A stretch of 64,000 bases of DNA, from contig NC_015948.1 of the NCBI RefSeq assembly GCF_000223905.1, positions 1,674,001-1,738,000 on the forward strand. Reading direction: 5' to 3'. A program made the position numbers and the translations under genes. Below the pieces are notes generated by a model that was not told the DNA's origin, searched no databases, and saw only the letters and a list, made by a program, of their open reading frames with translations. This document shows positions 1 through 64,000 of the stretch, in pieces. The number at the start of each line of letters is the position of its first letter. The first letter of the stretch is position 1. This DNA is from Haloarcula hispanica ATCC 33960. GTDB taxonomy: Archaea > Halobacteriota > Halobacteria > Halobacteriales > Haloarculaceae.

Positions 1-2
1 TC

Positions 3-542
3 GCCGATGGTCTGCGAAAGGACGACGGCGCAGTGGTCGTGACGACCGGAGACGGCGCGGGCAGCGTCGTCGAGGAGTTCCGGTCGCTCGTGCCCGACCT
101 CGACGACTCCCAGCTCGGTGTCATCGACTGTCGGGGCGAAGGTGGCACGGACGAGGAGGCAATCGGCAACGCCCACGCCCACCACGTCTCTTCGCCCGGT
201 GATCTCACCGGCATCGGTATCGGCATCACGAAGGCGCTGGAGGGACTACACAACGCCGGCAACGAACAGGGCCGTCTGGCCCTCGTCTCGCTGTCGACGA
301 TGCTGACCTACACGGACAAGAAGACCGTGTTCAAGTTCTGTCATGTGCTGTCCTCGCGGCTGGACTCCGCGGGCTACATCGGCGTGTTCACCATCGACTC
401 GGGAGCCCACGACGACCAGACACTGCAGGTCATCAAGCAGGCGTTCGACGGGATGATCGACGTGCGCGACGCCGAGGGCGGCGGCCGCGAGGCCCGCGTG
501 CTCGGCCTCGCCGGCGAGCCGACCGACTGGCAGGACATCTGA
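3..542 (+). CDS. RecA/KaiC-superfamily ATPase-like protein, 3' part only
   Basis: The frame is already open at the left edge (from base 3 it reads ADGLRKDDGAVVV), so this is the C-terminal part of a longer gene and the GTG at 33 is unlikely to be the start. About 179 residues are visible. The segments LALVSLSTMLTYTDKKTVF and GYIGVFTIDSGAHDDQ look like the late strands of a RecA-like core as in the RecA-superfamily ATPases that haloarchaea carry in several copies. The Walker A region would lie outside the window. The protein ends in TDWQDI and thyX follows on the same strand after 82 bases. The exact subfamily and role cannot be told from this part. Confidence 0.7.
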   Translation, partial: ADGLRKDDGAVVVTTGDGAGSVVEEFRSLVPDLDDSQLGVIDCRGEGGTDEEAIGNAHAHHVSSPGDLTGIGIGITKALEGLHNAGNEQGRLALVSLSTMLTYTDKKTVFKFCHVLSSRLDSAGYIGVFTIDSGAHDDQTLQVIKQAFDGMIDVRDAEGGGREARVLGLAGEPTDWQDI

Positions 543-624
543 GTACGTCGCCATCCACAGGCGGTCCGAACCCCGTGTCGGTCCGGGAAGGAAGTATTTT
601 GCCGCTCCGGTTCACCCACCCGAT

Positions 625-1368
625 ATGGACGTAAAGCTGCTCGAAGCCACAGACGACCCCGAGGACCTCATCTGCAAGGCAGCACGTAACGACTACAGCG
701 ACACCTCCGTCGGCAGCCAGTCGTTCGAAGCGACGATGGCTGAGGTCGACGGAGACACCCTTGACGACAAGAAGGAGACGCTCATCGGCCACCTGCTCGA
801 CCACGGCCACTTCGGTCCGTTCGAGCACGCGCAGGCGACCTTCGCCGTGGAGGGGGTCTCCCGCTCCTGTATGGCCCAGATCACCCGCCACCGCCACGTC
901 TCCTTCGACGTGCAGTCGATGCGGTACGTCTCCTTCGACGACGTGGACCCCGAAGCCGTCCGGGAAGGCGAACTGGTCGTGACGCCGCCGTCCGCGACGG
1001 ACCCGGACTGGATCGGCCGGAACCAGCAGAAAGCGAGCGTCTCCGACGAGGAGTTCGAGGAGCGCACGGAAATATTCAAAGACACCATCGAACAGGCGGT
1101 CGAATCGTACCAGGAACTGCTTGAGCTGGGAATGCCACCGGAAGACGCTCGGTTCGTGCTGCCAATCGGAACAAAGGTGAACATCGTGATGTCGATGAAC
1201 GCCCGGATGCTGATGCACGTCGCGGACATGCGAGCCGCGGCGGACGCACAGTGGGAGATCCGGGAGATGACCGAGGAGATGCTCGACCTGGCAGCCGACT
1301 GGTGTCCCAAGACCTTCGACTACTACGAGCGGGAGATGAAGGGACGCAAGAACCGGCTCGCACCCTGA
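625..1368 (+). CDS. thyX: Flavin-dependent thymidylate synthase ThyX
   Basis: ThyX makes dTMP from dUMP using methylene-tetrahydrofolate, FAD and NADPH. The protein has 247 residues, normal for the family. The ThyX signature is clear: RHR at residues 88-90, followed by S93 and the QSMRY stretch. The C-terminal half (TKVNIVMSMNARMLMHVADMR) carries the usual substrate-binding arginines. The start is an ATG at 625 with TATA-like AT-rich sequence (AGTATTTT) about 30 bases upstream, so the message is probably nearly leaderless. It is a housekeeping gene for thymidylate supply where a ThyA enzyme is absent. Confidence 0.95.
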   Translation: MDVKLLEATDDPEDLICKAARNDYSDTSVGSQSFEATMAEVDGDTLDDKKETLIGHLLDHGHFGPFEHAQATFAVEGVSRSCMAQITRHRHVSFDVQSMRYVSFDDVDPEAVREGELVVTPPSATDPDWIGRNQQKASVSDEEFEERTEIFKDTIEQAVESYQELLELGMPPEDARFVLPIGTKVNIVMSMNARMLMHVADMRAAADAQWEIREMTEEMLDLAADWCPKTFDYYEREMKGRKNRLAP

Positions 1369-1565
1369 CAGAGCCGCACTTCTCGCGGCAGTTCAGAACA
1401 GCTGTCTTCGGTCGTGGGCATCGACAATTGTTGGATCGACCTTGATACTCACAACGGCAATAGCGAGACACGAGCCGTTTTGTTGCGTCAACGACCGGAT
1501 TTCAGAGTATCAAAAGACGAAACGAGTACGACACATTCATTACCGCACATCCTAGATAAACAATT

Positions 1566-1739
1566 GTGTCTTACGAGGTTGAACGTCCCACCCGTCGGTC
1601 GGGCACTGCGTCTGATGTGATGTGTGCTGTCGACGATGTCGACGGCCAGCAGCGGTTCGTCATCGCCGATATTGCCCACGATGACATCTGGATTTCGATG
1701 GTAGCGGACGAGACCTGCACACTTACAGCCTGGCGATAG
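1566..1739 (+). CDS. Small conserved haloarchaeal protein (DUF7556-like), GTG start
   Basis: This 57-codon frame starts with GTG and ends in TAG. After a variable N-terminus it reads SDVMCAVDDVDGQQRFVIADI and then DDIWISM, ending in TAWR. From memory this matches the pattern of the very short haloarchaeal DUF7556 family, in which an (E/D)VMA(A/S)(I/V)DD motif precedes IADI and a D-x-W-(L/I)-S stretch, with a terminal aromatic-Arg. It fills part of an otherwise empty 500-base interval between thyX and the aIF2-beta gene. The overlapping minus-strand frame has no plausible protein features. No function is known. The family call is from recall and the GTG start is a best guess. Confidence 0.65.
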   Translation: MSYEVERPTRRSGTASDVMCAVDDVDGQQRFVIADIAHDDIWISMVADETCTLTAWR

Positions 1740-1873
1740 CGGGCCACCACCGGCTGTGACGGATTCTTGTAGATAGTTCCGGACAGTGCCGACCTCGGGG
1801 TCGACACAGACCGGGAAATCGCTCAAACAGTCCGTATGAAAAGTTTTTGTTGACCGCTCTGTGACGTAGGAGT

Positions 1874-2278
1874 ATGGAATACGACGACATGCTCGACCGG
1901 GCGATGGAGGAGACGCCCGAGATTGACGGCACAAGCGAGCGGTTCGAGGTCCCCGATCCAGACGTCCGACAGGAAGGGAACGTCACCGTCTACGAGAACT
2001 TCCAGTCGACGTGTTCCCGGCTCGGACGCGAGGACGACCATGTGATGAAGTTCCTCCAGAACGACCTCGGGACAAGCGGCCACATCGACGAGAGCGGTCG
2101 AGCGCGCCTGACCGGCGAGTTCGATGCCGACCGTATCGAGGCGTCCATCGACGAGTACGTCGACGAGTTCGTGCTCTGCTCGGAGTGTGGGCTGCCGGAC
2201 ACGCAACTGGAACGGGAACAGGGCGCGCTGTTGCTCCGCTGTGAGGCGTGTGGCGCCCGCTCGGCGACGAGCGAGTAG
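1874..2278 (+). CDS. Translation initiation factor aIF2, subunit beta
   Basis: aIF2 is the heterotrimeric GTPase that brings initiator Met-tRNA to the small ribosomal subunit; beta is its zinc-ribbon subunit. The 134-residue product has the archaeal aIF2-beta layout: a short N-terminal helix, the alpha/beta core (VTVYENFQ to LGTSGHIDE), and a C-terminal zinc ribbon with CSECG and CEACG separated by about 17 residues. The family in archaea is typically 130-145 residues. A run of T bases (AAAGTTTTTG, about 1840) lies upstream and probably belongs to the promoter. The stop codon abuts the converging small zinc-ribbon gene. Confidence 0.92.
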   Translation: MEYDDMLDRAMEETPEIDGTSERFEVPDPDVRQEGNVTVYENFQSTCSRLGREDDHVMKFLQNDLGTSGHIDESGRARLTGEFDADRIEASIDEYVDEFVLCSECGLPDTQLEREQGALLLRCEACGARSATSE

Positions 2279-2458
2279 CTACTGCAGACCTTTCAGCGTC
2301 TGCAAGTCGTTTTCCGTGCGGGTAAAAACGGCGAGCCGATGGCTCGCGTGACAGTTCGGGCAGTGGAACGTCGTGTCGTGTCGCGGCAAGTCCGTTGGCG
2401 TCGACTCCCAGTCTTTCTTACACTCAGGACAGAGCAATCGAACGTACGCTTCCTCCAT
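2279..2458 (-). CDS. 59-residue zinc-ribbon protein, conserved in haloarchaea
   Basis: A short frame on the minus strand starts at ATG 2458 and ends at TAG 2279, directly against the stop of the aIF2-beta gene. The product starts MEEAYVRLLCPECKKDWES and has a second pair CPNC about 20 residues later, so it can form one four-cysteine zinc ribbon. The tail is FTRTENDLQTLKGLQ. Sequences of this shape are very conserved among haloarchaea (I recall a DUF7836-type annotation). A T-rich box (TTTTTATC, near 2488) lies about 30 bases upstream of the ATG. Role unknown; a nucleic-acid or protein-binding adaptor is possible. The size explains why it is easily missed. Confidence 0.8.
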   Translation of the reverse strand: MEEAYVRLLCPECKKDWESTPTDLPRHDTTFHCPNCHASHRLAVFTRTENDLQTLKGLQ

Positions 2459-2531
2459 GTATGTTACTCACACACATATCCAACGATAAAAAGCCTTGGC
2501 GTCTCCCCATTAGTCTGCCTTCACCCGGGCG

Positions 2532-3500
2532 TCAGGCCGGAAGGTCCTCGGCTTCGAGGAGTTCCTTGTACCGGTTTCGAATAGTCACTTCGGAGATGTC
2601 GGCGACGTCGCTGACCTGACTCTGTGTGACCTTCTCGTTGGTCAGCAACGCGGCGGCGTAGACGGCCGCTGCGGCGATGCCGACCGGCGATTTGCCGGAG
2701 AGCATCCCCGACTGGCGAGCACCTTCGATGAGGTCCCGTGCCTGTCGCTGGGTCTCCTCGCTGAGTCCGAGGTCGGAGATGAACCGCGGGAGGTAGTGTT
2801 CCGGGTCCGCCGGCTGGACTTCGAGGCTGAGTTCCCGGACGATGTACCGGTAGGTCCGTGTGAGTTCCATCTTTTCGACGCGGGAGACGCGGGCCATCTC
2901 GTCCAGCGACCGGGGGTTTCCGGCCATGCGAGCGGCCGCGTACAGCGCGGACGTGGCGACGCCCTCAATGGAGCGGCCCGGAAGGAGGTCGTCACCGAGC
3001 GCGCGCCGGTAGATGACGCTGGATGTCTCGCGGACGTTCTGGGGGAGTCCCAGCGCCGAGGCCATCCGGTCGATTTCGCCCAGCGCCTGCTTGAGATTGC
3101 GCTCCTTGGAGTCACGGGTACGGAACCGCTCGTTCCAGGTCCGGAGCCGCTGCATTTTCTGGCGCTGCTCGCTGGAGAGGGAACGCCCGTAGGCGTCCTT
3201 GTTCTGCCAGCCGATGTTGGTCGAGAGGCCCTTGTCGTGCATCATGTTCGTCGTCGGCGCACCGACGCGGGACTTGCGGTCCTTCTCTGCGGAGTTGAAC
3301 GCCCGCCACTCCGGCCCGTGGTCGATCTCGTCCTCTTCGACGACCAGTCCACAGTCCTCACAGACTGTTTCGCCGTGTTCGGAGTCCGTAACGACGTTGC
3401 CACTACATTCGGGACAGGCCTCTACAGCCTCCTGCTCCGTCGGTTCGGATATTTGCTCGTCTCGTTCTCGTGTGCTCGTCCGCGTTGGTGATTCACTCAT
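2532..3500 (-). CDS. tfb: Transcription initiation factor IIB (TFB)
   Basis: TFB bridges TBP at the TATA box and RNA polymerase. The 322-residue product has the full TFIIB layout: an N-terminal zinc ribbon (CPEC ... CEDCG, residues about 29-52), the B-finger/linker region (GPEWRAFN, then GAPTTNMMHDKGLSTNIGW), and two cyclin-like repeats ending in a helix-turn-helix (QSQVSDVADISEVTIRNRY). Haloarchaea carry many TFB paralogues, so which one this is cannot be stated. The start ATG is preceded by a leader of about 75-90 bases and a TATA box around 3578-3590. Confidence 0.95.
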   Translation of the reverse strand: MSESPTRTSTRERDEQISEPTEQEAVEACPECSGNVVTDSEHGETVCEDCGLVVEEDEIDHGPEWRAFNSAEKDRKSRVGAPTTNMMHDKGLSTNIGWQNKDAYGRSLSSEQRQKMQRLRTWNERFRTRDSKERNLKQALGEIDRMASALGLPQNVRETSSVIYRRALGDDLLPGRSIEGVATSALYAAARMAGNPRSLDEMARVSRVEKMELTRTYRYIVRELSLEVQPADPEHYLPRFISDLGLSEETQRQARDLIEGARQSGMLSGKSPVGIAAAAVYAAALLTNEKVTQSQVSDVADISEVTIRNRYKELLEAEDLPA

Positions 3501-3978
3501 GATTGGGAGTTCTGTTCTGCCGGGTGCAGAAATTTTAAGACTGTTTGGGGAAACTGTCTTACCCTATAGTTAGTCCGTAAAGTATATAAATCTTTCGCCG
3601 GATTTCCGCAGGAACCGCCGGACAGCAGGGTGATACGGCATGACATGGCCCGCCGTACGGCTATATAATCTTGGTGGTTATCGCCGCCGTCCGTGCACAA
3701 CGCATAAATGGGGGGCTGCACCGCCGTGCGACTCCATCTGTGCTCCGTCGAACGACCAGTCCTCACCTCGATACGCCCGCTCCTGATCGGTCGGGAGCGG
3801 CAAGTGGGTCCCGGAATTGCCGGGTCAGCGGGAGTCACCGTGTGGTTCCGCACATCGTGGGGGAGTGATGAAATATAAAAAGCGATGTTACCAACTGGCA
3901 TGATTTGGTTACAGTTGCATACCAGATACATACATCCACACGACGACAGCCCCGTTTGAGGGATGTCGCGGCAACCGC
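3501..3978. other. 478-base interval without a convincing gene
   Basis: The stretch between tfb and the next minus-strand gene contains the tfb promoter, a perfect 10-base palindrome GCCGTACGGC (3652-3661) directly followed by TATATAATC (3662-3670), and an AT-rich tract AAATATAAAAAGC (3871-3883). A 56-codon plus-strand frame (3708-3878) follows the palindrome/TATA pair, but its product is basic, unlike haloarchaeal proteins, so I do not call it a gene. A longer minus-strand frame covering the whole interval is rich in Arg, Ser and Pro and looks like noise. A short regulatory RNA from the 3662 box is possible. Confidence 0.5.
3575..3592 (-). promoter_or_regulatory. TATA box of the tfb promoter
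   Basis: On the minus strand the sequence reads AAGATTTATATACTTTAC, a good archaeal TATA element, about 80 bases before the tfb start codon. Together with a second AT-rich tract at 3531-3536 it implies a 5' untranslated leader of about 55-60 bases, longer than usual in haloarchaea. Confidence 0.55.
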
Positions 3979-4281
3979 TCAATCGAGCGAGATCCACGCC
4001 AGAAACAGCAGCCCTCCGAGCTCCAGTATCGCAACGAATGTCATCGCGCGACCGGCGACAGGGGCGGCGCTTCGCAACAGCACGGCGACCTCCGGGTCAA
4101 GGACGTAGTAGTAGACGGACAGGCAGTTCTCGGCGAGCAACAGTACCCCGAAGACCGTCAGTCCGAGCGCGTGTTTCGAACCCACTGCCAGGTAGTTCCG
4201 GACCCAGACTGACAGTAGCACGAGCAGGACCACGACGTTGAGCGCGGACGCGACACTCGCCGCGGTCATCCAGACTGCCAT
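3979..4281 (-). CDS. Small three-TM membrane protein (DUF7521-like)
   Basis: The 100-residue product is almost entirely hydrophobic with about three membrane segments (SALNVVVLLVLLSVWV, LGLTVFGVLLLAENCLSVYYY and TFVAILELGGLLFLAW). It lies 55 bases downstream of a winged-helix gene on the same strand. In haloarchaea small membrane proteins of this kind are often paired with a small wHTH regulator, which suggests a sensor/regulator pair in which the membrane protein influences the DNA-binding partner. That role is inference from gene order. The DUF number is from recall. Confidence 0.75.
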   Translation of the reverse strand: MAVWMTAASVASALNVVVLLVLLSVWVRNYLAVGSKHALGLTVFGVLLLAENCLSVYYYVLDPEVAVLLRSAAPVAGRAMTFVAILELGGLLFLAWISLD

Positions 4282-4336
4282 CTGTGCCCTCCTATGCCGG
4301 CTCGTGGTAAGACTCCTTTCCCGATTTCAGCCATTG

Positions 4337-4648
4337 TCACTCGATCTCCGCGATGATTTCCTCGATGGTGTCCCAGTACTGTTCGGTCCTGTCCGTCAGC
4401 GTGTAGACGGAGCCGTAGTCGCCGCCGGTGTTGTCGACGACGCCGTTGTCCAACAGCACGTCAAGGTGGTGCCGGACGGTCTTGTAATCGAGGTCAAGGT
4501 CCTCCGCCAGTTGGTTAGCGTTCCGGGGCCGTCGCTTGAGGGCCTTGAGGATACGGGCTCTGTTTGGCCCCCCACGGGTCCCGGAGAGAACGTACCAGAG
4601 GACACCCTCCATCAGCGGACCCAACTCTCCGGGCGTACGTATATCCAC
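4337..4648 (-). CDS. Winged-helix (ArsR-like) transcriptional regulator
   Basis: The 103-residue product contains a classic winged-helix domain: RARILKALKRRPRNANQLAEDL, a recognition helix around LDYKTVRHHLDVLLDNGVV, and a wing with GGDYGSVYTLTD. It has no sensor domain, so control may come from the membrane protein encoded immediately downstream, with which it probably forms an operon. The target is unknown. A 143-base AT-poor interval separates it from the fasciclin gene upstream. Confidence 0.85.
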   Translation of the reverse strand: MDIRTPGELGPLMEGVLWYVLSGTRGGPNRARILKALKRRPRNANQLAEDLDLDYKTVRHHLDVLLDNGVVDNTGGDYGSVYTLTDRTEQYWDTIEEIIAEIE

Positions 4649-4791
4649 TGGCCGATTGTGCGATAACTGCCTACGAGCGTAACGGCGGAAGCTAATTGTC
4701 AGCGGTGGGCATCAAGAACCCGAAGCGGTCGTCGCGGGGTGGCAATTCTGGCCGGCTGCCACGCACGGGCTCGAGATAGTCGTGCGCCGGG

Positions 4792-5286
4792 TTACGGCTG
4801 CAACACGCCGTCGATGGCGTGGATGAAGCCGTTGGAGGCCTCGATGTTCGTGTCGACGATATCGGCCTGGTCGCCGTTGAGGTCAGTCCCGTCTACGTCG
4901 ATCTTCGCCCCGTTCAGCGTCGGGATTTTCTCCGAGTCGACGACGGAGCTTGCGTCTCGCTCGCCCGGTGCGACGTGGTACGTGAGGACGTCCACGAGGA
5001 ACTCGTCGTCGACATCGCCGACGTTGTCGACAGTGATTCCCGCGGCGTTAAACGCACCGTCGGTCGGCGCAAACACCGTCAGCTGACGGTTCCCGCTGAG
5101 CGTGTCGACGAGGCCGGCTTCCTGCACTGCGGCCACCAGCACGTCGAAGCCGTCGGCCGCCATGGCCACGTCAACGATCGTATCGCCGTCTCTCGGCGGC
5201 GCGGCACTCGCGGCACCGACGCCACCGACTGCGACTGCTGTTCCGGCACCGATACTCCGTAACACACTGCGCCTGGTCTGTTTCAT
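4792..5286 (-). CDS. Exported fasciclin-domain protein (Tat signal)
   Basis: The start is best placed at the ATG at 5286, because the protein then begins MKQTRRSVLRSIGAGTAV, a twin-arginine signal peptide followed by a hydrophobic stretch and an AASAAP cleavage region. An in-frame upstream start at 5319 would put extra residues before the signal. After cleavage there is one FAS1/fasciclin domain of about 130 residues, with the two conserved boxes: LTVFAPTDGAFNAAG and LTYHVAPG, and a terminal ASNGFIHAIDGVLQP. Such proteins act outside the cell, typically in adhesion. It seems to stand alone, between a wHTH gene and a DUF357 gene. Confidence 0.88.
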   Translation of the reverse strand: MKQTRRSVLRSIGAGTAVAVGGVGAASAAPPRDGDTIVDVAMAADGFDVLVAAVQEAGLVDTLSGNRQLTVFAPTDGAFNAAGITVDNVGDVDDEFLVDVLTYHVAPGERDASSVVDSEKIPTLNGAKIDVDGTDLNGDQADIVDTNIEASNGFIHAIDGVLQP

Positions 5287-5360
5287 GGAAACCCGGGCGA
5301 TTCGGAGGACTGTTGACACTTAACCGGTTTCCGAACTGGGACCCAAATTAGACCATAGTT

Positions 5361-5645
5361 TCAGACAGTGAATAGGTGACCCTCGGTCGGAACGTCGAAG
5401 AGTCCGATACGTGCGCCCGCGTCCAGCCACGCATGCCCGTACGAGAACGATGCCAGCGCGTTGACCGGGTCGTCGTCGTCCCTGAAGTGGCGACCGTCCG
5501 CCAGATACGCCGCCGCCATCTCTTCACACTCCAGTGCGGCGTCGTGCATCGGCGTCCCTTCAGGTGGCGCGACTGATGCCGCGTCGAGCGCCTCGGCGAG
5601 CAGTCCCTCGTAGCGGTCGGTCTTCTCTTCGAGATCTGCGGCCAT
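5361..5645 (-). CDS. DUF357 family protein
   Basis: With the ATG at 5645 the product has 94 residues and begins MAADLEEKTDRYEGLLAEA, as expected for this all-helical archaeal family. The signature is the stretch EEMAAAYLADGRHFRDDDD followed by ALASFSYGHAWLDAGARIG. The frame is open to 5714, but the added N-terminus would cover the promoter region of the divergent reductase gene, so the shorter start is preferred. Function is unknown; homologues are small archaeal proteins. Confidence 0.85.
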   Translation of the reverse strand: MAADLEEKTDRYEGLLAEALDAASVAPPEGTPMHDAALECEEMAAAYLADGRHFRDDDDPVNALASFSYGHAWLDAGARIGLFDVPTEGHLFTV

Positions 5646-5715
5646 ACCCTCAGCGAACGGTGGCAGTGGCCTAAGCGTGTCGTCCCAGTGCGAGTTCGGC
5701 GCACGACAACACAAG

Positions 5716-5723
5716 CTAAATAC
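5716..5723 (+). promoter_or_regulatory. TATA box of the thioredoxin-reductase-like gene
   Basis: CTAAATAC lies about 27 bases before the ATG at 5747, the spacing expected for a leaderless transcript. It supports that ATG as the start. Confidence 0.5.
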
Positions 5724-5746
5724 GGCCCGGTAGTCTAGCTTGGCTA

Positions 5747-6796
5747 ATGACAGAATCGGTCGAACACCGACGACTCATCGTCGCTGGCACCGGCGCAGCG
5801 GGACTGACAGCGGCCATCTACGCCGCCAGAAGTAACAACGACCCACTCGTTCTGGAAGGCGACGAACCGGGCGGGCAGCTCACGCTGACCAGCGAAGTCG
5901 AGAACTTCCCCGGCTTCCCCGAGGGGCTCTCCGGTCCGGACCTCATCAACAACATGAAAGAGCAGGCCGAGCGGTTCGGGACCGAGCTGAAACACGGCAT
6001 CGTCGCCGACATCGACGACAGCGAACGGCCGTTCCGCGTGGAACTGTCGAACGGCGACGTGTACACCTGCGACGCCTTCATCGCCGCCTCCGGAGCCAGC
6101 GCCCGGACGCTGGGCGTCCCCGGCGAGGACGAGCTGATGGGCTACGGCGTCTCGACGTGTGCAACCTGTGACGGCGCGTTCTTCCGCGGCGAAGACATGC
6201 TCGTTGTCGGCGGCGGCGACGCGGCCATGGAGGAGGCCCACTTCCTCACGAAGTTCGCCGACACCGTCTACATCGCACACCGCCGCGAGGAGTTCCGCGC
6301 CGAGGACTACTGGATCGACCGCGTCCAGCAGAAGGTCGACGAGGGCGAAATCGAGATCATGCGAAACACCGAGTTGCTGGAGATGCACGGCTCACCCGAG
6401 AACGGGGTCGACCACGTCACCCTCGCACAGAACGACGCGGGCCATCCCAGCGAGAAGCTCGACGCCGACGGGACCGAAACCTTCGACTTCGACGTTGGTG
6501 CCGTCTTTATTGCCATCGGTCACACGCCTAACACCGACTACCTCGAAGACACCGGCGTCGAGCTGGACGATACCGGGTACATCCAGACCCACGGCGGCAC
6601 CGGCGGCGACCAGACCGCCACCGACGTGGACGGGATCTTCGGTGCCGGCGACGTGGTCGACTACCACTACCAGCAGGCCGTCACCGCTGCCGGGATGGGC
6701 TGTAAAGCCGCCATCGACGCCGACGAATACCTCGAATCACAGGCCGAGGCCGCCGCCGAGGCGGAGTCCGAAGCCGCCGCGGAAGCCGACGACTAG
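5747..6796 (+). CDS. Thioredoxin-reductase-family FAD/NAD(P) disulfide oxidoreductase
   Basis: The product (349 residues) has an N-terminal FAD-binding dinucleotide fold (GTGAAGLTAAIYAA), the redox pair C138-A-T-C141 in the stretch STCATCDGAFF, an NAD(P)-binding fold (VVGGGDAAMEEAHFL), and a C-terminal FAD contact (GIFGAGDVVD). This is the order of bacterial and archaeal thioredoxin reductases. After the catalytic part there is an acidic Ala/Glu-rich tail of about 25 residues, which may be a halophilic extension. It reduces a thioredoxin or related small dithiol protein; the partner is not in this window. Confidence 0.9.
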   Translation: MTESVEHRRLIVAGTGAAGLTAAIYAARSNNDPLVLEGDEPGGQLTLTSEVENFPGFPEGLSGPDLINNMKEQAERFGTELKHGIVADIDDSERPFRVELSNGDVYTCDAFIAASGASARTLGVPGEDELMGYGVSTCATCDGAFFRGEDMLVVGGGDAAMEEAHFLTKFADTVYIAHRREEFRAEDYWIDRVQQKVDEGEIEIMRNTELLEMHGSPENGVDHVTLAQNDAGHPSEKLDADGTETFDFDVGAVFIAIGHTPNTDYLEDTGVELDDTGYIQTHGGTGGDQTATDVDGIFGAGDVVDYHYQQAVTAAGMGCKAAIDADEYLESQAEAAAEAESEAAAEADD

Positions 6797-6862
6797 CGCA
6801 GTTGTTTCTTCGTTCGTCCCCACATCCACAGACCCTTTAGGATAGCCCCCGGAGTGAGCGGC

Positions 6863-7150
6863 ATGGCAACCGATACTGTCACGCTGACTATCGACGACGG
6901 CGAAGAGACCGACGAACTCACCGTCCCAAGCGAACTCGTAGACATCCTCCGAGAGTCGCCCGAGGAGACGGACCCGCAGGTCGTCGGCGACATCGCGATG
7001 TTCGGCATGACCCAGCGGATTCACAGCGCCGTCCACCACGCGCAGGGCGAGCCAGACGAGCAGATCGTCGCGCTCGAAGAGGAGACCAGCGAGCTGTTCG
7101 AGGAGCGCTTCGGCCAGTCCTTCGCCGAGCTGACCGGTCACGACCACTAA
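6863..7150 (+). CDS. Small acidic conserved haloarchaeal protein (DUF7545-like)
   Basis: The product has 95 residues from the ATG at 6863 (a GTG nine bases upstream would add three residues). It begins MATDTVTLTIDDGEETDEL and contains a conserved-looking helix-rich half (VGDIAMFGMTQRIHSAVHHAQG, EETSELFEERFG). It ends HDH. There is no known catalytic motif. Proteins with this pattern are common in haloarchaea without assigned function. A TTTAGG box sits about 27 bases upstream, consistent with its own promoter. Confidence 0.7.
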   Translation: MATDTVTLTIDDGEETDELTVPSELVDILRESPEETDPQVVGDIAMFGMTQRIHSAVHHAQGEPDEQIVALEEETSELFEERFGQSFAELTGHDH

Positions 7151-7167
7151 TTCTGCCGCCTCAGTTC

Positions 7168-7827
7168 TCAGAACTGCCAGTGAAGCACCACGCCGTCGTC
7201 GAGCCGTTCGACGCCGGCCAGCTCCGGCTCCGGGAAGTCCTCGATGAAGCCGTCGCCGTCGGCCAGCGTCGGCGCGTCCCGGCCGCCGATGACCTTCGGC
7301 CCGATGTAGACGAACAGCTCGTCGACCAGCGCCTCTTCTAGCAGGCCGAAGATGAGTTCGCCGCCACCCTCGACCATGAGCTGGTCGATACCGTCGCCCT
7401 CCAGTTTCGCAAGCGTCGTCGTCAGGTCGACCCGGTCCTGCCCGGCGGCGATGACGTACGCGCCGGCGTCTTCCATCTCCTCGATGAAGTCCGGCGGGGC
7501 GGCTTCGCTGACGAGGAGGTAAGTCTGGGCGCGACCGTCCAGCACTGTGGCGTCCGGCGGCGTTCGGATGCGGGAGTCGGCGACGACGCGTGCGGGATTT
7601 TCCGGCTTGCCGCGGTCGGCCCGGGCGGCGCGGCGGTCGGCGTCGTCGACGGTCAGTGAGGGGTCGTCAGCGAGAATCGTACCGACGCCGACCATCACAG
7701 CATCACTGTCGGCTCGAAGCTGGTCGACGCGGTCGAAGTCGTCCGGGCCGGAGATAGCGATCTGTTCGCGGCGGCGGGAGGAGAGTTTCCCATCGACACT
7801 CATGGCGGCGTTGACGACGACGTGCAT
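7168..7827 (-). CDS. arfC: 2,5-diamino-6-ribosylamino-pyrimidinone 5'-phosphate reductase (RibD C-terminal family)
   Basis: This enzyme performs the NADPH-dependent reduction step of archaeal riboflavin (and F420-related) biosynthesis. From the ATG at 7827 the product has 219 residues and starts MHVVVNAAMSVDGKLSSRR, the standard N-terminus of the RibD_C/DHFR-like family. Further landmarks are VDQLRADSDAVMVGVGTIL, the DPSLTV stretch and LMVEGGGELIFGLLEEALVDE. The frame stays open upstream to 8142, but that part is Arg-rich and overlaps the next gene, so it is not coding. The gene is tail-to-tail with the preceding small acidic-protein gene. Confidence 0.9.
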   Translation of the reverse strand: MHVVVNAAMSVDGKLSSRRREQIAISGPDDFDRVDQLRADSDAVMVGVGTILADDPSLTVDDADRRAARADRGKPENPARVVADSRIRTPPDATVLDGRAQTYLLVSEAAPPDFIEEMEDAGAYVIAAGQDRVDLTTTLAKLEGDGIDQLMVEGGGELIFGLLEEALVDELFVYIGPKVIGGRDAPTLADGDGFIEDFPEPELAGVERLDDGVVLHWQF

Positions 7828-7871
7828 ACTCGTTCGTGCCGGCGACACGTCAAACGGCTTTTGGGTTACAG

Positions 7872-8330
7872 TCAGGAGGACGTTGTTTCGGGGCGCTTCG
7901 ACAGCTTCCGGACGTCGAGTTTCTTCACGGTGCCGTCGCCGGTTTTCAGCTTCAGCACCGTCTTTTTCAGTACGAGTTCTTCGACGTCGAGCGTCGTCTC
8001 CGTGCTCCAGCCCCGTAGCCTGACCATCCCTTCCTCGTCGATTTCGAGGAACGTGCGGGGTTTGCGCTGGGACCCCATCGTCCACTCCTCGTCGCCGACG
8101 GACAGCTCCTGCCCGCCGCTTTTCGCCCAGCGGAACACGCAAGCGAACTGCTCGCGGGGTTCGTCACCGCGGTCGTGATCGACGCGGGTCCACTGCTCGA
8201 AGTCGACGCCGAAGTGGGCGGCCCACAGCTCCAGATACTCGAAATCGAACTTCTTCTTGCCGTCGTTGTTCCGGCCACTCCGCCAGATGACGTGCGCCTC
8301 CGACGGCTTCGACCCGAACATACTACCCAT
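7872..8330 (-). CDS. Conserved hypothetical protein, 152 residues
   Basis: The product begins MGSMFGSKPSEAHVIWRSG (ATG at 8330; a second ATG three codons later is equally possible) and ends PETTSS. It is a soluble, strand-rich protein with many aromatic and charged residues (FDFEYLELWAAHFGVDFEQW, EEWTMGSQRKPRTFLEI, VLKKTVLKLKTGDGTVKKL). I recognise no domain. The codon use and acidity fit a real haloarchaeal gene. It lies upstream of arfC on the same strand with a 44-base gap, so co-transcription is possible. Confidence 0.7.
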   Translation of the reverse strand: MGSMFGSKPSEAHVIWRSGRNNDGKKKFDFEYLELWAAHFGVDFEQWTRVDHDRGDEPREQFACVFRWAKSGGQELSVGDEEWTMGSQRKPRTFLEIDEEGMVRLRGWSTETTLDVEELVLKKTVLKLKTGDGTVKKLDVRKLSKRPETTSS

Positions 8331-8573
8331 AGTCAGGCCCCCGGGCGACTGCCGTTATTATTTGATCTGATATCACGAATCCCGACTAGTCGAATATCTC
8401 CGATAACGTACTTTTTAGCCATTTGAAACGTCCCAACACAGTCAACGCCCATATCCTGAGAGATTACAGTATCACAAATAAGAATTGTGGGCGATTTTGA
8501 ACAGGTGTGAACGGTCGTGACTTGCACGGCCGGCCGAAAACGCTTTTGAGTGCTCCCGTCGAACCGTCAGTCG

Positions 8574-9854
8574 ATGTCTCTCGAAGACCATGCCGAGGAG
8601 CTCGCCTCCGACCTCGGTGTTGACAAAGAGGAGGTCACACGCGACCTGGAAAACCTCGTGAACTACTCCGTCCCGATGGACGAGGCCAAGCAGAGCCTCA
8701 GACGGAAGTACGGCGATGGCGGCTCGAGCGGCGACGGCACGCCGTCGAGCAAGGCCATCAGCGAGGTGTCGACCGACGACTCGAACGTGACGGTCACCGC
8801 CGTGGTGCTCACGTCGGGTCGTCGCTCCATCCAGTACAACGGGGAACAGCACGTCATCCGCGAGGGCCAACTCGCCGACGAGACGGGGAAGATATCCTAC
8901 ACGGCCTGGGACGGCTTCTCGGGCGACCTCCAGCCCGGCCAGACCGTCCGGCTCGGCAACGCCGGCGTCCGCGAGTGGGACGGCCAGCCGGAGCTCAATC
9001 TGGGCGACAGCACCGACCCGGAAGTCGTCGACGAGACGCTCGACATCGACTACGAGGTCGGCGGCCGCGCCGCGCTGCAGGACCTCGCACCGGGTGACCG
9101 CGGCATCACTGTGGAGGTGCAGGTGCTGGAGTGCGAGCAGAAGGTCATCGACGGCCGCGACGGCGAGACGACGATTCTCAGCGGCGTCCTCGGCGACGAG
9201 AGCGGCCGGCTCCCGTTCACCGACTGGGAGCCTCACGACGAAATCGAGGAGGGGGCGTCCGTGCGCCTCGACGAGACGTTCGTCCGCGAGTTCCGCGGTG
9301 CGCCGTCGGTAAACGTCTCGGAGTTCTCGACGGTGACCGCGCTGGACCGCACGGTCGAGGTCACCGAAGACGCGCCCCGGATGTCCATCCGGGAGGCTGT
9401 CGAGAGCGGCGGCCTGTTCGACGTGGAACTGGCCGGCAACGTCATCGAGGTGCGGGACGGCTCCGGCCTCATCGAGCGTTGTCCGGAGTGTGGCCGCGTC
9501 ATCCAGAACGGCCAGTGTCGCTCCCACGGCGCAGTCGAGGGCGAGGACGACCTGCGGACGAAGGCCATCCTCGACGACGGCACCGACACCGTCACCGCGG
9601 TGCTCGACGACGAACTGACCGCCCGGGTGTACGGTGGCGACCTCGACGACGCCCGCGAACACGCCCGCGACGCGATGGACAAAGAGGTCGTCGCCGAGCG
9701 CATCAGCGACCGCATCGTGGGCCGCGAGTACGTCGTCCGCGGGTCGCTGTCGGTCGACGAGTACGGCGCGAACCTCACCGCCTCGACCTTTACCGAGGCC
9801 GACGACGACCCGGCGACGCGTGCGCAGGCCCTCCTACAGGAGGCAGACGCATGA
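8574..9854 (+). CDS. Replication protein A (single-stranded DNA-binding protein, RPA1-like)
   Basis: RPA coats single-stranded DNA in replication and repair. From the ATG at 8574 the product has 426 residues, about the size of the larger haloarchaeal RPAs with three OB folds. Repeated OB-type stretches can be seen (TAVVLTSGRRSIQ, VEVQVLECEQKVI, LAGNVIEVRDGSGLIE). The last is followed by a zinc motif with C303, C306, C315 and H318. The start is supported by the N-terminal helix MSLEDHAEELASDLGVDKEE. It overlaps the next gene by ATGA, so the two are translationally coupled; this is the rpa-rpap operon described in Haloferax. Confidence 0.92.
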   Translation: MSLEDHAEELASDLGVDKEEVTRDLENLVNYSVPMDEAKQSLRRKYGDGGSSGDGTPSSKAISEVSTDDSNVTVTAVVLTSGRRSIQYNGEQHVIREGQLADETGKISYTAWDGFSGDLQPGQTVRLGNAGVREWDGQPELNLGDSTDPEVVDETLDIDYEVGGRAALQDLAPGDRGITVEVQVLECEQKVIDGRDGETTILSGVLGDESGRLPFTDWEPHDEIEEGASVRLDETFVREFRGAPSVNVSEFSTVTALDRTVEVTEDAPRMSIREAVESGGLFDVELAGNVIEVRDGSGLIERCPECGRVIQNGQCRSHGAVEGEDDLRTKAILDDGTDTVTAVLDDELTARVYGGDLDDAREHARDAMDKEVVAERISDRIVGREYVVRGSLSVDEYGANLTASTFTEADDDPATRAQALLQEADA

Positions 9855-11572
9855 GCGAATCCGGCGACAGCGGCCCCGGCCGCCGGGAGGTCGCCCATCG
9901 GCTGTTCGCCGCGGAGTTCGACGACGCCGACTTCTCGTATTCGGAGTCCGACGAGGAGCGCGCGCCGAACTACGTCGTCACGCCGACCGGCGCGCGGGTC
10001 AACCGCCTGTTCCTCGTCGGCGTCCTCACCGAACTCGAACAGGTCAACGACGACGTGTTGCGCGCCCGGGTCGTGGACCCGACCGGCCCGTTCGTCATCT
10101 ACGCCGGCCAGTACCAGCCCGACGAACTGGCGTTTCTGGAAGGGGCCGACCCGCCGATGTTCGTCGCCGTCACGGGCAAGGCCCGCACCTTCCAGCCCGA
10201 CGACAGCGACCGGGTGTTCACCTCGGTGCGACCCGAGAGTATCAGCGAGGTCGACGCGGACACGCGGGACCGCTGGGTCGTCCAGGCCGCCGAGCAGACC
10301 GTCTCGCGCATCGGACAGATGGCCAGCGCGAAACAGGCCGGTTTAGCCGGCGACGAACTCCGCCTCGCGCTGCTGGACCAAGGCATCGACGAGAGTGCCG
10401 CGGCCGGCATCACGCTCGCGCTGGATCATTACGGCACGACCGGCGACTACCTCGACGCGCTCCGGACGACGGCGCTCGACGCCGCTCGCGTCGTCGCCGG
10501 CGACACGGACGAGGCGCAAGGGCTGTCGTTGTCACCGGACGACGGGACCGACGACCCGATTCCGCTCCTTGCCTCTCTCGACCTCGATACTGACGTTTCC
10601 ACCCCGGAGACGGCGACTGAGGACGCAGAGGGAGACGCGACGGCAACCGAGTCCGGCGCTACTGAGCCGACGACAGACGAGGAGGTGGCCGACGCGGCCG
10701 AGAAAGGTGCGCCCGCAGACGCTGCCGACGCCGAGCCCGCGCCCGGTTCGCCCGGCGCACCGGTCGGCGACGAGTCGACAGAGCCAGACGCCGGCGCGGC
10801 CACGAGTGACGCACCCGTCGAGACGCCCGAGACAGCGACCGACGCCGCAGCCGACGAAACCACGCCGGGTGAGTCCGTGGGTGAGGACGTGTCCTCGACG
10901 CCTGAACAGAGCGAGCCCGTGGACGAACCACCGGTGTCGAGTGAGCCGGTGACCGACGCCGACGCGATGGGACAGGACGAACCGGAGTCGTCGTCCGAAC
11001 CCGACAACGGCGGTGACCTCGGCGACTTCGACACCGAGTTCGAACTGGACGAGGACGAACGCGAGGAAATCGAACAGGAGTACGGCACTGACTTCCAGAG
11101 CGGGACGGAAGTGGATGAGCCCGGCGAGGCCGACATCGAGACGCCGGACCACGAAGAACTGGCCGACGCGGCCCAGGAGGGCGCGCCCGCAGACGCCGCC
11201 GACGCCGAGCCCGCACCCGGTTCGCCCGGTGCACCGGCCGGCGATGAGTCCCCCGAGCCGACCGCTGACGCGGCCACAAGCGACGCACCCGCCGAGACGC
11301 CCGAAACAGCGACCGACGCCGCAGCCGACGAAACCACACCAGACGAGTCGGCGAGCGAGGACGCGCCTACCGAGGACGTGGACCTCGAAGACGCCGTCAT
11401 GGCGGTCATGGATGACCTCGACGACGGCAGTGGGGCCGACCGCGAGGAACTCCGCTCGACGGTCGTGAGCCGCCACGGCGCGGACGCCGATGCCGTCGAG
11501 GACGCCATCCAAGACGCGTTGATGGGCGGACGCTGCTACGAGCCCGAGGACGGCAAGCTCACACCCATCTGA
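9851..11572 (+). CDS. RPA-associated protein (COG3390, RPAP family)
   Basis: The product (573 residues) starts at the ATG that overlaps the RPA stop. Its first 220 residues carry an OB-fold-like region (NRLFLVGVLTELEQVNDDV, DPTGPFVIYAGQYQPDELAFL) as in COG3390 proteins, known in Haloferax to work with RPA. Residues about 260-510 are a long acidic, Ala/Asp/Glu/Pro/Thr-rich linker. The C-terminal 70 residues (AVMAVMDDLDDGSGADREEL to GGRCYEPEDGKLTPI) form a small winged-helix-like domain. The linker contains a segment duplicated almost exactly (residues about 276-343 and 434-501). A long competing frame in the +1 register is an artefact of high GC. Confidence 0.88.
   Translation: MSESGDSGPGRREVAHRLFAAEFDDADFSYSESDEERAPNYVVTPTGARVNRLFLVGVLTELEQVNDDVLRARVVDPTGPFVIYAGQYQPDELAFLEGADPPMFVAVTGKARTFQPDDSDRVFTSVRPESISEVDADTRDRWVVQAAEQTVSRIGQMASAKQAGLAGDELRLALLDQGIDESAAAGITLALDHYGTTGDYLDALRTTALDAARVVAGDTDEAQGLSLSPDDGTDDPIPLLASLDLDTDVSTPETATEDAEGDATATESGATEPTTDEEVADAAEKGAPADAADAEPAPGSPGAPVGDESTEPDAGAATSDAPVETPETATDAAADETTPGESVGEDVSSTPEQSEPVDEPPVSSEPVTDADAMGQDEPESSSEPDNGGDLGDFDTEFELDEDEREEIEQEYGTDFQSGTEVDEPGEADIETPDHEELADAAQEGAPADAADAEPAPGSPGAPAGDESPEPTADAATSDAPAETPETATDAAADETTPDESASEDAPTEDVDLEDAVMAVMDDLDDGSGADREELRSTVVSRHGADADAVEDAIQDALMGGRCYEPEDGKLTPI
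10678..10880 (+). repeat. Intragenic repeat in the RPA-associated protein, copy 1
   Basis: About 200 bases encoding ADAAEKGAPADAADAEPAP and the following residues through ATDAAADETTPGES. A second, nearly identical copy lies at 11152-11352. The two are separated by about 270 bases that encode an acidic segment rich in Ser, Glu and Pro. Confidence 0.8.
11152..11352 (+). repeat. Intragenic repeat in the RPA-associated protein, copy 2
   Basis: The second copy encodes ADAAQEGAPADAADAEPAP onward to ATDAAADETTPDES. DNA and protein identity to the copy at 10678-10880 is high by eye, so the duplication is recent or kept uniform by gene conversion. Confidence 0.8.
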
Positions 11573-11620
11573 CGCACCGAGCCGCGGTCCTTTTCTCCCC
11601 TGCGACCCAACCGAGCGCAG

Positions 11621-12370
11621 ATGCGTGTCGAACCGCTTCCCGACGTCCCGGCGGCCACCGTCGATACTGACGGGGAGCGACTGCTGGCGGTGGCCGATTA
11701 TCACGCCGGCATCGAAGCAGGGCTCAGATACGAGGGGGTCGAACTCCAGTCGGCCGCCGAGGCCCGCCGGGAGCGGTTGCTGACATGCCTGAGACGCGCC
11801 CGGGCCGACCGGCTGGTCGTCATCGGCGACCTGGGCCACGCCATCGGCGACCCGTTCGCAGACGAGCGAGCGGAGCTCGAAACGCTGTTCGACGCCCTTG
11901 ACGTGCCCGTGACACTGGTGAAAGGGAATCACGACGGCGGTCTGGAGCCAGTCTTGTCTGACCTCGACGCCGACGTCGAAGTGACGCCGGGACACGGCAC
12001 CCGCATCGGCGCTGTCGGGTTCGCCCACGGCCACACCTGGCCTGCGCCGGACGTACTCGAAGCGGATGTCGTCTGTGTCGGCCACGAACATCCCGTCGTC
12101 CGACTCGAAGACAGCGTCGGTGGGGCCCAGAAGGAGCGGGCCTGGCTCCGCGGCTCGCTGGTGAGTGAGCCCTTCGCCGAACAGTTCGACCAACCAGTCG
12201 AGAACGCGCCGGACATCGTCGTCTTTCCGGCGTTTAACGACCACTCCGGCGGGACGTGGGTCAACGTCGACGGCCAGGAGTTCCTCGCCCCGTTCCTGCC
12301 CGAGGGCATGGCGGATACCGAGGCGTTCCTGCTTGATGGCACGCGGTTAGGGGCCTACCGACAGGTCTGA
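11621..12370 (+). CDS. Metallophosphoesterase linked to the RPA operon
   Basis: The 249-residue product has calcineurin-like phosphoesterase motifs in order: ADYHAGIE (D-x-H), GDLGH (GD), KGNHDGG (GNHD), FAHGHTWP (H-x-H-like) and VCVGHEHPVV (GHxH). The D-x-H metal ligands sit at about residue 27. In Haloferax a phosphoesterase gene follows rpa1-rpap1, and the 48-base spacing here fits the same operon. It may act on nucleic-acid ends or nucleotides, but the substrate is not known. Confidence 0.9.
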   Translation: MRVEPLPDVPAATVDTDGERLLAVADYHAGIEAGLRYEGVELQSAAEARRERLLTCLRRARADRLVVIGDLGHAIGDPFADERAELETLFDALDVPVTLVKGNHDGGLEPVLSDLDADVEVTPGHGTRIGAVGFAHGHTWPAPDVLEADVVCVGHEHPVVRLEDSVGGAQKERAWLRGSLVSEPFAEQFDQPVENAPDIVVFPAFNDHSGGTWVNVDGQEFLAPFLPEGMADTEAFLLDGTRLGAYRQV

Positions 12371-12389
12371 GCGGGGGGTCTGGACCCGT

Positions 12390-13238
12390 TTAGGTCTCTG
12401 AAAGTTCCGCTTCGAGTTCGTCGACCAGTTCGGTGTTGCCGAGGAACGTCGGCGTCCGGTCGTGGATACCGTCCGGTTCGACGTCAAGTAGGGACTTCGA
12501 GCCGTCGCTTGAGGCCCCACCGGCAGCCTCGACGAGGTACGCGAGCGGCGCTGATTCGAAGTGGACCCGGAGCTTGCCGTTTGGATACCCCGACGTCACC
12601 GGATACCCGAACAGCCCGCCGTATTCGAGCACCTGTGCCAGGTCGGCGACGGTCGCGCCGCCGTAGCGGAGCTTCAGGTCCCGCTCGAAGGACTGGGCGA
12701 TGTCGTTGAACGCGTCGCTTCGCTCGCCAGTCTTGCCCGCTAACCCGACTACCGTCGCCTCTGCTGGCAGTTCGAACTGGCCCCAGCGCTCGCTGTGCCC
12801 GTCCCGGAGGAGGTGCTCCTGAACGACATCGCGGTCGGACCGGGCGATTGTCAGTGTCGTGTATGGGCCGTACAGCACCATCAGTGATGCGACCATTTCC
12901 CGGCCCGCCGCGGGCAGTTCAGCGTCGTAGACCCCGATTATCGTCCCCACGGAGTTGTTCGAGGCGAGGTTCGAGGAGCCATCGAGCGGGTCGATAGCGA
13001 TACTGTAGCCTTCACCGCAATCGACCACGTCGCTACGTTCCTCGCTCGCGTACGCGCCGATGCCGTCGATGTACGCGAGTGCGTCGAAAAACAGGTCATC
13101 GGCCCACACGTCGCCACCGACCTGTTGCTCCCCACTCGGGTTCTCGCCAGCGGCTCTGTTGGCGTAGTTCGCCAGGTTCCCGCTAACGTAGTGGGCCGTG
13201 TCCTTTACCGCCCGTTCGATCTCATCAAGCGTGTTCAC
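12390..13238 (-). CDS. fbp: Fructose-1,6-bisphosphatase, class I
   Basis: FBPase dephosphorylates fructose 1,6-bisphosphate in gluconeogenesis. The product has 282 residues with the GTG start at 13238 ([11 protein letters not shown]). The class I active-site signature [10 protein letters not shown] is at residues 81-90; the metal ligands ASEE come before it at about 64-67, and the substrate-binding region [12 protein letters not shown] and [19 protein letters not shown] are present. It is shorter than bacterial class I enzymes (about 330 residues), as usual in haloarchaea. It shares a 176-base intergenic region with the divergent helicase gene. Confidence 0.92.
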
Positions 13239-13414
13239 AGGCCATCACCGGCCGCAGTTGCACAGGCGTCAGTCATGGTTCCACATATCCCAGGGCAACG
13301 ACATAAGGCTGTACCCGTTCTCCCCCGCAACGCCCGTAATGCCCTGGTTACCGACGGGGGACGAGAGAATATGACACAACGTGTTTAACCCGGTGTAGTC
13401 GCTAGAGGGGGGCG

Positions 13415-16249
13415 ATGACTGACGGGGTCGCTCGCGGCGATGACGCCTTCACTGCGCTCGGGCCGGCCGTCCGCAGTGCGCTCTCCGAGCGCGGTTTCAC
13501 GACGCCGACCGACCCACAGCGAAAGGCGATTCCAACTCTGGCTGACGGGCGAGACGCGCTAGTCGTCGCCCCGACCGGAACCGGAAAAACTGAAACGGCG
13601 ATGTTGCCGGTCTTCGACGCGCTGGCCGAATCCGAGGACCGCTTTGGCATCGGCGCGCTGTACATCACGCCGCTCCGGGCGCTGAACCGCGACATGCGCC
13701 AGCGCCTCGACTGGTGGGGCGAGACGCTCGGTCTCGAAGTAGACGTCCGCCACGGCGACACGACGGACTACCAGCGCCAGAAACAGGCCAACGACCCGCC
13801 GGACGTGCTCGTGACCACACCCGAGACGCTCCAGGCAATGCTCACCGGGTCGAAGCTCCGAACTGCGCTGGAGGATGTCGAACATATCGTCATCGACGAG
13901 GTCCACGAGCTCGCTGCGGCCAAGCGAGGCGCGCAGTTGACGGTCGGACTCGAACGGCTCCGGGAACTGTCCGGGCGGTTCCAGCGGATCGGCCTCTCGG
14001 CGACCGTCGGCGACCCACACGAGGTCGGCCGGTTTCTCACCGGCGGCCGCACGTGTGCCATCGTGGAAGTTGACATCGGCAGCCGGCTGGACATCGAGGT
14101 GGTCCGGCCCCAGATTACTGACCGGGACGAGGAACTGTCGAGTTCCCTCGTCACCGACGCGGGAACGGCCAGCCACGTCCGGTTCATCGCAGACCTCATC
14201 GACGAAAACGAATCGGTCTTGCTGTTCGTGAACACCCGACAAACAGCGGAGGCGCTTGGCTCGCGGTTCAAGGAGCTCGGAACTGACCTCGGGGTCCACC
14301 ACGGCTCGCTGTCGAAGGAGGCTCGCATCGACGTGGAGGACCGGTTCAAGGCCGGCGACCTCGACGCCCTGCTGTGTACGTCCTCGATGGAGTTGGGCAT
14401 CGACGTGGGCCACGTCGACCACGTCGTCCAGTACGGCAGCCCCCGGCAGGTGTCCCGCCTCGTCCAGCGGGTCGGCCGCGCCGGCCACCGCCGGGACCTC
14501 GTTTCCTCGGGCACGGTCGTTACGACTGACACCGACGACACGCTGGAGGCGCTGGCGATAGCGAGACAGGCCGAAGCCGGCGATGTCGAGCCCGCCGAAA
14601 TCCACGACGGGAGCCTCGACACAGTTGCCAACCAGATCGCCGGACTGGTGATGGATACCGGCGAAATTCGGGCGATTCGGGCCTACGAGATACTGACCCG
14701 CGCGTACCCGTTCCGGGACCTCGACGAGGCCCAGTTCAAGCAGGTCGTCGAGGAACTCGCAGCGAACAACGTCATCTGGCTCGACGAGGACCGGGACACT
14801 CTGGAGAAACGCCGCGGGACCTGGCAGTACTTCTACCAGAACCTCTCGATGATTCCCGACGAGGCCACATACGACGTGGAGGACGTGGCCTCAGGCCAGC
14901 AGGTCGGGACCCTCGATGAGAAGTTCGTCGTCAACTTCGCCACGCCCGGCGAGGTGTTCGTCCAGCGCGGGGAGATGTGGCGCATCACGAACATCGACGA
15001 GGAAGAGGAAGTCGTGACCGTCTCACCCATCGAAGACCCCGCCGGTGAGGTCCCGTCGTGGGTGGGGCAGGAGATTCCGGTTCCGAGAGCCGTCGCCGCG
15101 GAAGTCGGCGAACTCCGTCGTGTGGCTGGTCGGCAACTCCAGGACGGCGCGGACACCGAGGCCGTCGCCAGAGACGTGGCGACTCGCTATGCCGCCGGCC
15201 CGGAGACCGTCGCCGAGGGACTTTCGCAGGTCGAGAAGCACGAGGGGCCGATTCCGGACGACACGACTATTCTGGTGGAGTTCCACGGCCGGGAGGTCAT
15301 CGTCAACGCTTGCTACGGGCACAAAATCAACGAAACGCTGGGCCGGGTCCTCTCGGCGCTGCTCGGTCAACGGGCAGGGTCGTCGGTCGCGATGGATGTC
15401 GACCCGTACCGGATTACGCTGGAGGTCCCGCGCCGGATCACCGCCGGCGATGTCATCGAAGTCATTGAGGACACCGATCCTGACCACCTCCCAGCACTCA
15501 TCGAACTCAGCCTGAAAAACGCCGACGCGCTGAAGTTCAAGCTCGCGCAGGTGGCGACGAAGTTCGGCTCGCTCAAGCGCTGGCGGGGCCGGGGGTCGAC
15601 TGACTTCGGCCGTGACCGCCTGCTGGCAGCGCTTGAGGACACGCCGATGTATGACGAAGCCCTGCGCGAGGTTCGCCACGAGGACCTCGCTATCGAAGCG
15701 ACAGCCGACCTCCTCCGGGATATCCAGCGCGGCGACGTGGCGCTCGAAACAGTGGGCGAGCACACGCCCATCGGGACCGGCGGCAGTTCCTCCGGGCGGG
15801 AACTCCTCTCACCGGAGAACGCCGACGCGAGCGTCATCAAAACCGTCAAGGAGCGCATCCAGAGTGACCGCGTCATCCTCGCATGTCTGCACTGCAAGGA
15901 GTGGGACCGCAAACAGCAGGTCAAGCGCGTGCGGGATCAGCCGTCGTGTCCGCAGTGTGGCTCGACCCGCATCGCCGCGCTGAATCCGTGGGCCGAGGAA
16001 GTCGTCTCGGCCGTCCGGACCGACGACAAGGACGAGGAGCAGGAGAAGATGACCGAACGAGCCTACCGCTCGGCCTCGCTGGTCCAGAGCCACGGGAAGC
16101 GGGCGGTGGTCGCGCTGGCCGCCCGCGGGGTCGGGCCCCACAACGCCGCCCGAATCATCAACCGCTTGCGGGAGGACGAAGACGAATTCTACCGGGACAT
16201 CCTCCGACAGGAGCGGGAGTACGCACGGACGCAGTCGTTCTGGGGTTGA
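13415..16249 (+). CDS. Lhr-type ATP-dependent helicase (superfamily 2)
   Basis: The 944-residue product is a large SF2 DNA/RNA helicase: Walker A APTGTGKTE at residues about 52-60, DEVH at 161-164, SAT (LSATVG), a second RecA-like domain (SVLLFVNTRQTAEALGSRF, QRVGRAGHR), then the winged-helix and Lhr core (VEFHGREVIVNACYGHKINETLGR). The C-terminal ~120 residues hold two cysteine pairs (CLHC at about 823-826 and CPQC about 20 residues later) and a helix-rich tail. Archaeal Lhr proteins act in DNA repair and replication-fork remodelling; the zinc module is characteristic of the archaeal type. It starts with an ATG preceded by no strong TATA. Confidence 0.9.
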   Translation: MTDGVARGDDAFTALGPAVRSALSERGFTTPTDPQRKAIPTLADGRDALVVAPTGTGKTETAMLPVFDALAESEDRFGIGALYITPLRALNRDMRQRLDWWGETLGLEVDVRHGDTTDYQRQKQANDPPDVLVTTPETLQAMLTGSKLRTALEDVEHIVIDEVHELAAAKRGAQLTVGLERLRELSGRFQRIGLSATVGDPHEVGRFLTGGRTCAIVEVDIGSRLDIEVVRPQITDRDEELSSSLVTDAGTASHVRFIADLIDENESVLLFVNTRQTAEALGSRFKELGTDLGVHHGSLSKEARIDVEDRFKAGDLDALLCTSSMELGIDVGHVDHVVQYGSPRQVSRLVQRVGRAGHRRDLVSSGTVVTTDTDDTLEALAIARQAEAGDVEPAEIHDGSLDTVANQIAGLVMDTGEIRAIRAYEILTRAYPFRDLDEAQFKQVVEELAANNVIWLDEDRDTLEKRRGTWQYFYQNLSMIPDEATYDVEDVASGQQVGTLDEKFVVNFATPGEVFVQRGEMWRITNIDEEEEVVTVSPIEDPAGEVPSWVGQEIPVPRAVAAEVGELRRVAGRQLQDGADTEAVARDVATRYAAGPETVAEGLSQVEKHEGPIPDDTTILVEFHGREVIVNACYGHKINETLGRVLSALLGQRAGSSVAMDVDPYRITLEVPRRITAGDVIEVIEDTDPDHLPALIELSLKNADALKFKLAQVATKFGSLKRWRGRGSTDFGRDRLLAALEDTPMYDEALREVRHEDLAIEATADLLRDIQRGDVALETVGEHTPIGTGGSSSGRELLSPENADASVIKTVKERIQSDRVILACLHCKEWDRKQQVKRVRDQPSCPQCGSTRIAALNPWAEEVVSAVRTDDKDEEQEKMTERAYRSASLVQSHGKRAVVALAARGVGPHNAARIINRLREDEDEFYRDILRQEREYARTQSFWG

Positions 16250-16272
16250 GAGCGGCACAGTACGCCAGCAGG

Positions 16273-17010
16273 CTAACTCAGTTCCCGAATCGCTTCCGCA
16301 AGTCGTGGCTCGATACCGTCAGGGTCAGGGGCTTCTATCGTGAGTTTCGTGTGTCGCTCGTCGGCATCAGTCACCTCCGAAAGCAGTCCGGCGCTGCGGT
16401 CGACCTCGACGTACAGCGTAAGTCCGTCGTCGTCGAACACCGGGACGATCTCGACCTCGTCGACCGCGCCGGCGAACTCGCCGCGCTGGGGCCGGAACTC
16501 GAACTCCTGAGCGAAGTTCGCCGAGGTAGTGAACAGGCTCCCGGCCGTCGCCTCACAGGCCGAGGCATGGAGCGAGAAACCGAGCGAATCCAGCGCGTCG
16601 AACACCGCTTGCGTGCGGTGTGTCGGTTCGACTTCGATGTAATCCTCGTCGCCGGGGTCGACCGCCATCGAGATATCGAGGCCGGTCTCGATTTCGACGG
16701 CCGTCGAGCGCGTAGTCACCGGCGTCTCCCTGGGAATATCTATAGTAGTCTCGAAACGTCGTTTCTCGCCCGCTTCGATAGTGAACGGTTCGGTAAGTTG
16801 CCACTGATCGATGATGGCGTCCTTGTACCCCTCGTCGGATTTATATTCGGTTTCCAGCGCGAAGTAGACCGCGTCGACATCCTGATCCGTCGACCCGCCC
16901 TCGACGTGGACCTCGGCCTGGACGGATTCGCCGGCTCTGACGGTATCCGTCGGCAGAATCGTGTCTACTGTGGCCGAGCCGATGCCGATTCTGGAGAGCA
17001 CGTCTTTCAT
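16273..17010 (-). CDS. Sporulation-control protein Spo0M-like (arrestin-like fold)
   Basis: The 245-residue product begins MKDVLSRIGIGSATVDTIL and continues VRAGESVQAEVHVEGGSTDQDVD, the standard opening of the Spo0M family (arrestin-like beta sandwich). The middle part DGYKD/QLTEPFTIEAGEKRRFET and the end LSEVTDADERHTKLTIEAPD agree. In haloarchaea these proteins are widespread and are thought to act in stress or envelope-related signalling, though there is no sporulation. A TATA box (CTTTATACTC on the minus strand, 17037-17046) lies about 30 bases upstream of the ATG. Confidence 0.88.
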   Translation of the reverse strand: MKDVLSRIGIGSATVDTILPTDTVRAGESVQAEVHVEGGSTDQDVDAVYFALETEYKSDEGYKDAIIDQWQLTEPFTIEAGEKRRFETTIDIPRETPVTTRSTAVEIETGLDISMAVDPGDEDYIEVEPTHRTQAVFDALDSLGFSLHASACEATAGSLFTTSANFAQEFEFRPQRGEFAGAVDEVEIVPVFDDDGLTLYVEVDRSAGLLSEVTDADERHTKLTIEAPDPDGIEPRLAEAIRELS

Positions 17011-17186
17011 TCGTGTTGTGAAATTCGACCGTCACAGAGTATAAAGTTCAGGGAGCGACGCTATCGAAAGAATGGGGTTACGAGAGTGCCCGGGCACGTC
17101 CGGCTCCGGGCTGAGAGAGCCAGTTGGGACCGTTTCACCCTGACATAGCCGTTTGGAGCCGTCGGTTCCACTGCGGACGCAACCGA

Positions 17187-18323
17187 TCAGTCGTCTGATG
17201 TACGCTGACCTATCATGACGACCCCGGCCGTGTTGCCGTCCAAGTCGGTGAGAGAGCGGCCGCTGAACTCATACGTACGGCGGTGCCCGCCGTCGGTGAG
17301 TAGGTCGGCCGTAACGGTAGCTCGCCCGCGATCGAGAGACCGATGGACCGCGTCGGTAATCGCCTCCCGCTCGGCTTCTGGAAACAGGTCGGTGATCGGC
17401 AGCCCTTCGGCTGCTTGTCCGGTGTGGCCTGTAAGCTCACCCGCCCGTTCGTTGCAGTGCTCGATGTGCCCATCTGCACTGAGGACGAACAGTGGGTCCT
17501 CCAGCGCATCGAGCGCTTGCTGGATGACCGCACGCTCCTCCAGTAGTTCCTGTTCGCGGTTGTGACGCTCGGTGATGTCAGTAAACGCAACGACCAGTTG
17601 TTCGACCTCGCCGTCAGAGATTATCGGTGTAGCGCTGACTTCGTGGATGACTTCCCCGACCGGGTGGTCCAGTGTCAGCGTATATTCGATTGTCTCGCGC
17701 GTGGCGACGCATTTCCGGTACGCACCAGCGATCTTTCTACTATTTTTCTCCCCAAGTGCTTCAACTGGAGTCTTACCGATAAGCTCTGACTCTACGAGGC
17801 CAGTGAACTCAAGCACTCGTGAGTTGCATCGCCGGAATCGGAACCCGTCTTGTTCAACATCGACGAGGAGGAGTCCGTTTCGCGTGTTCTCGAAAACAGC
17901 GGCGTACTCTGCTGTGGTTTCCTCCAGTTGCTTTCTCGACTGATACTGCGTGACAGCGTTGCTTATTCGATTGGCTAGCAGCTCGTACTGCTCAGCTCCG
18001 GATTGTTTCTGCAAGTAATCAGTCGCACCGGTAGAAATGGCATCGCTTGCAATCTCTTCGCTTCCTCGACCGGTGAACATGATAAACGGGAGTTGCGGGT
18101 GTCGCTCACGGACCGCCTGCAAAAATTCAAGCCCGTCTGTCTCGGGCATCTCGAAGTCTGAAACGACACAGTCAGGAAGAGAACGATCCATAGCCTGTAG
18201 CCCATCGGTGGCACTTGGGACAGTTTCGACCGTGAACCGCTCGTCTTCACGTTCAAGTAGCTCAGCCGTCACTGTAGCGAGGGCCTCGTCGTCGTCCACA
18301 AGAAGAATGCTAACCTCCCCCAT
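17187..18323 (-). CDS. Response regulator with REC-PAS-PAS, no histidine kinase
   Basis: Residues 1-120 form a receiver domain: VDDDEAL, phosphoacceptor D56 in VVSDFEMPETDG, the conserved MFTGRGSE and ATDYLQKQSG. Two PAS domains follow (about 140-260 and 260-375), the second with DITERHNREQELLEE before it and HIEHCNERAGELTGH. There is no HisKA or HATPase domain and no DNA-binding domain. Haloarchaea have many such proteins that pass signals between kinases. It is more AT-rich than its neighbours and its 5' side (18324-18517) is also AT-rich, which may point to a later addition to this region. Confidence 0.88.
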   Translation of the reverse strand: MGEVSILLVDDDEALATVTAELLEREDERFTVETVPSATDGLQAMDRSLPDCVVSDFEMPETDGLEFLQAVRERHPQLPFIMFTGRGSEEIASDAISTGATDYLQKQSGAEQYELLANRISNAVTQYQSRKQLEETTAEYAAVFENTRNGLLLVDVEQDGFRFRRCNSRVLEFTGLVESELIGKTPVEALGEKNSRKIAGAYRKCVATRETIEYTLTLDHPVGEVIHEVSATPIISDGEVEQLVVAFTDITERHNREQELLEERAVIQQALDALEDPLFVLSADGHIEHCNERAGELTGHTGQAAEGLPITDLFPEAEREAITDAVHRSLDRGRATVTADLLTDGGHRRTYEFSGRSLTDLDGNTAGVVMIGQRTSDD

Positions 18324-18517
18324 ATATCATGATAGCAGCCGAATGGATTATCTCTTTGCATAGTTCGCACCAATCATGACATTTAAATTTTAACTAAGTG
18401 GATAGGCAACGCAACCGCTCTACGATCTCTTAAGCCGTACTTTCTCTAAGTGTGTCCGAATTTATACTATTCTAATAGCAATGGTTTATCCGGACTACTC
18501 AAAGCGCTCGGCGTGCA

Positions 18518-19135
18518 ATGGGGGATATGACCGAGTGGCGCGATGCGTCGGACCCCGCCTGCCCGGAGTGTGGCGAGCCGCTGGAGCCGACGGCGATGGC
18601 CTGCCCACACTGTGACGCGTCGTTACTCACCGACGAACAGACGGAGATGCTTGACGAACGCCTGACCGAGACGCTCGAGTCGATGGACGCCGGTGCGCCG
18701 ACGTGGGCAGTCACGCTCACGGGGCTCTCGCTCGGCATCGCCATTGCGCCGCTCGTACTGTACGCCGTCGTCATCCTCGTCGGCGATCTCTCGCTTCCCG
18801 TGGCCGTCGGCGTCTTGCTGGCCGGCTGGCTCGGTCCAGCCGCGTATCTCTCGCGGCTGCGTAATCCCAGCGAGGTGCTGGCCCGGGGGCTGTACCTCGT
18901 CGTCGCCGGCGTGGCCGTCGTCGTGCTCGCAGTCGGCTACGAGGTCCTCCTGTCGGATGGCCCGTCAGTCGTCTCCGAACAGACCGCGCTCGTGTCGCTC
19001 GGTCTTGCGATTCCGGCGACGCTGGGAGCACTCATCGCGCGCCGCGCGGCCCGGCGGGCTGACCGGCAGGCCCGCGGGGAGCCGGGGCCGCTGCACGAGC
19101 GCTTCGGTATCGACGACGACGAGCCCGACAACTGA
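18518..19135 (+). CDS. Zinc-ribbon membrane protein, four TM segments
   Basis: The product (205 residues) begins with a zinc ribbon (CPECGEPLEPTAMACPHCDAS, residues about 13-34), then a short soluble helix (TEMLDERLTETLESM), and about four hydrophobic segments (about 55-165) ending in a basic Arg-rich turn (RRAARRADRQARG) and an acidic tail. Ribbon-plus-membrane architectures occur in many haloarchaeal proteins of unknown role. The ATG at 18518 follows an AT-rich region. The MutS-family gene starts 36 bases after its stop on the same strand. Confidence 0.85.
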   Translation: MGDMTEWRDASDPACPECGEPLEPTAMACPHCDASLLTDEQTEMLDERLTETLESMDAGAPTWAVTLTGLSLGIAIAPLVLYAVVILVGDLSLPVAVGVLLAGWLGPAAYLSRLRNPSEVLARGLYLVVAGVAVVVLAVGYEVLLSDGPSVVSEQTALVSLGLAIPATLGALIARRAARRADRQARGEPGPLHERFGIDDDEPDN

Positions 19136-19170
19136 AAACGCCTAAGCGGGCCGCCGTTGTCCACCCGTGC

Positions 19171-20928
19171 ATGCGACTGGAGGAGTACTGGGGCATCGGC
19201 CCGAAGACGTCCGAACTGCTCACCGAGGAGCTGGGCGTCGAGCGGGCTATCGAGGCCATCGAGTCGGCGGATACGCGTGCGCTAACCACGGCCGGCCTCT
19301 CCCGGGGGCGAGCGACGCGCATCCTCCGGCGGGCGACCGGGGCCGAGTCGATGGACCTGCTCGCCACCAGAGATACCCGCGACGTGTACAAGGAACTACT
19401 CGACCTCGCCGAGGAGTACGCGGTCACCGAAGATGCGGCCGACAGCATCCGGGTGCTGACGCCGCTACCGACCCGCGAGGCGATGGACGAGCGGCTGGAC
19501 GACGTGCTCGAAGCGCGGGATACGTGGGCCGACCTCTCGGAGGCGGACCAGCGGGCCGTTCTCGACGCGTTCGACGCGTTCGACGCTGACGGGGGTGAAC
19601 TAGCCGCAGTCGACGTGGCGCTCGCACTCCGGGACACTGGCATCGAGAGCGGCGTGTTCGAGCCGTTAGCGGCCCTCGACGGCGAGTCACTGACGGCTGG
19701 CCGGGCGGCGCTCGCCGGCCTCGCGGGCGACGGCGAGTCCGTCGGCGAAGGGGCCGACGAGGAACTCGACCGCCTGCGCGACCAGCTCGGGCAAATAGAG
19801 GATCTTGCAGCGGCATCAATGGAGGTCGTCGAGGCCGTTCAGGAGGGCGCTCGGCGGCCCGACGAGTTCCAGGACGCGCTCGTCCGGCACGTCACGGGCG
19901 AGACAGGTATCGACGCTGCCAGAGTCCGCGACGCGATGCCCCGCGAGGCGACCGACGCGCGGGATTTCGTCGACGTGGCGCTCCGGGAACTCCGAAGCAC
20001 GCTCCGAAGCGACGTCCGGGAGCGCGAGGGGACGGTCGCCGACCGGCTGGAAGACGACCTCGCGGACGCCCGCGGGGACATCGACGCCGCCATCGAGGCG
20101 GTGGACGACATCGCGTTCTCAGTGTCGCTCGCCCGCTTCGCCATCGCGTTCGACCTGACGCGGCCCGCCTTCGTCGAGGACCGCAAGACCATCGCGGTGA
20201 AGCGGGCCCGGAACCTCACCATCGCCGACGTGGAGAGCGTCCAGCCGGTCACCTACGCTATCGGCGACCACACACTGGACCTAGACCGGGCGAACCAGCC
20301 GCCAAGCGGCGACCGGGTGGCCGTCCTGACCGGCGCGAACTCCGGCGGGAAGACGACCCTGTTGGAGACGCTGTGCCAGGTCCAGCTGCTCGCCCAGATG
20401 GGACTGCCCGTCCCCGCCGAGGCCGCCGAGGTGGGCATCGTCGACACCGTCGTGTTCCACCGCCGGCACGCGTCGTTCAACGCCGGCGTCCTCGAATCGA
20501 CGCTGCGTTCGGTCGTGCCGCCGCTGACCGAGAGCGACCGGACGCTGATGCTCGTCGACGAGTTCGAGGCTATCACCGAGCCCGGCTCCGCCGCCGATCT
20601 CCTCCACGGACTCGTGACGCTGACCGTCGACCGCGACGCGCTGGGCGTGTTCGTCACTCACCTCGCGGACGATCTCGAACCGCTGCCTGTCGAGGCCCGT
20701 GTCGATGGCATCTTCGCCGAAGGGCTGAATCAGGACCTCGAACTACAGGTCGACTATCAGCCCCGGTTTGGCACTGTCGGGAAGTCCACGCCGGAGTTCA
20801 TCGTCTCCAGGCTCGTTGCGAACGCAAAGGACCCCGTCGAACGCAACGGGTTCGAGACGCTCGCCACGGCTGTCGGCGAGGAAGCGGTCCAGCGGACGCT
20901 CTCGGACGCGCTCTGGACTGACGAGTAG
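19171..20928 (+). CDS. MutS-family ATPase with N-terminal helix-hairpin-helix (MutS5-like)
   Basis: The 585-residue product ends in the MutS ATPase domain: Walker A TGANSGGKTT at about 387-396, then the MutS signature strand (STLRSVVPPLTESDRTLMLVDEFEAITEPGSA) and a His switch (VTHLADDLE). At the N-terminus a helix-hairpin-helix region is visible (YWGIGPKTSELLTEEL, GLSRGRATRILRRATG). There are no domain I/II mismatch-recognition modules, so it is not a MutS1. Archaeal relatives of this shape bind branched DNA. It is probably co-transcribed with the zinc-ribbon gene before it. Confidence 0.88.
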   Translation: MRLEEYWGIGPKTSELLTEELGVERAIEAIESADTRALTTAGLSRGRATRILRRATGAESMDLLATRDTRDVYKELLDLAEEYAVTEDAADSIRVLTPLPTREAMDERLDDVLEARDTWADLSEADQRAVLDAFDAFDADGGELAAVDVALALRDTGIESGVFEPLAALDGESLTAGRAALAGLAGDGESVGEGADEELDRLRDQLGQIEDLAAASMEVVEAVQEGARRPDEFQDALVRHVTGETGIDAARVRDAMPREATDARDFVDVALRELRSTLRSDVREREGTVADRLEDDLADARGDIDAAIEAVDDIAFSVSLARFAIAFDLTRPAFVEDRKTIAVKRARNLTIADVESVQPVTYAIGDHTLDLDRANQPPSGDRVAVLTGANSGGKTTLLETLCQVQLLAQMGLPVPAEAAEVGIVDTVVFHRRHASFNAGVLESTLRSVVPPLTESDRTLMLVDEFEAITEPGSAADLLHGLVTLTVDRDALGVFVTHLADDLEPLPVEARVDGIFAEGLNQDLELQVDYQPRFGTVGKSTPEFIVSRLVANAKDPVERNGFETLATAVGEEAVQRTLSDALWTDE

Positions 20929-20957
20929 CGCAGTTACGACAGCGAACCGGCGACGAC

Positions 20958-21398
20958 TCACTCTTCCCCTTCGACTGCCCCGGCGATGTTTTCCAGCAGC
21001 CGCCGTACCTCCCGGCGGTTGTACCAGCGGATGAGCGGCGCGAGGAGAACCTCCGGGAGTGGCCCGGGGACCTCGTACTCGGCCGCGTATGTGAGCCGCG
21101 TGCCCCCGCGCTCCGGTTCGAACCGCCAGGCTATCCGGCCCGTCAGGTCGCCGCTCATCTCGTAAACGATACGCTCGGGCGGCTTGTACGTCGAGGCACG
21201 GACCTCACCGGTGAAGGTGATTCCGAACATTTTGTACTCGTACGCAGCGCGGTTTCCGCTGTTTGGCAGCCGCTCGATGCGTTCGGCGCGGGTAAGGCTC
21301 GGCGTGACGGCCGCCTGGTTCGACGGCTCGTCCATGAACGTGAACACTGTCTCGACTGGTGCATCGAGCCAGCGGTCGTCGGACGTATGGACCGTCAT
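20958..21398 (-). CDS. SRPBCC (START-like) domain protein
   Basis: The 146-residue product starts MTVHTSDDRWLDAPVETVFTF, the typical entry strand of polyketide-cyclase/dehydrase SRPBCC proteins, and goes on with strands (YKPPERIVYEMSGDLTGRIAWRF, GTRLTYAAEYEVPG) and the long C-terminal helix (LAPLIRWYNRREVRRLLENIAGAVEGEE). Such proteins bind hydrophobic ligands. The ligand is unknown. It is convergent with the MutS-family gene (29 bases between stops). Confidence 0.85.
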   Translation of the reverse strand: MTVHTSDDRWLDAPVETVFTFMDEPSNQAAVTPSLTRAERIERLPNSGNRAAYEYKMFGITFTGEVRASTYKPPERIVYEMSGDLTGRIAWRFEPERGGTRLTYAAEYEVPGPLPEVLLAPLIRWYNRREVRRLLENIAGAVEGEE

Positions 21399-21684
21399 GT
21401 GTCCTGCTTCGCACTCCAGTATCTTACACGCTCGGCCACACAGGCCAGCAGACTAGTCCGGATACGGACGACTGCGACCGGTCCCGGCGGCTACAGCCGA
21501 CGGGTACGGCGTGACTGTGCTCGGCTCTTCGAGTCGCGTCGCCGCCTACCGATGACAGCGGCGAGGTAGGTTCTATGCATCATGGGTGATTTCCCGGCCG
21601 GAATCGGACCTGCGCCAGGCAGGAACCCGGCCCCACTTGTTGATTTCGGGAAAGCAGGAGACGGGGCGAGTTAGAGGGTTGCGC
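21399..21684. other. 286-base interval with an imperfect stem-loop, no gene
   Basis: Between the START-like gene and the small protein at 21685 there is no plausible gene on either strand. The sequence is GC-rich. A stem-loop lies at 21596-21632: GGCCGG pairs with CCGGCC and an inner CCTGC pairs with GCAGG around a five-base loop. It could be a transcription end signal or part of a structured RNA. Confidence 0.6.
21596..21632. other. Two-part hairpin in the gene-poor interval
   Basis: Outer arms GGCCGG (21596-21601) and CCGGCC (21627-21632); inner arms CCTGC (21609-21613) and GCAGG (21619-21623). No oligo-T run follows on either side, so a simple terminator is not obvious. Confidence 0.5.
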
Positions 21685-21996
21685 TTACGCGTTACCGGTC
21701 ACGTTGAGGCGGTTGACCGCCATCACGCCGAACCCCTCCTGCAGGAGTTCGGTGCGGCCATCGGCGGTGTTCCGTTCAGCGTCAACGCACAGGGTCAGCG
21801 ACACGTCGGCGTCGACCCGGATGTCGGTCCAGGTCGGCCGCACGCTGGTCACGCGGTCGACCGCCACGTCTTCGACGCCGTCGACGGCCGCGAGGACACC
21901 GGCGACACCGGCTTCGAGGGTCTCGGACCCGCCACGCGGAACGCGCAGTGATACGTCGGCCGATACCTCGGTCGGGGGAGTCGCCTGCAGCGACAT
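21685..21996 (-). CDS. Small conserved hypothetical protein, 103 residues
   Basis: From the ATG at 21996 the product begins MSLQATPPTEVSADVSLRVP and contains AGVAGVLAAVDGVEDVAVDRV, then TSVRPTWTDIRVDADVSLTL and VDAERNTADG, ending in a hydrophobic LQEGFGVMAVNRLNVTGNA. The alternating strand-helix-strand-strand pattern suggests a small alpha/beta fold. The acidic composition and ordered pattern argue that it is real even though no family comes to mind. The frame extends 13 codons upstream, but the ATG at 21996 gives the better N-terminus. Confidence 0.65.
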   Translation of the reverse strand: MSLQATPPTEVSADVSLRVPRGGSETLEAGVAGVLAAVDGVEDVAVDRVTSVRPTWTDIRVDADVSLTLCVDAERNTADGRTELLQEGFGVMAVNRLNVTGNA

Positions 21997-22350
21997 AACG
22001 CCGACGGCCGGAGTCGAACCGGGCCGAGAGGGCACTCACCAGTCGAGTCGCGTCGGTCGGAGACTGCGCGGGTGGCGGGCGCGTACGTCCGGCCCGGAAC
22101 GGCCGGTACAGGATTCCCACACCGGGAGGATGGGGAACCCGAAGGCTGGACAGCGAGATAGCTACACGACACAGTACAGACTCGGGGGCGAGTGGCACAG
22201 GCCGACAGGCCACACTGGGCGGTGCAGGCCTATCAGACGGAGTGGCCGAGCGGGAGACAGGGCTTCACCGCTTGACAGTGAGCCCGAACGAATCGCCACC
22301 GCAGTGCGGCGTCCGTGAGTGGGACGCCGGTCCCACGGCAGCGAACCAGT
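21997..22350. other. 354-base GC-rich interval with several hairpins, unidentified
   Basis: No credible gene is seen. Several self-complementary segments are present, for example GGCGTCC (22308-22314) with GGACGCC (22322-22328), and GTGGC with GCCAC around 22192-22213. I compared it with RNase P RNA, SRP RNA and tRNA patterns and did not find the required conserved motifs. It may be a non-coding RNA or the trailer of the small gene at 22351-22521. Confidence 0.4.
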
Positions 22351-22521
22351 CTATGGTGCCACGGGCGGAATTTTCACCGAGCGGGTGTCCGCAGTGGCCC
22401 GTTCCCCAATAAGGGATGCGTACTCGACCGTAGCGTCAAGGCTACGTTCGATAGCCGACCGCCCGCTGTACAGCCAGCGAGCGAACGACGTTGGCGCGGG
22501 AACGGGAATTGCGTAAGTCAT
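22351..22521 (-). CDS. Candidate 56-residue protein with its own promoter
   Basis: A 57-codon minus-strand frame starts at ATG 22521 and stops at TAG 22351. The product begins MTYAIPVPAPTSFARWLY and continues IERSLDATVEYASLIGER. The middle is helical and balanced in charge. A GGTGA stretch, which can pair with the 16S rRNA tail, stands a few bases before the ATG. A TATA box (GATTTAATATATC on the minus strand, 22568-22580) lies about 50 bases upstream, giving a leader of about 25 bases. I recognise no family. The promoter and ribosome-binding site make this more than a chance frame. Confidence 0.45.
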   Translation of the reverse strand: MTYAIPVPAPTSFARWLYSGRSAIERSLDATVEYASLIGERATADTRSVKIPPVAP

Positions 22522-22567
22522 GGGTCACCACGTCGGTGAAAGCGACGTATATCCGACCAGAACCGGT

Positions 22568-22580
22568 GATATATTAAATC
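22568..22580 (-). promoter_or_regulatory. TATA box upstream of the 56-residue gene
   Basis: The minus strand reads GATTTAATATATC, a strong archaeal TATA element in an otherwise GC-rich region. It lies in the 120-base gap behind the copper ATPase gene and points toward 22521. Confidence 0.5.
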
Positions 22581-22641
22581 TGTTTCAGACATGATACCAA
22601 ATGACAAGAACGGGAACGTTCGCTGGCACGACAGTACGGCT

Positions 22642-25023
22642 TCAGTCGGCCGCTGCTGGTTGCTGCGTCGCAGTCGGTCCCTCGGCACTTGCCTTGCTGT
22701 GTGTGGCTGTTCCCGCCAGCGTCCGCGTGGAGTTCCCCACGACGAGCAGGCTGCTGGCCGTCATCGCCAGCGCCGCAAACAGTGGGTTCAGGACGCCAAG
22801 CAACGCGAGCGGGAGCGCCACGGCGTTGTAACAGAACGCCCACGCGAGGTTCTGTCGGACCCGCGTGCGAGTTGCGGCCGTCACGGCGAACATGTCAGGA
22901 ACGGCGCGCAGGTCGTCTGTTGTGACGACCGCGTCGGCCGCATCGGCGGCCAGTGACGTGCCTGACGCCATAGCGATGCCGACGTCGGCGGCAGCCAGGG
23001 CCGGGGCGTCGTTACTCCCGTCGCCGACCATCGCGACAGTCCCGCGGGACTGCAGTCGCTCGACGACTTCGGCTTTCGCCTCCGGCGGCACCCCGGCGAA
23101 CACTTCGTCGACGCCGTCGTGGCGCTCGAACGGGACGGCGGCCTCGGGCCGGTCGCCAGTGATGACGACGACATCGCGGTCCCGGGCGAGCGTCGAGACG
23201 ACCGACTCCCAGTTCGCGCGGAGCCTGTCCCCCGCGACGAGCACGTCCTGTGCTTCGCCGTCCCAGCCGACGAGCGCCGGGACACGCCCGTTCTCAGTCG
23301 CACGCTCACACTGGGTCCGGAGGTCGGCGGGCACGTCGAACCCGAGGTCGTCGAACAGCGCTTGCGTCCCGACGACGACCTGTTCCCCATCGACTGTCGC
23401 ACTGACGCCCTGGCCCGGGTGTTGCTCGAACTCGGAGACAGTCGCGTCGGGGACCGACACGGCGTCCGTCACCGCTTCGGCGACGGGATGGTCCGCGAAC
23501 TGCTCGACCGCGGCGGCTCGGGCCATCGCCCGGTCGTCGGCCCGCTCCAGCAGTTCCATCTCGCCGGTCGTCAGCGTGCCCGTCTTGTCGAACGCGACCA
23601 CGTCCGCGTCGGTCTCCGTCTCGAACACCGCATCGCCGGTGACGACGGTCCCGCCGTCCAGCGCCCGGCGGATGCCGGCCGCGGTCGCCAGCGGCGTCGC
23701 CAGCCCCAGCGCGCAGGGACAGGAGACCACGAGTACAGCCAGCCCGGTCAGCATCGCGTCCGTCGGCGTCGCTCCGGCGACGAGGTGCCCGCCGGTAGCG
23801 AGAACAGCCAGGAAAACCACCAGCGGGACGAAGACGGCGGCGATACGGTCAACCAGCCGCTGGACGCCGCCGCGCGTGCTCTGGACCTCCCACAGCAGGT
23901 TCGTCAGCCGGTCGACGGTGCTCTCGGCGTCCGGCCCGACCTGGACGACGACGCCGCCCTGCGTGACCAGGGACCCGCCGATGACCTCGTCGCCGTCCGT
24001 CTTCCGGACGGCTAGCGACTCGCCGGTCACGAGCGACTCGTCGACGGCAGCGGTCCCTTCCACGACGGTGCCGTCGACCGGGACGCGATCCCCGGACCGG
24101 ACAACGACTTCGTCGCCGGGCGACAGCACCCCTACATCGACCTCCTCGTGACCACCGTCGGTGCGTCGCCGGGCGCTATCGGCCCGCTGTGTCGTGAACT
24201 CCGTGAGGCGGTCCAGCGCGCGCCGCCGAACCCGGTCCTGGTAGTAGTCGCCGACCGAGACGGCCATGACGATGACCGTCGCCACGTCGAAGTACACCTC
24301 TGTATGTCCCAAAATGACGGCGACAACGCTGTACAGGAAAGCGGTCACGGCGGCCATCGCCACCAGCAGGTCCATGTTCGGACGGCCAGCCCGGAGACTG
24401 ACGTAGGCCCCGCGAAGCAACGGCCACCCAGTGTACCCGACTACGACGCCGGTCATCACGGCCATGTTCCACAGCAGGTAGTCCCCCGCCTGCCCCGCCG
24501 GGTCGAACAGCAACAGCGACGAGTCGACACCGAGGTAGGCCGGGTAGAGAAAGAGGATGTACCACAGCATCGTCATCATTCCGAAGAAGCCGCCGACGAT
24601 GAGACGCCCCTCCAGTTCGTACTCGTCGTCGGTCTCCGTGGCCTGCAGGCTGGCGTCGTAGCCGGTGCCGGCCACCGCGTCCGCGAGGTCCGACTCGGAG
24701 AGCGCGTCGGCGTCGTAGGTGAGTTTCATCGTCCCCGTCGGGTAGCTGGCGGCCGCGGCGGCGACGCCGTCGTGGTCTGTGGCCCGCGCTTCCAGAAACG
24801 TCTCGCAGGTCGCACAGTGCATCCCCTCGACGGAGAGGAAGGCCGTCTCGCCGTCGGCGTCGTCCGGATCGGGTCCTGTGTCGGCCGCGTCGCGGGTCTC
24901 CGTCGCCGGGTCGTCGAGCGTCCGGGCGACCTCCAGACAGCCGCGACAGCAGAACGTCCCCTCGACCGCGTCGTCGGTGACCGGCGTATCGACCGGCAGG
25001 TCACAGAGCGTACAGTGGGTCAT
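22642..25023 (-). CDS. Copper-transporting P-type ATPase, CcoI/FixI-like
   Basis: From ATG 25023 (overlapping the upstream stop by ATGA) the product has 793 residues. The N-terminus has a Cys-rich metal site (C4, C7, then FCCRGCLEV) as in the CcoI/FixI group, followed by a heavy-metal-binding domain with GMHCATC. Membrane helices follow, with the ion-binding SCPCALG motif, TGES (VTGESLAV), the phosphorylation site DKTGTLTTGE and the hinge GDGSNDAPAL. CcoI-type pumps deliver copper across the membrane for assembly of heme-copper oxidases; the position beside a ba3-type oxidase operon supports that. Stopping short, a general copper exporter is the alternative. Confidence 0.9.
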   Translation of the reverse strand: MTHCTLCDLPVDTPVTDDAVEGTFCCRGCLEVARTLDDPATETRDAADTGPDPDDADGETAFLSVEGMHCATCETFLEARATDHDGVAAAAASYPTGTMKLTYDADALSESDLADAVAGTGYDASLQATETDDEYELEGRLIVGGFFGMMTMLWYILFLYPAYLGVDSSLLLFDPAGQAGDYLLWNMAVMTGVVVGYTGWPLLRGAYVSLRAGRPNMDLLVAMAAVTAFLYSVVAVILGHTEVYFDVATVIVMAVSVGDYYQDRVRRRALDRLTEFTTQRADSARRRTDGGHEEVDVGVLSPGDEVVVRSGDRVPVDGTVVEGTAAVDESLVTGESLAVRKTDGDEVIGGSLVTQGGVVVQVGPDAESTVDRLTNLLWEVQSTRGGVQRLVDRIAAVFVPLVVFLAVLATGGHLVAGATPTDAMLTGLAVLVVSCPCALGLATPLATAAGIRRALDGGTVVTGDAVFETETDADVVAFDKTGTLTTGEMELLERADDRAMARAAAVEQFADHPVAEAVTDAVSVPDATVSEFEQHPGQGVSATVDGEQVVVGTQALFDDLGFDVPADLRTQCERATENGRVPALVGWDGEAQDVLVAGDRLRANWESVVSTLARDRDVVVITGDRPEAAVPFERHDGVDEVFAGVPPEAKAEVVERLQSRGTVAMVGDGSNDAPALAAADVGIAMASGTSLAADAADAVVTTDDLRAVPDMFAVTAATRTRVRQNLAWAFCYNAVALPLALLGVLNPLFAALAMTASSLLVVGNSTRTLAGTATHSKASAEGPTATQQPAAAD

Positions 25024-25793
25024 GTCCAGGGCATCGGCAGGGGTGGTTTCGGGATGGCGATACCGAACGCCGCCAGCCCGTTCGACAGCGGGACGAGCGC
25101 GAGTGCGATGAAGACGACGCCGAGCACCCGGTGCAGCGTTGCGCGATGGCCCGGCGACAGCGTGCCGAAGGCGGTCCCGTAGGCAAACACCAGCGGGAAC
25201 GTCCCGAGGCCGAGCGCGGCCAGCGAGAGCCCGCCAGTGAGCGCGGAGCCCGTCGCAAACGCATACAGGAACGCCGGGTAGAGCAGCGGACAGGGGAGCA
25301 GCCCGTGCATTGCACCCAGCGCGACCATCCCCGGGCCGTCGACCCACCGGTCGACTCTGGCAACGAGCGACGCGGAGAGTCGCTGGAACAGGTCCCCGAC
25401 CAGCGGTAGCGACCGGGCCACATCGACGGCGCGGCCACGGGAGAGATACCCCAGCCCCACGGTGATGATAGCGAGGCCGACGAAAACCCCGACGGCTCCA
25501 CGGACGGCGGTCCCGAGGCGTGCTAAGCCGGCCACGTCGTACAGAACGCTGCCAGCAGCGCCAAGCACCGTTCCGACGAGCGCGTAGCTCAGCGTCCGTC
25601 CGGCGTTGAACAGCGCGTGCTGACGTATTTCGTGGCCTGATACCGGCCCGCCGTCGTCAAGTCTATCGGCGTAGGTGGTGACTAACGGCCCGCACATCCC
25701 GAGGCAGTGGACACTCCCGACGAGTCCCAGCCCGACGAACGCCGCGAGGCCGGCCGTCTCACCGGAACTCAGCCCCGCCGTCCCGAACTGCAT
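25020..25793 (-). CDS. TauE/SafE-like membrane protein (DsbD_2 family), oxidase assembly
   Basis: The 257-residue product has six hydrophobic segments and the two cysteine motifs typical of this family: GSVHCLGMCGP near residue 30 and GLLPCPLLYPA near residue 160. In bacteria a protein of this kind is commonly encoded next to ccoI and ccoS in cytochrome-oxidase maturation clusters. Its stop overlaps the start of the copper ATPase gene (ATGA), so both are co-translated. A role in moving copper or reducing equivalents for oxidase maturation is inferred from context. Confidence 0.88.
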   Translation of the reverse strand: MQFGTAGLSSGETAGLAAFVGLGLVGSVHCLGMCGPLVTTYADRLDDGGPVSGHEIRQHALFNAGRTLSYALVGTVLGAAGSVLYDVAGLARLGTAVRGAVGVFVGLAIITVGLGYLSRGRAVDVARSLPLVGDLFQRLSASLVARVDRWVDGPGMVALGAMHGLLPCPLLYPAFLYAFATGSALTGGLSLAALGLGTFPLVFAYGTAFGTLSPGHRATLHRVLGVVFIALALVPLSNGLAAFGIAIPKPPLPMPWT

Positions 25794-25794
25794 A

Positions 25795-25971
25795 TCAGAC
25801 GGTACTCGACTCGGTTGGTTGTGTCATCCAGAACAGGCTGCCGGCGATGATGACGACGCTGACCAGCGAGAGCGCGACGATGGAGCGTCCGGTTCCCTGC
25901 ATGTAGTACGCGACCGGCGCGAGACCGAGCAGCGCCAGCAACGTCACGAGCCGAGGGCTTGACGCAGACAT
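25795..25971 (-). CDS. Small two-TM protein at head of the oxidase-assembly operon
   Basis: From ATG 25971 the product has 58 residues: MSASSPRLVTLLALLGLAP, a hydrophobic stretch, a short polar turn (YMQGTGRS), a second hydrophobic stretch (IVALSLVSVVIIAGSLFW) and a polar tail. The stop is one base before the TauE-like gene. A TATA box (CTTTTTATAAT on the minus strand, 25993-26003) lies about 27 bases upstream, so the transcript is leaderless and this ATG is right. It resembles small accessory subunits annotated near haloarchaeal ba3 oxidases (CbaE type); I am not sure of the assignment. Confidence 0.7.
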   Translation of the reverse strand: MSASSPRLVTLLALLGLAPVAYYMQGTGRSIVALSLVSVVIIAGSLFWMTQPTESSTV

Positions 25972-25992
25972 ATCTGGCCGTACGTTAGAGGG

Positions 25993-26003
25993 ATTATAAA
26001 AAG
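25993..26003 (-). promoter_or_regulatory. TATA box of the oxidase-assembly operon
   Basis: CTTTTTATAAT on the minus strand, about 27 bases before ATG 25971. The divergent oxidase operon has its own T-rich box at about 26042-26053, so the two units are separately driven from one 167-base region. Confidence 0.6.
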
Positions 26004-26041
26004 AAACGGGTCGTTCCTGCCGGCTGAAAACACCATCAGGG

Positions 26042-26053
26042 GTTTTTTTAGGT
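26042..26053 (+). promoter_or_regulatory. Promoter of the ba3-type oxidase operon
   Basis: GTTTTTTTAGGT on the plus strand is the only TATA-like element before the halocyanin fusion gene at 26139. It would give a leader of about 60 bases. There is no strong alternative closer to the ATG. Confidence 0.4.
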
Positions 26054-26138
26054 AATCTGCTATCTTCCCAGATATGGTACGGCACGAAGCTAGAAGCAGC
26101 CAGCTGCCAGATTCGCACGACGCGGTGGGGGTGCGACG

Positions 26139-27371
26139 ATGGCGCTGAGTCGGCGACAGTTCGTCGGTGCCGCAGCCGGGACGGCGGCGCTGGCCGCGAC
26201 CGGCACGGCGACAGCACAGGAAGAACCGGACTACGGCGGCTGGTTCGACGACGTGTCGAACTACGACGGGACCGCCGACAAGCGAGGCCAAGACACTGTT
26301 ACAATCACCGTCGGCGCGCAGGGCAACAACGGCGCGTTCGCCTTCGACCCGCCGGCAGTGATGGTCAGCCCGGGCACAGAGGTCGTCTGGGAGTGGAACG
26401 GCGAAGGCGGCGGTCACAACGTCGTCTCCGACGGCGACGGCCCGCTCGACTCCGGGGGCGCGGTCAGCGAAGCCGGCACGACCTACAGCCACACCTTCGA
26501 GTCTGAGGGGATGTTCAAGTACGTCTGTGTTCCCCACGAAGCGCTCGGAATGAAAGGCGCAGTCGTCGTCCGGTCCGGTGGCAGCGGGGGCGGCGACTCC
26601 GATGGCGGCGGTCAGCAACAAGGACCGCCGGCAAACCCGGATTACGGCGGCTGGTTCGACGACGTCTCGAACTACGACGGAACGACAGTCGACAGAACCG
26701 ACGCCGATAGCGTCGAGATATCGGTCGGTGCACAGGGCAACAACGGCGCGTTCGCCTTCGACCCGCCAGCGGTTCGGGTGACACCCGGCACCGAAGTGAC
26801 GTGGAAGTGGACCGGCGAAGGCGGCGGCCACAACGTCGTCTCCGACGGTGACGGTCCACTCGACTCCGGGGGCGCGGTCAGCGAAGCCGGCACGACCTAC
26901 AGCCATACCTTCGAGGAAATGGGCGTGTACAAATACGTCTGTGTCCCTCACGAGTCACTCGGGATGAAGGGCGCTGTCGTTGTCGGTGGCCCGCTCGATG
27001 GCAGCGGTGGTGGCAGTGACGGCGGCAGCGGACAGGAAGGGAGCGGTATCGAACTCTCCGGCCCGCAGTGGCTCCTTTCAGGCTCGGTCCTGCTGGCGTT
27101 CTTCTCGCCGCTGTTGTTCGCGGTCGCGATGCGACGCCGCCAGAACGGGCGGCCTCCACAGACGGGTGAAGGTGGCGAGCTACGGCGGGCGAGCGGCCCG
27201 GAACCTGTTGAAGAGGCCGCTGAAACTGAACCGGCTGTCGAGCTGGGCCACGACGAGTACGACCCGAAGGGAACGGCGGCGTTGGTCGCCTTCTACTTCG
27301 TGTTGATTGCCCTGCTGTGGGTGTTCATGTACTTCGTCGAGTTCCTCGGCCGCGTCTCCATAATCGGGTGA
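26139..27371 (+). CDS. Double halocyanin fused to an oxidase subunit IIa-like segment
   Basis: Electron donor and anchor subunit for a terminal oxidase. The 410-residue protein starts with a Tat signal (SRRQFVGAAAGTAALAATG). Two blue-copper halocyanin domains follow at about 31-145 and 168-283, with complete ligand sets H93/C130/H133/M138 and H231/C268/H271/M276. A Gly/Ser linker separates them. A membrane helix is at 311-331, a charged linker at 332-373, and a final helix YDPKGTAALVAFYFVLIALL at about 374-393, extended to EFLGRV. This last part resembles the single-helix subunit IIa of Thermus ba3 oxidase. Subunits II and I follow at once. Confidence 0.88.
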   Translation: MALSRRQFVGAAAGTAALAATGTATAQEEPDYGGWFDDVSNYDGTADKRGQDTVTITVGAQGNNGAFAFDPPAVMVSPGTEVVWEWNGEGGGHNVVSDGDGPLDSGGAVSEAGTTYSHTFESEGMFKYVCVPHEALGMKGAVVVRSGGSGGGDSDGGGQQQGPPANPDYGGWFDDVSNYDGTTVDRTDADSVEISVGAQGNNGAFAFDPPAVRVTPGTEVTWKWTGEGGGHNVVSDGDGPLDSGGAVSEAGTTYSHTFEEMGVYKYVCVPHESLGMKGAVVVGGPLDGSGGGSDGGSGQEGSGIELSGPQWLLSGSVLLAFFSPLLFAVAMRRRQNGRPPQTGEGGELRRASGPEPVEEAAETEPAVELGHDEYDPKGTAALVAFYFVLIALLWVFMYFVEFLGRVSIIG

Positions 27372-27375
27372 TACC

Positions 27376-27945
27376 ATGCAGGTTCATAGATTCGAAAAAG
27401 TTTGGCTCGGTGCAGCGATACTGCTCATCGTCGGTTTCATCGCCACCATCGCGTACGGGTCGGTTGGTGTCGGCGTCGGGATGGTCGACGATACGGGCGG
27501 ACAGATCAGCGCAGAAGAAGTACAGAACGGTAACACTGGGACCCAGTTCGACGACCCCGGTGTCGTCAAAGAGGACGGGCAGTACGTCGTGTACGTCGTC
27601 GCCCGGCAGTTCCAGTTCTCTCCCGGAACTGGGGACACACCGATCCGCGTGCCCGCGGGTGAGAACGTCACGTTCAAGGTGACCAGTGCAGACGTGGTGC
27701 ACGGCTTCTCAGTGGTCGAAACCAACATCAACACGATGGTCATCCCGGGACAGGTCTCAGAAGTCTCGGCCCGATTCAACGAGCCCGGCACCTACGGGCT
27801 CATCTGTCACGAATACTGCGGGGCGGCCCATCACACGATGGGTGGCTCCGTCGAGGTCGTCCCGCCGGAGGAGTACGATATGCAGCAAGAGAACATCGAC
27901 CAGTCCGCAGATGACGCACAGGCTCAGGAGGAGGCGGATCAGTAA
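27376..27945 (+). CDS. cbaB: ba3-type heme-copper oxidase subunit II (CuA)
   Basis: Subunit II takes electrons from a blue-copper donor and passes them through the binuclear CuA site to subunit I. The 189-residue product has one N-terminal membrane helix (VWLGAAILLIVGFIATIAYGS), a soluble beta barrel and the CuA motif CHEYCGAAHHTM near residue 143-154, complete with two Cys, a His and a Met. The N-terminal anchor with only one helix is the ba3 type. It lies five bases behind the halocyanin fusion and its stop overlaps the start of subunit I by one base. Confidence 0.92.
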   Translation: MQVHRFEKVWLGAAILLIVGFIATIAYGSVGVGVGMVDDTGGQISAEEVQNGNTGTQFDDPGVVKEDGQYVVYVVARQFQFSPGTGDTPIRVPAGENVTFKVTSADVVHGFSVVETNINTMVIPGQVSEVSARFNEPGTYGLICHEYCGAAHHTMGGSVEVVPPEEYDMQQENIDQSADDAQAQEEADQ

Positions 27946-29633
27946 TGGTGTTCGTCGACTCCTATCCGAAAACGTCGAAGCTCGTCCGTAGCGAGTTCCT
28001 CGTCTCGTTCATCGCTCTCGGAATCGGTGCGCTGTTCGGCGTCATCCAGGCGCTCCATCGGACCGGCGTGTTCCGGGGCTTCGTCAGTTCAGCCGACTAC
28101 TACACGATTCTGACGGGCCACGGCGTCCTGCTGGCGCTCGTGTTTACCACGTTCTTCATCGCAGGACTGTTCACATGGGCTGTCGCCAGCAGTCTCGAAC
28201 GGGAGTTGCCACAGCGTATCGCCTGGTCGGCCTTCTGGATAATGCTCACGGGGACGGTGCTTGCGGCCGTGTCTATCATCGGCGGTATCGTCGGTTCGCC
28301 GTCGATCCTGGGTCACGACCTCGAAGCGGACGTGCTGTTCACCTTCTACGCCCCGATGAAGGCGCACCCGGCGTTCTACATCGGCGCCGCGCTCATCATC
28401 GTCGGCTCGTGGGTCGCCGGCCTCGCGTACTTCAAGTCCCTGTGGGAGTGGCGCTCTGAGAACCCGGGTGAACGCATTCCCCTGCAGACGTTCATGGTCC
28501 TGACGACGATGCTGATGTGGTACGTCTCCACCATCGGCGTCGCCGTCGAGGTCGTCGCCTTCCTCATTCCGTGGTCGCTCGGACTCATCCAGAACGTCGA
28601 CCCGCTGCTGACGCGGACGCTGTTCTGGTACTTCGGCCACCCGGTCGTGTACTTCTGGCTCATGCCGGCGTATCTCGTCTGGTACACGATTCTACCGAAG
28701 CTGGCCGGTGGGCGGCTGTTCAGTGACCCGCTGGCCCGCGTCGTGTTCGTCGCCTTCCTGCTGCTTTCGACCCCGGTCGGCTTCCACCACCAGTACACCG
28801 ACCCCGGCATCCCCTCGGGCTACAAGTTCATCGCGATGACGAACACGATGTTCTTGCTGTTGCCCTCGCTGCTGACCGCGTTCACCGTGGTCGCCTCGGT
28901 CGAACACGGCGCTCGCCAGCGGGGTGCAAAGGGCTATCTCTCCTGGCTTCGGAATCTGCCCTGGGGTAAGCCGGCCTTCGCCGGCTGTATGCTCGCCGGC
29001 CTGATGTTCGCCGCAGGAGGGTTCTCCGGCATGATCAACGCCGGGATGAACATCAACTACCTCATCCACAACACCATCTGGGTGCCCGGCCACTTCCATC
29101 TCACCGTCGGGACTGCGTTCGCGCTAACGGCGATGGCGATCAGCTACTGGCTGGTCCCACAGATCACCGGGAAGAAACTCCGACAGCGCACCATCGCCAC
29201 GCTCCAGCCGTACGTCTGGTTCGTGGGCATGGCGGTGATGTCGAACGCCATGCACCGCGCCGGCCTCGCCGGCATTCCGCGACGGACTGCCGAACCGACG
29301 TACGACGAGTTCGCGTTCGAGGGCGTCGCCGGAACGGTCGGCGAAATGCGCATCCAGATCGCCATCGGCGGCTTCCTGCTGTTCGTCGGCGCGGCGATGT
29401 TCCTCATCGTCATGGCCGACACCTTGCTCGCTCGCCGCGGCGGGACGCTGTCGGTCAACGGGACGATTCCGGAGCCGCTGTCCGGCGCGGACCACAGCCC
29501 GCGTATCCTGGACAACTACAAGCTCTGGACGGCGATTGCCCTGCTGCTCATCGCCATCGCCTACGGGCCGCCGCTCGCCAGCATGGTCGCTGATGGACTG
29601 TTCGCGCCCGGTAGCCCGCCGATCCCGGTCTAA
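27945..29633 (+). CDS. cbaA: ba3-type heme-copper oxidase subunit I
   Basis: Catalytic subunit that reduces oxygen to water and pumps protons. The 562-residue product has about 13 hydrophobic segments and the heme-copper landmarks: TGHGVLLALVF with the low-spin heme histidine, FWYFGHPVVYFWLMPAYL with the CuB histidine, FHHQYTDPG with the His pair, and WVPGHFHLTVG with the high-spin heme histidines. It is the ba3/B-type by size and by the subunit II partner. It is co-transcribed with the genes before and after it. Confidence 0.95.
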   Translation: MVFVDSYPKTSKLVRSEFLVSFIALGIGALFGVIQALHRTGVFRGFVSSADYYTILTGHGVLLALVFTTFFIAGLFTWAVASSLERELPQRIAWSAFWIMLTGTVLAAVSIIGGIVGSPSILGHDLEADVLFTFYAPMKAHPAFYIGAALIIVGSWVAGLAYFKSLWEWRSENPGERIPLQTFMVLTTMLMWYVSTIGVAVEVVAFLIPWSLGLIQNVDPLLTRTLFWYFGHPVVYFWLMPAYLVWYTILPKLAGGRLFSDPLARVVFVAFLLLSTPVGFHHQYTDPGIPSGYKFIAMTNTMFLLLPSLLTAFTVVASVEHGARQRGAKGYLSWLRNLPWGKPAFAGCMLAGLMFAAGGFSGMINAGMNINYLIHNTIWVPGHFHLTVGTAFALTAMAISYWLVPQITGKKLRQRTIATLQPYVWFVGMAVMSNAMHRAGLAGIPRRTAEPTYDEFAFEGVAGTVGEMRIQIAIGGFLLFVGAAMFLIVMADTLLARRGGTLSVNGTIPEPLSGADHSPRILDNYKLWTAIALLLIAIAYGPPLASMVADGLFAPGSPPIPV

Positions 29634-29656
29634 CACAACTTCACTACTCTCTCATC

Positions 29657-30205
29657 ATGTTCGACGACGTCGACGGTCCGGAGCAGAAAACGCTGCTACG
29701 ACTCCTCATCATCGTTGGAATCGGCTTGCCGATCCTCATCGAGGTCGTTACCTTCGGGAGTATGATGGGGCATCATTTGACCGGGGACACCGGAGGTGAG
29801 GCGGTCCCCGAAACGCCGACTGCGGAGCCGGCCGGTGCCGGCGTCGGCGACCCGATTCTGGAATCCGCGAACGTCTCAGCCCGCATCGATGCGGCGTCTG
29901 TCGTCACCGCTGACGAGGGGTGGCGGTTCACGCTCACGGTGAACGTGACGAACACCGGGACAGACCCCGCGGCAGTTCGTCTCGACAGCGTCACCACCCG
30001 CAGCGGCGAGACGGTTGCGGAATCCGCGAGCACCGGACAGCTACCAGTGAATCAGACTGACGACGTGACCAAGTCGTGGCTACTGCCCCCCGGCGAACGA
30101 CCGGACACTGTCTCCGTAACAGTGCTAGTGTATCCGGACGGGGGCTCGGTACAATCGACGCAATACACCGTTGCGCTCGGTGACATCCCCGTTTCGAACC
30201 GCTGA
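29657..30205 (+). CDS. Membrane-anchored protein of the oxidase operon
   Basis: The 182-residue product has a single N-terminal membrane helix (LLRLLIIVGIGLPILIEVVTF), a short His pair (GHH), then an extracellular beta-sandwich region (WRFTLTVNVTNTGTDPAAVRL, TVSVTVLVYPDGGS). It lies 24 bases after subunit I, in the same direction, so it belongs to the operon. The shape is that of a CARDB/FxLYD-like domain for extracytoplasmic contacts. It has no recognised enzyme motif and may stabilise or assemble the oxidase. Confidence 0.75.
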   Translation: MFDDVDGPEQKTLLRLLIIVGIGLPILIEVVTFGSMMGHHLTGDTGGEAVPETPTAEPAGAGVGDPILESANVSARIDAASVVTADEGWRFTLTVNVTNTGTDPAAVRLDSVTTRSGETVAESASTGQLPVNQTDDVTKSWLLPPGERPDTVSVTVLVYPDGGSVQSTQYTVALGDIPVSNR

Positions 30206-30210
30206 CCGTC

Positions 30211-31482
30211 TCACTCGTCCACGGGGTCGCCACAGGACGGGCAGGCGGTAGCATCGGGCGGGAGCGACTCGCCGCACTCGCCACAGTACGACTGGCCGGC
30301 GTCGCGGCCGCCCGGCGTGAAGACGGACGTATCGTCCATCCATGCCTCGTCTGTCGCCGAGGCAGTCTCATTCGAACTGTCCGTCCCGGCCGTCTCCGAT
30401 TCCGTTTCTGTACCGCTGTCGGTGGCCGCCGTTTCCGGTTCCGCGTCGGCGTCCGACGGCTGCGCGTTGTTCTGTTCCGATCCGTGAGCGGGCGGTTCCG
30501 CCGCCGGGACCTCGTCGGGCGAAAACACTCGCGTCCCGGTGTGTCCCGGTGGCTCCTCGTCGCTGTCAGCATCTGCGGTGTCGGTCCCCGCTCCAGTCTG
30601 TTCCCGGGAGTCCGGTGCGGCGTCCACAGTCCGTTCAGCAGTCGGACTCTCGTCGCTGCTTTGTGAGCCGCCGACCGGTGGCATGATAGGGAACCGCTGG
30701 TCCGGACGGCGCTGGGGGTTCGAAAGCGGCGCACGGATTCGAACGACGGTTCCAGCGAGCAGTTGGAACAGGAGGTACGCGCTCGCCAGCACACCGGGGA
30801 CGGCGATGAACAGAGGTGTGGCTTGCGATGGCTGTACGCCCGTCAGTTGCAGCGCCGTCTCCGCCACGGGACCGACGCCCGCCCGCGCCAGCCACGGGGA
30901 CAGCGACGACGACACGCCGGGTGCGACGACCGGCTGGGTCAGCCACCCAGTCCCGAGAGCAGCGGCGCTTACGAACACCAGCAGCGACAGGAGTCGTGGA
31001 ACCGAAAGCGTGTAGACGCGGTGTCCATAGGCGACGGTCCGGACGACGAGATGCACCGTCCCGAACAGTGCAACTACCGTGAGCAGACGTTGCTGGCCGA
31101 GCGTGACACTGAGCAACAGGCAGCCCAGAAGCACACTGCCGGGGAGGGCGAGCAACAGGCTCGGATGGTCCAGCCGATACGCGTCGGCGAGGTTGCCGTA
31201 GCTGTTCCGAAGCCGTCGGTTGACGAGGACAACGGTCGCCAGCGACGGACCGAGGAGCCAGAGACTGGCGGCAAGTACAGTGCGTAGCGAGATAGTCCGG
31301 CCAGCAAGTGTCACAAGAACAGTACCTTCGATCCCTGGGAACTGCGCCAACAGCAGCCCCGTCGCGAGCACCCAGCCACCGTAGACGAGCCATGCCAGAC
31401 CCACACCCACAAACAGCCAGGTTTCAGTTCGCAGTAGTGCGGCGGACTCGCGGAGTTCCAACCCCAGTCGACCACGCTCCAT
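30211..31482 (-). CDS. Membrane protein with C-terminal zinc ribbon
   Basis: The 423-residue product has about six hydrophobic segments in residues 20-245 (VGLAWLVYGGWVLATGLLL, SLWLLGPSLATVVLV and others), then a long acidic disordered stretch (Glu, Asp, Ser, Thr, Ala), and a zinc ribbon at the end (YCGECGESLPPDATACPSCG). The zinc-ribbon end matches a haloarchaeal DUF7575-like domain. It is the last gene of a signalling cluster with a VWA protein, a kinase, a phosphatase and an FHA protein, suggesting that it is a membrane-bound partner or substrate. Function is unknown. Confidence 0.8.
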   Translation of the reverse strand: MERGRLGLELRESAALLRTETWLFVGVGLAWLVYGGWVLATGLLLAQFPGIEGTVLVTLAGRTISLRTVLAASLWLLGPSLATVVLVNRRLRNSYGNLADAYRLDHPSLLLALPGSVLLGCLLLSVTLGQQRLLTVVALFGTVHLVVRTVAYGHRVYTLSVPRLLSLLVFVSAAALGTGWLTQPVVAPGVSSSLSPWLARAGVGPVAETALQLTGVQPSQATPLFIAVPGVLASAYLLFQLLAGTVVRIRAPLSNPQRRPDQRFPIMPPVGGSQSSDESPTAERTVDAAPDSREQTGAGTDTADADSDEEPPGHTGTRVFSPDEVPAAEPPAHGSEQNNAQPSDADAEPETAATDSGTETESETAGTDSSNETASATDEAWMDDTSVFTPGGRDAGQSYCGECGESLPPDATACPSCGDPVDE

Positions 31483-31522
31483 CAGCCTGATGTTTCCCGA
31501 CCGACCGCTTAACTGTGGGTGG

Positions 31523-32665
31523 TCACGCCGCCCGAATTGTCATCGTGGCGACGCCCGACAGTTCGAGTTCGTCGCCCGGTTGGATCGGTTCCCGGTCGCC
31601 TTTCTTCAACTGGGTCTCGTTCAGCCGCGTCGGGTTGTCCCCGAGGTCGACCAGATAGTACCCTTCCGGCTGGCGGTCGAACCGGACGTGTTCGCGGTGG
31701 ATCCGAACCGCTTCGTCTTCCGGTCGCCCGGCATCCAATAGTGCCGCCCGAATCTCCCGGCCGATGCGGTCACCGTCTTCGATGGTGATGTCACGACCCT
31801 CGACCGAGAGGACGAGTTTGTCCGGTACCGCCGCGTCGTCGGTGGACTGTGACGCGAGTGTGTCGACGGCGTTGCCCGTGGCTCCTGACTCACTCTCCGT
31901 CTCATCGGCGGTCGACGACCCTGTCGAGTCAGCCGTCGGCGTGTCGCTCTCGCCGCGATGTGCGTCTAAGTCCTCCCCACAGTTGACACAGAAGCTGGCA
32001 TCGTCGTCGACAGCGGTGTCACAGGACGGGCACGCGTCGAGCGAGCCGTCGTCGCCCGGTGTGATATCCTGTACGTCGGCACCGCAGGCGACACAGAAAT
32101 TCGCGTCGGCGTCGAGTTCGCGGTCACAGTCCGGACAGGCGATCGTCGCCGCATCGTCATCTGTCTCCGAGGCGTCGTTGGATGTCTCGGCGTCCGCATC
32201 GGAGTCACTGCTGGACTGGTCCGAGGTGTCATCATTCTCGTCGGGTTCTTCCGCAGCCTTCGGCTCGGTTTCGTTTTCGGCATCGGTGTCGGCTTCAGGC
32301 TCGTGTTCCGTCGCCGTCTCCGCCGTCCCCACCGTCTCGTCTCCGGCCTCGGCTGCCCCAGTATCCGAGGCTCCATCCACCGATGCGTCGTCGTCGCTGT
32401 CATTGTCGACAGTGTGCCCATCCGGGGCGTCGGCTTCGTCGCTAGCCCCCATCGACCGGCCATCCGTCGGGTCCGCCTCGTCCGTGCCTTCCGGTATCAG
32501 GTCGGCGTCGTCCGGCACCGCATCGTCGGTGTCAAAATCAGCAGCGCTTTCGTCAGTGTGTTGCCACTCACCACAGTCCGGGTTTGTGCACCATCCGCCC
32601 GCGACTGTCGGATCAAAGTCCTCGTCGCATATGGGGCATTTTACCGTGCGGTCGGATTCAGGCAT
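31523..32665 (-). CDS. Triple zinc-ribbon protein with C-terminal FHA domain
   Basis: From the ATG at 32665 (fixed by a TATA box 30 bases upstream) the product has 380 residues. Zinc ribbons lie at about 10-31, 177-194 and 212-229, separated by a highly acidic low-complexity stretch (35-170). An FHA domain fills about 283-380: KLVLSVEGRDITIEDGDRIG, the RIHREHVRF core with the conserved Arg and His, and DLGDNPTRLNETQL. FHA domains bind phosphothreonine, so the protein is a probable effector of the kinase and phosphatase encoded upstream. The in-frame upstream extension to 32713 lies before the TATA box and is not coding. Confidence 0.85.
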   Translation of the reverse strand: MPESDRTVKCPICDEDFDPTVAGGWCTNPDCGEWQHTDESAADFDTDDAVPDDADLIPEGTDEADPTDGRSMGASDEADAPDGHTVDNDSDDDASVDGASDTGAAEAGDETVGTAETATEHEPEADTDAENETEPKAAEEPDENDDTSDQSSSDSDADAETSNDASETDDDAATIACPDCDRELDADANFCVACGADVQDITPGDDGSLDACPSCDTAVDDDASFCVNCGEDLDAHRGESDTPTADSTGSSTADETESESGATGNAVDTLASQSTDDAAVPDKLVLSVEGRDITIEDGDRIGREIRAALLDAGRPEDEAVRIHREHVRFDRQPEGYYLVDLGDNPTRLNETQLKKGDREPIQPGDELELSGVATMTIRAA

Positions 32666-32692
32666 GGGTTTCGTTAGAGAGTATAGAGTCGA

Positions 32693-32703
32693 GAAATAAA
32701 ATA
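32693..32703 (-). promoter_or_regulatory. TATA box of the zinc-ribbon/FHA gene
   Basis: TATTTTATTTC on the minus strand, about 30 bases before the ATG at 32665. It shows that the FHA gene has its own leaderless promoter inside the signalling cluster in addition to any read-through. Confidence 0.55.
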
Positions 32704-32725
32704 CTTGTCCCACGAAACTTTCTCT

Positions 32726-33934
32726 CTATTCGTCTGTCATAATAACGGTATCCCGTTCGGAAATGTCGAGATCAGGGTCGATATCTCGAACTGGCATCCC
32801 GCCGCTTTCCGGTGTTTCCGGAAGCGCACTGTCGGCAAACAGGAGCACGGAGATGTTGTCCTTCCCCCCGCGGTCGTTTGCCAGTGACACGAACTCCCGA
32901 CTCGCCGCGTCGAGGGACGCTGCATCGAGGACCACGTCACGGATCTCGTCGTCGGTGACGGCCGCTTCGCGGATACGCTCGGCCACTGAATCGGCGTGGT
33001 CCGAATCGACGTACTCCTCGTACAGTTCCGGCGCGTCGGTCTGTGCGTCGATGAGTCCGTCGCTGGTCGCCAACACCGTGTCCTCCGCGTACAGCCTGAC
33101 CGTCCGCGTGTCCACCCCGACAGTCGCCTCGTCGGGGTCCTCGTAGCCGGACCCGCCCAGCGCGCGTGTGATCTCGTTGCCGTTCGGGTGGACGTGTGCC
33201 TCGACCGGGTCGATTTCGTCGTTGTCGACCCACTCCTGAACGACGGCGTGGTCTCTGGTCAGCGGTGAAATCGTCTCACGGGCGCTGTTGACGACGTAAG
33301 CCCGGCTATCACCGACCCAGCCGTAGTGGAGTTTGCCGTCGGCGTAGATGCCTGCAACGACCGTCGTGTAGGATTGGGTCCCGGTCTCGTTTGCGTACCG
33401 GATGATCTCGCGGTGGGCCGCCGTAATCGCCTCCGCCACGGCAGTTTCGAGTTCCTGTTCGCCGGGCGGGTCCGGGAGGACATCGCGGGCGACATCGACG
33501 TCGAACCCGCCGGGATAACTCCGGGCCGTTCGAATCGCCACGGGGGCGAGGTGTTCAGCCACGATAGTCGTCGTAATGTACGACGCAATGTCTCCGGCGT
33601 CGTGTCCGCCGGCACCGTCGGCCACCACGAACACGCCGGCCGAACGGTTCATCGGTCTCCCGTTGCCCTCAGTGTCAGCTGAAGCCCCTTCATCAGTGTC
33701 CGCTGCGTCCGTGTCGTCAGCGGTATCGGCCGCCGTCTCAGTACCGGCTGTCTCGTCTGTCACATCCGCCGTCTCGTCGCCGTCTGCTGTGACCGGCTCC
33801 TTCGACTGTGGTCTGTCTTGCCCGCGGTAGCCGTCCCGATGCCCCTCCTCGAACACCGTCAGCGAGACGCTGTCCTCGTTGATGCCCTGTCCTCGCTTCC
33901 GCTCGCCGATGTCGTAGTTCGTGCTGTATCTCAT
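32726..33934 (-). CDS. PP2C-family protein phosphatase with acidic insertion
   Basis: From ATG 33934 (ATGA overlap with the kinase stop) the product has 402 residues. PP2C metal motifs appear: GINEDSV near residue 18, FVVADGAGGHDAGD at about 102-115, YGWVGDSRAYV, LATSDGLID and DRGGKDNISVLLF. Between the first two motifs an acidic low-complexity insertion (about residues 40-95, many Thr, Asp, Ala) interrupts the domain. It would remove phosphates put on by the adjoining kinase. A long frame in the same register upstream lies inside the kinase gene and is not coding. Confidence 0.9.
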   Translation of the reverse strand: MRYSTNYDIGERKRGQGINEDSVSLTVFEEGHRDGYRGQDRPQSKEPVTADGDETADVTDETAGTETAADTADDTDAADTDEGASADTEGNGRPMNRSAGVFVVADGAGGHDAGDIASYITTTIVAEHLAPVAIRTARSYPGGFDVDVARDVLPDPPGEQELETAVAEAITAAHREIIRYANETGTQSYTTVVAGIYADGKLHYGWVGDSRAYVVNSARETISPLTRDHAVVQEWVDNDEIDPVEAHVHPNGNEITRALGGSGYEDPDEATVGVDTRTVRLYAEDTVLATSDGLIDAQTDAPELYEEYVDSDHADSVAERIREAAVTDDEIRDVVLDAASLDAASREFVSLANDRGGKDNISVLLFADSALPETPESGGMPVRDIDPDLDISERDTVIMTDE

Positions 33935-35169
33935 GACTCCTCCGGATGGAACTCGAACGTGACCCCGTAGGTCGGATGGACCAGCGACACCAGGTCGCCG
34001 TCGGTGAGTGTCACCGACTCGGGTGGAACGTTGCCGTGTCTGTCGGTCGGGTCCTCGCCCTCGGAGCGCAGACGGTTGCGTCCGGGTTCGGAGAGGACCC
34101 GCTGCCAACCGGCCCCCTTCTGGACGAACGTCCCGTTGAGGCTCCGGTCGTGGAGGGACCACTCGCCGTCCTCGATATCGAACTGTACCTGCACCGAGGA
34201 GATGTACTCCCCCTGCGGGTCTTCGATTGTTATCGATGCCGGGGGACCGCTCGCGCCCTGTCGCCCGATAGTGTCGCCCGGTTCGACGGTGAACTGCCTG
34301 TCCGCTTGAATGTACGTCACTGACGCCGTCGCGGGCGGCGTTGGATCGCGCCGTTCGAGGACCTCTTTGAGGACCGTCGCGTTCCGGTATCGGTCGCGGT
34401 AATGTGACTGCGTGGCCCGTTCGACGATTTCGGCCAGATAATCGTCGCAGTCGGCCCCGAACGCTTGCGGGTTCACCCCGTCTTTCTTCGGGACGCTCCC
34501 CTTGAGCAAGAATAGGAGTATCTTCCCGATAGAATACACGTCCGACCACGGCCCCTGCCGAACGTCGGTTCGGCTGGCCTCGGCGACTTCGCGGGGCTTG
34601 AACGGCCCCAGAATCGTCGTCCCGGTGTTGCCGGAGGACGGATCCTCGGTGGCATCGAACCCCGTCGCCGTATTGAAATCGATCAGCGTGGGCGTGATAT
34701 CGGGCGTGAGCATCACGTTCTCCGGTTTCAGGTCCCGGTAGACGATCTCGTTCTCGTGGAGAAACCCCATCGCGTCACAGAGGTCGATGCCGATCTGTCG
34801 GACCTGCTCGCTGTCGTCGATTGGGCCGTGCTGGTCGATGACTTCGTCGAGTTCGATCCCGTCGACGATCAGCTGGACGACCAGAAACGGAACGTCACGC
34901 TCCGTGACCTGATCGTAGTAGTCCATCACGTTCTCGTGACCGCCGGCCCGGCGGATGCGTTCCAGTGATCCGACCTCCTTTTTGAAGTACTCCTCGATGA
35001 TGTCGGGGTCGTTCTGGGATTCGGTGTAGTTGGGGTACTTCACAGCGACCGCCTCACCCGTCTCGGTGTCTCTGGCGCGGAACGCCTTCGCGAACCCTCC
35101 CTTGCCGAGGAACTCCTCGAGTTCGTACTGGCCGGCGATGACATCACCGCTCTCAGGTTCCCAGTTCAT
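33931..35169 (-). CDS. Eukaryote-like Ser/Thr protein kinase with C-terminal FHA domain
   Basis: Residues about 14-275 form a kinase domain: glycine loop LGKGGFAKAF (21-30), VAVK with K44, catalytic loop YRDLKPENV with D146 and N151, and metal-binding D164. Two motifs are unusual: Tyr replaces the usual His of HRD and the DFG motif reads DFN. The last 130 residues (about 280-412) hold an FHA-like domain: GDTIGRQGASGPPASITIED, WSLHDRSLNGTFVQ. Starting at ATG 35169 it is the second gene of the cluster, after the VWA gene. The kinase and phosphatase genes overlap. Confidence 0.9.
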   Translation of the reverse strand: MNWEPESGDVIAGQYELEEFLGKGGFAKAFRARDTETGEAVAVKYPNYTESQNDPDIIEEYFKKEVGSLERIRRAGGHENVMDYYDQVTERDVPFLVVQLIVDGIELDEVIDQHGPIDDSEQVRQIGIDLCDAMGFLHENEIVYRDLKPENVMLTPDITPTLIDFNTATGFDATEDPSSGNTGTTILGPFKPREVAEASRTDVRQGPWSDVYSIGKILLFLLKGSVPKKDGVNPQAFGADCDDYLAEIVERATQSHYRDRYRNATVLKEVLERRDPTPPATASVTYIQADRQFTVEPGDTIGRQGASGPPASITIEDPQGEYISSVQVQFDIEDGEWSLHDRSLNGTFVQKGAGWQRVLSEPGRNRLRSEGEDPTDRHGNVPPESVTLTDGDLVSLVHPTYGVTFEFHPEES

Positions 35170-35225
35170 GGATCACCAGTTTCTCCGGCCAGTAGCGGCC
35201 CTGCCGACACTGCAGGTCGTTGCAG

Positions 35226-36410
35226 TCACTTCTGGATGCCCTCGTCAGTGACGATCTTCGTCGCCTTGTTCTGCTCCTTGCGTCCGCCTTCCATCACGAT
35301 CCGCGTCTCACGCTCAGCGGTCTGGACGGCCTCGGTGTCCTCGCCGTGGATGCGCGTCATCCGCTCCAGTTGGGTCTGTGCCTCGGCGACGTTGCCCTTG
35401 CCGAGTTCCGTCTTGATAACGGTCTGTCGGTGGTCCACGTCGACCTGTTCGTTGTGCGCGGCCAGTTTCGCCTCGTCGTCGGTGTAGTCGACGGTGATCG
35501 ATTCCCGCGTCGTCTCGCCGCCAGCGTGCAGCGTGACATCCGCCACGGACACGGCGTCTTGCGGGTCGTTGGCCGGCGCGTGTATCTTCAGCACGACTCG
35601 CTGAGTCTCCCGCTCTAGCAGGTCGGGCAGCGGCACGACAGCCGCGTTGTCCTCCCAGTTGGGGTCTACAGACTGGGTCTGTGGCAGCGAGCGGTACACT
35701 TCACTCACCTCGACACCGTCAGCCACGTCAAGTTCGAGACGGGCGTCGGGAGCGACGACGGTCCCGGCCTCCTCGACTGCGTCGCCGAAGAACGACTCGA
35801 TGTCACCGGCGGCGTCCAGGTGTGTCCATTCGCCGCGGGCAACGGTACCGAGCGTCCGGATCGTCTCCTCGCGGTAGTCGCTCCCGATACCGGCCGCCTT
35901 GATTCTGATGCCCTCGGTGTCGATTTCGTGTGCTAGCGTCCCGAACGCTTCCGGGTCGTGGGAGTTGTCCTTCCCATCAGAGAGGAGCAGGACCCGCCGA
36001 GCCGTGTTGTCGTCTGTCGGCAGATCCTGCAGGGACGCCTTCGCTTCCAGCAGGCCGCTGTACATATCGGTGCCCCCGCCAGCGGAGATGTCAGCGACCG
36101 CGTCCACTGCCGTTTCACGCGAAATAGTCCCCCACCGGGTCGGTGCAAGAACCGTCGTGACCTCGTTGTCGAAGGCGATGATCGAGATGTAATCGTCCTC
36201 GTCGAGTAGCCCGAACACCCATTCAGCGCCAGCGCGGGCCTGTTCGATGTCTTCGCCGGCCATCGATCCACTCGCGTCGATACAGAGAGCAATCTGTCGC
36301 GTGGGTGGCTCCTCCAACCGTCCGGGCTCGACTTCGATTTCAGCGGTCAGTTTCGCCCCGCCCGTCGGCACGTAGGGTCGGTTGACCTCGCTCACGACAG
36401 TAGCGGTCAT
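35226..36410 (-). CDS. VWA-domain protein, head of signalling cluster (TerY-like)
   Basis: The 394-residue product has a von Willebrand factor A domain at about 35-220 with the metal site D45-A-S47-G-S49 in CIDASGSMAG, and LLLSDGKDNSHD and AAGIGSDYREETIRTLGT further on. Beta strands follow (about 230-320) and a helical C-terminus (HRQTVIKTELGKGNVAEAQ). The start ATG 36410 is leaderless behind a TATA box and an inverted repeat. VWA proteins next to a PP2C phosphatase and a Ser/Thr kinase match the TerY-P triad known from bacterial stress-response and defence contexts. The terminal zinc-ribbon and FHA genes are additions. Confidence 0.88.
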   Translation of the reverse strand: MTATVVSEVNRPYVPTGGAKLTAEIEVEPGRLEEPPTRQIALCIDASGSMAGEDIEQARAGAEWVFGLLDEDDYISIIAFDNEVTTVLAPTRWGTISRETAVDAVADISAGGGTDMYSGLLEAKASLQDLPTDDNTARRVLLLSDGKDNSHDPEAFGTLAHEIDTEGIRIKAAGIGSDYREETIRTLGTVARGEWTHLDAAGDIESFFGDAVEEAGTVVAPDARLELDVADGVEVSEVYRSLPQTQSVDPNWEDNAAVVPLPDLLERETQRVVLKIHAPANDPQDAVSVADVTLHAGGETTRESITVDYTDDEAKLAAHNEQVDVDHRQTVIKTELGKGNVAEAQTQLERMTRIHGEDTEAVQTAERETRIVMEGGRKEQNKATKIVTDEGIQK

Positions 36411-36432
36411 ACTGGTAGATGGGTCGTACGGA

Positions 36433-36442
36433 GTAATTATAT
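36433..36442 (-). promoter_or_regulatory. TATA box of the VWA-kinase-phosphatase operon
   Basis: ATATAATTAC on the minus strand lies about 27 bases before ATG 36410. An inverted repeat abuts its upstream side. Confidence 0.65.
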
Positions 36443-36443
36443 G

Positions 36444-36464
36444 TTTCCCTCAAATCGAGGGAAA
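36444..36464. promoter_or_regulatory. Perfect 8-base inverted repeat next to the TATA box
   Basis: TTTCCCTC (36444-36451) and GAGGGAAA (36457-36464) separated by five bases, directly upstream of the TATA box of the VWA gene. Position and symmetry suit an operator for a dimeric regulator. Confidence 0.6.
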
Positions 36465-36543
36465 AAAGTTCCAACTGGTACCTGGGTCGGTAGCCTGTAG
36501 TTACTAGCTATCTCCCAGTAGTAGGTGCTGTCTACGTCGCCTG

Positions 36544-37146
36544 TCACGTTGTCTCGACTCGGCTGCCGACCCAGAGAAGGGTTCCGAGCAGTGCCACGAC
36601 AGTGAGCGGAAGGAGCCACTGGAACAGCGAGAGAAGTCCAGCGCTCGCCTGCACACCGACAACGAGCAAAATAGTGGGCCCACAGCAGGCGAATCCGGAG
36701 AGCAGTCCCGGCAACCCCGACACAGCCCCTGCCCCCGGGCCGAGACGGCAGGCCGATGGGCCGCGCCACGCGACGGCGGAGACGGCGAGGTTGAGTCCGA
36801 CCAGCGATGCCAAGACGGCACCGAGAAGCACGTTCAGCGGCGAGACGAGCAGTTCGACTGGGCCGACGACGACCAGTGCAATCGGTTCCCACTGAAACGG
36901 CCCGACCTGCCGGAACGCACGGGTAAGCGGGTTACTGACGACAGAAACCTCGTAGCCGGCTGGGCCGAAACCGAGGTGTCTGAGACCAGCGAGGTACAGC
37001 AGGAAGTACGCCAGTCCAGACACACCCAGAAGCAACTGACCGTCGCGGCGGGTGAGCGCTCCCCGGACCGCAACCGCAGTGTGCCGAAGCAAGCGTTCGA
37101 TGCGAGCGGCCACACCAGCCCCGTCGGCTGCACTATCAGTCGACAT
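36544..37146 (-). CDS. Small membrane protein with paired cysteines, six hydrophobic stretches
   Basis: From ATG 37146 the product has 200 residues and overlaps the end of the DUF3179 gene by 11 bases. It has about five membrane segments (LLLGVSGLAYFLLYLAGL, EPIALVVVGPVELLVSPLNVLLG and others) and the stretch GFACCGPTILLVVGVQ, with adjacent cysteines at the mouth of a helix. This motif is seen in haloarchaeal membrane proteins of unknown role. The frame upstream (to 37230) overlaps the neighbour and is not used. It is probably co-transcribed with the DUF3179 gene. I do not assign a function. Confidence 0.75.
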   Translation of the reverse strand: MSTDSAADGAGVAARIERLLRHTAVAVRGALTRRDGQLLLGVSGLAYFLLYLAGLRHLGFGPAGYEVSVVSNPLTRAFRQVGPFQWEPIALVVVGPVELLVSPLNVLLGAVLASLVGLNLAVSAVAWRGPSACRLGPGAGAVSGLPGLLSGFACCGPTILLVVGVQASAGLLSLFQWLLPLTVVALLGTLLWVGSRVETT

Positions 37147-38251
37147 ACGCACTCTCCGGATAGAAGCCGGCCCAGGCGAACCACATGGCGTCGAAGGCCA
37201 GTGAACGGTCCAGCGGGAGCGAATCGGCATCGTGTGTGGTCCCTTCGAGCGTGTAGCCGTCGTCCGCCGCTTCGACCGTCGCTGACTCCGGATTCGCGTA
37301 CACGTAGCCCGTTTCGAGGTCGGTGTCGGCGACGGCGACGTACGGCGTGTCGCCGATGTTGCCTGTCAGAACGCGCTGACTCAGCAGTGTTCCCTTATCG
37401 AAGGCCACCGCCCCCGTCTCCGTCCGGGTCCCGATGACGACGGTCTTTGGGTGCGCGCGGCTGTCACCCTGCAGCGGCTCAAACAGCGTCCGAGTGCTCG
37501 AATAGTAGCCGCGTTTCGCGTTGTACTGGCCGTATGGATCAGTGCCGTAACGCCGCGAGAAGCTGGTATCCTCGGTCAGAACGGTCGTTTCCGGATAGGT
37601 ACTGGACCAGCGGTCCCACGTCGTCCAAGTGATCCGGAACTCCCGCAGCGACTCGCCAGTTAATGGGCCCGTAATCGCTGTCGCCAGCATCTGTGGCCAC
37701 CAGCTATCGGTGCCCCGGTCGTACATCGTCAAATTCGAGTTCACAAGCCGCCCTGAGACGCCGAACTCCACTGGACCGCGCTCGAATCCCTGTGCGGTGC
37801 CCGTCAGCGGACAGTACGTCACAGCGACGGAATTACCACCGACAGTGTCGTTCACGATTTCGTGGTGGACGAGAATGTACTGCGGATAGGCTTTCGCCTC
37901 CCCGTCGCGGACCACGCCGAACACCGGGTCGTCCGGAGCCAGTATCTCTGGAGGCGTCTCGGCAAACGTCGGGTCGTCGATGGACGGAATACCGTCTTTA
38001 CGAACGCCGCCGCTGACGATCTTCTCTTCGAGCGTCCCGATCTCGTAGTCTAGATGCAGGCGACCATCAGCCGTCGGTGGCTTCGACCCGTCGCTTCGGT
38101 CGGTTGCCGTCGATGGCGTCCCGGTTCCGCCGCCGGACCCGGCCACTGAACGCGATCCAGTAGTCGAGCCGTCATCTCCCGCGCAGCCTGCGCCGCCGAG
38201 TGTCACACCGGCACCAACCGTCGTGAGAAGCCGTCGGCGGGAAAGGTCCAT
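37136..38251 (-). CDS. Exported DUF3179 lipoprotein (Tat signal)
   Basis: From ATG 38251 the product starts MDLSRRRLLTTVGAGVTLG and has the lipobox GGAGC, so it is a twin-arginine lipoprotein. The long domain (371 residues in all) has the DUF3179 landmarks: DGIPSIDDPTFAE, YPQYILVHHEIVNDTVGGN, VTYCPLTGTAQGFER, VSGRLVNSNLTMYDRGTDSW and AYVDP-like end. Function of the family is not established; it is secreted to the outer face. The gene overlaps the membrane-protein gene downstream. Confidence 0.9.
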   Translation of the reverse strand: MDLSRRRLLTTVGAGVTLGGAGCAGDDGSTTGSRSVAGSGGGTGTPSTATDRSDGSKPPTADGRLHLDYEIGTLEEKIVSGGVRKDGIPSIDDPTFAETPPEILAPDDPVFGVVRDGEAKAYPQYILVHHEIVNDTVGGNSVAVTYCPLTGTAQGFERGPVEFGVSGRLVNSNLTMYDRGTDSWWPQMLATAITGPLTGESLREFRITWTTWDRWSSTYPETTVLTEDTSFSRRYGTDPYGQYNAKRGYYSSTRTLFEPLQGDSRAHPKTVVIGTRTETGAVAFDKGTLLSQRVLTGNIGDTPYVAVADTDLETGYVYANPESATVEAADDGYTLEGTTHDADSLPLDRSLAFDAMWFAWAGFYPESAYVD

Positions 38252-38359
38252 GCCATGTGTAGTCTTTCCAATCACTAAGTCTCGCGGTGAGGGGCCGGTA
38301 ACTCCCTGCTGGCACGCTCAGCGAGGCTATCTCGGTGTACGAACCAACGCTCGGACGGC

Positions 38360-38998
38360 CTAATTGACGAGGGTGGCGGCCAGCGACGAGACGTACGCCA
38401 GTTCGTCCTCGTTCACGCCGTGGCCCATCCCCTCGTAGATGCGTTCCTCCACGTCCCCGTTCAGTTGCTCGAAGACCGAGGCCGTGACGTGAACGCGCTC
38501 TTCGGGAATGTGCGGATCGACGTCGCTACAGCCCAGGAACACCGGCGTTTCCTCGATGTCGCCCTCGTACTCGCTCTCGTCGATGGTCTCGCCGATGAGG
38601 CCACCACTGAGAGCCACGAGCCCGCCGTAGCGCTGCGGGTTACGGGCGACGAACTCGCTCGCGAGACAGGCCCCCTGGGAGAAGCCCAGGACGAGCACAC
38701 AGTCGGTTGGTATCCCGGCTTCCTCGGCCTCCGTGACGGCGTCCTCGATAGCCTGCAGTCCCGATGTCCGCCCGGGTTCGTTCTGCTCGACCGGCGAGAG
38801 GAAGGAGTTAGGGTACCAGGTGTTCCGCGCGGCCTGGGGGGCGAGCAGAGCCAGCCCGTCCTGCTGGAACTCTGTTCCCATCTGGACGATACTCCGGGCA
38901 GTCGCACCCCGACCGTGGACCAGCACCGCCGCCGCGCTCGCCTCCGATAGCGCGGCTCCAGCAGTCACGAGTTGCTGGCCCTGATGGGGGCCGCTCAT
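38360..38998 (-). CDS. Alpha/beta hydrolase (phospholipase/carboxylesterase family)
   Basis: From ATG 38998 the product has 212 residues. The hydrolase landmarks are VLVHGRGATARS (oxyanion), LGFSQGACLASEF (nucleophile serine in GFSQG), and the acid/His pair in DVDPHIPEERV and GMGHGVNEDE. This is the short esterase family PF02230. It cleaves small esters or lysophospholipids. The frame continues upstream to 39526 in non-coding register. Direction and spacing give no operon partner; a VOC-protein gene lies 167 bases upstream on the same strand. Confidence 0.9.
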   Translation of the reverse strand: MSGPHQGQQLVTAGAALSEASAAAVLVHGRGATARSIVQMGTEFQQDGLALLAPQAARNTWYPNSFLSPVEQNEPGRTSGLQAIEDAVTEAEEAGIPTDCVLVLGFSQGACLASEFVARNPQRYGGLVALSGGLIGETIDESEYEGDIEETPVFLGCSDVDPHIPEERVHVTASVFEQLNGDVEERIYEGMGHGVNEDELAYVSSLAATLVN

Positions 38999-39164
38999 CG
39001 CGCTCCTCCCGGCCGTCGGCTGTGCCCTGTCACGTCCGTGCAGTCCGTTTCTGTTCCCGTTCGCCCGGTTGCCGTAGCCAGCCACCGTGTCGTGTGCATA
39101 CCTCAGATAGCGCGCGAAGACACTTGACTTGGCACATCGGTCAATCGGTCGAGATATCCCGTGT

Positions 39165-39998
39165 TCAGGCTCGCAATCGGAGTTCGATGTCGTCACCGTC
39201 ACGCACTGTGAGACCGGTATCGGTTTCGGAGACAGCGTAGCCGGACTGACGGAGGCGCTTACGTGTCGCAGCAAGGGTTGCTTCGTCGGGGAATCGAATC
39301 TCGAACCACGCCAGACCCTGTCCGGCGTGGGGCCTTGACCGCCCCTGCCAGACGTTGGCTCCGATGTGGTGGTGGTAGTCACCGGCCGCCAGAAACACCG
39401 CGCCGTCGTACGCGGCTCTGACACGCAATCCGAGTGCGTTGGCGTAGAACGACCGGGCCGTCTCCACTGACGAAACTTCCAGATGTACGTGTCCAATATC
39501 GGACCTAGCGGGCATCGACTGTTCACCGGTCGCGGCAGCCGCGACTGACTGCGTATCGAGGGGCTCTGTCACCATTTCGACGTGACCCGACGGTGTCTCC
39601 TGCCACGGCGCCCGCGGAAAGTCCCGATAGATCTCGACGCCGTTACCGGCCGGGTCCGACAGATATAGCGCCTCGCTGACACCGTGATCCGATGCGCCGG
39701 AAAGTGTCCACTCCGATTCGATACGCTTGAGTGCATCACCCAGCGCCGCTCGCGACGGAACGCGAAACGCGACGTGGTACAGCCCGGTCCCGGCAGAACC
39801 TCTCGCTGGTGCGTCTGGCCGACGGTTCAGGATCAGTAGTTCCTGTCCACCCGCACCGAGTATCGTCCGGTCGTCGTCTGAGTCTAGGACTTGGAGGCCG
39901 ACAACATCACGGTAGAAATCGACAGTCGGTGGTAAGTCAGCAACGGTCAGGGCCACCCGGCCGATCTCGGTTTCTGATGGGAGAGTGGCTTGGTCCAT
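39165..39998 (-). CDS. Two-domain VOC (glyoxalase/bleomycin-resistance) protein
   Basis: From ATG 39998 the product (277 residues) begins MDQATLPSETEIGRVALTV. It carries two VOC modules: GRVALTVADLPPTVDFYRD and DPAGNGVEIYRDFP in the first half, IGHVHLEVSSVETARSFYA and ELRLRA in the second. Metal ligands are visible (HVAF, EIYRDF, HVHLEV). It resembles catechol-2,3-dioxygenase-like proteins, in particular CatE-type with a duplicated fold. Substrate unknown. The frame extends 41 codons upstream, but they are not acidic and have no promoter of their own. Confidence 0.85.
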   Translation of the reverse strand: MDQATLPSETEIGRVALTVADLPPTVDFYRDVVGLQVLDSDDDRTILGAGGQELLILNRRPDAPARGSAGTGLYHVAFRVPSRAALGDALKRIESEWTLSGASDHGVSEALYLSDPAGNGVEIYRDFPRAPWQETPSGHVEMVTEPLDTQSVAAAATGEQSMPARSDIGHVHLEVSSVETARSFYANALGLRVRAAYDGAVFLAAGDYHHHIGANVWQGRSRPHAGQGLAWFEIRFPDEATLAATRKRLRQSGYAVSETDTGLTVRDGDDIELRLRA

Positions 39999-40249
39999 AC
40001 CGATAGCAGGTATAGGCAGCCCATAACTCTGGGTGCCAGCCGGAGACTCCCGCAACGAGTTTGAGTCGACAGTGTTCGAGTCGAGGCCGTCCGTCATCGA
40101 AGCGTTGTACATTGCTAGCACTCAACAGTGCCTTTGGAGAAATGGTAAAATTCAGTGTAAAAAACTCAAAATATACTCCGCACCAGGAATTATTCATGAA
40201 CTATTACGTATTACTAGCAGAGCCGTGTGTTAACCTTCATCAGAGTAGT

Positions 40250-40257
40250 ACTATAAC
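40250..40257 (+). promoter_or_regulatory. TATA box of the UPF0058 gene
   Basis: ACTATAAC on the plus strand is about 30 bases before ATG 40284, at leaderless distance. Confidence 0.55.
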
Positions 40258-40283
40258 CTTCGAGTTGTTACCTTGGGTTGACT

Positions 40284-40520
40284 ATGAAAAAGCAGGAGCT
40301 CATCCACCTTCACGGCCTGCTTGCACAGGTACAGAACCACTACGAAGCCGAATCCGGGACAGAAGTAGACCACGACGAATACGAGGAACTGGGCGTCAAG
40401 CCGACATCGATTCACAAGTCGAAAACAGACCACAAGGCCGCTGTCTTTGCGATTGCTGACGGTATTGCCTCCGAGATGGCTGACGAGACCAAAGAGCCAG
40501 TTTCTGCCGCCGCGGACTAA
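40284..40520 (+). CDS. UPF0058 family protein
   Basis: The product has 78 residues from ATG 40284: MKKQELIHLHGLLAQVQNHY, then DEYEELGVKPTSIHKSKTDHK and AAVFAIADGIASEMADET. This is the standard sequence of the haloarchaeal UPF0058 family, a small all-helical protein with several conserved His and Lys. The exact function is unknown. An alternative TTG start two codons upstream is unnecessary. A TATA box is present at 40250. Confidence 0.92.
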   Translation: MKKQELIHLHGLLAQVQNHYEAESGTEVDHDEYEELGVKPTSIHKSKTDHKAAVFAIADGIASEMADETKEPVSAAAD

Positions 40521-40657
40521 CAGTTCTCCGTCGTTTCTATGCAGTTCTCCCGACGAGCAATGCTATTAGTGACTGTATAACGGCTGTCGGAATCATATTG
40601 GAGACGCGATACGTCGAGGGTGTTGAACAGAGAGACCCTGTTGCTCGGTAACCGGAC

Positions 40658-41131
40658 TTACTCGTCGATTAATTCCTCGAATTCGGGTAACACGTCGTCC
40701 GATTCGTCCTCGGACTGGCCCGACGACTGGTCATCGGCCTCTGCTGTCGACTCTGTCGACGAAGACTCGTCGTCCGTCGTTTCGTCGGCCTCCTCCGGAA
40801 TCTCCTCGATTTCGAGCACGTCAAGCGGGATGTTCTCGAGTCGTTGCCCAATCTCCTTGCGGGCGATTCGAGCGGCGTGTTCGTCCCGTTCGACGTTGAA
40901 CACGGTCATCTCCAGTTCGAGTGCGACGAGACTCTCATCGGCCGCGAGAAAAGCCGGTTCCAGTGTCTCGCCGCAGTGCGGGCAGTGCCGGTCCCCCATG
41001 TTGATCTCGACGTAGTTGAGGTCGGGGTTCAGCATTTCCCCCGTCTTCGAGATGGCGATGCGAACTGCCTCGTCCGCAGATGCCACATCGTACACTGGGA
41101 CTGCGGCCTCGACAACAACTCGGCAATTCAT
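40658..41131 (-). CDS. UPF0212 (DUF555) family zinc-containing protein
   Basis: From ATG 41131 the product has 157 residues and begins MNCRVVVEAAVPVYDVASAD. The most conserved part is AISKTGEMLNPDLNYVEINM followed by CPHCGETLEPAF and ALELEMTVFNVER. This is DUF555/UPF0212, found across haloarchaea and methanogens. The last 50 residues are an acidic Ser/Glu/Asp-rich tail that is typical of haloarchaeal members. The frame upstream (to 41185) is rejected because the ATG at 41131 gives the family N-terminus. Function unknown. Confidence 0.9.
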   Translation of the reverse strand: MNCRVVVEAAVPVYDVASADEAVRIAISKTGEMLNPDLNYVEINMGDRHCPHCGETLEPAFLAADESLVALELEMTVFNVERDEHAARIARKEIGQRLENIPLDVLEIEEIPEEADETTDDESSSTESTAEADDQSSGQSEDESDDVLPEFEELIDE

Positions 41132-41382
41132 ACTAGTATGTTTGTTTCCCAATATAATGAAGGTTAGCCCTGAAACGGGGATCACCTCTCACCCCATATA
41201 TCGTGGTATAGAGGGGCAGAAAGCACCGTTGAGCCGCACAGACGCAAGCGACATAAAACATCACGACGGCGAAAAGCAGTGACAGATCAGACGGATATGA
41301 ACGTCCGCTAGTCGAGAGAGATCCCCAACCCGTGCGAGCGGAACTCGTAACGCCATTACCTCCGGGTCCGTACACGTAGACA

Positions 41383-42291
41383 ATGGAACAGGGCGTCATC
41401 GACGTCGGGTCGCTGGCCGGCGGTATCGACCTCCAGGCAACTGTCGAGAGCGGGCAGTCCTACCTCTGGAACCGGGAGGACGGCGAAATGTACCAGCGCG
41501 ACGGGGGAACCGGGGACGACGCGTGGTACTGGACGACAGTCCGTCGAGACGGGTCACCAGCAGTCATCCGCGTCCGGCAGCGGGACGGTGTCCTCGAATG
41601 GGAGTCCACGATCGACGCGGAGGCAGACCTCAAGCGACTCCTGCGGCTTGAGGACGATCTCTCCGCGATTCGGACGACGGCAACGGACGACGACGTGGTC
41701 CAGTCAGCCTACGATAGGTTCTGGGGGATGCGTCTCGTTCAGGACCCACCGTTTGGCTCCCTCATCTCGTTCATTTGCTCGGCCCAGATGCGCGTGGCCC
41801 GGATACACAGTATGCAACAGGCGCTCCGCGACGCGTTCGGCGAGACAGTCGAGTTCGACGGACGGACGTACAACGCCTATCCGACGCCCGACGCACTGGC
41901 CGAAACGACCGAAGAACGCCTCCGGGACCTCGGGCTGGGCTATCGAGCGCCGTACGTCCAGCGCACCGCGGAGATGGTCGCAGGCGGCGAGGCCGACCCC
42001 GAGGAAGCCGTCGGCCTCGACTACGAGGACGCCAGGGAGTCGCTCACCCGCTTCGTCGGCGTCGGCGACAAGGTCGCGGACTGCGTGTTGCTGTTCTCGC
42101 TTGACTACCTCGAAGCGGTCCCGCTAGACACCTGGATCCGGTCGACCATCGAGGAGTACTACCCGGAGTGTGAGCGAGGGAACTACACCGACACGTCCCG
42201 GGCCATCCGGGCCGCGCTCGGCGGCGAGTACGCCGGCTACACGCAGACCTACTTGTTCCATTATCTCCGGACGGGCAGCGACGAAAACTGA
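41383..42291 (+). CDS. 8-oxoguanine DNA glycosylase, OGG1-like
   Basis: This base-excision enzyme removes oxidised guanine. The 302-residue protein has the OGG layout: an N-terminal domain (SGQSYLWNREDGEMYQRDG), a helix-hairpin-helix (FVGVGDKVADCVLLFSLD) with catalytic K230, and the conserved D249 in AVPLDTWIRS, 19 residues later as in OGG1. DPPFGSLISFICSAQM precedes them. It is a lone repair gene; the acylphosphatase gene starts 53 bases after its stop. Confidence 0.92.
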   Translation: MEQGVIDVGSLAGGIDLQATVESGQSYLWNREDGEMYQRDGGTGDDAWYWTTVRRDGSPAVIRVRQRDGVLEWESTIDAEADLKRLLRLEDDLSAIRTTATDDDVVQSAYDRFWGMRLVQDPPFGSLISFICSAQMRVARIHSMQQALRDAFGETVEFDGRTYNAYPTPDALAETTEERLRDLGLGYRAPYVQRTAEMVAGGEADPEEAVGLDYEDARESLTRFVGVGDKVADCVLLFSLDYLEAVPLDTWIRSTIEEYYPECERGNYTDTSRAIRAALGGEYAGYTQTYLFHYLRTGSDEN

Positions 42292-42344
42292 CGCGGGTGA
42301 TGGAAGGCGACAGTATAACGGAGTCCACAAGCAAACCCTCGGAC

Positions 42345-42620
42345 ATGGCTCGCACGCGAGCACATGTATTCGTCTCCGGTCGTGTCCAGGGCGTCTATTA
42401 CAGAGCGACCACGCGGGAGCGCGCACAGGACCAGGGGGTCGACGGGTGGGTCCGGAACCTCGACGACGGGCGCGTCGAAGCGGTGTTCGAGGGCCCCGAG
42501 GACGACGTAGAAGCGATGGTCGAGTTCTGCCACGAGGGGAGCGAACGCGCGAACGTAACCGACGTCGAAGTCGAGTTTGAGGAGCCGGAGGGTATCAACG
42601 GCTTCGAGGTCCGCTGGTAA
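42345..42620 (+). CDS. Acylphosphatase
   Basis: The small enzyme hydrolyses acyl phosphates. From ATG 42345 the product has 91 residues: MARTRAHVFVSGRVQGVYYR with the catalytic Arg in GRVQGVYYR, and the Asn in GWVRNLDDGRVEAVFEG. Those two residues are the active site of the family. Length (about 90) is normal. Upstream codons to 42297 are non-coding. The gene sits between the glycosylase and nnr genes, all on the plus strand. Confidence 0.93.
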   Translation: MARTRAHVFVSGRVQGVYYRATTRERAQDQGVDGWVRNLDDGRVEAVFEGPEDDVEAMVEFCHEGSERANVTDVEVEFEEPEGINGFEVRW

Positions 42621-42666
42621 GCCGCCGTCCCGTAGAGTTACTTCACTGGCGGGCGAACCCGCGGGT

Positions 42667-44109
42667 ATGCTCACCGGCTCCGAAATGGGTGTCGTCGATG
42701 AGAACGCCGCGGCGCTCGGCGTCCCGCGCAAACAGCTGATGGAGTCGTCCGGGCACGCCGTCGCACGGGCGGTCCGTACCCTCGCTGACCCCGGCGACCA
42801 AGTCACCATCGTCGCTGGTCGAGGGAACAACGGCGGAGACGCGCTCGTCACCGCCCGCTTTCTCGACGAGTACGACCTCCGCGTCCTTTTGTTGGGCCGC
42901 CCGGACGCAATCTCGACGACGATTGCCAGGGAGAACTGGGATGCCCTCCAGCACGCCGAGTATCCGACAGAGACGGTCAGGGATTCCTCGGCACTGGACC
43001 TCGGGACCCCTGATGTCGTCATCGACGCGATGCTGGGAACGGGTATCGCCGGCGACCTCCGGGAACCGGCGGCAACGGCCGCCACGGCGATGAACGAGAG
43101 CGACGCGACCGTCCTCTCTGTGGACGTCCCGTCGGGTCTCGACGCCGAAACGGGGCGGCTGGCCGACAACGCCGTCGACGCCGACCACGTCGTCACGTTT
43201 CACGACACCAAACCCGGTCTGCCGGACCTCGACGTCCCGGTCACAGTCGCCGACATCGGCATCCCCGACGCCGCGGAGTTGTTCATCGAGCGCGGTGATC
43301 TCACCCGCCTCGAACGGGACCCAGCGAGCCACAAGGGCGACAACGGCGAGGTGCTGGTCGTCGGCGGCGGCCCGTACACCGGTGCGCCGGCGCTCACGGC
43401 CCAGGCCGCCCTCAGAGGCGGGGCCGACCTCGTCCGAGTCGCCTGCCCGGCCGTCGTCGCGCGGGAAATCCAGTCCTACAGCGAGAACCTCATCCTCAGA
43501 CCGTTCGACGGGGACCACCTCGCGCCACCCCACGTCGACAACCTCGCCGAACTGGCGGCAGAGCACGACACGCTGATCGTCGGGCCGGGACTCGGGAACG
43601 CCGACGCGACGCTGGAAGCGGTCGGGGACCTGCTGTCAGGATTCGAGGGGACGGCTGTCGTCGACGCCGACGCTCTTTCCGTGGTTCCGGACATCGAAAC
43701 GGACGCGGACCTCGTCTGTACGCCCCACCAGGGCGAGCTTCTCGGGATGGGCGGCGAGACGTCCGAGGACTGGCGGGAGCGGGTGGACCTCGTGGAGTCC
43801 TTCGCATCGGAGGTCGACCAGACACTGCTGGTCAAAGGCCCGTACGACATCGTCTCCGACGGCGAGCGAACCCGCGTCGGCCGGACGGGCAATCCGGGGA
43901 TGACGGTCGGCGGCACCGGCGACGTGCTCGCGGGCGTGACGGGGGCGCTCGCCTGCGTTCAGGAGCCGCTCGACGCGGCCGCCATCGCCGCCTACACCGT
44001 CGGCACGGTCGGCGACCAGGTCGTCGACGACCGCGGCTACGGATTGGTCGCAACGGACCTGCTAGACGAGATACCGAGCGTACTGTGGCAGCGGGAAGCA
44101 GAAGCGTAG
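42667..44109 (+). CDS. nnr: Bifunctional NAD(P)HX epimerase/dehydratase
   Basis: It repairs hydrated NAD(P)H. From ATG 42667 the product has 480 residues in two parts. The N-terminal YjeF/epimerase part has VAGRGNNGGDALVTARFL and VLSVDVPSGLDAETG. The C-terminal ADP/ATP-dependent dehydratase part has GDNGEVLVVGGGPYTGAPAL, DTLIVGPGLGN, TPHQGELLGM and GNPGMTVGGTGDVLAG (the phosphate-binding and base Asp). The two-domain fusion is common in archaea and bacteria. Overlapping frames in the other directions are artefacts. Confidence 0.93.
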   Translation: MLTGSEMGVVDENAAALGVPRKQLMESSGHAVARAVRTLADPGDQVTIVAGRGNNGGDALVTARFLDEYDLRVLLLGRPDAISTTIARENWDALQHAEYPTETVRDSSALDLGTPDVVIDAMLGTGIAGDLREPAATAATAMNESDATVLSVDVPSGLDAETGRLADNAVDADHVVTFHDTKPGLPDLDVPVTVADIGIPDAAELFIERGDLTRLERDPASHKGDNGEVLVVGGGPYTGAPALTAQAALRGGADLVRVACPAVVAREIQSYSENLILRPFDGDHLAPPHVDNLAELAAEHDTLIVGPGLGNADATLEAVGDLLSGFEGTAVVDADALSVVPDIETDADLVCTPHQGELLGMGGETSEDWRERVDLVESFASEVDQTLLVKGPYDIVSDGERTRVGRTGNPGMTVGGTGDVLAGVTGALACVQEPLDAAAIAAYTVGTVGDQVVDDRGYGLVATDLLDEIPSVLWQREAEA

Positions 44110-44118
44110 CGTCCGCAG

Positions 44119-45429
44119 TCAGGCCGACGCACCGACCAGCTCCCCGGCTTTCGCTCGGGACTGCTCGATGATCGCGGGCCGCGCCTCGAACTCGATAACC
44201 ACCTGGTCGCCGTAGTCGACCGTCTCCACGCTGGCGTGGTCGTGAATCCACGAGACGAGGCTCATCGTGTCGTCGGTCATCGGGAGCACGAGTCGCTCGC
44301 GTTCGTAGTCCGGCAGTTCGTGGTCGATGCGGTCCGCCAGGTCGTCGATGTTGAGCCCCTGCTTGGCGCTGACGGCGACGGGGTTCGGAGCCAGCGACGA
44401 GAGCGCGTCTTTCTTGCGGCGGACCTCCTCGTCGTCGACCATGTCGGTCTTGTTGAGGACTGTGACGATGGGCGCTTCGTTGCGCTCGTACAGCGTGTCG
44501 TGGCTCGTCACCAGTTTCTCCCGGATTTCCTCGACCGACTCGGAGACATCGACGACGAGCAAGACCAGATCGGCGTGATACACCGACCCGAGCGTCGATT
44601 TGAACGATTCGACGAGCCAGTGCGGGAGGTCCTGAATGAACCCGACGGTGTCGGTGACCAGCACCTCGCGCTTGCCGACCGCCGCGCGGCGGGTGGTCGT
44701 GCCAAGCGTCGTGAACAGACGGTCCTCGCTCTCGGCCGTGGTATCGAGGTCGGGATGCAAGTCGTCGTTCTCATCGACGTCGAGGTCGTCGGCGAGGCGG
44801 CGCAGGAGCGTCGACTTCCCGGCGTTGGTGTAGCCGGCCAGCGCGACGAGGTCGAAGCCGGACTCGCGGCGCTGCTCCCGGCGGTGTCGCTCGGTCTCCT
44901 CGATGGATTCCAGTTCGTCCCGGATGTTGGCGATCTGCTTTTTGATGTCTTCTTCGCGGGATTCGTCGTACTCGCCGAGCCCCATGAACCCCGGCCGCTC
45001 GTCGCGTTTGGCCAGGCTCGCCTTGGCCTCGGCGCGCGGGAGTTCGTAGCGCAGTTCCGCGAGTTCGACCTGGAGCTGGGCTTTCCGTGTCTGGGCCCGC
45101 TGGCCGAAGATTTCGAGGATGAGTCGGAAGCGGTCGATGACGCGCACCCGCTCGGGGAGTTCGTTCCCGATGTTGTACGTCTGGTACGGGCCGAGTTGAT
45201 TGTCGAAGATCACGACGGCGGCCCCTTCGCGAGCGACCGCGTTGCTCAATCGCGTTACCTTCCCCTCGCCGAGGTGGTACGCCGGGTCCTCCGTTCTGGT
45301 CTGTGTGATCTCGTCGACAACCTCGTAGCCGGCCGCCCGGGCAAGGTCCCGGATTTCCGTCGTGTCGGCGGTGCCACTGTCGACGCGCTTCGCGATAACC
45401 GCTCGTTTCGTGGTGTGTGTCGCCGTCAC
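44119..45429 (-). CDS. hflX: GTPase HflX
   Basis: HflX is a ribosome-associated GTPase. The 436-residue product starts with a GTG codon at 45429 (VTATHTTKRAVIAK), N-terminal HflX domain (ARAAGYEVVDEITQTRTEDPA, IFDNQLGPYQTYNI), then G motifs: G1 GYTNAGKST (about 199-207), G3 DTVGFIQDLP and G4 NKTDMVD, followed by a C-terminal domain. The GTG start is supported by a TATA box 27 bases upstream (minus strand GGTTAAATAATCG, 45451-45463). Confidence 0.95.
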   Translation of the reverse strand: MTATHTTKRAVIAKRVDSGTADTTEIRDLARAAGYEVVDEITQTRTEDPAYHLGEGKVTRLSNAVAREGAAVVIFDNQLGPYQTYNIGNELPERVRVIDRFRLILEIFGQRAQTRKAQLQVELAELRYELPRAEAKASLAKRDERPGFMGLGEYDESREEDIKKQIANIRDELESIEETERHRREQRRESGFDLVALAGYTNAGKSTLLRRLADDLDVDENDDLHPDLDTTAESEDRLFTTLGTTTRRAAVGKREVLVTDTVGFIQDLPHWLVESFKSTLGSVYHADLVLLVVDVSESVEEIREKLVTSHDTLYERNEAPIVTVLNKTDMVDDEEVRRKKDALSSLAPNPVAVSAKQGLNIDDLADRIDHELPDYERERLVLPMTDDTMSLVSWIHDHASVETVDYGDQVVIEFEARPAIIEQSRAKAGELVGASA

Positions 45430-45450
45430 TCGTTGGAAAACTACGGCGTC

Positions 45451-45463
45451 CGATTATTTAACC
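45451..45463 (-). promoter_or_regulatory. TATA box of hflX
   Basis: GGTTAAATAATCG on the minus strand, about 27 bases before the GTG at 45429, consistent with a leaderless hflX transcript. Confidence 0.6.
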
Positions 45464-45619
45464 CCCCGGGAGGGGACTCACACTCTTCCGGGGGTCGGCG
45501 GTTGGACGGTAAAATGGCAGATACTGAGCGATTCCTGCAGCCGGCTGGCGAAACTAACGACTTCGATACCCGCTCGAAGGCTGAAATGCAGCCAGCAAAG
45601 CGGTAGCGGTCAGTCCGGC

Positions 45620-47996
<2,377 letters not shown>

Positions 47997-48016
47997 CAGG
48001 CGGTCAGGTACGCTGT

Positions 48017-48364
48017 ATGGGTGAGTTCGTACTCCAACTAGATGGGTTGGGCCTCCAGCAGATGGGCCTCGAATTCGGTGGCGGCGGCCTTATCGGCGGG
48101 ATCATCGGGTTCGCCGCCAAGAAGGTCGCAAAGCTCATTGCCGTCATCATCGGCATCGAGCTGGCACTGTTCAAGTTCCTCGAGACGCGTGGCATCCTCC
48201 AGGTGAACTGGGACGCGATAGGTGGGGCCGCACAGAACGCGACCGGCACCGCCGGGAACGCGGCGTCGGCGCAACCGCCGTCCTGGGTCACGTCGCTGCT
48301 CTCGGCGCTGCCGGTCAGCGCTGGTTTCACTGCCGGGTTCTTGGTCGGCTTCAAGAAAGGGTAA
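48017..48364 (+). CDS. FUN14-family membrane protein
   Basis: The 115-residue product begins MGEFVLQLDGLGLQQMGLEF, has the glycine-rich GGGGLIGGIIGFAAKKVAKL, a hydrophobic helix (IAVIIGIELALFKFLETRGI) and a final segment SLLSALPVSAGFTAGFLVGFKKG. This matches the FUN14 family, named after a mitochondrial outer-membrane protein in eukaryotes. In archaea its role is unknown. It is transcribed divergently from katG. Confidence 0.88.
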   Translation: MGEFVLQLDGLGLQQMGLEFGGGGLIGGIIGFAAKKVAKLIAVIIGIELALFKFLETRGILQVNWDAIGGAAQNATGTAGNAASAQPPSWVTSLLSALPVSAGFTAGFLVGFKKG

Positions 48365-48379
48365 CGCGACGCCGTGGCG

Positions 48380-49105
48380 TTAGCGCGTACTGATGTCGTC
48401 TTCGTCTTTGATTATCTGGGTTTCTGCCTCGCCGCTGGTGTGTTCGTTCACCACGTCGTAGAAGTCGTTCTGTAGGCCGGCCGGGAACGTCATGACGCCG
48501 ACCCACGAGCCGTCGGACTGCCACTCCTCGCGTTCGAGGTCGCCGAACTGTCGGATCTGTGCCTGGGCGCTCCCAGCGTAGTCCGCGGGGACCTGCACGG
48601 CGACGGTGACCTCGTCGAACCGGATCGGGATGACCGGCCGGAGCGCATCGAGGGCGTCGTCGACCTGCGCCTCGACGGGTTCCATCGGGTCGACTCTGAA
48701 GTCCGTCTCTTCGAGCGCGGATTCGATGCGCTCCGGCGGGTGCGGCGCGTCGTCCATCTGTGGGTTGACCGCGTTGCGCGTGATCCGCTGGATGAGCTGT
48801 TTGTGCTTTTGTTCCTGCATCTCGCGGCGCTGGTCGGCCGTGATCTGTATCTCCCCCCGCTTGATGACTTCGGGGATGATGGCCATCGGATCAGTGGTGT
48901 CAAACACCTCTTCGAGCATATTCTCGGGCGGTCGGTCCCCCCGCGAGGCGTCCTCGAACACGTCCTCCGCGGCGATAACGTCCTCGAGGTCGCCGTCGAA
49001 GTCATCACGTTTTATCGCTAGCGCCGCGTCCGGATCCACCAGTACCTCGAACCGCTGGCCGTGGGATTCGAGGCGCGCCGTCACCGCCTCGTCAAGCGAT
49101 ATCAT
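48380..49105 (-). CDS. sdo1: Ribosome maturation protein SBDS
   Basis: SBDS helps release an anti-association factor from the large ribosomal subunit in late maturation. The 241-residue product starts MISLDEAVTARLESHGQRFEV and has the SBDS N domain (DFDGDLEDVIAAEDVFEDASRG), the central helices (TADQRREMQEQKHKQLIQRI, AVNPQMDDAPHPPERIESAL) and a C-terminal ferredoxin-like domain (FDEVTVAVQVPADYAGSA). It lies downstream of psmA on the same strand, the usual archaeal arrangement. Confidence 0.95.
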   Translation of the reverse strand: MISLDEAVTARLESHGQRFEVLVDPDAALAIKRDDFDGDLEDVIAAEDVFEDASRGDRPPENMLEEVFDTTDPMAIIPEVIKRGEIQITADQRREMQEQKHKQLIQRITRNAVNPQMDDAPHPPERIESALEETDFRVDPMEPVEAQVDDALDALRPVIPIRFDEVTVAVQVPADYAGSAQAQIRQFGDLEREEWQSDGSWVGVMTFPAGLQNDFYDVVNEHTSGEAETQIIKDEDDISTR

Positions 49106-49192
49106 ACCCGTCGGTAGCAGTGGGCCAGTTAAAGGCCTTACTGCGTGGTCGGACAGAAAAAGTCCAGTCGCCCGCGAGGGCTGTCGGAAGGG

Positions 49193-49969
49193 TTATTCTT
49201 CGGTGGCGTCTTCGCCTTCGTCGTCCGCGTCTTCACCGGTATCAAGGAGGTCGGCCTCCGCGAGGTGAGTCTCCTTCTCCTCGTCGGTCAGCTGGCCGAA
49301 CGTCTCCGTCTCCACGTCGACCGTGGCGACGCCGATGCCTTCCGGCGTGAGCCCGTCCTCGTTGACCGACGCGAGAGCGGCCAGCGCGAGGTCGACGCCC
49401 TCGTCGAGGTCCATCCCCTCGTCGTAGTGCTCTTCGAGGTAATCCCGGATGTCGCCGCGGTCGGCTCCGACAGCGAGGGCCTTCCATTCGTAGGGCGTCC
49501 CGGAGGGATCGGTCTCGAACAGACGCGGCTCGCCGTTGACGATGCCACCGATGATGAGCGCAACGCCGAACGGGCGCGCGCCGCCGACCTGCGTGTACTG
49601 CTGGATGTAGTCGGTGATTTCCTTCGTGAGGGTCTCGACGCCGACCGGCTCGCCGTAGCGCAGCTGGTTCACCTGCGCCTGGCGGCGGGCGAAGTCGATG
49701 AGCTGTCGGGCGTCGGCGACGTGGCCGGCCGAGGCGATGCCGATGTGGTCGTCGGCCTTGTGGATCTTCTCGACCGAGGAGCGCTCCATCAGCGGCGACC
49801 GGATGCGCTTGTCCACGGCGAGAACGACGCCGTCGCTCGTTCTGACGCCGATGCTTGCTGTGCCGCGTTTGACCGCTTCGCGGGCGTACTCGACCTGGTA
49901 GAGGCGTCCGTCCGGCGAGAAGATAGTAATCCCGCGGTCGTAGGCCTGCTGTTGATTTTGTCCCTGCAT
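49193..49969 (-). CDS. psmA: 20S proteasome alpha subunit
   Basis: Forms the outer rings of the 20S proteasome. The 258-residue product starts MQGQNQQQAYDRGITIFSPDG, where the YDR and FSPDGRL motifs form the gate and the alpha-subunit signature, followed by QVEYAREAVKRG. The proteasome core strand AVDKRIRSPLMERSSVEKIH is present, and an acidic C-terminal tail follows (LDTGEDADDEGEDATEE). Rnp2 is encoded two bases upstream, SBDS downstream. Confidence 0.97.
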   Translation of the reverse strand: MQGQNQQQAYDRGITIFSPDGRLYQVEYAREAVKRGTASIGVRTSDGVVLAVDKRIRSPLMERSSVEKIHKADDHIGIASAGHVADARQLIDFARRQAQVNQLRYGEPVGVETLTKEITDYIQQYTQVGGARPFGVALIIGGIVNGEPRLFETDPSGTPYEWKALAVGADRGDIRDYLEEHYDEGMDLDEGVDLALAALASVNEDGLTPEGIGVATVDVETETFGQLTDEEKETHLAEADLLDTGEDADDEGEDATEE

Positions 49970-49971
49970 AG

Positions 49972-50457
49972 TTATCGGAAATCGAGTGCTGTCGCGCCGA
50001 CGAACGCGCCGCCGGAGGCCGCTTCGACATCGTAGCGCGGAGGCCGAACAGTAGCGCTCCGGTCTGCGTTCTCGAACACGACGTGTCTCTGTTCAGTGGC
50101 TTCCGGCGGCCCGCGTATATACTTTTCTTCACAGGCACGCACAGTGCCGCTAATCCCCCGGACACGGACCCGAACCTCATCGCCGTCGACGCTGTCCAGA
50201 CAGGTCAGTGCGGCCCGCGCTGGGTCTGTCTGGCCGCGTCTGGTCCGGACGATGGCCTCGGCCGTGCCGTCGTAGTCGTGGAACTGGAGGACGGTCATGT
50301 CCGTCTCGGCGCTGCCGGTGTCGCCCAGCAGGTTCTGGGCGGCGTACCACACCGCCCGCTGGAACGCCCGACGGTCCAGCGACGCTGTCGGCCACGTCTC
50401 GATACCGACGGCCAGATAGCGCCACCGGGGCCGGAGATGCTTCGGGAGGTGTTTCAT
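49972..50457 (-). CDS. rnp2: RNase P protein component 2 (Rnp2/Pop5)
   Basis: Protein subunit of archaeal RNase P; Pop5 pairs with Rpp30 and stabilises the catalytic RNA. The 161-residue product begins MKHLPKHLRPRWRYLAVGIE, the standard Pop5 start, with the ferredoxin-like elements RAFQRAVWYAAQNLLGD and RVRVRGISGTVRACEEKYI. The C-terminal 35 residues are less conserved. Its stop is two bases before psmA. In other haloarchaea rnp3 lies just upstream, but here about 1 kb separates the two. Confidence 0.93.
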   Translation of the reverse strand: MKHLPKHLRPRWRYLAVGIETWPTASLDRRAFQRAVWYAAQNLLGDTGSAETDMTVLQFHDYDGTAEAIVRTRRGQTDPARAALTCLDSVDGDEVRVRVRGISGTVRACEEKYIRGPPEATEQRHVVFENADRSATVRPPRYDVEAASGGAFVGATALDFR

Positions 50458-50657
50458 ACGCCAGCGTTGGGGCGGAGGACAATGAGCAGTGTGGTGTAGC
50501 TACTGACTTTGAAGGAGGTACGACTCGTCAGTCACGCGCTGGCGTTCTTTGTACCGGTGTGGGTCCTTACCCGGTAGTATTTCTCGCACACAGGGCCGTT
50601 GTATTCGTCTTTTGACCAATCCACAAAACACTTAGCGACCAGAAATCATAATTCACT

Positions 50658-51296
50658 GTGGATTTGTTCCGACGGTCAGTGCTTCGGCTGGCTGGTGTTA
50701 CACTCGGTGGACTCGTCACGGGATGCTCGTCAATGGGTACAGAGCCACCCACAACGCAGTCACCGAAAACTGTGGCTCAGCCAGCACTGGAACTCACCGG
50801 AGAGGTTAAACGCCAAGCAGCAGCCGCGGCCCCTGCACGAGTGGCAGCGACGCTGACAAACGTCGGGAGCGAAACGGTCCGTCTCGGGTACGGTCCGACG
50901 CTGCTGTTTACCGATACGGGTCCAAGTGAGGACGTGACCCGGACCGACACCCTCGTGTTTGATCCGAAGAGTCGGGGCGTACTGCGAGCCGACCCCGTAC
51001 AGACATCAGCAGGGTGCTGGCGGTACCAAGCGGACGGGAGAGAAGGGATCCAGAGTTCGATACAATACCGGGAGCTGACGCCAAACGACGAGTGATCCGG
51101 AGAGTACGATATTTATACGGCTGCCGCGGCCGAGGCGTGTCTCCCTGCAGGGACGTATCGACATCAAGACATCGTCGAAACGCCCGAGCCAGTTCGGTCG
51201 GCGACGCTGACGCTCCAGCTGGACATCGACGAGCAACAGCGGATCGCCGTCTCCGGCGAGGTGTCGGCATTCAGGAGCGCGGCGTCCACCCAATAG
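50658..51296 (+). pseudogene. Tat lipoprotein gene split by an in-frame TGA
   Basis: From GTG 50658 the frame encodes a twin-arginine lipoprotein: MDLFRRSVLRLAGVTLGGL and the lipobox VTGC. It continues through AATLTNVGSETVRLGYGP and ends at TGA 51093 (codon 146). Reading straight on in the same frame, the next 66 codons to TAG 51294 stay open and give GEYDIYTAAAAEACLPAGTY, which looks like the natural end of the beta-sandwich. The stop therefore seems to be a nonsense mutation (or a sequencing error). The whole gene would have 212 codons. It stands between rnp2 and rnp3 on the opposite strand. Confidence 0.65.
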
Positions 51297-51483
51297 GCAC
51301 GCAGCTACTGCGGGATCGATGTCGCTCGAAAAACACACTCCGGGAAACGCCTTTGGTGATACGTCCCCCCGTCAGTTCCGGGGTGGGGCTATCGGAGTGG
51401 TTTGTCGGCTCAATGTGTCTGGCAGCTGTCCGGGTCGCTACAGAACTAAGGGAGCTGGGTTGCTGTGGATCGCAACAGCACCG

Positions 51484-52197
51484 CTACGCGTCGTCGCCCT
51501 GTTGATCACCGTCTTCCAGTCGGACGCCCGGTTCGATGACGGCGTCGCTCTGGCGCTCGCGGTTGCGCTCCGCGACCCGCTCCCACTCTGCCAGGCCCTT
51601 TCGGAGGGTATCAGCGTCGAAGCCGATGGTCTCCCCGACCGCGATGAGATCCCGCGGTGCGCGAATCTGGAGATGGTTACTCGGCGACGCCGAGACGACG
51701 AACGGTGCGCCAGCGTCCTCAACCAGTTCCTTGAGCTTCCGCAGTTCTTTGATGGCTCGGACGCGAGTGCCGCCGGAGGCCCGGAGCACCGGGCCGAAGT
51801 CGAACTCGACGCGGACGCCGTTGTCGGCCGCCGCGTTCGCCAAAACGTGGTTGAAATCGCCGTCCTCGCGCATCGGGTGGGCGAGCACGTCGACGGTCGG
51901 TTGCTCGACCGCGAACCGGTTGATGCGGCGGTCGCCGCCGTGGACGACGACGACCGTCCGGTCGCTCCGGTAGTTCCCGACGAAACCGCTCGCTCGCGAG
52001 GGGTCGTCCGCCCGGACCTCGACGCCGGCGGCGACGTCGATGTCGTACGCATCGCTGATAGCGTCGGCGTCGTAGTCCGCCTGCGCGTCGCCGTGGTTCC
52101 TGACGACGATGCCGTCGTACCCCGAGTCGGCGGCCGTCAGCGCGTGCCGGGCGACGGTGCTGTCGCCGTCGGGGTGAGCGTAGACGGCCTCGTACAT
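51484..52197 (-). CDS. rnp3: RNase P protein component 3 (Rnp3/Rpp30)
   Basis: The second visible RNase P protein, with a TIM-barrel fold; it binds Pop5. From ATG 52197 the product has 237 residues: MYEAVYAHPDGDSTVARHAL, then DIDVAAGVEVRADDPS, VVVVHGGDRRINRFA, VDVLAHPMREDGDFNHVLA and VEFDFGPVLRASGG, ending IEPGVRLEDGDQQGDDA. The start overlaps the stop of the RNA-binding protein gene by one base. The 3' neighbour should be rnp2 but is a lipoprotein gene on the other strand. Confidence 0.93.
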   Translation of the reverse strand: MYEAVYAHPDGDSTVARHALTAADSGYDGIVVRNHGDAQADYDADAISDAYDIDVAAGVEVRADDPSRASGFVGNYRSDRTVVVVHGGDRRINRFAVEQPTVDVLAHPMREDGDFNHVLANAAADNGVRVEFDFGPVLRASGGTRVRAIKELRKLKELVEDAGAPFVVSASPSNHLQIRAPRDLIAVGETIGFDADTLRKGLAEWERVAERNRERQSDAVIEPGVRLEDGDQQGDDA

Positions 52198-52622
52198 CAC
52201 AACTCCTCAAGGAGTTCGCGGGCGTTAGCGACGGCCTTCTCCCGCTTTGCGGGGTAGGCCTCGACTTTCGCCCGGAGCGTGATACCGTCGCCGCGTTCGA
52301 CGCTCCCGCCGAACGCGGCCTGTTTGTCGAAGGTGAGGAAAAACGAGCAGTTGTCGTCGACCCGGTCGTCCAGTTCCGCACGCACTGCGTCGATATCCGG
52401 CGCTGACGCGACCTGCGTGAGTACGTGCCGGATGTCGTCGGCGTTCTCGACGCGAGCCGAGAGGACGACGATCCGGTCGCCGTAGTGCCCCTCGCTTTGT
52501 GCGCGCTCGATAGGGTAGTCCTCAGGCAGGAACGTTCGGAGCGCTCCCTCGACACGCTTGTCGTCCTCTGTCGCATAACAGAATGTCCGGAGGTCGACGT
52601 AGTGGAACGGAACCGACGACAT
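52197..52622 (-). CDS. RNA-binding protein, COG1325 family (exosome-linked)
   Basis: The 141-residue product starts MSSVPFHYVDLRTFCYATED and has the compact alpha/beta pattern of COG1325 proteins, VEGALRTFLPEDYPIERAQS and CSFFLTFDKQAAFGGSVE, ending in KVEAYPAKREKAVANARELLEEL. In archaea it lies upstream of rnp3 and has been annotated as a probable exosome or RNA-processing factor. The overlap with rnp3 shows translational coupling. Confidence 0.9.
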   Translation of the reverse strand: MSSVPFHYVDLRTFCYATEDDKRVEGALRTFLPEDYPIERAQSEGHYGDRIVVLSARVENADDIRHVLTQVASAPDIDAVRAELDDRVDDNCSFFLTFDKQAAFGGSVERGDGITLRAKVEAYPAKREKAVANARELLEEL

Positions 52623-52629
52623 TGAAGCC

Positions 52630-52815
52630 CTACTCGTCCTCGGCGGCTTCGAGGTTGTCTTCGGGGACGCCCTGCTCCTGTCCGTCCTCGAAGGAGACCG
52701 TGTAGTTGGCGTCGCCGAACATCGTCTCGACGACCTGCGTGATGGTGCCTTCCTCGCCGTCGTAGTCGCTGTGCTCGTCGTGGAGAATAACGCTGTCGTC
52801 CTCTTCGAATGCCAT
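52630..52815 (-). CDS. Small SH3/KOW-like protein, 61 residues
   Basis: From ATG 52815 the product begins MAFEEDDSVILHDEHSDYDG and continues GTITQVVETMFGDANYTVSF, then DGQEQGVPEDNLEAAEDE. The pattern of about five short strands resembles a KOW/SH3-like barrel (compare DUF1918 proteins). The frame upstream to 52842 is not needed. It is the first gene of the RNA-processing block on this strand, 7 bases upstream of the COG1325 gene. Function unknown. Confidence 0.75.
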   Translation of the reverse strand: MAFEEDDSVILHDEHSDYDGEEGTITQVVETMFGDANYTVSFEDGQEQGVPEDNLEAAEDE

Positions 52816-53458
52816 ACTGGGCGGTACTCGGTGGCTCGTCAAAAAGGGACTGATTCAGGTTTGCTCGGCCCAGTCGCGGACGTGGTGGGAAAATGTCCCT
52901 GTGACACGGCCCAGATCTGACAATCAGGACCGCGACAAACCTCGATCAGCCCAAAGCCAGGGGTACGCTGATCAGGGCTGACCGATCTTGGTGTTCCCTG
53001 TCGCTTCCGTTGCGAAAGGCATGGCCATGATTAGACTTGTCTAAATATTTTCTTAGATAGATAGAATTAAGTGTCAGATCATTCTACAGTCACATGCGTT
53101 CCATCAACCACGGAACGCAAAGGCGTACAGATCGAGTGGGTAGAACAATCCGTCAGGTCGTCGAAACAGCCAATGAGTTCCTGCTACACGGGAGCGTGGC
53201 TATCCTTGTTCGGGCCTCTTCCCGTGTTTCGCTTCGAATGAGCCGGACCAGACATGTATCCGCGTTTGCAAGCTCTCCACCAGTGTCAGTGGCACAACGG
53301 ATTCGGTTTCGAAACCCCCCTGAGATACGCCACGGCAGCCGATACGTCACAACAACTGTTATGGGACTCTCTCGACTAACCATCGACATGATCAGTCCAC
53401 CGCTCTCCCCCGTCAAGACGGTTGTTTCGTCGAGGTGTCAGACACAGATAGGACACAG
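52816..53458. other. 643-base interval without a convincing gene
   Basis: The interval lies between the KOW-like gene (minus) and the Nudix gene (plus). It contains a 14-base palindrome at 53031-53044, an AT-rich TATA-like tract on the minus strand (GAAAATATTT), and a very short frame of 18 codons (53028 down to 52972) behind them. Longer frames on both strands are Arg- and Ser-rich and not convincing. Confidence 0.5.
53031..53044. promoter_or_regulatory. Perfect palindrome beside a TATA-like tract
   Basis: TTAGAC-TT-GTCTAA is a perfect inverted repeat. On the minus strand it follows GAAAATATTT at once and precedes ATG 53028, where a repressor would block initiation. The pattern resembles boxes bound by DtxR/SirR-type metal regulators. 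Confidence 0.5.
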
Positions 53459-54028
53459 ATGACGAGCGTCGACGACCTGTGGTACCTCTCCGACGGGGCG
53501 TGTCAGACCGCCGAGCAGACGTATCACCAGCTCCGGGAGCAGTACAGCGGCTACATCGAGTTCACGCGCCACCGTAACGTCCCGCGGAATCGGTTCCGGG
53601 ACGTGGCCGCTGTCGCTCGGGACCACGGCGCACCGTACGGGGCGCACACGCTCGCCTACCGGCCCACCGGTGAACTCCTGCTCGTCCGCCACGAGGGCGT
53701 CGACATGTGGGTACTGCCCGGCGGCGAACTCGATGCCGGTGAATCCCTGCAGGAGGCCGCACTGCGGGAGTTAGGCGAGGAAAGCGGCATCGAAGCGGCC
53801 ATCGAGGGACTGGGGCTGCTCGGACGGGTCGAGTTCTACTGTGACGGGAACATGGCCTGGGGCGTGCTGCCGGTGTACGAGGCGCGAGCGGAGACGACCG
53901 ACATCGCAGTCAATGACCCAGATCATGAAATCAGTGAAGCCCGGTGGTTCGACGAACTGCCGGCCGATACGCGCGACCGCGAAGAGATTCTGCAGTGGCG
54001 CGGGCGGCGGTTCGGCGGCGGGGCGTAA
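53459..54028 (+). CDS. Nudix hydrolase
   Basis: The product has 189 residues from ATG 53459 (MTSVDDLWYLSDGACQTAE). The Nudix box is complete: GELDAGESLQEAALRELGEE followed by SG. An N-terminal region of about 80 residues (TYHQLREQYSGYIEFTRHRN) is typical of haloarchaeal NUDIX proteins of this type. Possible substrates are nucleoside diphosphate derivatives. An upstream GTG at 53435 would add eight residues. Confidence 0.92.
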   Translation: MTSVDDLWYLSDGACQTAEQTYHQLREQYSGYIEFTRHRNVPRNRFRDVAAVARDHGAPYGAHTLAYRPTGELLLVRHEGVDMWVLPGGELDAGESLQEAALRELGEESGIEAAIEGLGLLGRVEFYCDGNMAWGVLPVYEARAETTDIAVNDPDHEISEARWFDELPADTRDREEILQWRGRRFGGGA

Positions 54029-54047
54029 TCCGCTGAAACTGCACGGG

Positions 54048-54872
54048 TTACTCCGGGCCGAACGACTGGCCTTCGCGAGCGTCGGCGTTCATCCGCCGGA
54101 TGGTCGCGCGAGCGTTGCTGGCGTCGTAGCCGAACAGCACGGTTTCGGCGTACTCTTCGGCCACTTCGACGGCCTTCGAGAGGTCGTCGACGTCCACGTC
54201 GACGGCGTACAGTTCGATGCTGAACGGGGTCGAGAGACGGTCCTGCCAGCCCTTTGCGAGAATCTCCAGCCAGTAGGTCGTCGAGTACGCCATGTCGTAG
54301 ATGGGGACGACGAACTCGTCGACGAACTCGGCGATGTCGTCGACGGCGACGCCGGAGCGGGCTTCGAGGTGGCCGGGATAAGGGTCGGGATACAGCGTGA
54401 GGTACATCTCGCCGGGCACGCGCTCGCGAGCCTCGGCGACGAACTCCGTGATGACGTTACTGCGCCAGGCCGACCAGTCCTCGAACTCGCTGTCGGCAAA
54501 GCGTTGCTCACAGCGATCACAGTGACAGTACTCGTCCCGGGGGAAGCCCACGTCGTCGAGGCGCACGTCCTCGTTGACGGCCGCTGCCTCCTCGATTATG
54601 TCGAGCAGGCCTTCGCGGTAGCGGTCGTGGGTCGGGCAGACGTACGTCCAGTCGAAGTACGGCTGGTTCCGGGTCGCCGGTGTCCCCTCGTCGTCGAACG
54701 CGAGCAGGTCCTCCTCGCTCTCGACTGCGTTGTCGCCGAAACAGGACACCATGTTCACCGCGCCGGCAATCGGTTCGACAGCGCGGCCGGTCACGTCCTT
54801 GACCTCGTAGAACGCCCGGTCGAACTCGGACCACTCCGTCTCCTCCTCGTTACGGGTGACGACGCCGTACAT
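54048..54872 (-). CDS. Haloarchaeal conserved protein, possible TIM-barrel hydrolase
   Basis: From ATG 54872 the product has 274 residues. It begins MYGVVTRNEEETEWSEFDRA. Characteristic stretches are VNMVSCFGDNAVESEEDLLA, YFDWTYVCPTHDRYREGLLD, DDVGFPRDEYCHCDRCEQRF (Cys cluster), YLTLYPDPYPGHLEARSG and VLFGYDASNARATIRRM. The alternating strand/helix pattern with acidic residues at strand ends suggests a TIM barrel such as a glycoside-hydrolase relative. It is conserved in haloarchaea but I know of no function. Confidence 0.75.
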   Translation of the reverse strand: MYGVVTRNEEETEWSEFDRAFYEVKDVTGRAVEPIAGAVNMVSCFGDNAVESEEDLLAFDDEGTPATRNQPYFDWTYVCPTHDRYREGLLDIIEEAAAVNEDVRLDDVGFPRDEYCHCDRCEQRFADSEFEDWSAWRSNVITEFVAEARERVPGEMYLTLYPDPYPGHLEARSGVAVDDIAEFVDEFVVPIYDMAYSTTYWLEILAKGWQDRLSTPFSIELYAVDVDVDDLSKAVEVAEEYAETVLFGYDASNARATIRRMNADAREGQSFGPE

Positions 54873-55057
54873 ACACGCTGGTACGGCGGTTCGCCGGGTA
54901 AGAGTTCGGAAAGCGACGGCGCTGTCGCTGACAGCGCAGAGACCGAGAGAATACTGCCGGCCATCGGGATACCCCACCCCATACGACGCCGTTGAGGACC
55001 AGTAGGCAGGGCGGCCGACAGTAGATTCAGAGGGCGATACAGTCGATTCGCGCAGCC

Positions 55058-55126
55058 TTACCGCTTGACGTAGTACGCGAGGGCAAGTGCCATGACCGCG
55101 ACGAGGGCGATGACTTTCTTTGACAT
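55058..55126 (-). CDS. 22-residue membrane micropeptide
   Basis: A 23-codon frame starts at ATG 55126 and ends at TAA 55058. The product starts MSKKVIALVAVMALALAYYV and ends in a short basic tail, that is a positively charged start, a single membrane helix and two terminal basic residues. A clear TATA box (ATTATAAA on the plus strand, minus-strand TTTATAAT, 55148-55155) sits about 25 bases before the ATG, at the distance typical of leaderless haloarchaeal genes, in the gap behind thiC. No ORF longer than 60 residues is involved, so it is easily overlooked. Function unknown. Confidence 0.55.
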   Translation of the reverse strand: MSKKVIALVAVMALALAYYVKR

Positions 55127-55147
55127 CGTTTCAATAAACGAACACCG

Positions 55148-55155
55148 ATTATAAA
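55148..55155 (-). promoter_or_regulatory. TATA box of the micropeptide gene
   Basis: TTTATAAT on the minus strand, 25 bases before ATG 55126. It decides the start by leaderless spacing. Confidence 0.6.
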
Positions 55156-55169
55156 GAACTACCGCCGTG

Positions 55170-56612
55170 CTAATCGTCAGCACTCCCCTCTGTATCAGCG
55201 GGCATATCGGCGTCAGAGCCGGGGATATCGGCCCCGTCGTGGGTACCGACCGGCGGTCGGTTTACCGCTGCCGCTGACGAGTCTTCGAGGGGAGTCCGGT
55301 CGTCAGCGTCGGACTCGATCGATTCCATGTCGCCGTCTTCTCGCGCGTCCTGGTCGATCCGCATCGAACAGAACTCAACGCCGCACATCGAGCAAAAGCG
55401 CGCCTCTTTGTAGTTGTCACCGGGGAGCGTCTGGTCGTGGTACTCGCGGGCGCGGTCGGGGTCTAACGCCAGGTCGAACTGTTCGCGCCAGTCGAAGGCG
55501 TACCGGGCTTCAGAGAGCGCGTCGTCCCAGTCTCGCGCCCCCTCGCGCCCGTTTGCCACGTCGGCGGCGTGGGCGGCGATGCGATAGGCCGCAAGCCCGT
55601 CCCGCACGTCGGACTGCTCCGGGAGGCCGAGATGCTCTTTGGGCGTGACGTAGCAGAGCATCGCCGCACCAGCACGGCCCGCCTCCGTCGCGCCGATGGC
55701 GCTCGTGATGTGGTCGTATCCCGGCGCAACGTCGGTCACGAGCGGGCCGAGGACGTAGAAGGGCGCGCCGTCACAGACCTCCTGCTGACGTTCGACTTGC
55801 TCGGCGACCTGATCCATCGGGACGTGGCCCGGCCCTTCGACCATCACCTGCACGTCGTGCTCCCAGGCGGTCCGCGTGAGTTCCCCGAGCGTGTCCAGTT
55901 CGGCGAACTGCGCGTCGTCGCCGGCGTCGGCGAGACAGCCCGGCCGGAGGCCATCGCCGAGGCTGAAGGTCACGTCGTACTCGCGGAATATCTCGCAGAT
56001 GGCCTCGAATTTCGTGTACAGCGGGTTCTCCATGCCGTTCTCCTCGATCCACTGGGCGAGGATAGAGCCGCCCCGGGAGACGATGCCCGTCTTCCGGCCG
56101 TCGGTCAGCGGCAGGTGTTCCATCCGGACGCCGGCGTGGATGGTCATGTAGTCGACGCCCTGCTTCGCTTGCTTCTCGATGACGTCGAGCAGCAGTTCGT
56201 GGGTAATCTCGCTCGGGTCGCTGGCGCGCTTGACCGCCTCGTAGATGGGAACTGTTCCGATGGGGACCGGCGAATGCCGGACGTTGGCCGACCGTATCTC
56301 GTCGAGGTTATTCCCTGTCGAGAGGTCCATCACCGTGTCCGCGCCATAGTGGACAGCGGTGTGGAGCTTCTCCAGTTCGCCCTCGATGTCGCTCGTCTCC
56401 TCGCTGTTGCCGATGTTTGCGTTGACCTTCGTCGCAAACTCCCGGCCGATAATCATCGGGTCCAGTGAGTCGTGACCGACGTTTGCGGGAATCACCGCCT
56501 GTCCATCGGCGACTTGCTGCCGGACGAACTCCGGTTCGACACCTTCGCGCTCTGCGACTCGCGCCATCGCCTCGGTGACGGTTCCGTTCCGGGCCGCTGC
56601 TAGCTGCGTCAT
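55170..56612 (-). CDS. thiC: Phosphomethylpyrimidine synthase ThiC
   Basis: ThiC converts AIR into the thiamine pyrimidine with a radical SAM mechanism. From ATG 56612 the product has 480 residues. Landmarks are [58 protein letters not shown] and the C-terminal iron-sulfur motif CSMCGVEFC (C407, C410, C415). The C-terminal 50 residues are acidic and low in complexity. The start is leaderless behind a TATA box, so there is no room for a TPP riboswitch. Confidence 0.95.
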
Positions 56613-56633
56613 AATCACTAGGTTATACTACTT

Positions 56634-56643
56634 GGTTATAAAG
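56634..56643 (-). promoter_or_regulatory. TATA box of thiC
   Basis: CTTTATAACC on the minus strand, about 27 bases before ATG 56612. A direct repeat GGTTATA occurs at 56621-56627 and 56634-56640 on the plus strand, the first lying between the TATA box and the start codon. Confidence 0.6.
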
Positions 56644-56730
56644 CTGCGGTGATCGGTCGCGGTAAAGAGACCCTGTCAATACTGGGACCGACCCCAACAC
56701 CGATGTACGCGAACAGGAAATAGACGAACA

Positions 56731-57612
56731 ATGGCCCGCCGGACCCGCCGCGCAGTACTCACGGCGCTGGGGAGTGGTATCGCCGCGACGGCAGGCTGTG
56801 GGTCGTTCGGTCGGGAGCGGGTGGACGTGCTGGTCGCGGGGAGTTTACAAAAGGCGGCCAGTGAGACGCTACAAACCCAAACAGACGTGGAGGTCGCTGT
56901 CGAAGCCCGCGGCTCTGTTCAGGCCGCGCGTCTGGTCGCCGACGGGAAGCGCGACCCGGCTATCGTCGCGCTGGCGGATCCGACCCTGTTCGACCGGGTC
57001 ATGGACACCGCCTGGCACGCTGTGGTCGCCAGCAACGAGATGGTGTTGGCGTACAACCCTCAGACGGGCGGCGGGACGCGCGTCGCGGAGGCGGACCCGT
57101 GGTACGCCCCGCTCCGGGGGGACAGTGTCTCACTGGGCCGCACCGACCCGACGCTCGACCCGCTTGGCTACCGAACCCTGTTCGTGCTGGCCCTCGCAGC
57201 CGACTACTACGACGAACCCGGCCTAGCTGAGGCGGTTCTCTCGCCGGACCAGACCTATCCGGAAACGCAACTGCTCGCACAGTTCGAGACGGGAGCCGTC
57301 AACGCCGCGTTCGTCTACCGGAGCATGGCAATGGAGCGGGACTACCCGTTTCGGGAGTTCCCCCCGGAGATACACCTCGGCGACCCCGCACACGCGGAGC
57401 GGTATCGGACCACCAGCTACGAACTGCCAAACGGCACGGCAGTCGCCGGCAACCCAATCGAGTACGGAGCCGTCCGCCGTGACGAGCAAGAAGCGACGCG
57501 TACAGCCTTCGAAACAGTCCTGTCCGGCGACTGGCTCGCACCACACGGATTTACCGTCCGTCAGGCGTATCCTCGGCTAGTGGGAGATGTCCCGAGTACT
57601 GTCACGCGGTGA
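56731..57612 (+). CDS. Molybdate/tungstate ABC transporter, substrate-binding protein
   Basis: Periplasmic-type binding protein of the ModA/WtpA family, anchored as a Tat lipoprotein (MARRTRRAVLTALGSGIAAT with lipobox AGCG). The 293-residue protein has VLVAGSLQKAASETLQ, VASNEMVLAYNP, GRTDPTLDPLGYRTLF and NAAFVYRSMAME, the landmarks of archaeal WtpA/ModA. Molybdate or tungstate specificity cannot be decided here. The permease gene overlaps it by 26 bases; no ATPase gene is adjacent. Confidence 0.88.
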   Translation: MARRTRRAVLTALGSGIAATAGCGSFGRERVDVLVAGSLQKAASETLQTQTDVEVAVEARGSVQAARLVADGKRDPAIVALADPTLFDRVMDTAWHAVVASNEMVLAYNPQTGGGTRVAEADPWYAPLRGDSVSLGRTDPTLDPLGYRTLFVLALAADYYDEPGLAEAVLSPDQTYPETQLLAQFETGAVNAAFVYRSMAMERDYPFREFPPEIHLGDPAHAERYRTTSYELPNGTAVAGNPIEYGAVRRDEQEATRTAFETVLSGDWLAPHGFTVRQAYPRLVGDVPSTVTR

Positions 57613-58387
57613 GACCAGAGCCGGCCACGCGGTCGGCGTGCGCGAACTCGTGCCCGTCCTGGGAGCGGTGCTGCTCCTGTATTTCGTCGTCCCGGTGATG
57701 GTGCTCGTGCTCACGTACTCCCCGACAGCGCTACTGACGAGTCTGACCGAGACGTACGTCATCAACGCCGCAATCACGTCGCTCGTCGCCGCGCTCGGCA
57801 GTACCACCATCGCCGTCGTGTTCGGCCTGCCGTTGGCCTACTGGCTCTCGAAGAACACTGGCATGCTGGCGACCGCCGCGATGGGGGTCGTCGTCCTGCC
57901 GCTCGTCCTCCCACCGATCGTCAGCGGGATGTTGCTGTTGACCGTCGTCGGCCCGAACGGACTCGGCGGCCTTACCGACCTGGCGCTGACCCGGTCGCTG
58001 CTGGGCGTCGTCGCCGCCCAGACGTTCGTCGCGTCGCCGTTCTTCGTCGTCACCGCCAAGGCCGCCTTCGACGGCATCGACGACCACCTCGAAGAGGCCT
58101 CCCGGTCGCTGGGCCGTGACTGGGTCGGGACGATGCGCTCGGTGACGGTGCCGCTCGCAAAGCCCGGCCTGCTCGCCGGCCTCGTACTGACCTTCGCCCG
58201 CGCGATGGGCGAGTTCGGCGCGACGATGATGCTGGCGTACTACCCGCGGACGCTGCCGGTCCAGATCTGGGCCTCGTTCATCTCGGACGGACTGGACGCG
58301 GCGCTTCCCGTGGCAGTGGTCCTGCTGAGCGTCGCGCTCGGGACGCTGCTGATAGTCCATGCGCTGCGGGCGACACCGTGGCGATAA
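57587..58387 (+). CDS. Molybdate/tungstate ABC transporter permease
   Basis: The 266-residue product has six membrane segments and the ABC permease EAA motif EEASRSLGRDWVGTMRSVTV. It begins with a short cytoplasmic stretch (MSRVLSRGETRAGHAVGVRE) and a first helix LVPVLGAVLLLYFVV. LPLAYWLSKNT and GEFGATMMLAYYP match ModB/WtpB permeases. It overlaps the binding-protein gene by 26 bases, so they are translated together. The ATP-binding subunit must be encoded elsewhere. Confidence 0.9.
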   Translation: MSRVLSRGETRAGHAVGVRELVPVLGAVLLLYFVVPVMVLVLTYSPTALLTSLTETYVINAAITSLVAALGSTTIAVVFGLPLAYWLSKNTGMLATAAMGVVVLPLVLPPIVSGMLLLTVVGPNGLGGLTDLALTRSLLGVVAAQTFVASPFFVVTAKAAFDGIDDHLEEASRSLGRDWVGTMRSVTVPLAKPGLLAGLVLTFARAMGEFGATMMLAYYPRTLPVQIWASFISDGLDAALPVAVVLLSVALGTLLIVHALRATPWR

Positions 58388-58418
58388 CGGTCGGCGTTGT
58401 AAAAATCGCGCCGCCGAC

Positions 58419-59246
58419 TTACCGCTCGTGCGCCCAGAACTCCTCGTCGACGGTGACCTCTTTCTTGAACAGCGGCACCTCCTCCTTGAGACGGTTGATG
58501 CCGTCTTCGACAGCACGGAACGCCTCGCCCCGGTGGCCGGCCAGGATGACCACGAAGACGATGTCCTCGCCAGCGTCGACTACCCCGGTCTTGTGGTGCA
58601 GGCGAACCGCGTAGACGCCGTCCCGCGCTTCGAGGTCCCGCCGGAGCGCGGCCATCTTCTCTGTGGCGACCTCGTCGTAGCGCTCGAACTCAAGCAGTTC
58701 CGTCGGCTGGTCCTCCGGTCCCTCCTGTGCGCGGACGCGCCCGGTGAAGGTCGCAATTGCGCCGGAGTAGACTTCGTCCGGATCCCGCTTTACGTCCGCT
58801 ACGAGCGTCTCCAGCGTGATGTAGGGGTCCCGTTCCTCCATCGCCGCGACGATGTCGTCGAGATCGGCGTCCGCGCCGTGGGGTGCGCGATGCACGACGG
58901 GGTCGGCGACCTCGCGGTCGTCCAGAACGACCTTCGGGATGCTCGCGTCCGAATATCCCTCGACAAGTGCGTAGTCGTAATCGGGCGCGAGCGCGTCCAG
59001 CGTCTCATCGAGCGTTCGGGATTCGCCCGTCGCGTACCACTCGCCGTCGTCGGTGAGCGCGACCGTCTCGGCCGCGCCGGCGTCGCGGTGGCGAGCCGTG
59101 TCTTTTCCGTCCGTGTCGACGTCCGGGGCGTGCGTGCAGTGTTTGACCGTCGCGACGCGTCCGGACCCGGAGAGCCGCTGGGTCAGCCGCTCGACCAGCG
59201 TGGTCTTCCCCGACTCGGAGTGGCCGACGATACCGAGGACTTGCAT
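58419..59246 (-). CDS. MobB-MoaE fusion protein for molybdenum cofactor
   Basis: Two functions in one polypeptide of 275 residues from ATG 59246. Residues 1-140 are MobB-like: P-loop GIVGHSESGKTTLVERL, then VKHCTHAPDVDTDGKDTARH and YALVEGYSDA. Residues about 150-275 are MoaE, the large subunit of molybdopterin synthase: AIATFTGRVRAQEG, LEFERYDEVATEKM, RLHHKTGVVDAGEDIVFVVI and RLKEEVPLFKKEVTVDEEFW. MoaE with MoaD converts precursor Z into molybdopterin. Two extra codons upstream are possible. Confidence 0.92.
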   Translation of the reverse strand: MQVLGIVGHSESGKTTLVERLTQRLSGSGRVATVKHCTHAPDVDTDGKDTARHRDAGAAETVALTDDGEWYATGESRTLDETLDALAPDYDYALVEGYSDASIPKVVLDDREVADPVVHRAPHGADADLDDIVAAMEERDPYITLETLVADVKRDPDEVYSGAIATFTGRVRAQEGPEDQPTELLEFERYDEVATEKMAALRRDLEARDGVYAVRLHHKTGVVDAGEDIVFVVILAGHRGEAFRAVEDGINRLKEEVPLFKKEVTVDEEFWAHER

Positions 59247-59318
59247 GCACACCGGTAACGGGGCGACGTAGATAGACCTTTTTCATGGCAGCCCCGAATC
59301 CGTCGCCAGTAGCCGTGC

Positions 59319-59792
59319 TCACCGGTCGACGGTCTTCTCGACCACGCGGATGTCTTCGATGGCCGTCGCGGGGTACTCGCCGTCCTCGTCTTTCTCGTTT
59401 GCCTTCACCATGTCCCACACGACGTTGAGGCCGGTCGTCACGCCCTCCAGCGCCTCCATCTCGCAGCCGGTCTTGCCGACCGTCTCGACGGCAACGGTGA
59501 TTTCGACGGCCGCGTCGCCGACGGTGAACTCGACTTCGACGTTCGTGATAGGAATCTGGTGGCACATCGGCACTGTCTCCCAGGTGTGCTTGACCGCCTG
59601 AATCGCGCCGATGCGGGCCGTCGTCAGCACGTCGCCTTTCTCCACCTCGTCGGCGTCGATGGCCGCCAGCGTGGACTCGGTGAGCCGAATTTGTCCGCGT
59701 GCGACCGCGCGGCGCTGGCTCTCGGCCTTGTCTCCCACATCCACCATCTGTGCGTCCCCGTCCTCGTCGACGTGCGTGAACTCCTCGGGCAT
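59319..59792 (-). CDS. moaC: Cyclic pyranopterin monophosphate synthase MoaC
   Basis: MoaC makes the cyclic pyranopterin precursor of the molybdenum cofactor. From ATG 59792 the product has 157 residues: EEFTHVDEDGDAQMVDVGDK, RAVARGQIRL, AIQAVKHTWETVPMCHQIPI (active-site KHT and MCHQIP), and GKTGCEMEALEGVTTGLNVV. The order and length fit MoaC. It follows the MobB-MoaE gene in the same direction. Upstream frame extensions are not used. Confidence 0.95.
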   Translation of the reverse strand: MPEEFTHVDEDGDAQMVDVGDKAESQRRAVARGQIRLTESTLAAIDADEVEKGDVLTTARIGAIQAVKHTWETVPMCHQIPITNVEVEFTVGDAAVEITVAVETVGKTGCEMEALEGVTTGLNVVWDMVKANEKDEDGEYPATAIEDIRVVEKTVDR

Positions 59793-59868
59793 GCCTCCCT
59801 GTAGCCGACGCCGGCCCAAAACCGTGCGGGTGCGGGTCCGCGTACCGGCGGAACCGTGCGGGGCCGCG

Positions 59869-60477
59869 TTACCGACGGACGAGGCCGAGCAGGTGACCCA
59901 CGGCTGGCGCGACGAGTTTCTCCGCGCCCGTTCGGGCAGCGTTCTCGCTCCCGGGCAGGCAAAACACCAGTCGGTCATCGACGACGCCGGCGGTCGCTCG
60001 CGACGCCATCGCCATCGGCCCGACCTCCTCGTATGAGAGCCAGCGGAACAGTTCCCCGAAGCCGGGAACCGGCCGGTCGAACAACGGTTCGATGGCGTCG
60101 ACGGTCACGTCGTCGGGCGTGAGGCCGGTCCCGCCGGTCGTCAGAACCACGTCGACGCCGTCATCTAGCAGGGCGGCGACAGCGTCTTCGATAGCGTCCA
60201 TCTCGTCCGCGACGAGGCGGCGCTCGGCGATTTCGTGGCCCGCGTCCTCGCAGGCCGCGGCGATGATGTTGCCGGCAGGGTCGTCGTCCAGCGTTCGCGA
60301 GGTCGAGACCGTGAGGACCCCTATTTCAACCCCTTCGGCGTCGTGGGCGTGATGGTCGTCGTGGGCGTCGTAGTCGTGCTCTCCATGACTGTGGTCGTGG
60401 TCACTGTCATGGCCGTGCTCTGCGTGTTCGTGGCCCGCCTCGCTGTCGCTGGCTGCCTCGTCATGGTCGTGTCCCAT
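59869..60477 (-). CDS. moaB: MoaB/Mog-family molybdopterin adenylyltransferase with His-rich N-terminus
   Basis: The enzyme adenylylates molybdopterin before metal insertion. From ATG 60477 the product has 202 residues. The first 46 residues contain 14 histidines with Asp and Glu, unlike most MoaB proteins. The core follows: VEIGVLTVSTSRTLDDDPAG, VLTTGGTGLTPDDVTVDAIE, LSYEEVGPMAMASRATAGVV and VFCLPGSENAART. The His stretch may hold or sense a metal ion. It heads the moaB-moaC-mobB/moaE group. Confidence 0.92.
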   Translation of the reverse strand: MGHDHDEAASDSEAGHEHAEHGHDSDHDHSHGEHDYDAHDDHHAHDAEGVEIGVLTVSTSRTLDDDPAGNIIAAACEDAGHEIAERRLVADEMDAIEDAVAALLDDGVDVVLTTGGTGLTPDDVTVDAIEPLFDRPVPGFGELFRWLSYEEVGPMAMASRATAGVVDDRLVFCLPGSENAARTGAEKLVAPAVGHLLGLVRR

Positions 60478-60593
60478 ACCCGAAACGACAGTCGGCGGAG
60501 AAATATACCCTCGGCTGTTTGGCCGGTGACCGGCGGTCGGACGGCGGCCCCGGCACCGCGCCAAGCCAGGTCTGGGGCCGAGAGGTCAGCGGC

Positions 60594-61112
60594 TTACTCG
60601 TAGTACGGCAGGCGCTCGACGACCTCCGCGAAGGCCACGTTCTCGCGGACCTGATCCATCTCGACGCGGAGACGCTCCCCGACATCTGCGTCAGAGACGA
60701 TGACGACGTACCCGCCGTCGATACGCGCGACCCCGTCGCCTTTGTCGCCGATGTTTTCGATCTCGACCACGCGCGTTTCACCCTCGGCAACTGGCGGGGA
60801 CGACGGTGCGAACTCCGGTTCCCTGCTCCGCCCGTCGGACCGGGAATCGGACTGGGTCTCAGACTTGGATTGGGAATTGGACTGAGGCTCGGGCTCCGAT
60901 TGGGAATTAGACCGAGGCTCGGGACTGGAATGAGACTGTGACTGGGGAGTGGGTGCCGAAGCCGCCGACTGGAACAGTGCAATCCGGTACAGCGTCTCGG
61001 GGGCCAGCGTTCCCAGTTCGACTTCTTGTTTCGGAATCTCGACCACGTACGAGTCGTTCTGCTCCTCGACGGAAGCCGTAAAGAGACAGTGAAGATCTGA
61101 ATCGGTCGCCAT
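60594..61112 (-). CDS. TRAM-domain protein with SQ-rich linker
   Basis: From ATG 61112 the product has 172 residues. The N-terminal part is DLHCLFTASVEEQNDSYVVE onward, a small strand-rich segment. A linker (about 52-105) is made of Ser/Gln/Glu/Pro repeats such as SNSQSEPEPQSNSQSKSE. The C-terminal TRAM domain has GETRVVEIENIGDKGDGVAR and GYVVIVSDADVGERLRVEM, as in small haloarchaeal TRAM proteins that bind RNA. The linker is unusual for the family. The promoter is unclear. Confidence 0.85.
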   Translation of the reverse strand: MATDSDLHCLFTASVEEQNDSYVVEIPKQEVELGTLAPETLYRIALFQSAASAPTPQSQSHSSPEPRSNSQSEPEPQSNSQSKSETQSDSRSDGRSREPEFAPSSPPVAEGETRVVEIENIGDKGDGVARIDGGYVVIVSDADVGERLRVEMDQVRENVAFAEVVERLPYYE

Positions 61113-61250
61113 TAGTATAATTGGTTCAGCTAGCACCGGAACTGCATTGATTCTGGTGTTTTCGATCCGTCGGGCCGAGCACTGCTGGAAGGGGTGACAG
61201 ACAGGCTGTGCACGCCCGCTATCGAGCGATCCGTCGGGCAGAACTCGGGG

Positions 61251-61568
61251 TTACTCGAACTCGAACAGCCGACAGAGCTCGCGCTCGATGGCGTCGGTGA
61301 ACGCCGACAGCACTGTGTCGAACGTCGCTTCGTCGCCCGGGAGAGACTGTGCACGCGCCGCAGTGTCGTCGGGCAGCCGGATGCTGAACGTCCCGTCCCC
61401 CTCGTACACCGGCTCGCTCTCGCTGAGAATCTGCCGGTCGATCCCGCGAAGGACCTCGGAATCGTACTGCCCGTGTAGCTCCTGGTACGCGTTCGAATAC
61501 GCCGTTTCGAGCTCCTCGAAGTAGTGGACGTACTTCTCGTCGAACTTCTCGGCGTCGAACTCGGTCAT
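61251..61568 (-). CDS. DUF5783-like small protein
   Basis: The 105-residue product begins MTEFDAEKFDEKYVHYFEEL and continues YSNAYQELHGQYDSEVLRG and ILSESEPVYEGDGTFSIRLP, ending ERELCRLFEFE. This pattern is that of a conserved haloarchaeal family I remember as DUF5783. It is helical at both ends with a short strand pair in the middle. Function unknown. It lies between the TRAM gene and the HD gene, all on the minus strand, with 138 and 148 bases of spacing. Confidence 0.8.
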   Translation of the reverse strand: MTEFDAEKFDEKYVHYFEELETAYSNAYQELHGQYDSEVLRGIDRQILSESEPVYEGDGTFSIRLPDDTAARAQSLPGDEATFDTVLSAFTDAIERELCRLFEFE

Positions 61569-61716
61569 AGATGCAGTGTCGCCGGGGCGAGGGTAAAGGG
61601 TTCCGTGCCTCAGAGATGGAGTTCCCAGCCGAAACCGCTGCAGCGTCAGTCGACATCAATGCGGTCGGATTCGGGCTCCGCCGGTCGAGGGTCTATCGGT
61701 CACGACCGGACGCCGC

Positions 61717-62382
61717 TTACCACTCCCGCGTACCCCCGATTTCACCGTCGAATCGAGTGAAAAACTCGTCCATGAATTCCCGACGAGTCCGACCGAGACG
61801 GCGGCCGGGGTGGGTGTACAGCATATCTAGACGTTCTCGGGCCCATTCCCGAAGCAGCGTGATATCCGGATGATCCGACGATTCGAGGTCAGTATCTGAC
61901 GTGTCATCGATGACAGCGTATTTCTTACCCGTCCGCCCAGATCGCTCGCCGACGATACAGGCCAGTCGGACGAGTCCGCGTGCCCCGGCAGCGTCCAGTT
62001 TGTCCGCATCGAAGAGGAGTTTCGCCTCCAGCGTTCTCGGCTCCGGAGAACTCGCGCGGATACTGTGTGCTCGGATACAGTGTTTGACACGGTCGATTCG
62101 GTCGGGCTTCACGTCTTCGGCCGCGAGTAGTTGCGCGGCTTCCGCCGTGGCCCATTCGTCGTGGTCATCGATTTCACCGGCCCGCTCCCGGGGCCGACCA
62201 ATATCGTGGAGCCACGCCGACGCGGCAAGGACATCCCGGTCGACCGAGCCGTCGCAGTGCCCCGCGAGCCGAAGCGCGACGTCTCGGACTCGCTTGGCGT
62301 GAAACTGGTCGTGCGCTGGGAGGGCGTCTTCGTAGTACGGGACCGACAGTGTTCGAGCGAGGGGACCAAGTTCCTGTGTCAT
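61717..62382 (-). CDS. HD-domain phosphohydrolase
   Basis: From ATG 62382 the product has 221 residues. HD motif residues: HDQFHAKRVRDVALRLAGH (first His), ASAWLHDIGRPR (HD), and HCIRAHSIRASS and AKLLFDADKLDAAG (final Asp). This is the small archaeal HD family (COG1418-like), acting on nucleotides or cyclic nucleotides. The upstream frame extension (to 62580) overlaps the next region and is not coding. The ATG is supported by the typical start MTQELGPLARTLSVPYYED. Confidence 0.88.
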   Translation of the reverse strand: MTQELGPLARTLSVPYYEDALPAHDQFHAKRVRDVALRLAGHCDGSVDRDVLAASAWLHDIGRPRERAGEIDDHDEWATAEAAQLLAAEDVKPDRIDRVKHCIRAHSIRASSPEPRTLEAKLLFDADKLDAAGARGLVRLACIVGERSGRTGKKYAVIDDTSDTDLESSDHPDITLLREWARERLDMLYTHPGRRLGRTRREFMDEFFTRFDGEIGGTREW

Positions 62383-62467
62383 TGGCGGCGGTGGCACCTC
62401 GCATGCCGGCTGGAATAACTGCTGTGAAATGCCTCTGTATCGCTGACATGAAGCGGAGCGGTCCCAC

Positions 62468-63127
62468 TCAGTGGGAGTCAAGCAAGTCGTCGAGGAGTTT
62501 CCGCTGGGCGGCGGCGAGATGTTCGGTGAACGTCGAGGTGGAGATGTCAAGCGCTTCGGCCACGTCGCCGGCAGTCGCATCGCGCGGATGCTCGAAGTAC
62601 CCCATCTGGTGGGCCTGGCTCAGCACCTCGCGCTGGCGATTGGTCAGTTTCGCGCGGTCGAGCACGACCGGCTGATCCGTCTCCGTGGACGTGTCTTCGA
62701 GTAGCCGCCGTAGTTTGACGGTCTCGCCTTCCGACTGGAGGTCGGCAACGATATCCCGCAGAGTCGGCATATCGTCGACGAGAAACGTGACAACGATGGA
62801 TTCGGTATCCGCCGTGAACTTCTGGACGACACAGCCGGCCGCTTCGATACGTTCACAGACACAACCCTGTTCGGCCGCCCGGGACACCTGGAAGACGTGT
62901 CGCTGGTCGTAAGCGAAGACATGGTCCACATTCGGGAGTTCGCTCTGTAGCGCTCCCGGGTGGTCATCACCGCCCTTGAGCGTGAACTCTTCGAGAACGC
63001 GGTCGGCATCGCCACTCGTTGCGCTCCGAGAGACCGACGACACTGACCACTCCTCGTCAGCGTGTGGCTGTACTTGACAGGACCGAGGACCGAACACTTC
63101 GACCTCGGCGAGCATTCGGCCCGACAT
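62468..63127 (-). CDS. narO: NarO, oxygen-responsive activator of nitrate respiration genes (Bat-type HTH)
   Basis: From ATG 63127 the product has 219 residues. It ends in a bacterio-opsin-activator HTH (LTNRQREVLSQAHQMGYFEH, ATAGDVAEALDISTSTFTEH). The N-terminus carries C17 and then C89, C91 and C99 in QGCVCERIEAAGCVV, which is the C-Xn-C-X-C-X7-C pattern reported for NarO of Haloferax volcanii. NarO there activates denitrification genes under low oxygen and is encoded upstream of the nitrate reductase genes, as here. A minus-strand TATA-like box (CTTTCTTATGG, 63149-63159) lies about 28 bases before ATG 63127 and supports that start. Confidence 0.88.
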   Translation of the reverse strand: MSGRMLAEVEVFGPRSCQVQPHADEEWSVSSVSRSATSGDADRVLEEFTLKGGDDHPGALQSELPNVDHVFAYDQRHVFQVSRAAEQGCVCERIEAAGCVVQKFTADTESIVVTFLVDDMPTLRDIVADLQSEGETVKLRRLLEDTSTETDQPVVLDRAKLTNRQREVLSQAHQMGYFEHPRDATAGDVAEALDISTSTFTEHLAAAQRKLLDDLLDSH

Positions 63128-63165
63128 ACACGGTAGATGGGCCGGCCTCCATAAGAAAGGGCAGG

Positions 63166-63177
63166 CGAACATGTTCG
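63166..63177. promoter_or_regulatory. Palindromic element CGAACATGTTCG before the nar operon TATA box
   Basis: A perfect 12-base palindrome (CGAAC-AT-GTTCG) abuts TATAAAAAA (63178-63186) on the plus strand. It is the best candidate for the binding site of the NarO protein encoded next to it. A second TATA-like box (CATATAATGG) is at 63191-63200. Confidence 0.65.
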
Positions 63178-63186
63178 TATAAAAAA
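63178..63186 (+). promoter_or_regulatory. TATA box of the putative nitrate-respiration operon
   Basis: TATAAAAAA directly follows the palindrome. Transcription would start near 63210, leaving a leader of about 100 bases before ATG 63308. Confidence 0.6.
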
Positions 63187-63307
63187 CCGCCATATAATGG
63201 GCCTAAGATGTCGGGCTGGCAGTTCATCCGGGTTCTGGGACAAACCCCGAACACAGCGACACAGCGCAGCCGTTCGAATCGCTGGCGAACCGAGATAACA
63301 CAAGATT

Positions 63308-63883
63308 ATGAGACGCAACACGATACTCATCGGTCTGTTGATAACAGCGGTGTTGCTGCCGATGTGGTACGTCGCTTTACACGGCGAGCCACCGTCGGAA
63401 GAAATCGCTATCGACGAGAGCGTCAGCGACATCCGGCCGCTCGAAAGCCCAGTAGAGACGCCGAACAAGCTGTCACCGAGCCAGGTCGGTGTCGTCGTCT
63501 GGGTCGCCCTGTTCGGTCTCGTGGGCGTGCTGACGGCCGCCCACCAGTTCATGAACAGGGCGGTCCGGCCGCCTGACGACGCCGAGCCGGTCACCGACGG
63601 CGGGACCGTCTCGTTACCGTGGCTCAACACGGAGCACCGCTGGGTCGTCGAGTACCACGACGCCTCGGACGCCATAGAGGGACTCGTCGCCATGAGCGGG
63701 CTGACGGTCCTGTCTATCGTCTTCGCAGCGCTGTTCACCGGCGAGTACCTCACGCTCGCCCGCACCCAGTACTTCGGGCTGTACGCGACCGGGATGTTCC
63801 TCTCGCTCGCGCTCTCGACGGTCGCGTACTACGCCTGGTTCATGCCACACGTCGAAGTCGCCGAGATCAGGGGGCACGAATGA
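63308..63883 (+). CDS. Membrane protein, first gene of the putative nar operon
   Basis: The 191-residue product has an N-terminal helix (NTILIGLLITAVLLPMWYVAL), a polar loop, a second segment (VGVVVWVALFGLVGVLTAAH), and two more hydrophobic stretches (SGLTVLSIVFAALF, YFGLYATGMFLSLALSTVAYYAWF). His residues near helix ends (AAHQFMN, MPHVEV) could bind heme. Position, divergent from narO and before an apparent Rieske-like or accessory gene, suggests the NarA-type component of haloarchaeal nitrate respiration. Its stop overlaps the next start by ATGA. Confidence 0.65.
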   Translation: MRRNTILIGLLITAVLLPMWYVALHGEPPSEEIAIDESVSDIRPLESPVETPNKLSPSQVGVVVWVALFGLVGVLTAAHQFMNRAVRPPDDAEPVTDGGTVSLPWLNTEHRWVVEYHDASDAIEGLVAMSGLTVLSIVFAALFTGEYLTLARTQYFGLYATGMFLSLALSTVAYYAWFMPHVEVAEIRGHE

Positions 63884-64000
63884 TAGACTATCCGAAACCC
63901 GATGACGACGACGAGGAACAGGGCGATGACTGCTCGTGTGAGGGGGCCACCGGTACGTCCCCGACGCTGTACGGGGACGCCCGCGCGGAACTCCGTCGCA
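63880..64000 (+). CDS. 5' end of the next operon gene, possibly NarB-like
   Basis: The frame opens with ATG 63880 (overlapping the previous stop) and reads MIDYPKPDDDDEEQGDDCSC, EGATGTSPTLYGDARAELRR to the edge of the window. The acidic start with a C-x-C pair cannot identify a family. In Haloferax nar operons the second gene encodes a Rieske iron-sulfur protein, which makes that a reasonable guess. The rest of the gene is outside. Confidence 0.6.
   Translation, partial: MIDYPKPDDDDEEQGDDCSCEGATGTSPTLYGDARAELRR

Follow-up and report, generated by a model that had tools for sequence, protein, structure and literature searches.

A halocyanin fusion gene opens a ba3-type oxidase operon

The window, that is, the whole stretch of 64,000 nucleotides analysed from the genome of Haloarcula hispanica ATCC 33960 (NC_015948.1, positions 1,674,001 to 1,738,000), contains a cba oxidase operon on the plus strand and a divergent copper cassette upstream of it. 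The first gene of the operon encodes halocyanin and subunit IIa (CbaD)-like parts, which share one reading frame upstream of subunit II. The features of the locus are as follows.

26139..27371, plus strand: fusion gene, halocyanin-halocyanin-transmembrane (TM) helix-IIa (CbaD), 410 amino acids (ORF; TIGR03102, Pfam, AlphaFold2)
26139..26219, plus strand: N-terminal signal MALSRRQFVGAAAGTAALAATGTATAQ, Tat type, residues 1-27 (read from the sequence)
26223..26573, plus strand: halocyanin domain 1 (D1), residues 29-145, ligands H93, C130, H133 and M138 (TIGR03102)
26574..26636, plus strand: Gly/Ser-rich inter-domain linker (pLDDT below 50 at residues 149-158)
26637..26987, plus strand: halocyanin domain 2 (D2), residues 167-283, ligands H231, C268, H271 and M276 (TIGR03102)
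27069..27143, plus strand: TM helix 1, residues 311-335, followed by MRRRQNGR (positive inside) (AlphaFold2 helix)
27261..27371, plus strand: subunit IIa/CbaD-like helix (DPKGT...W...MYFVEFLG), predicted N-terminus inside (motif, operon position, AlphaFold2 helix 376-403)
27376..27945, plus strand: CbaB, subunit II, with CuA site and one N-terminal TM helix (COX2; Thermus ba3 subunit II, E 1.2e-28)
27945..29633, plus strand: CbaA, ba3-type (B family) oxidase subunit I (COX1, E 8e-91)
29657..30205, plus strand: CbaC-like small membrane protein, named by position only (no family match)
22642 to about 25000, minus strand: HMA copper P-type ATPase, divergent from the cba operon
25020-25793, minus strand: DsbD-like membrane protein of the divergent copper cassette
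25795-25971, minus strand: 58-amino-acid membrane peptide of the divergent copper cassette

CbaA was searched in 391 genomes of the class, and 120 operons were taken together with that of the window, with the highest CbaA identity favoured; the proportions reported here are those of this 121-operon sample, not of the class. That the gene is the first of a ba3-type operon, as a sequence-only reading of this DNA had proposed, was borne out, as CbaA and CbaB are closest to Thermus ba3 and the fusion lies directly before CbaB. Thermus ba3 subunit I accounts for the best 18 solved relatives of CbaA (about 420 bits, E about 1e-124; others at most 353 bits). The CuA ligand residues of CbaB align with those of Thermus subunit II, and its TM helix was read from the sequence. 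The fusion ORF ends 4 bp upstream of CbaB, and the median gap across the 121 operons is also 4 bp. Sequence relatives of the CbaC-like protein were found in 59 of the 64 operons with a fusion, compared to 2 of the 57 without one. The whole H. hispanica genome holds six COX1-family genes, so that several terminal oxidases compete for electrons.

Two complete copper domains and their linkers

The same reading had described two complete halocyanin domains with all copper ligands, followed by a membrane helix, and both descriptions held. TIGR03102, the halocyanin model, has two matches in the fusion that together reach 352 bits (E 4.4e-107) against a cut-off of 93.8. Pfam Copper-bind also matches twice (E 1.7e-36), and H-C-H-M is present in both domains. 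All eight ligands were invariant in 43 aligned fusions, and the complete domains of relatives carry all four in every case (54/54, 55/55 and 9/9). The AlphaFold2 model, built with 43 aligned sequences, predicts both cupredoxin domains with confidence (block pLDDT mostly 93-97), together with the two helices at 311-335 and 376-403 and linkers of low confidence. The foldseek matches of single domains to plastocyanin are sound (TMt 0.84-0.89). The whole model also matched multi-copper oxidases, but this was set aside, as the TM-score of about 0.2 reflects repeated cupredoxin folds only.

These domains might mainly store copper, or deliver it for the assembly of CuA and CuB, instead of carrying electrons. 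Such a role would suit the copper P-type ATPase and DsbD-like genes that lie divergently upstream and have relatives beside the majority of the 121 cba operons, whether fused or unfused. However, the full type 1 ligand set and the plastocyanin-like folds are typical of electron carriers, and unfused operons retain the copper genes without any halocyanin domain, which means that copper supply does not need the fusion. We regard a copper-supply role as highly improbable and take both domains as putative electron carriers; they would be functionally interchangeable copies.

The N-terminal signal would direct export of these domains. A twin-arginine pattern (RRxhh) was present in the signals of 57 of 63 fusions and a looser RR in the remaining 6; the window's own signal reads RRQF, and its score against TIGR01409 lies under the cut-off. 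The linker between the two copper domains spans 7-24 residues among 54 fusions, a second Gly-rich linker joins domain 2 to helix 1, and the distance from domain 2 to the proline of the IIa segment is about 74-104 residues across the fusions. Within helix 1, G315 is conserved in at least 90% of the aligned fusions, and an acidic loop lies between the MRRRQNGR run and the last helix. The MRRRQ run that follows helix 1 puts the N-terminus of the IIa segment inside, and the predicted topology accordingly has the copper domains outside, helix 1 leading to the cytoplasm and the last helix running back outwards. The polarity of Thermus IIa, opposite to that of the first helix of A-type subunit II, was counted in favour of this arrangement. 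The claim that the fusion would feed CuA without diffusion was too strong: with linkers that are Gly-rich and modelled at low confidence, the copper domains would still diffuse, although on a tether.

In one relative (L061, genome G332), a frameshift inside domain 1 splits the fusion gene and leaves one halocyanin part in a second frame, owing either to a mutation or to an assembly error.

The last helix resembles subunit IIa

The last helix (residues 376-403) sits within DPKGTAALVAFYFVLIALLWVFMYFVEFLGRVSIIG. Its signature consists of D-P-K-G-T, Trp394 and MYFVEF, and P376, G378, T379 and W394, which fit the IIa motif P-X(1-3)-G-T/A with a Trp in one TM helix, are invariant in the aligned fusions. 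In a subset of 47 sequences, the P, G, T, Y, W, Y and E of the IIa segment were all invariant, and a P-x-G-T helix with a Trp was found immediately 5' of subunit II in all 121 cba operons. Prunetti et al. (2011, PMC3128077) had earlier used the same motif to identify the C-terminal part of the halocyanins of Halobacterium and Haloarcula as IIa. The proposal of a IIa-like last helix with PKG and an aromatic run thus agrees with the motif, the operon position and the published reading.

Similarity to the bacterial subunit was modest. A profile of 47 haloarchaeal segments scored 12.7 bits against Thermus IIa (1xme_C), in an ungapped alignment that pairs PxG and W; this score was matched by 3 of 4989 shuffles and by none of 538 other segments of CbaA or CbaB. 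The Thermus reference came from a phmmer search with the IIa sequence, which was checked against 1xme_C. The gathering score of Pfam CoxIIa (PF08113) was not reached, with 2 of 47 members matching at all (best E 0.031), and no match emerged when solved structures were searched with a profile of the IIa segment. Together, these results point to a resemblance above chance that is weak on sequence alone. According to PMC3128077, archaeal and bacterial IIa share low similarity, and the CoxIIa model therefore does not define CbaD. Membership of CbaD rests on operon position, motif and literature, and position is stronger evidence than the similarity to Thermus IIa.

A different view of the C-terminal part is that helix 1 and the last helix form a mere two-pass anchor, the halocyanin being a general membrane carrier and not a stable oxidase subunit. 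The same genome does encode halocyanins held by a single plain TM anchor (L004 and L005), and the missed CoxIIa threshold would fit this view as well. Yet those plain anchors are without the IIa signature, and the P-x-G-T...W...Y..E helix is kept with or without an attached halocyanin, always directly before subunit II. Moreover, Mattar and Engelhard reportedly found in 1997 that stand-alone CbaD is a subunit of the purified Natronomonas pharaonis oxidase. A simple anchor is quite unlikely in our judgement, and we retain the putative assignment of the last helix to the IIa position of the oxidase.

Zero, one or two copper domains before subunit II

Halocyanin domains were counted with an iterated HMM, since an initial regular expression had missed many of them. 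Of the 121 operons, 55 have two halocyanin domains in the gene before subunit II, 9 have a single one and 57 lack them. The sequence-only reading had suggested a look for separate halocyanin and small-subunit genes in relatives. Stand-alone CbaD genes do exist (57/121), and none of these 57 unfused operons has a halocyanin gene on the stretch examined, up to about 3.5 kb upstream. Unfused operons are just as frequent in the sample as fused ones, which means that the oxidase can work without the tether.

Mapped on the tree of CbaA, the three states require 4 changes, fused versus unfused 2, and one versus two domains 3. One unfused group branches next to fused ones, and 4 genomes of the window's genus contribute a second cba operon to it. 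Of its 11 members, 9 retain both helix 1 and the IIa helix but lack copper domains, and 4 of these 9 also have a signal-like N-terminus; the other two (L106 and L113) are without helix 1. The simplest reading of these sequences is that the halocyanin-less scaffold of helix 1 and IIa would have arisen from a fusion by deletion of its copper domains. The second cba operons of the window's genus that combine a signal-like N-terminus with helix 1 and IIa, and have no halocyanin, are L172/L100 (G055:C2), L089, L101 and L109.

The two copper domains evolve in concert

Domains 1 and 2 of one protein share 70-93% identity. Domain 1 of the window shares only 48-64% with domain 1 of most other genera, and domain 2 likewise; the nearest other genus (L063) reaches 70-74% with the window's positional counterparts. 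In the domain alignment, lineage-specific indels are common to both domains of one protein. In the domain tree, D1 and D2 of a species or genus cluster together in at least 11 well-supported groups, and 19 changes of position are required. Monophyly of D1 was rejected (AU p 1.3e-5), with the constraint costing 599 lnL units. Other halocyanin genes of the genome were considered as possible exchange partners; these paralogs fall outside the fusion domains, on a tree with an unsure root.

The nucleotide sites showed a gradient with distance. Between the window and its closest relative, 49 sites were positional and 0 concerted, compared to 2 positional and 72 concerted between the window and a fusion of another genus (L094). 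Within the window's genus, D1 and D2 were mostly positional with some sites homogenised, and in one of its members (G184, L054) 93% of shared-residue codons were identical between the two domains. Together, these comparisons show concerted evolution of the two domains at the level of sequence.

Homologous recombination between D1 and D2, by gene conversion or unequal exchange, would keep the copies alike and may sometimes drop one or both copper domains. Gene conversion is very efficient in polyploid haloarchaea (PMC8223754), there between genome copies and not within a gene. The likeness of D1 and D2 could also stem from many separate duplications of a one-domain fusion, in place of exchange between long-standing copies. 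One-domain fusions do occur, with 9 operons falling into two groups, and both forms are found within one genus. However, about 3 changes of domain number among the fused operons stand against 19 changes of position in the domain tree, and because domain number changes so seldom, loss and regain of a domain is less economical. Furthermore, the mostly positional D1 and D2 of the window's genus, with sites partly homogenised, speak against repeated duplication, which we consider unlikely; recombination between the copies is the favoured explanation.

A control was available in the same genome. An unfused tandem halocyanin lipoprotein of about 300 amino acids (C3:1066851-1067555, L006/L008) has a D1-D2 identity of 42%, and in its D1 the first His is replaced by Gln and the Cys by Ser. 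This protein, with a diverged D1 short of two ligands, indicates that being duplicated in tandem is not enough to preserve the likeness and function of both domains. Near 71 kb on C1 there are fragments that share its Cys-to-Ser change and seem to be broken by a frameshift. Homogenisation of the two fusion domains in many lineages, without loss of copper ligands from any complete copy, suggests that both are needed and have to remain alike.

A proposed tethered electron donor

We think it likely that the fusion tethers an electron donor to the ba3 oxidase through its IIa subunit and holds two working copper units that recombination keeps alike, with docking and electron transfer as the inferred parts of this proposal. 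After export of the copper domains, helix 1 would cross to the cytoplasm and the last helix would return and pack against CbaA/CbaB where IIa sits. On their flexible linkers, the copper domains would then swing and pass electrons singly to CuA. The presence of two domains may allow CuA to be met more often, provide a two-site relay or give a longer reach.

The electron source in H. hispanica would likely be a cytochrome b/Rieske complex with a membrane-anchored halocyanin of its own, in which case electrons would move between two tethered carriers. On C3 (L170 1783-5719, minus strand, in G000:C3:1325000-1335000), genes for a Rieske protein, a split cytochrome b and a small membrane protein form an operon that includes its own single-domain, TM-anchored halocyanin. 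About 600 bp past the window end, a second, more distant cytochrome b is encoded (G000:C3:1738635-1739210; PF00033, E 1.3e-30). Cytochrome b was also tried as a correlate of the fusion. Read by eye, PF00033 matched in 64 of 64 fusion genomes compared to 292 of 391 overall, a difference given no statistical weight: the 11 unfused negatives all belong to one family code (f3), 3 fusion genomes gave only weak matches, and PF00033 also matches other cytochromes b.

A bolder version would have complex III and the oxidase each bear a tethered halocyanin, the twin domains acting as a two-site relay that bridges a supercomplex with no free carrier. Recombination would here keep the sites interchangeable, so that one could serve CuA while the other reloads. 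This version strikes us as possible but doubtful, and it goes further than the tethered donor with two working copper units that we propose.

Comparison with known systems

The halocyanin-CbaD fusion itself is already known and was reported in 2008-2012. Four papers describe it for Halobacterium, and two of these also for Haloarcula (PMC2674319, 2009, citing Pfeiffer 2008; PMC3128077, 2011; PMC3403918, 2012; PMC8305020, 2021). Their available portions make no mention of the number of copper domains, of concerted evolution or of a halocyanin-less scaffold remnant. The full-text literature, with subscription papers mostly outside it, likewise yielded no description of a fusion with two or tandem halocyanins. 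Within the literature searchable, a tandem kept alike by recombination and the series of zero, one and two domains appear undescribed. As this series sits on one scaffold, it offers a natural experiment in which the same oxidase family is directly comparable. Through its proposed tethering of the donor to a haloarchaeal terminal oxidase, the fusion also bears on what replaces cytochrome c in these organisms.

The HcpB-CbaD proteins OE_4073R of Halobacterium salinarum and YP_135809 of Haloarcula marismortui have the same order, with an N-terminal halocyanin and a C-terminal IIa helix bearing PxGT and a Trp, and their genes too lie immediately upstream of subunit II. The published gene of H. marismortui, a species of the same genus, probably has its direct ortholog in the H. 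hispanica gene. The Thermus IIa gene is likewise located directly upstream of subunit II (PMC3128077). The IIa peptide of Thermus thermophilus ba3 oxidase (1xme_C, 34 amino acids) resembles the fusion helix in its N-terminal PxG, central Trp and single helix, but it is a free peptide that lacks both a copper domain and an additional helix. The stand-alone CbaD proteins of N. pharaonis and Haloferax volcanii have the complete IIa motif and occupy the same place in the operon as the fusion, whereas they have no attached halocyanin and no halocyanin gene on the stretch examined. A probable functional analogue is provided by caa3-type oxidases, in which cytochrome c is fused to subunit II and the donor is covalently tied beside CuA. 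They differ from the halocyanin fusion in that the cofactor is haem c and not blue copper, and in that the carrier is subunit II and not IIa.
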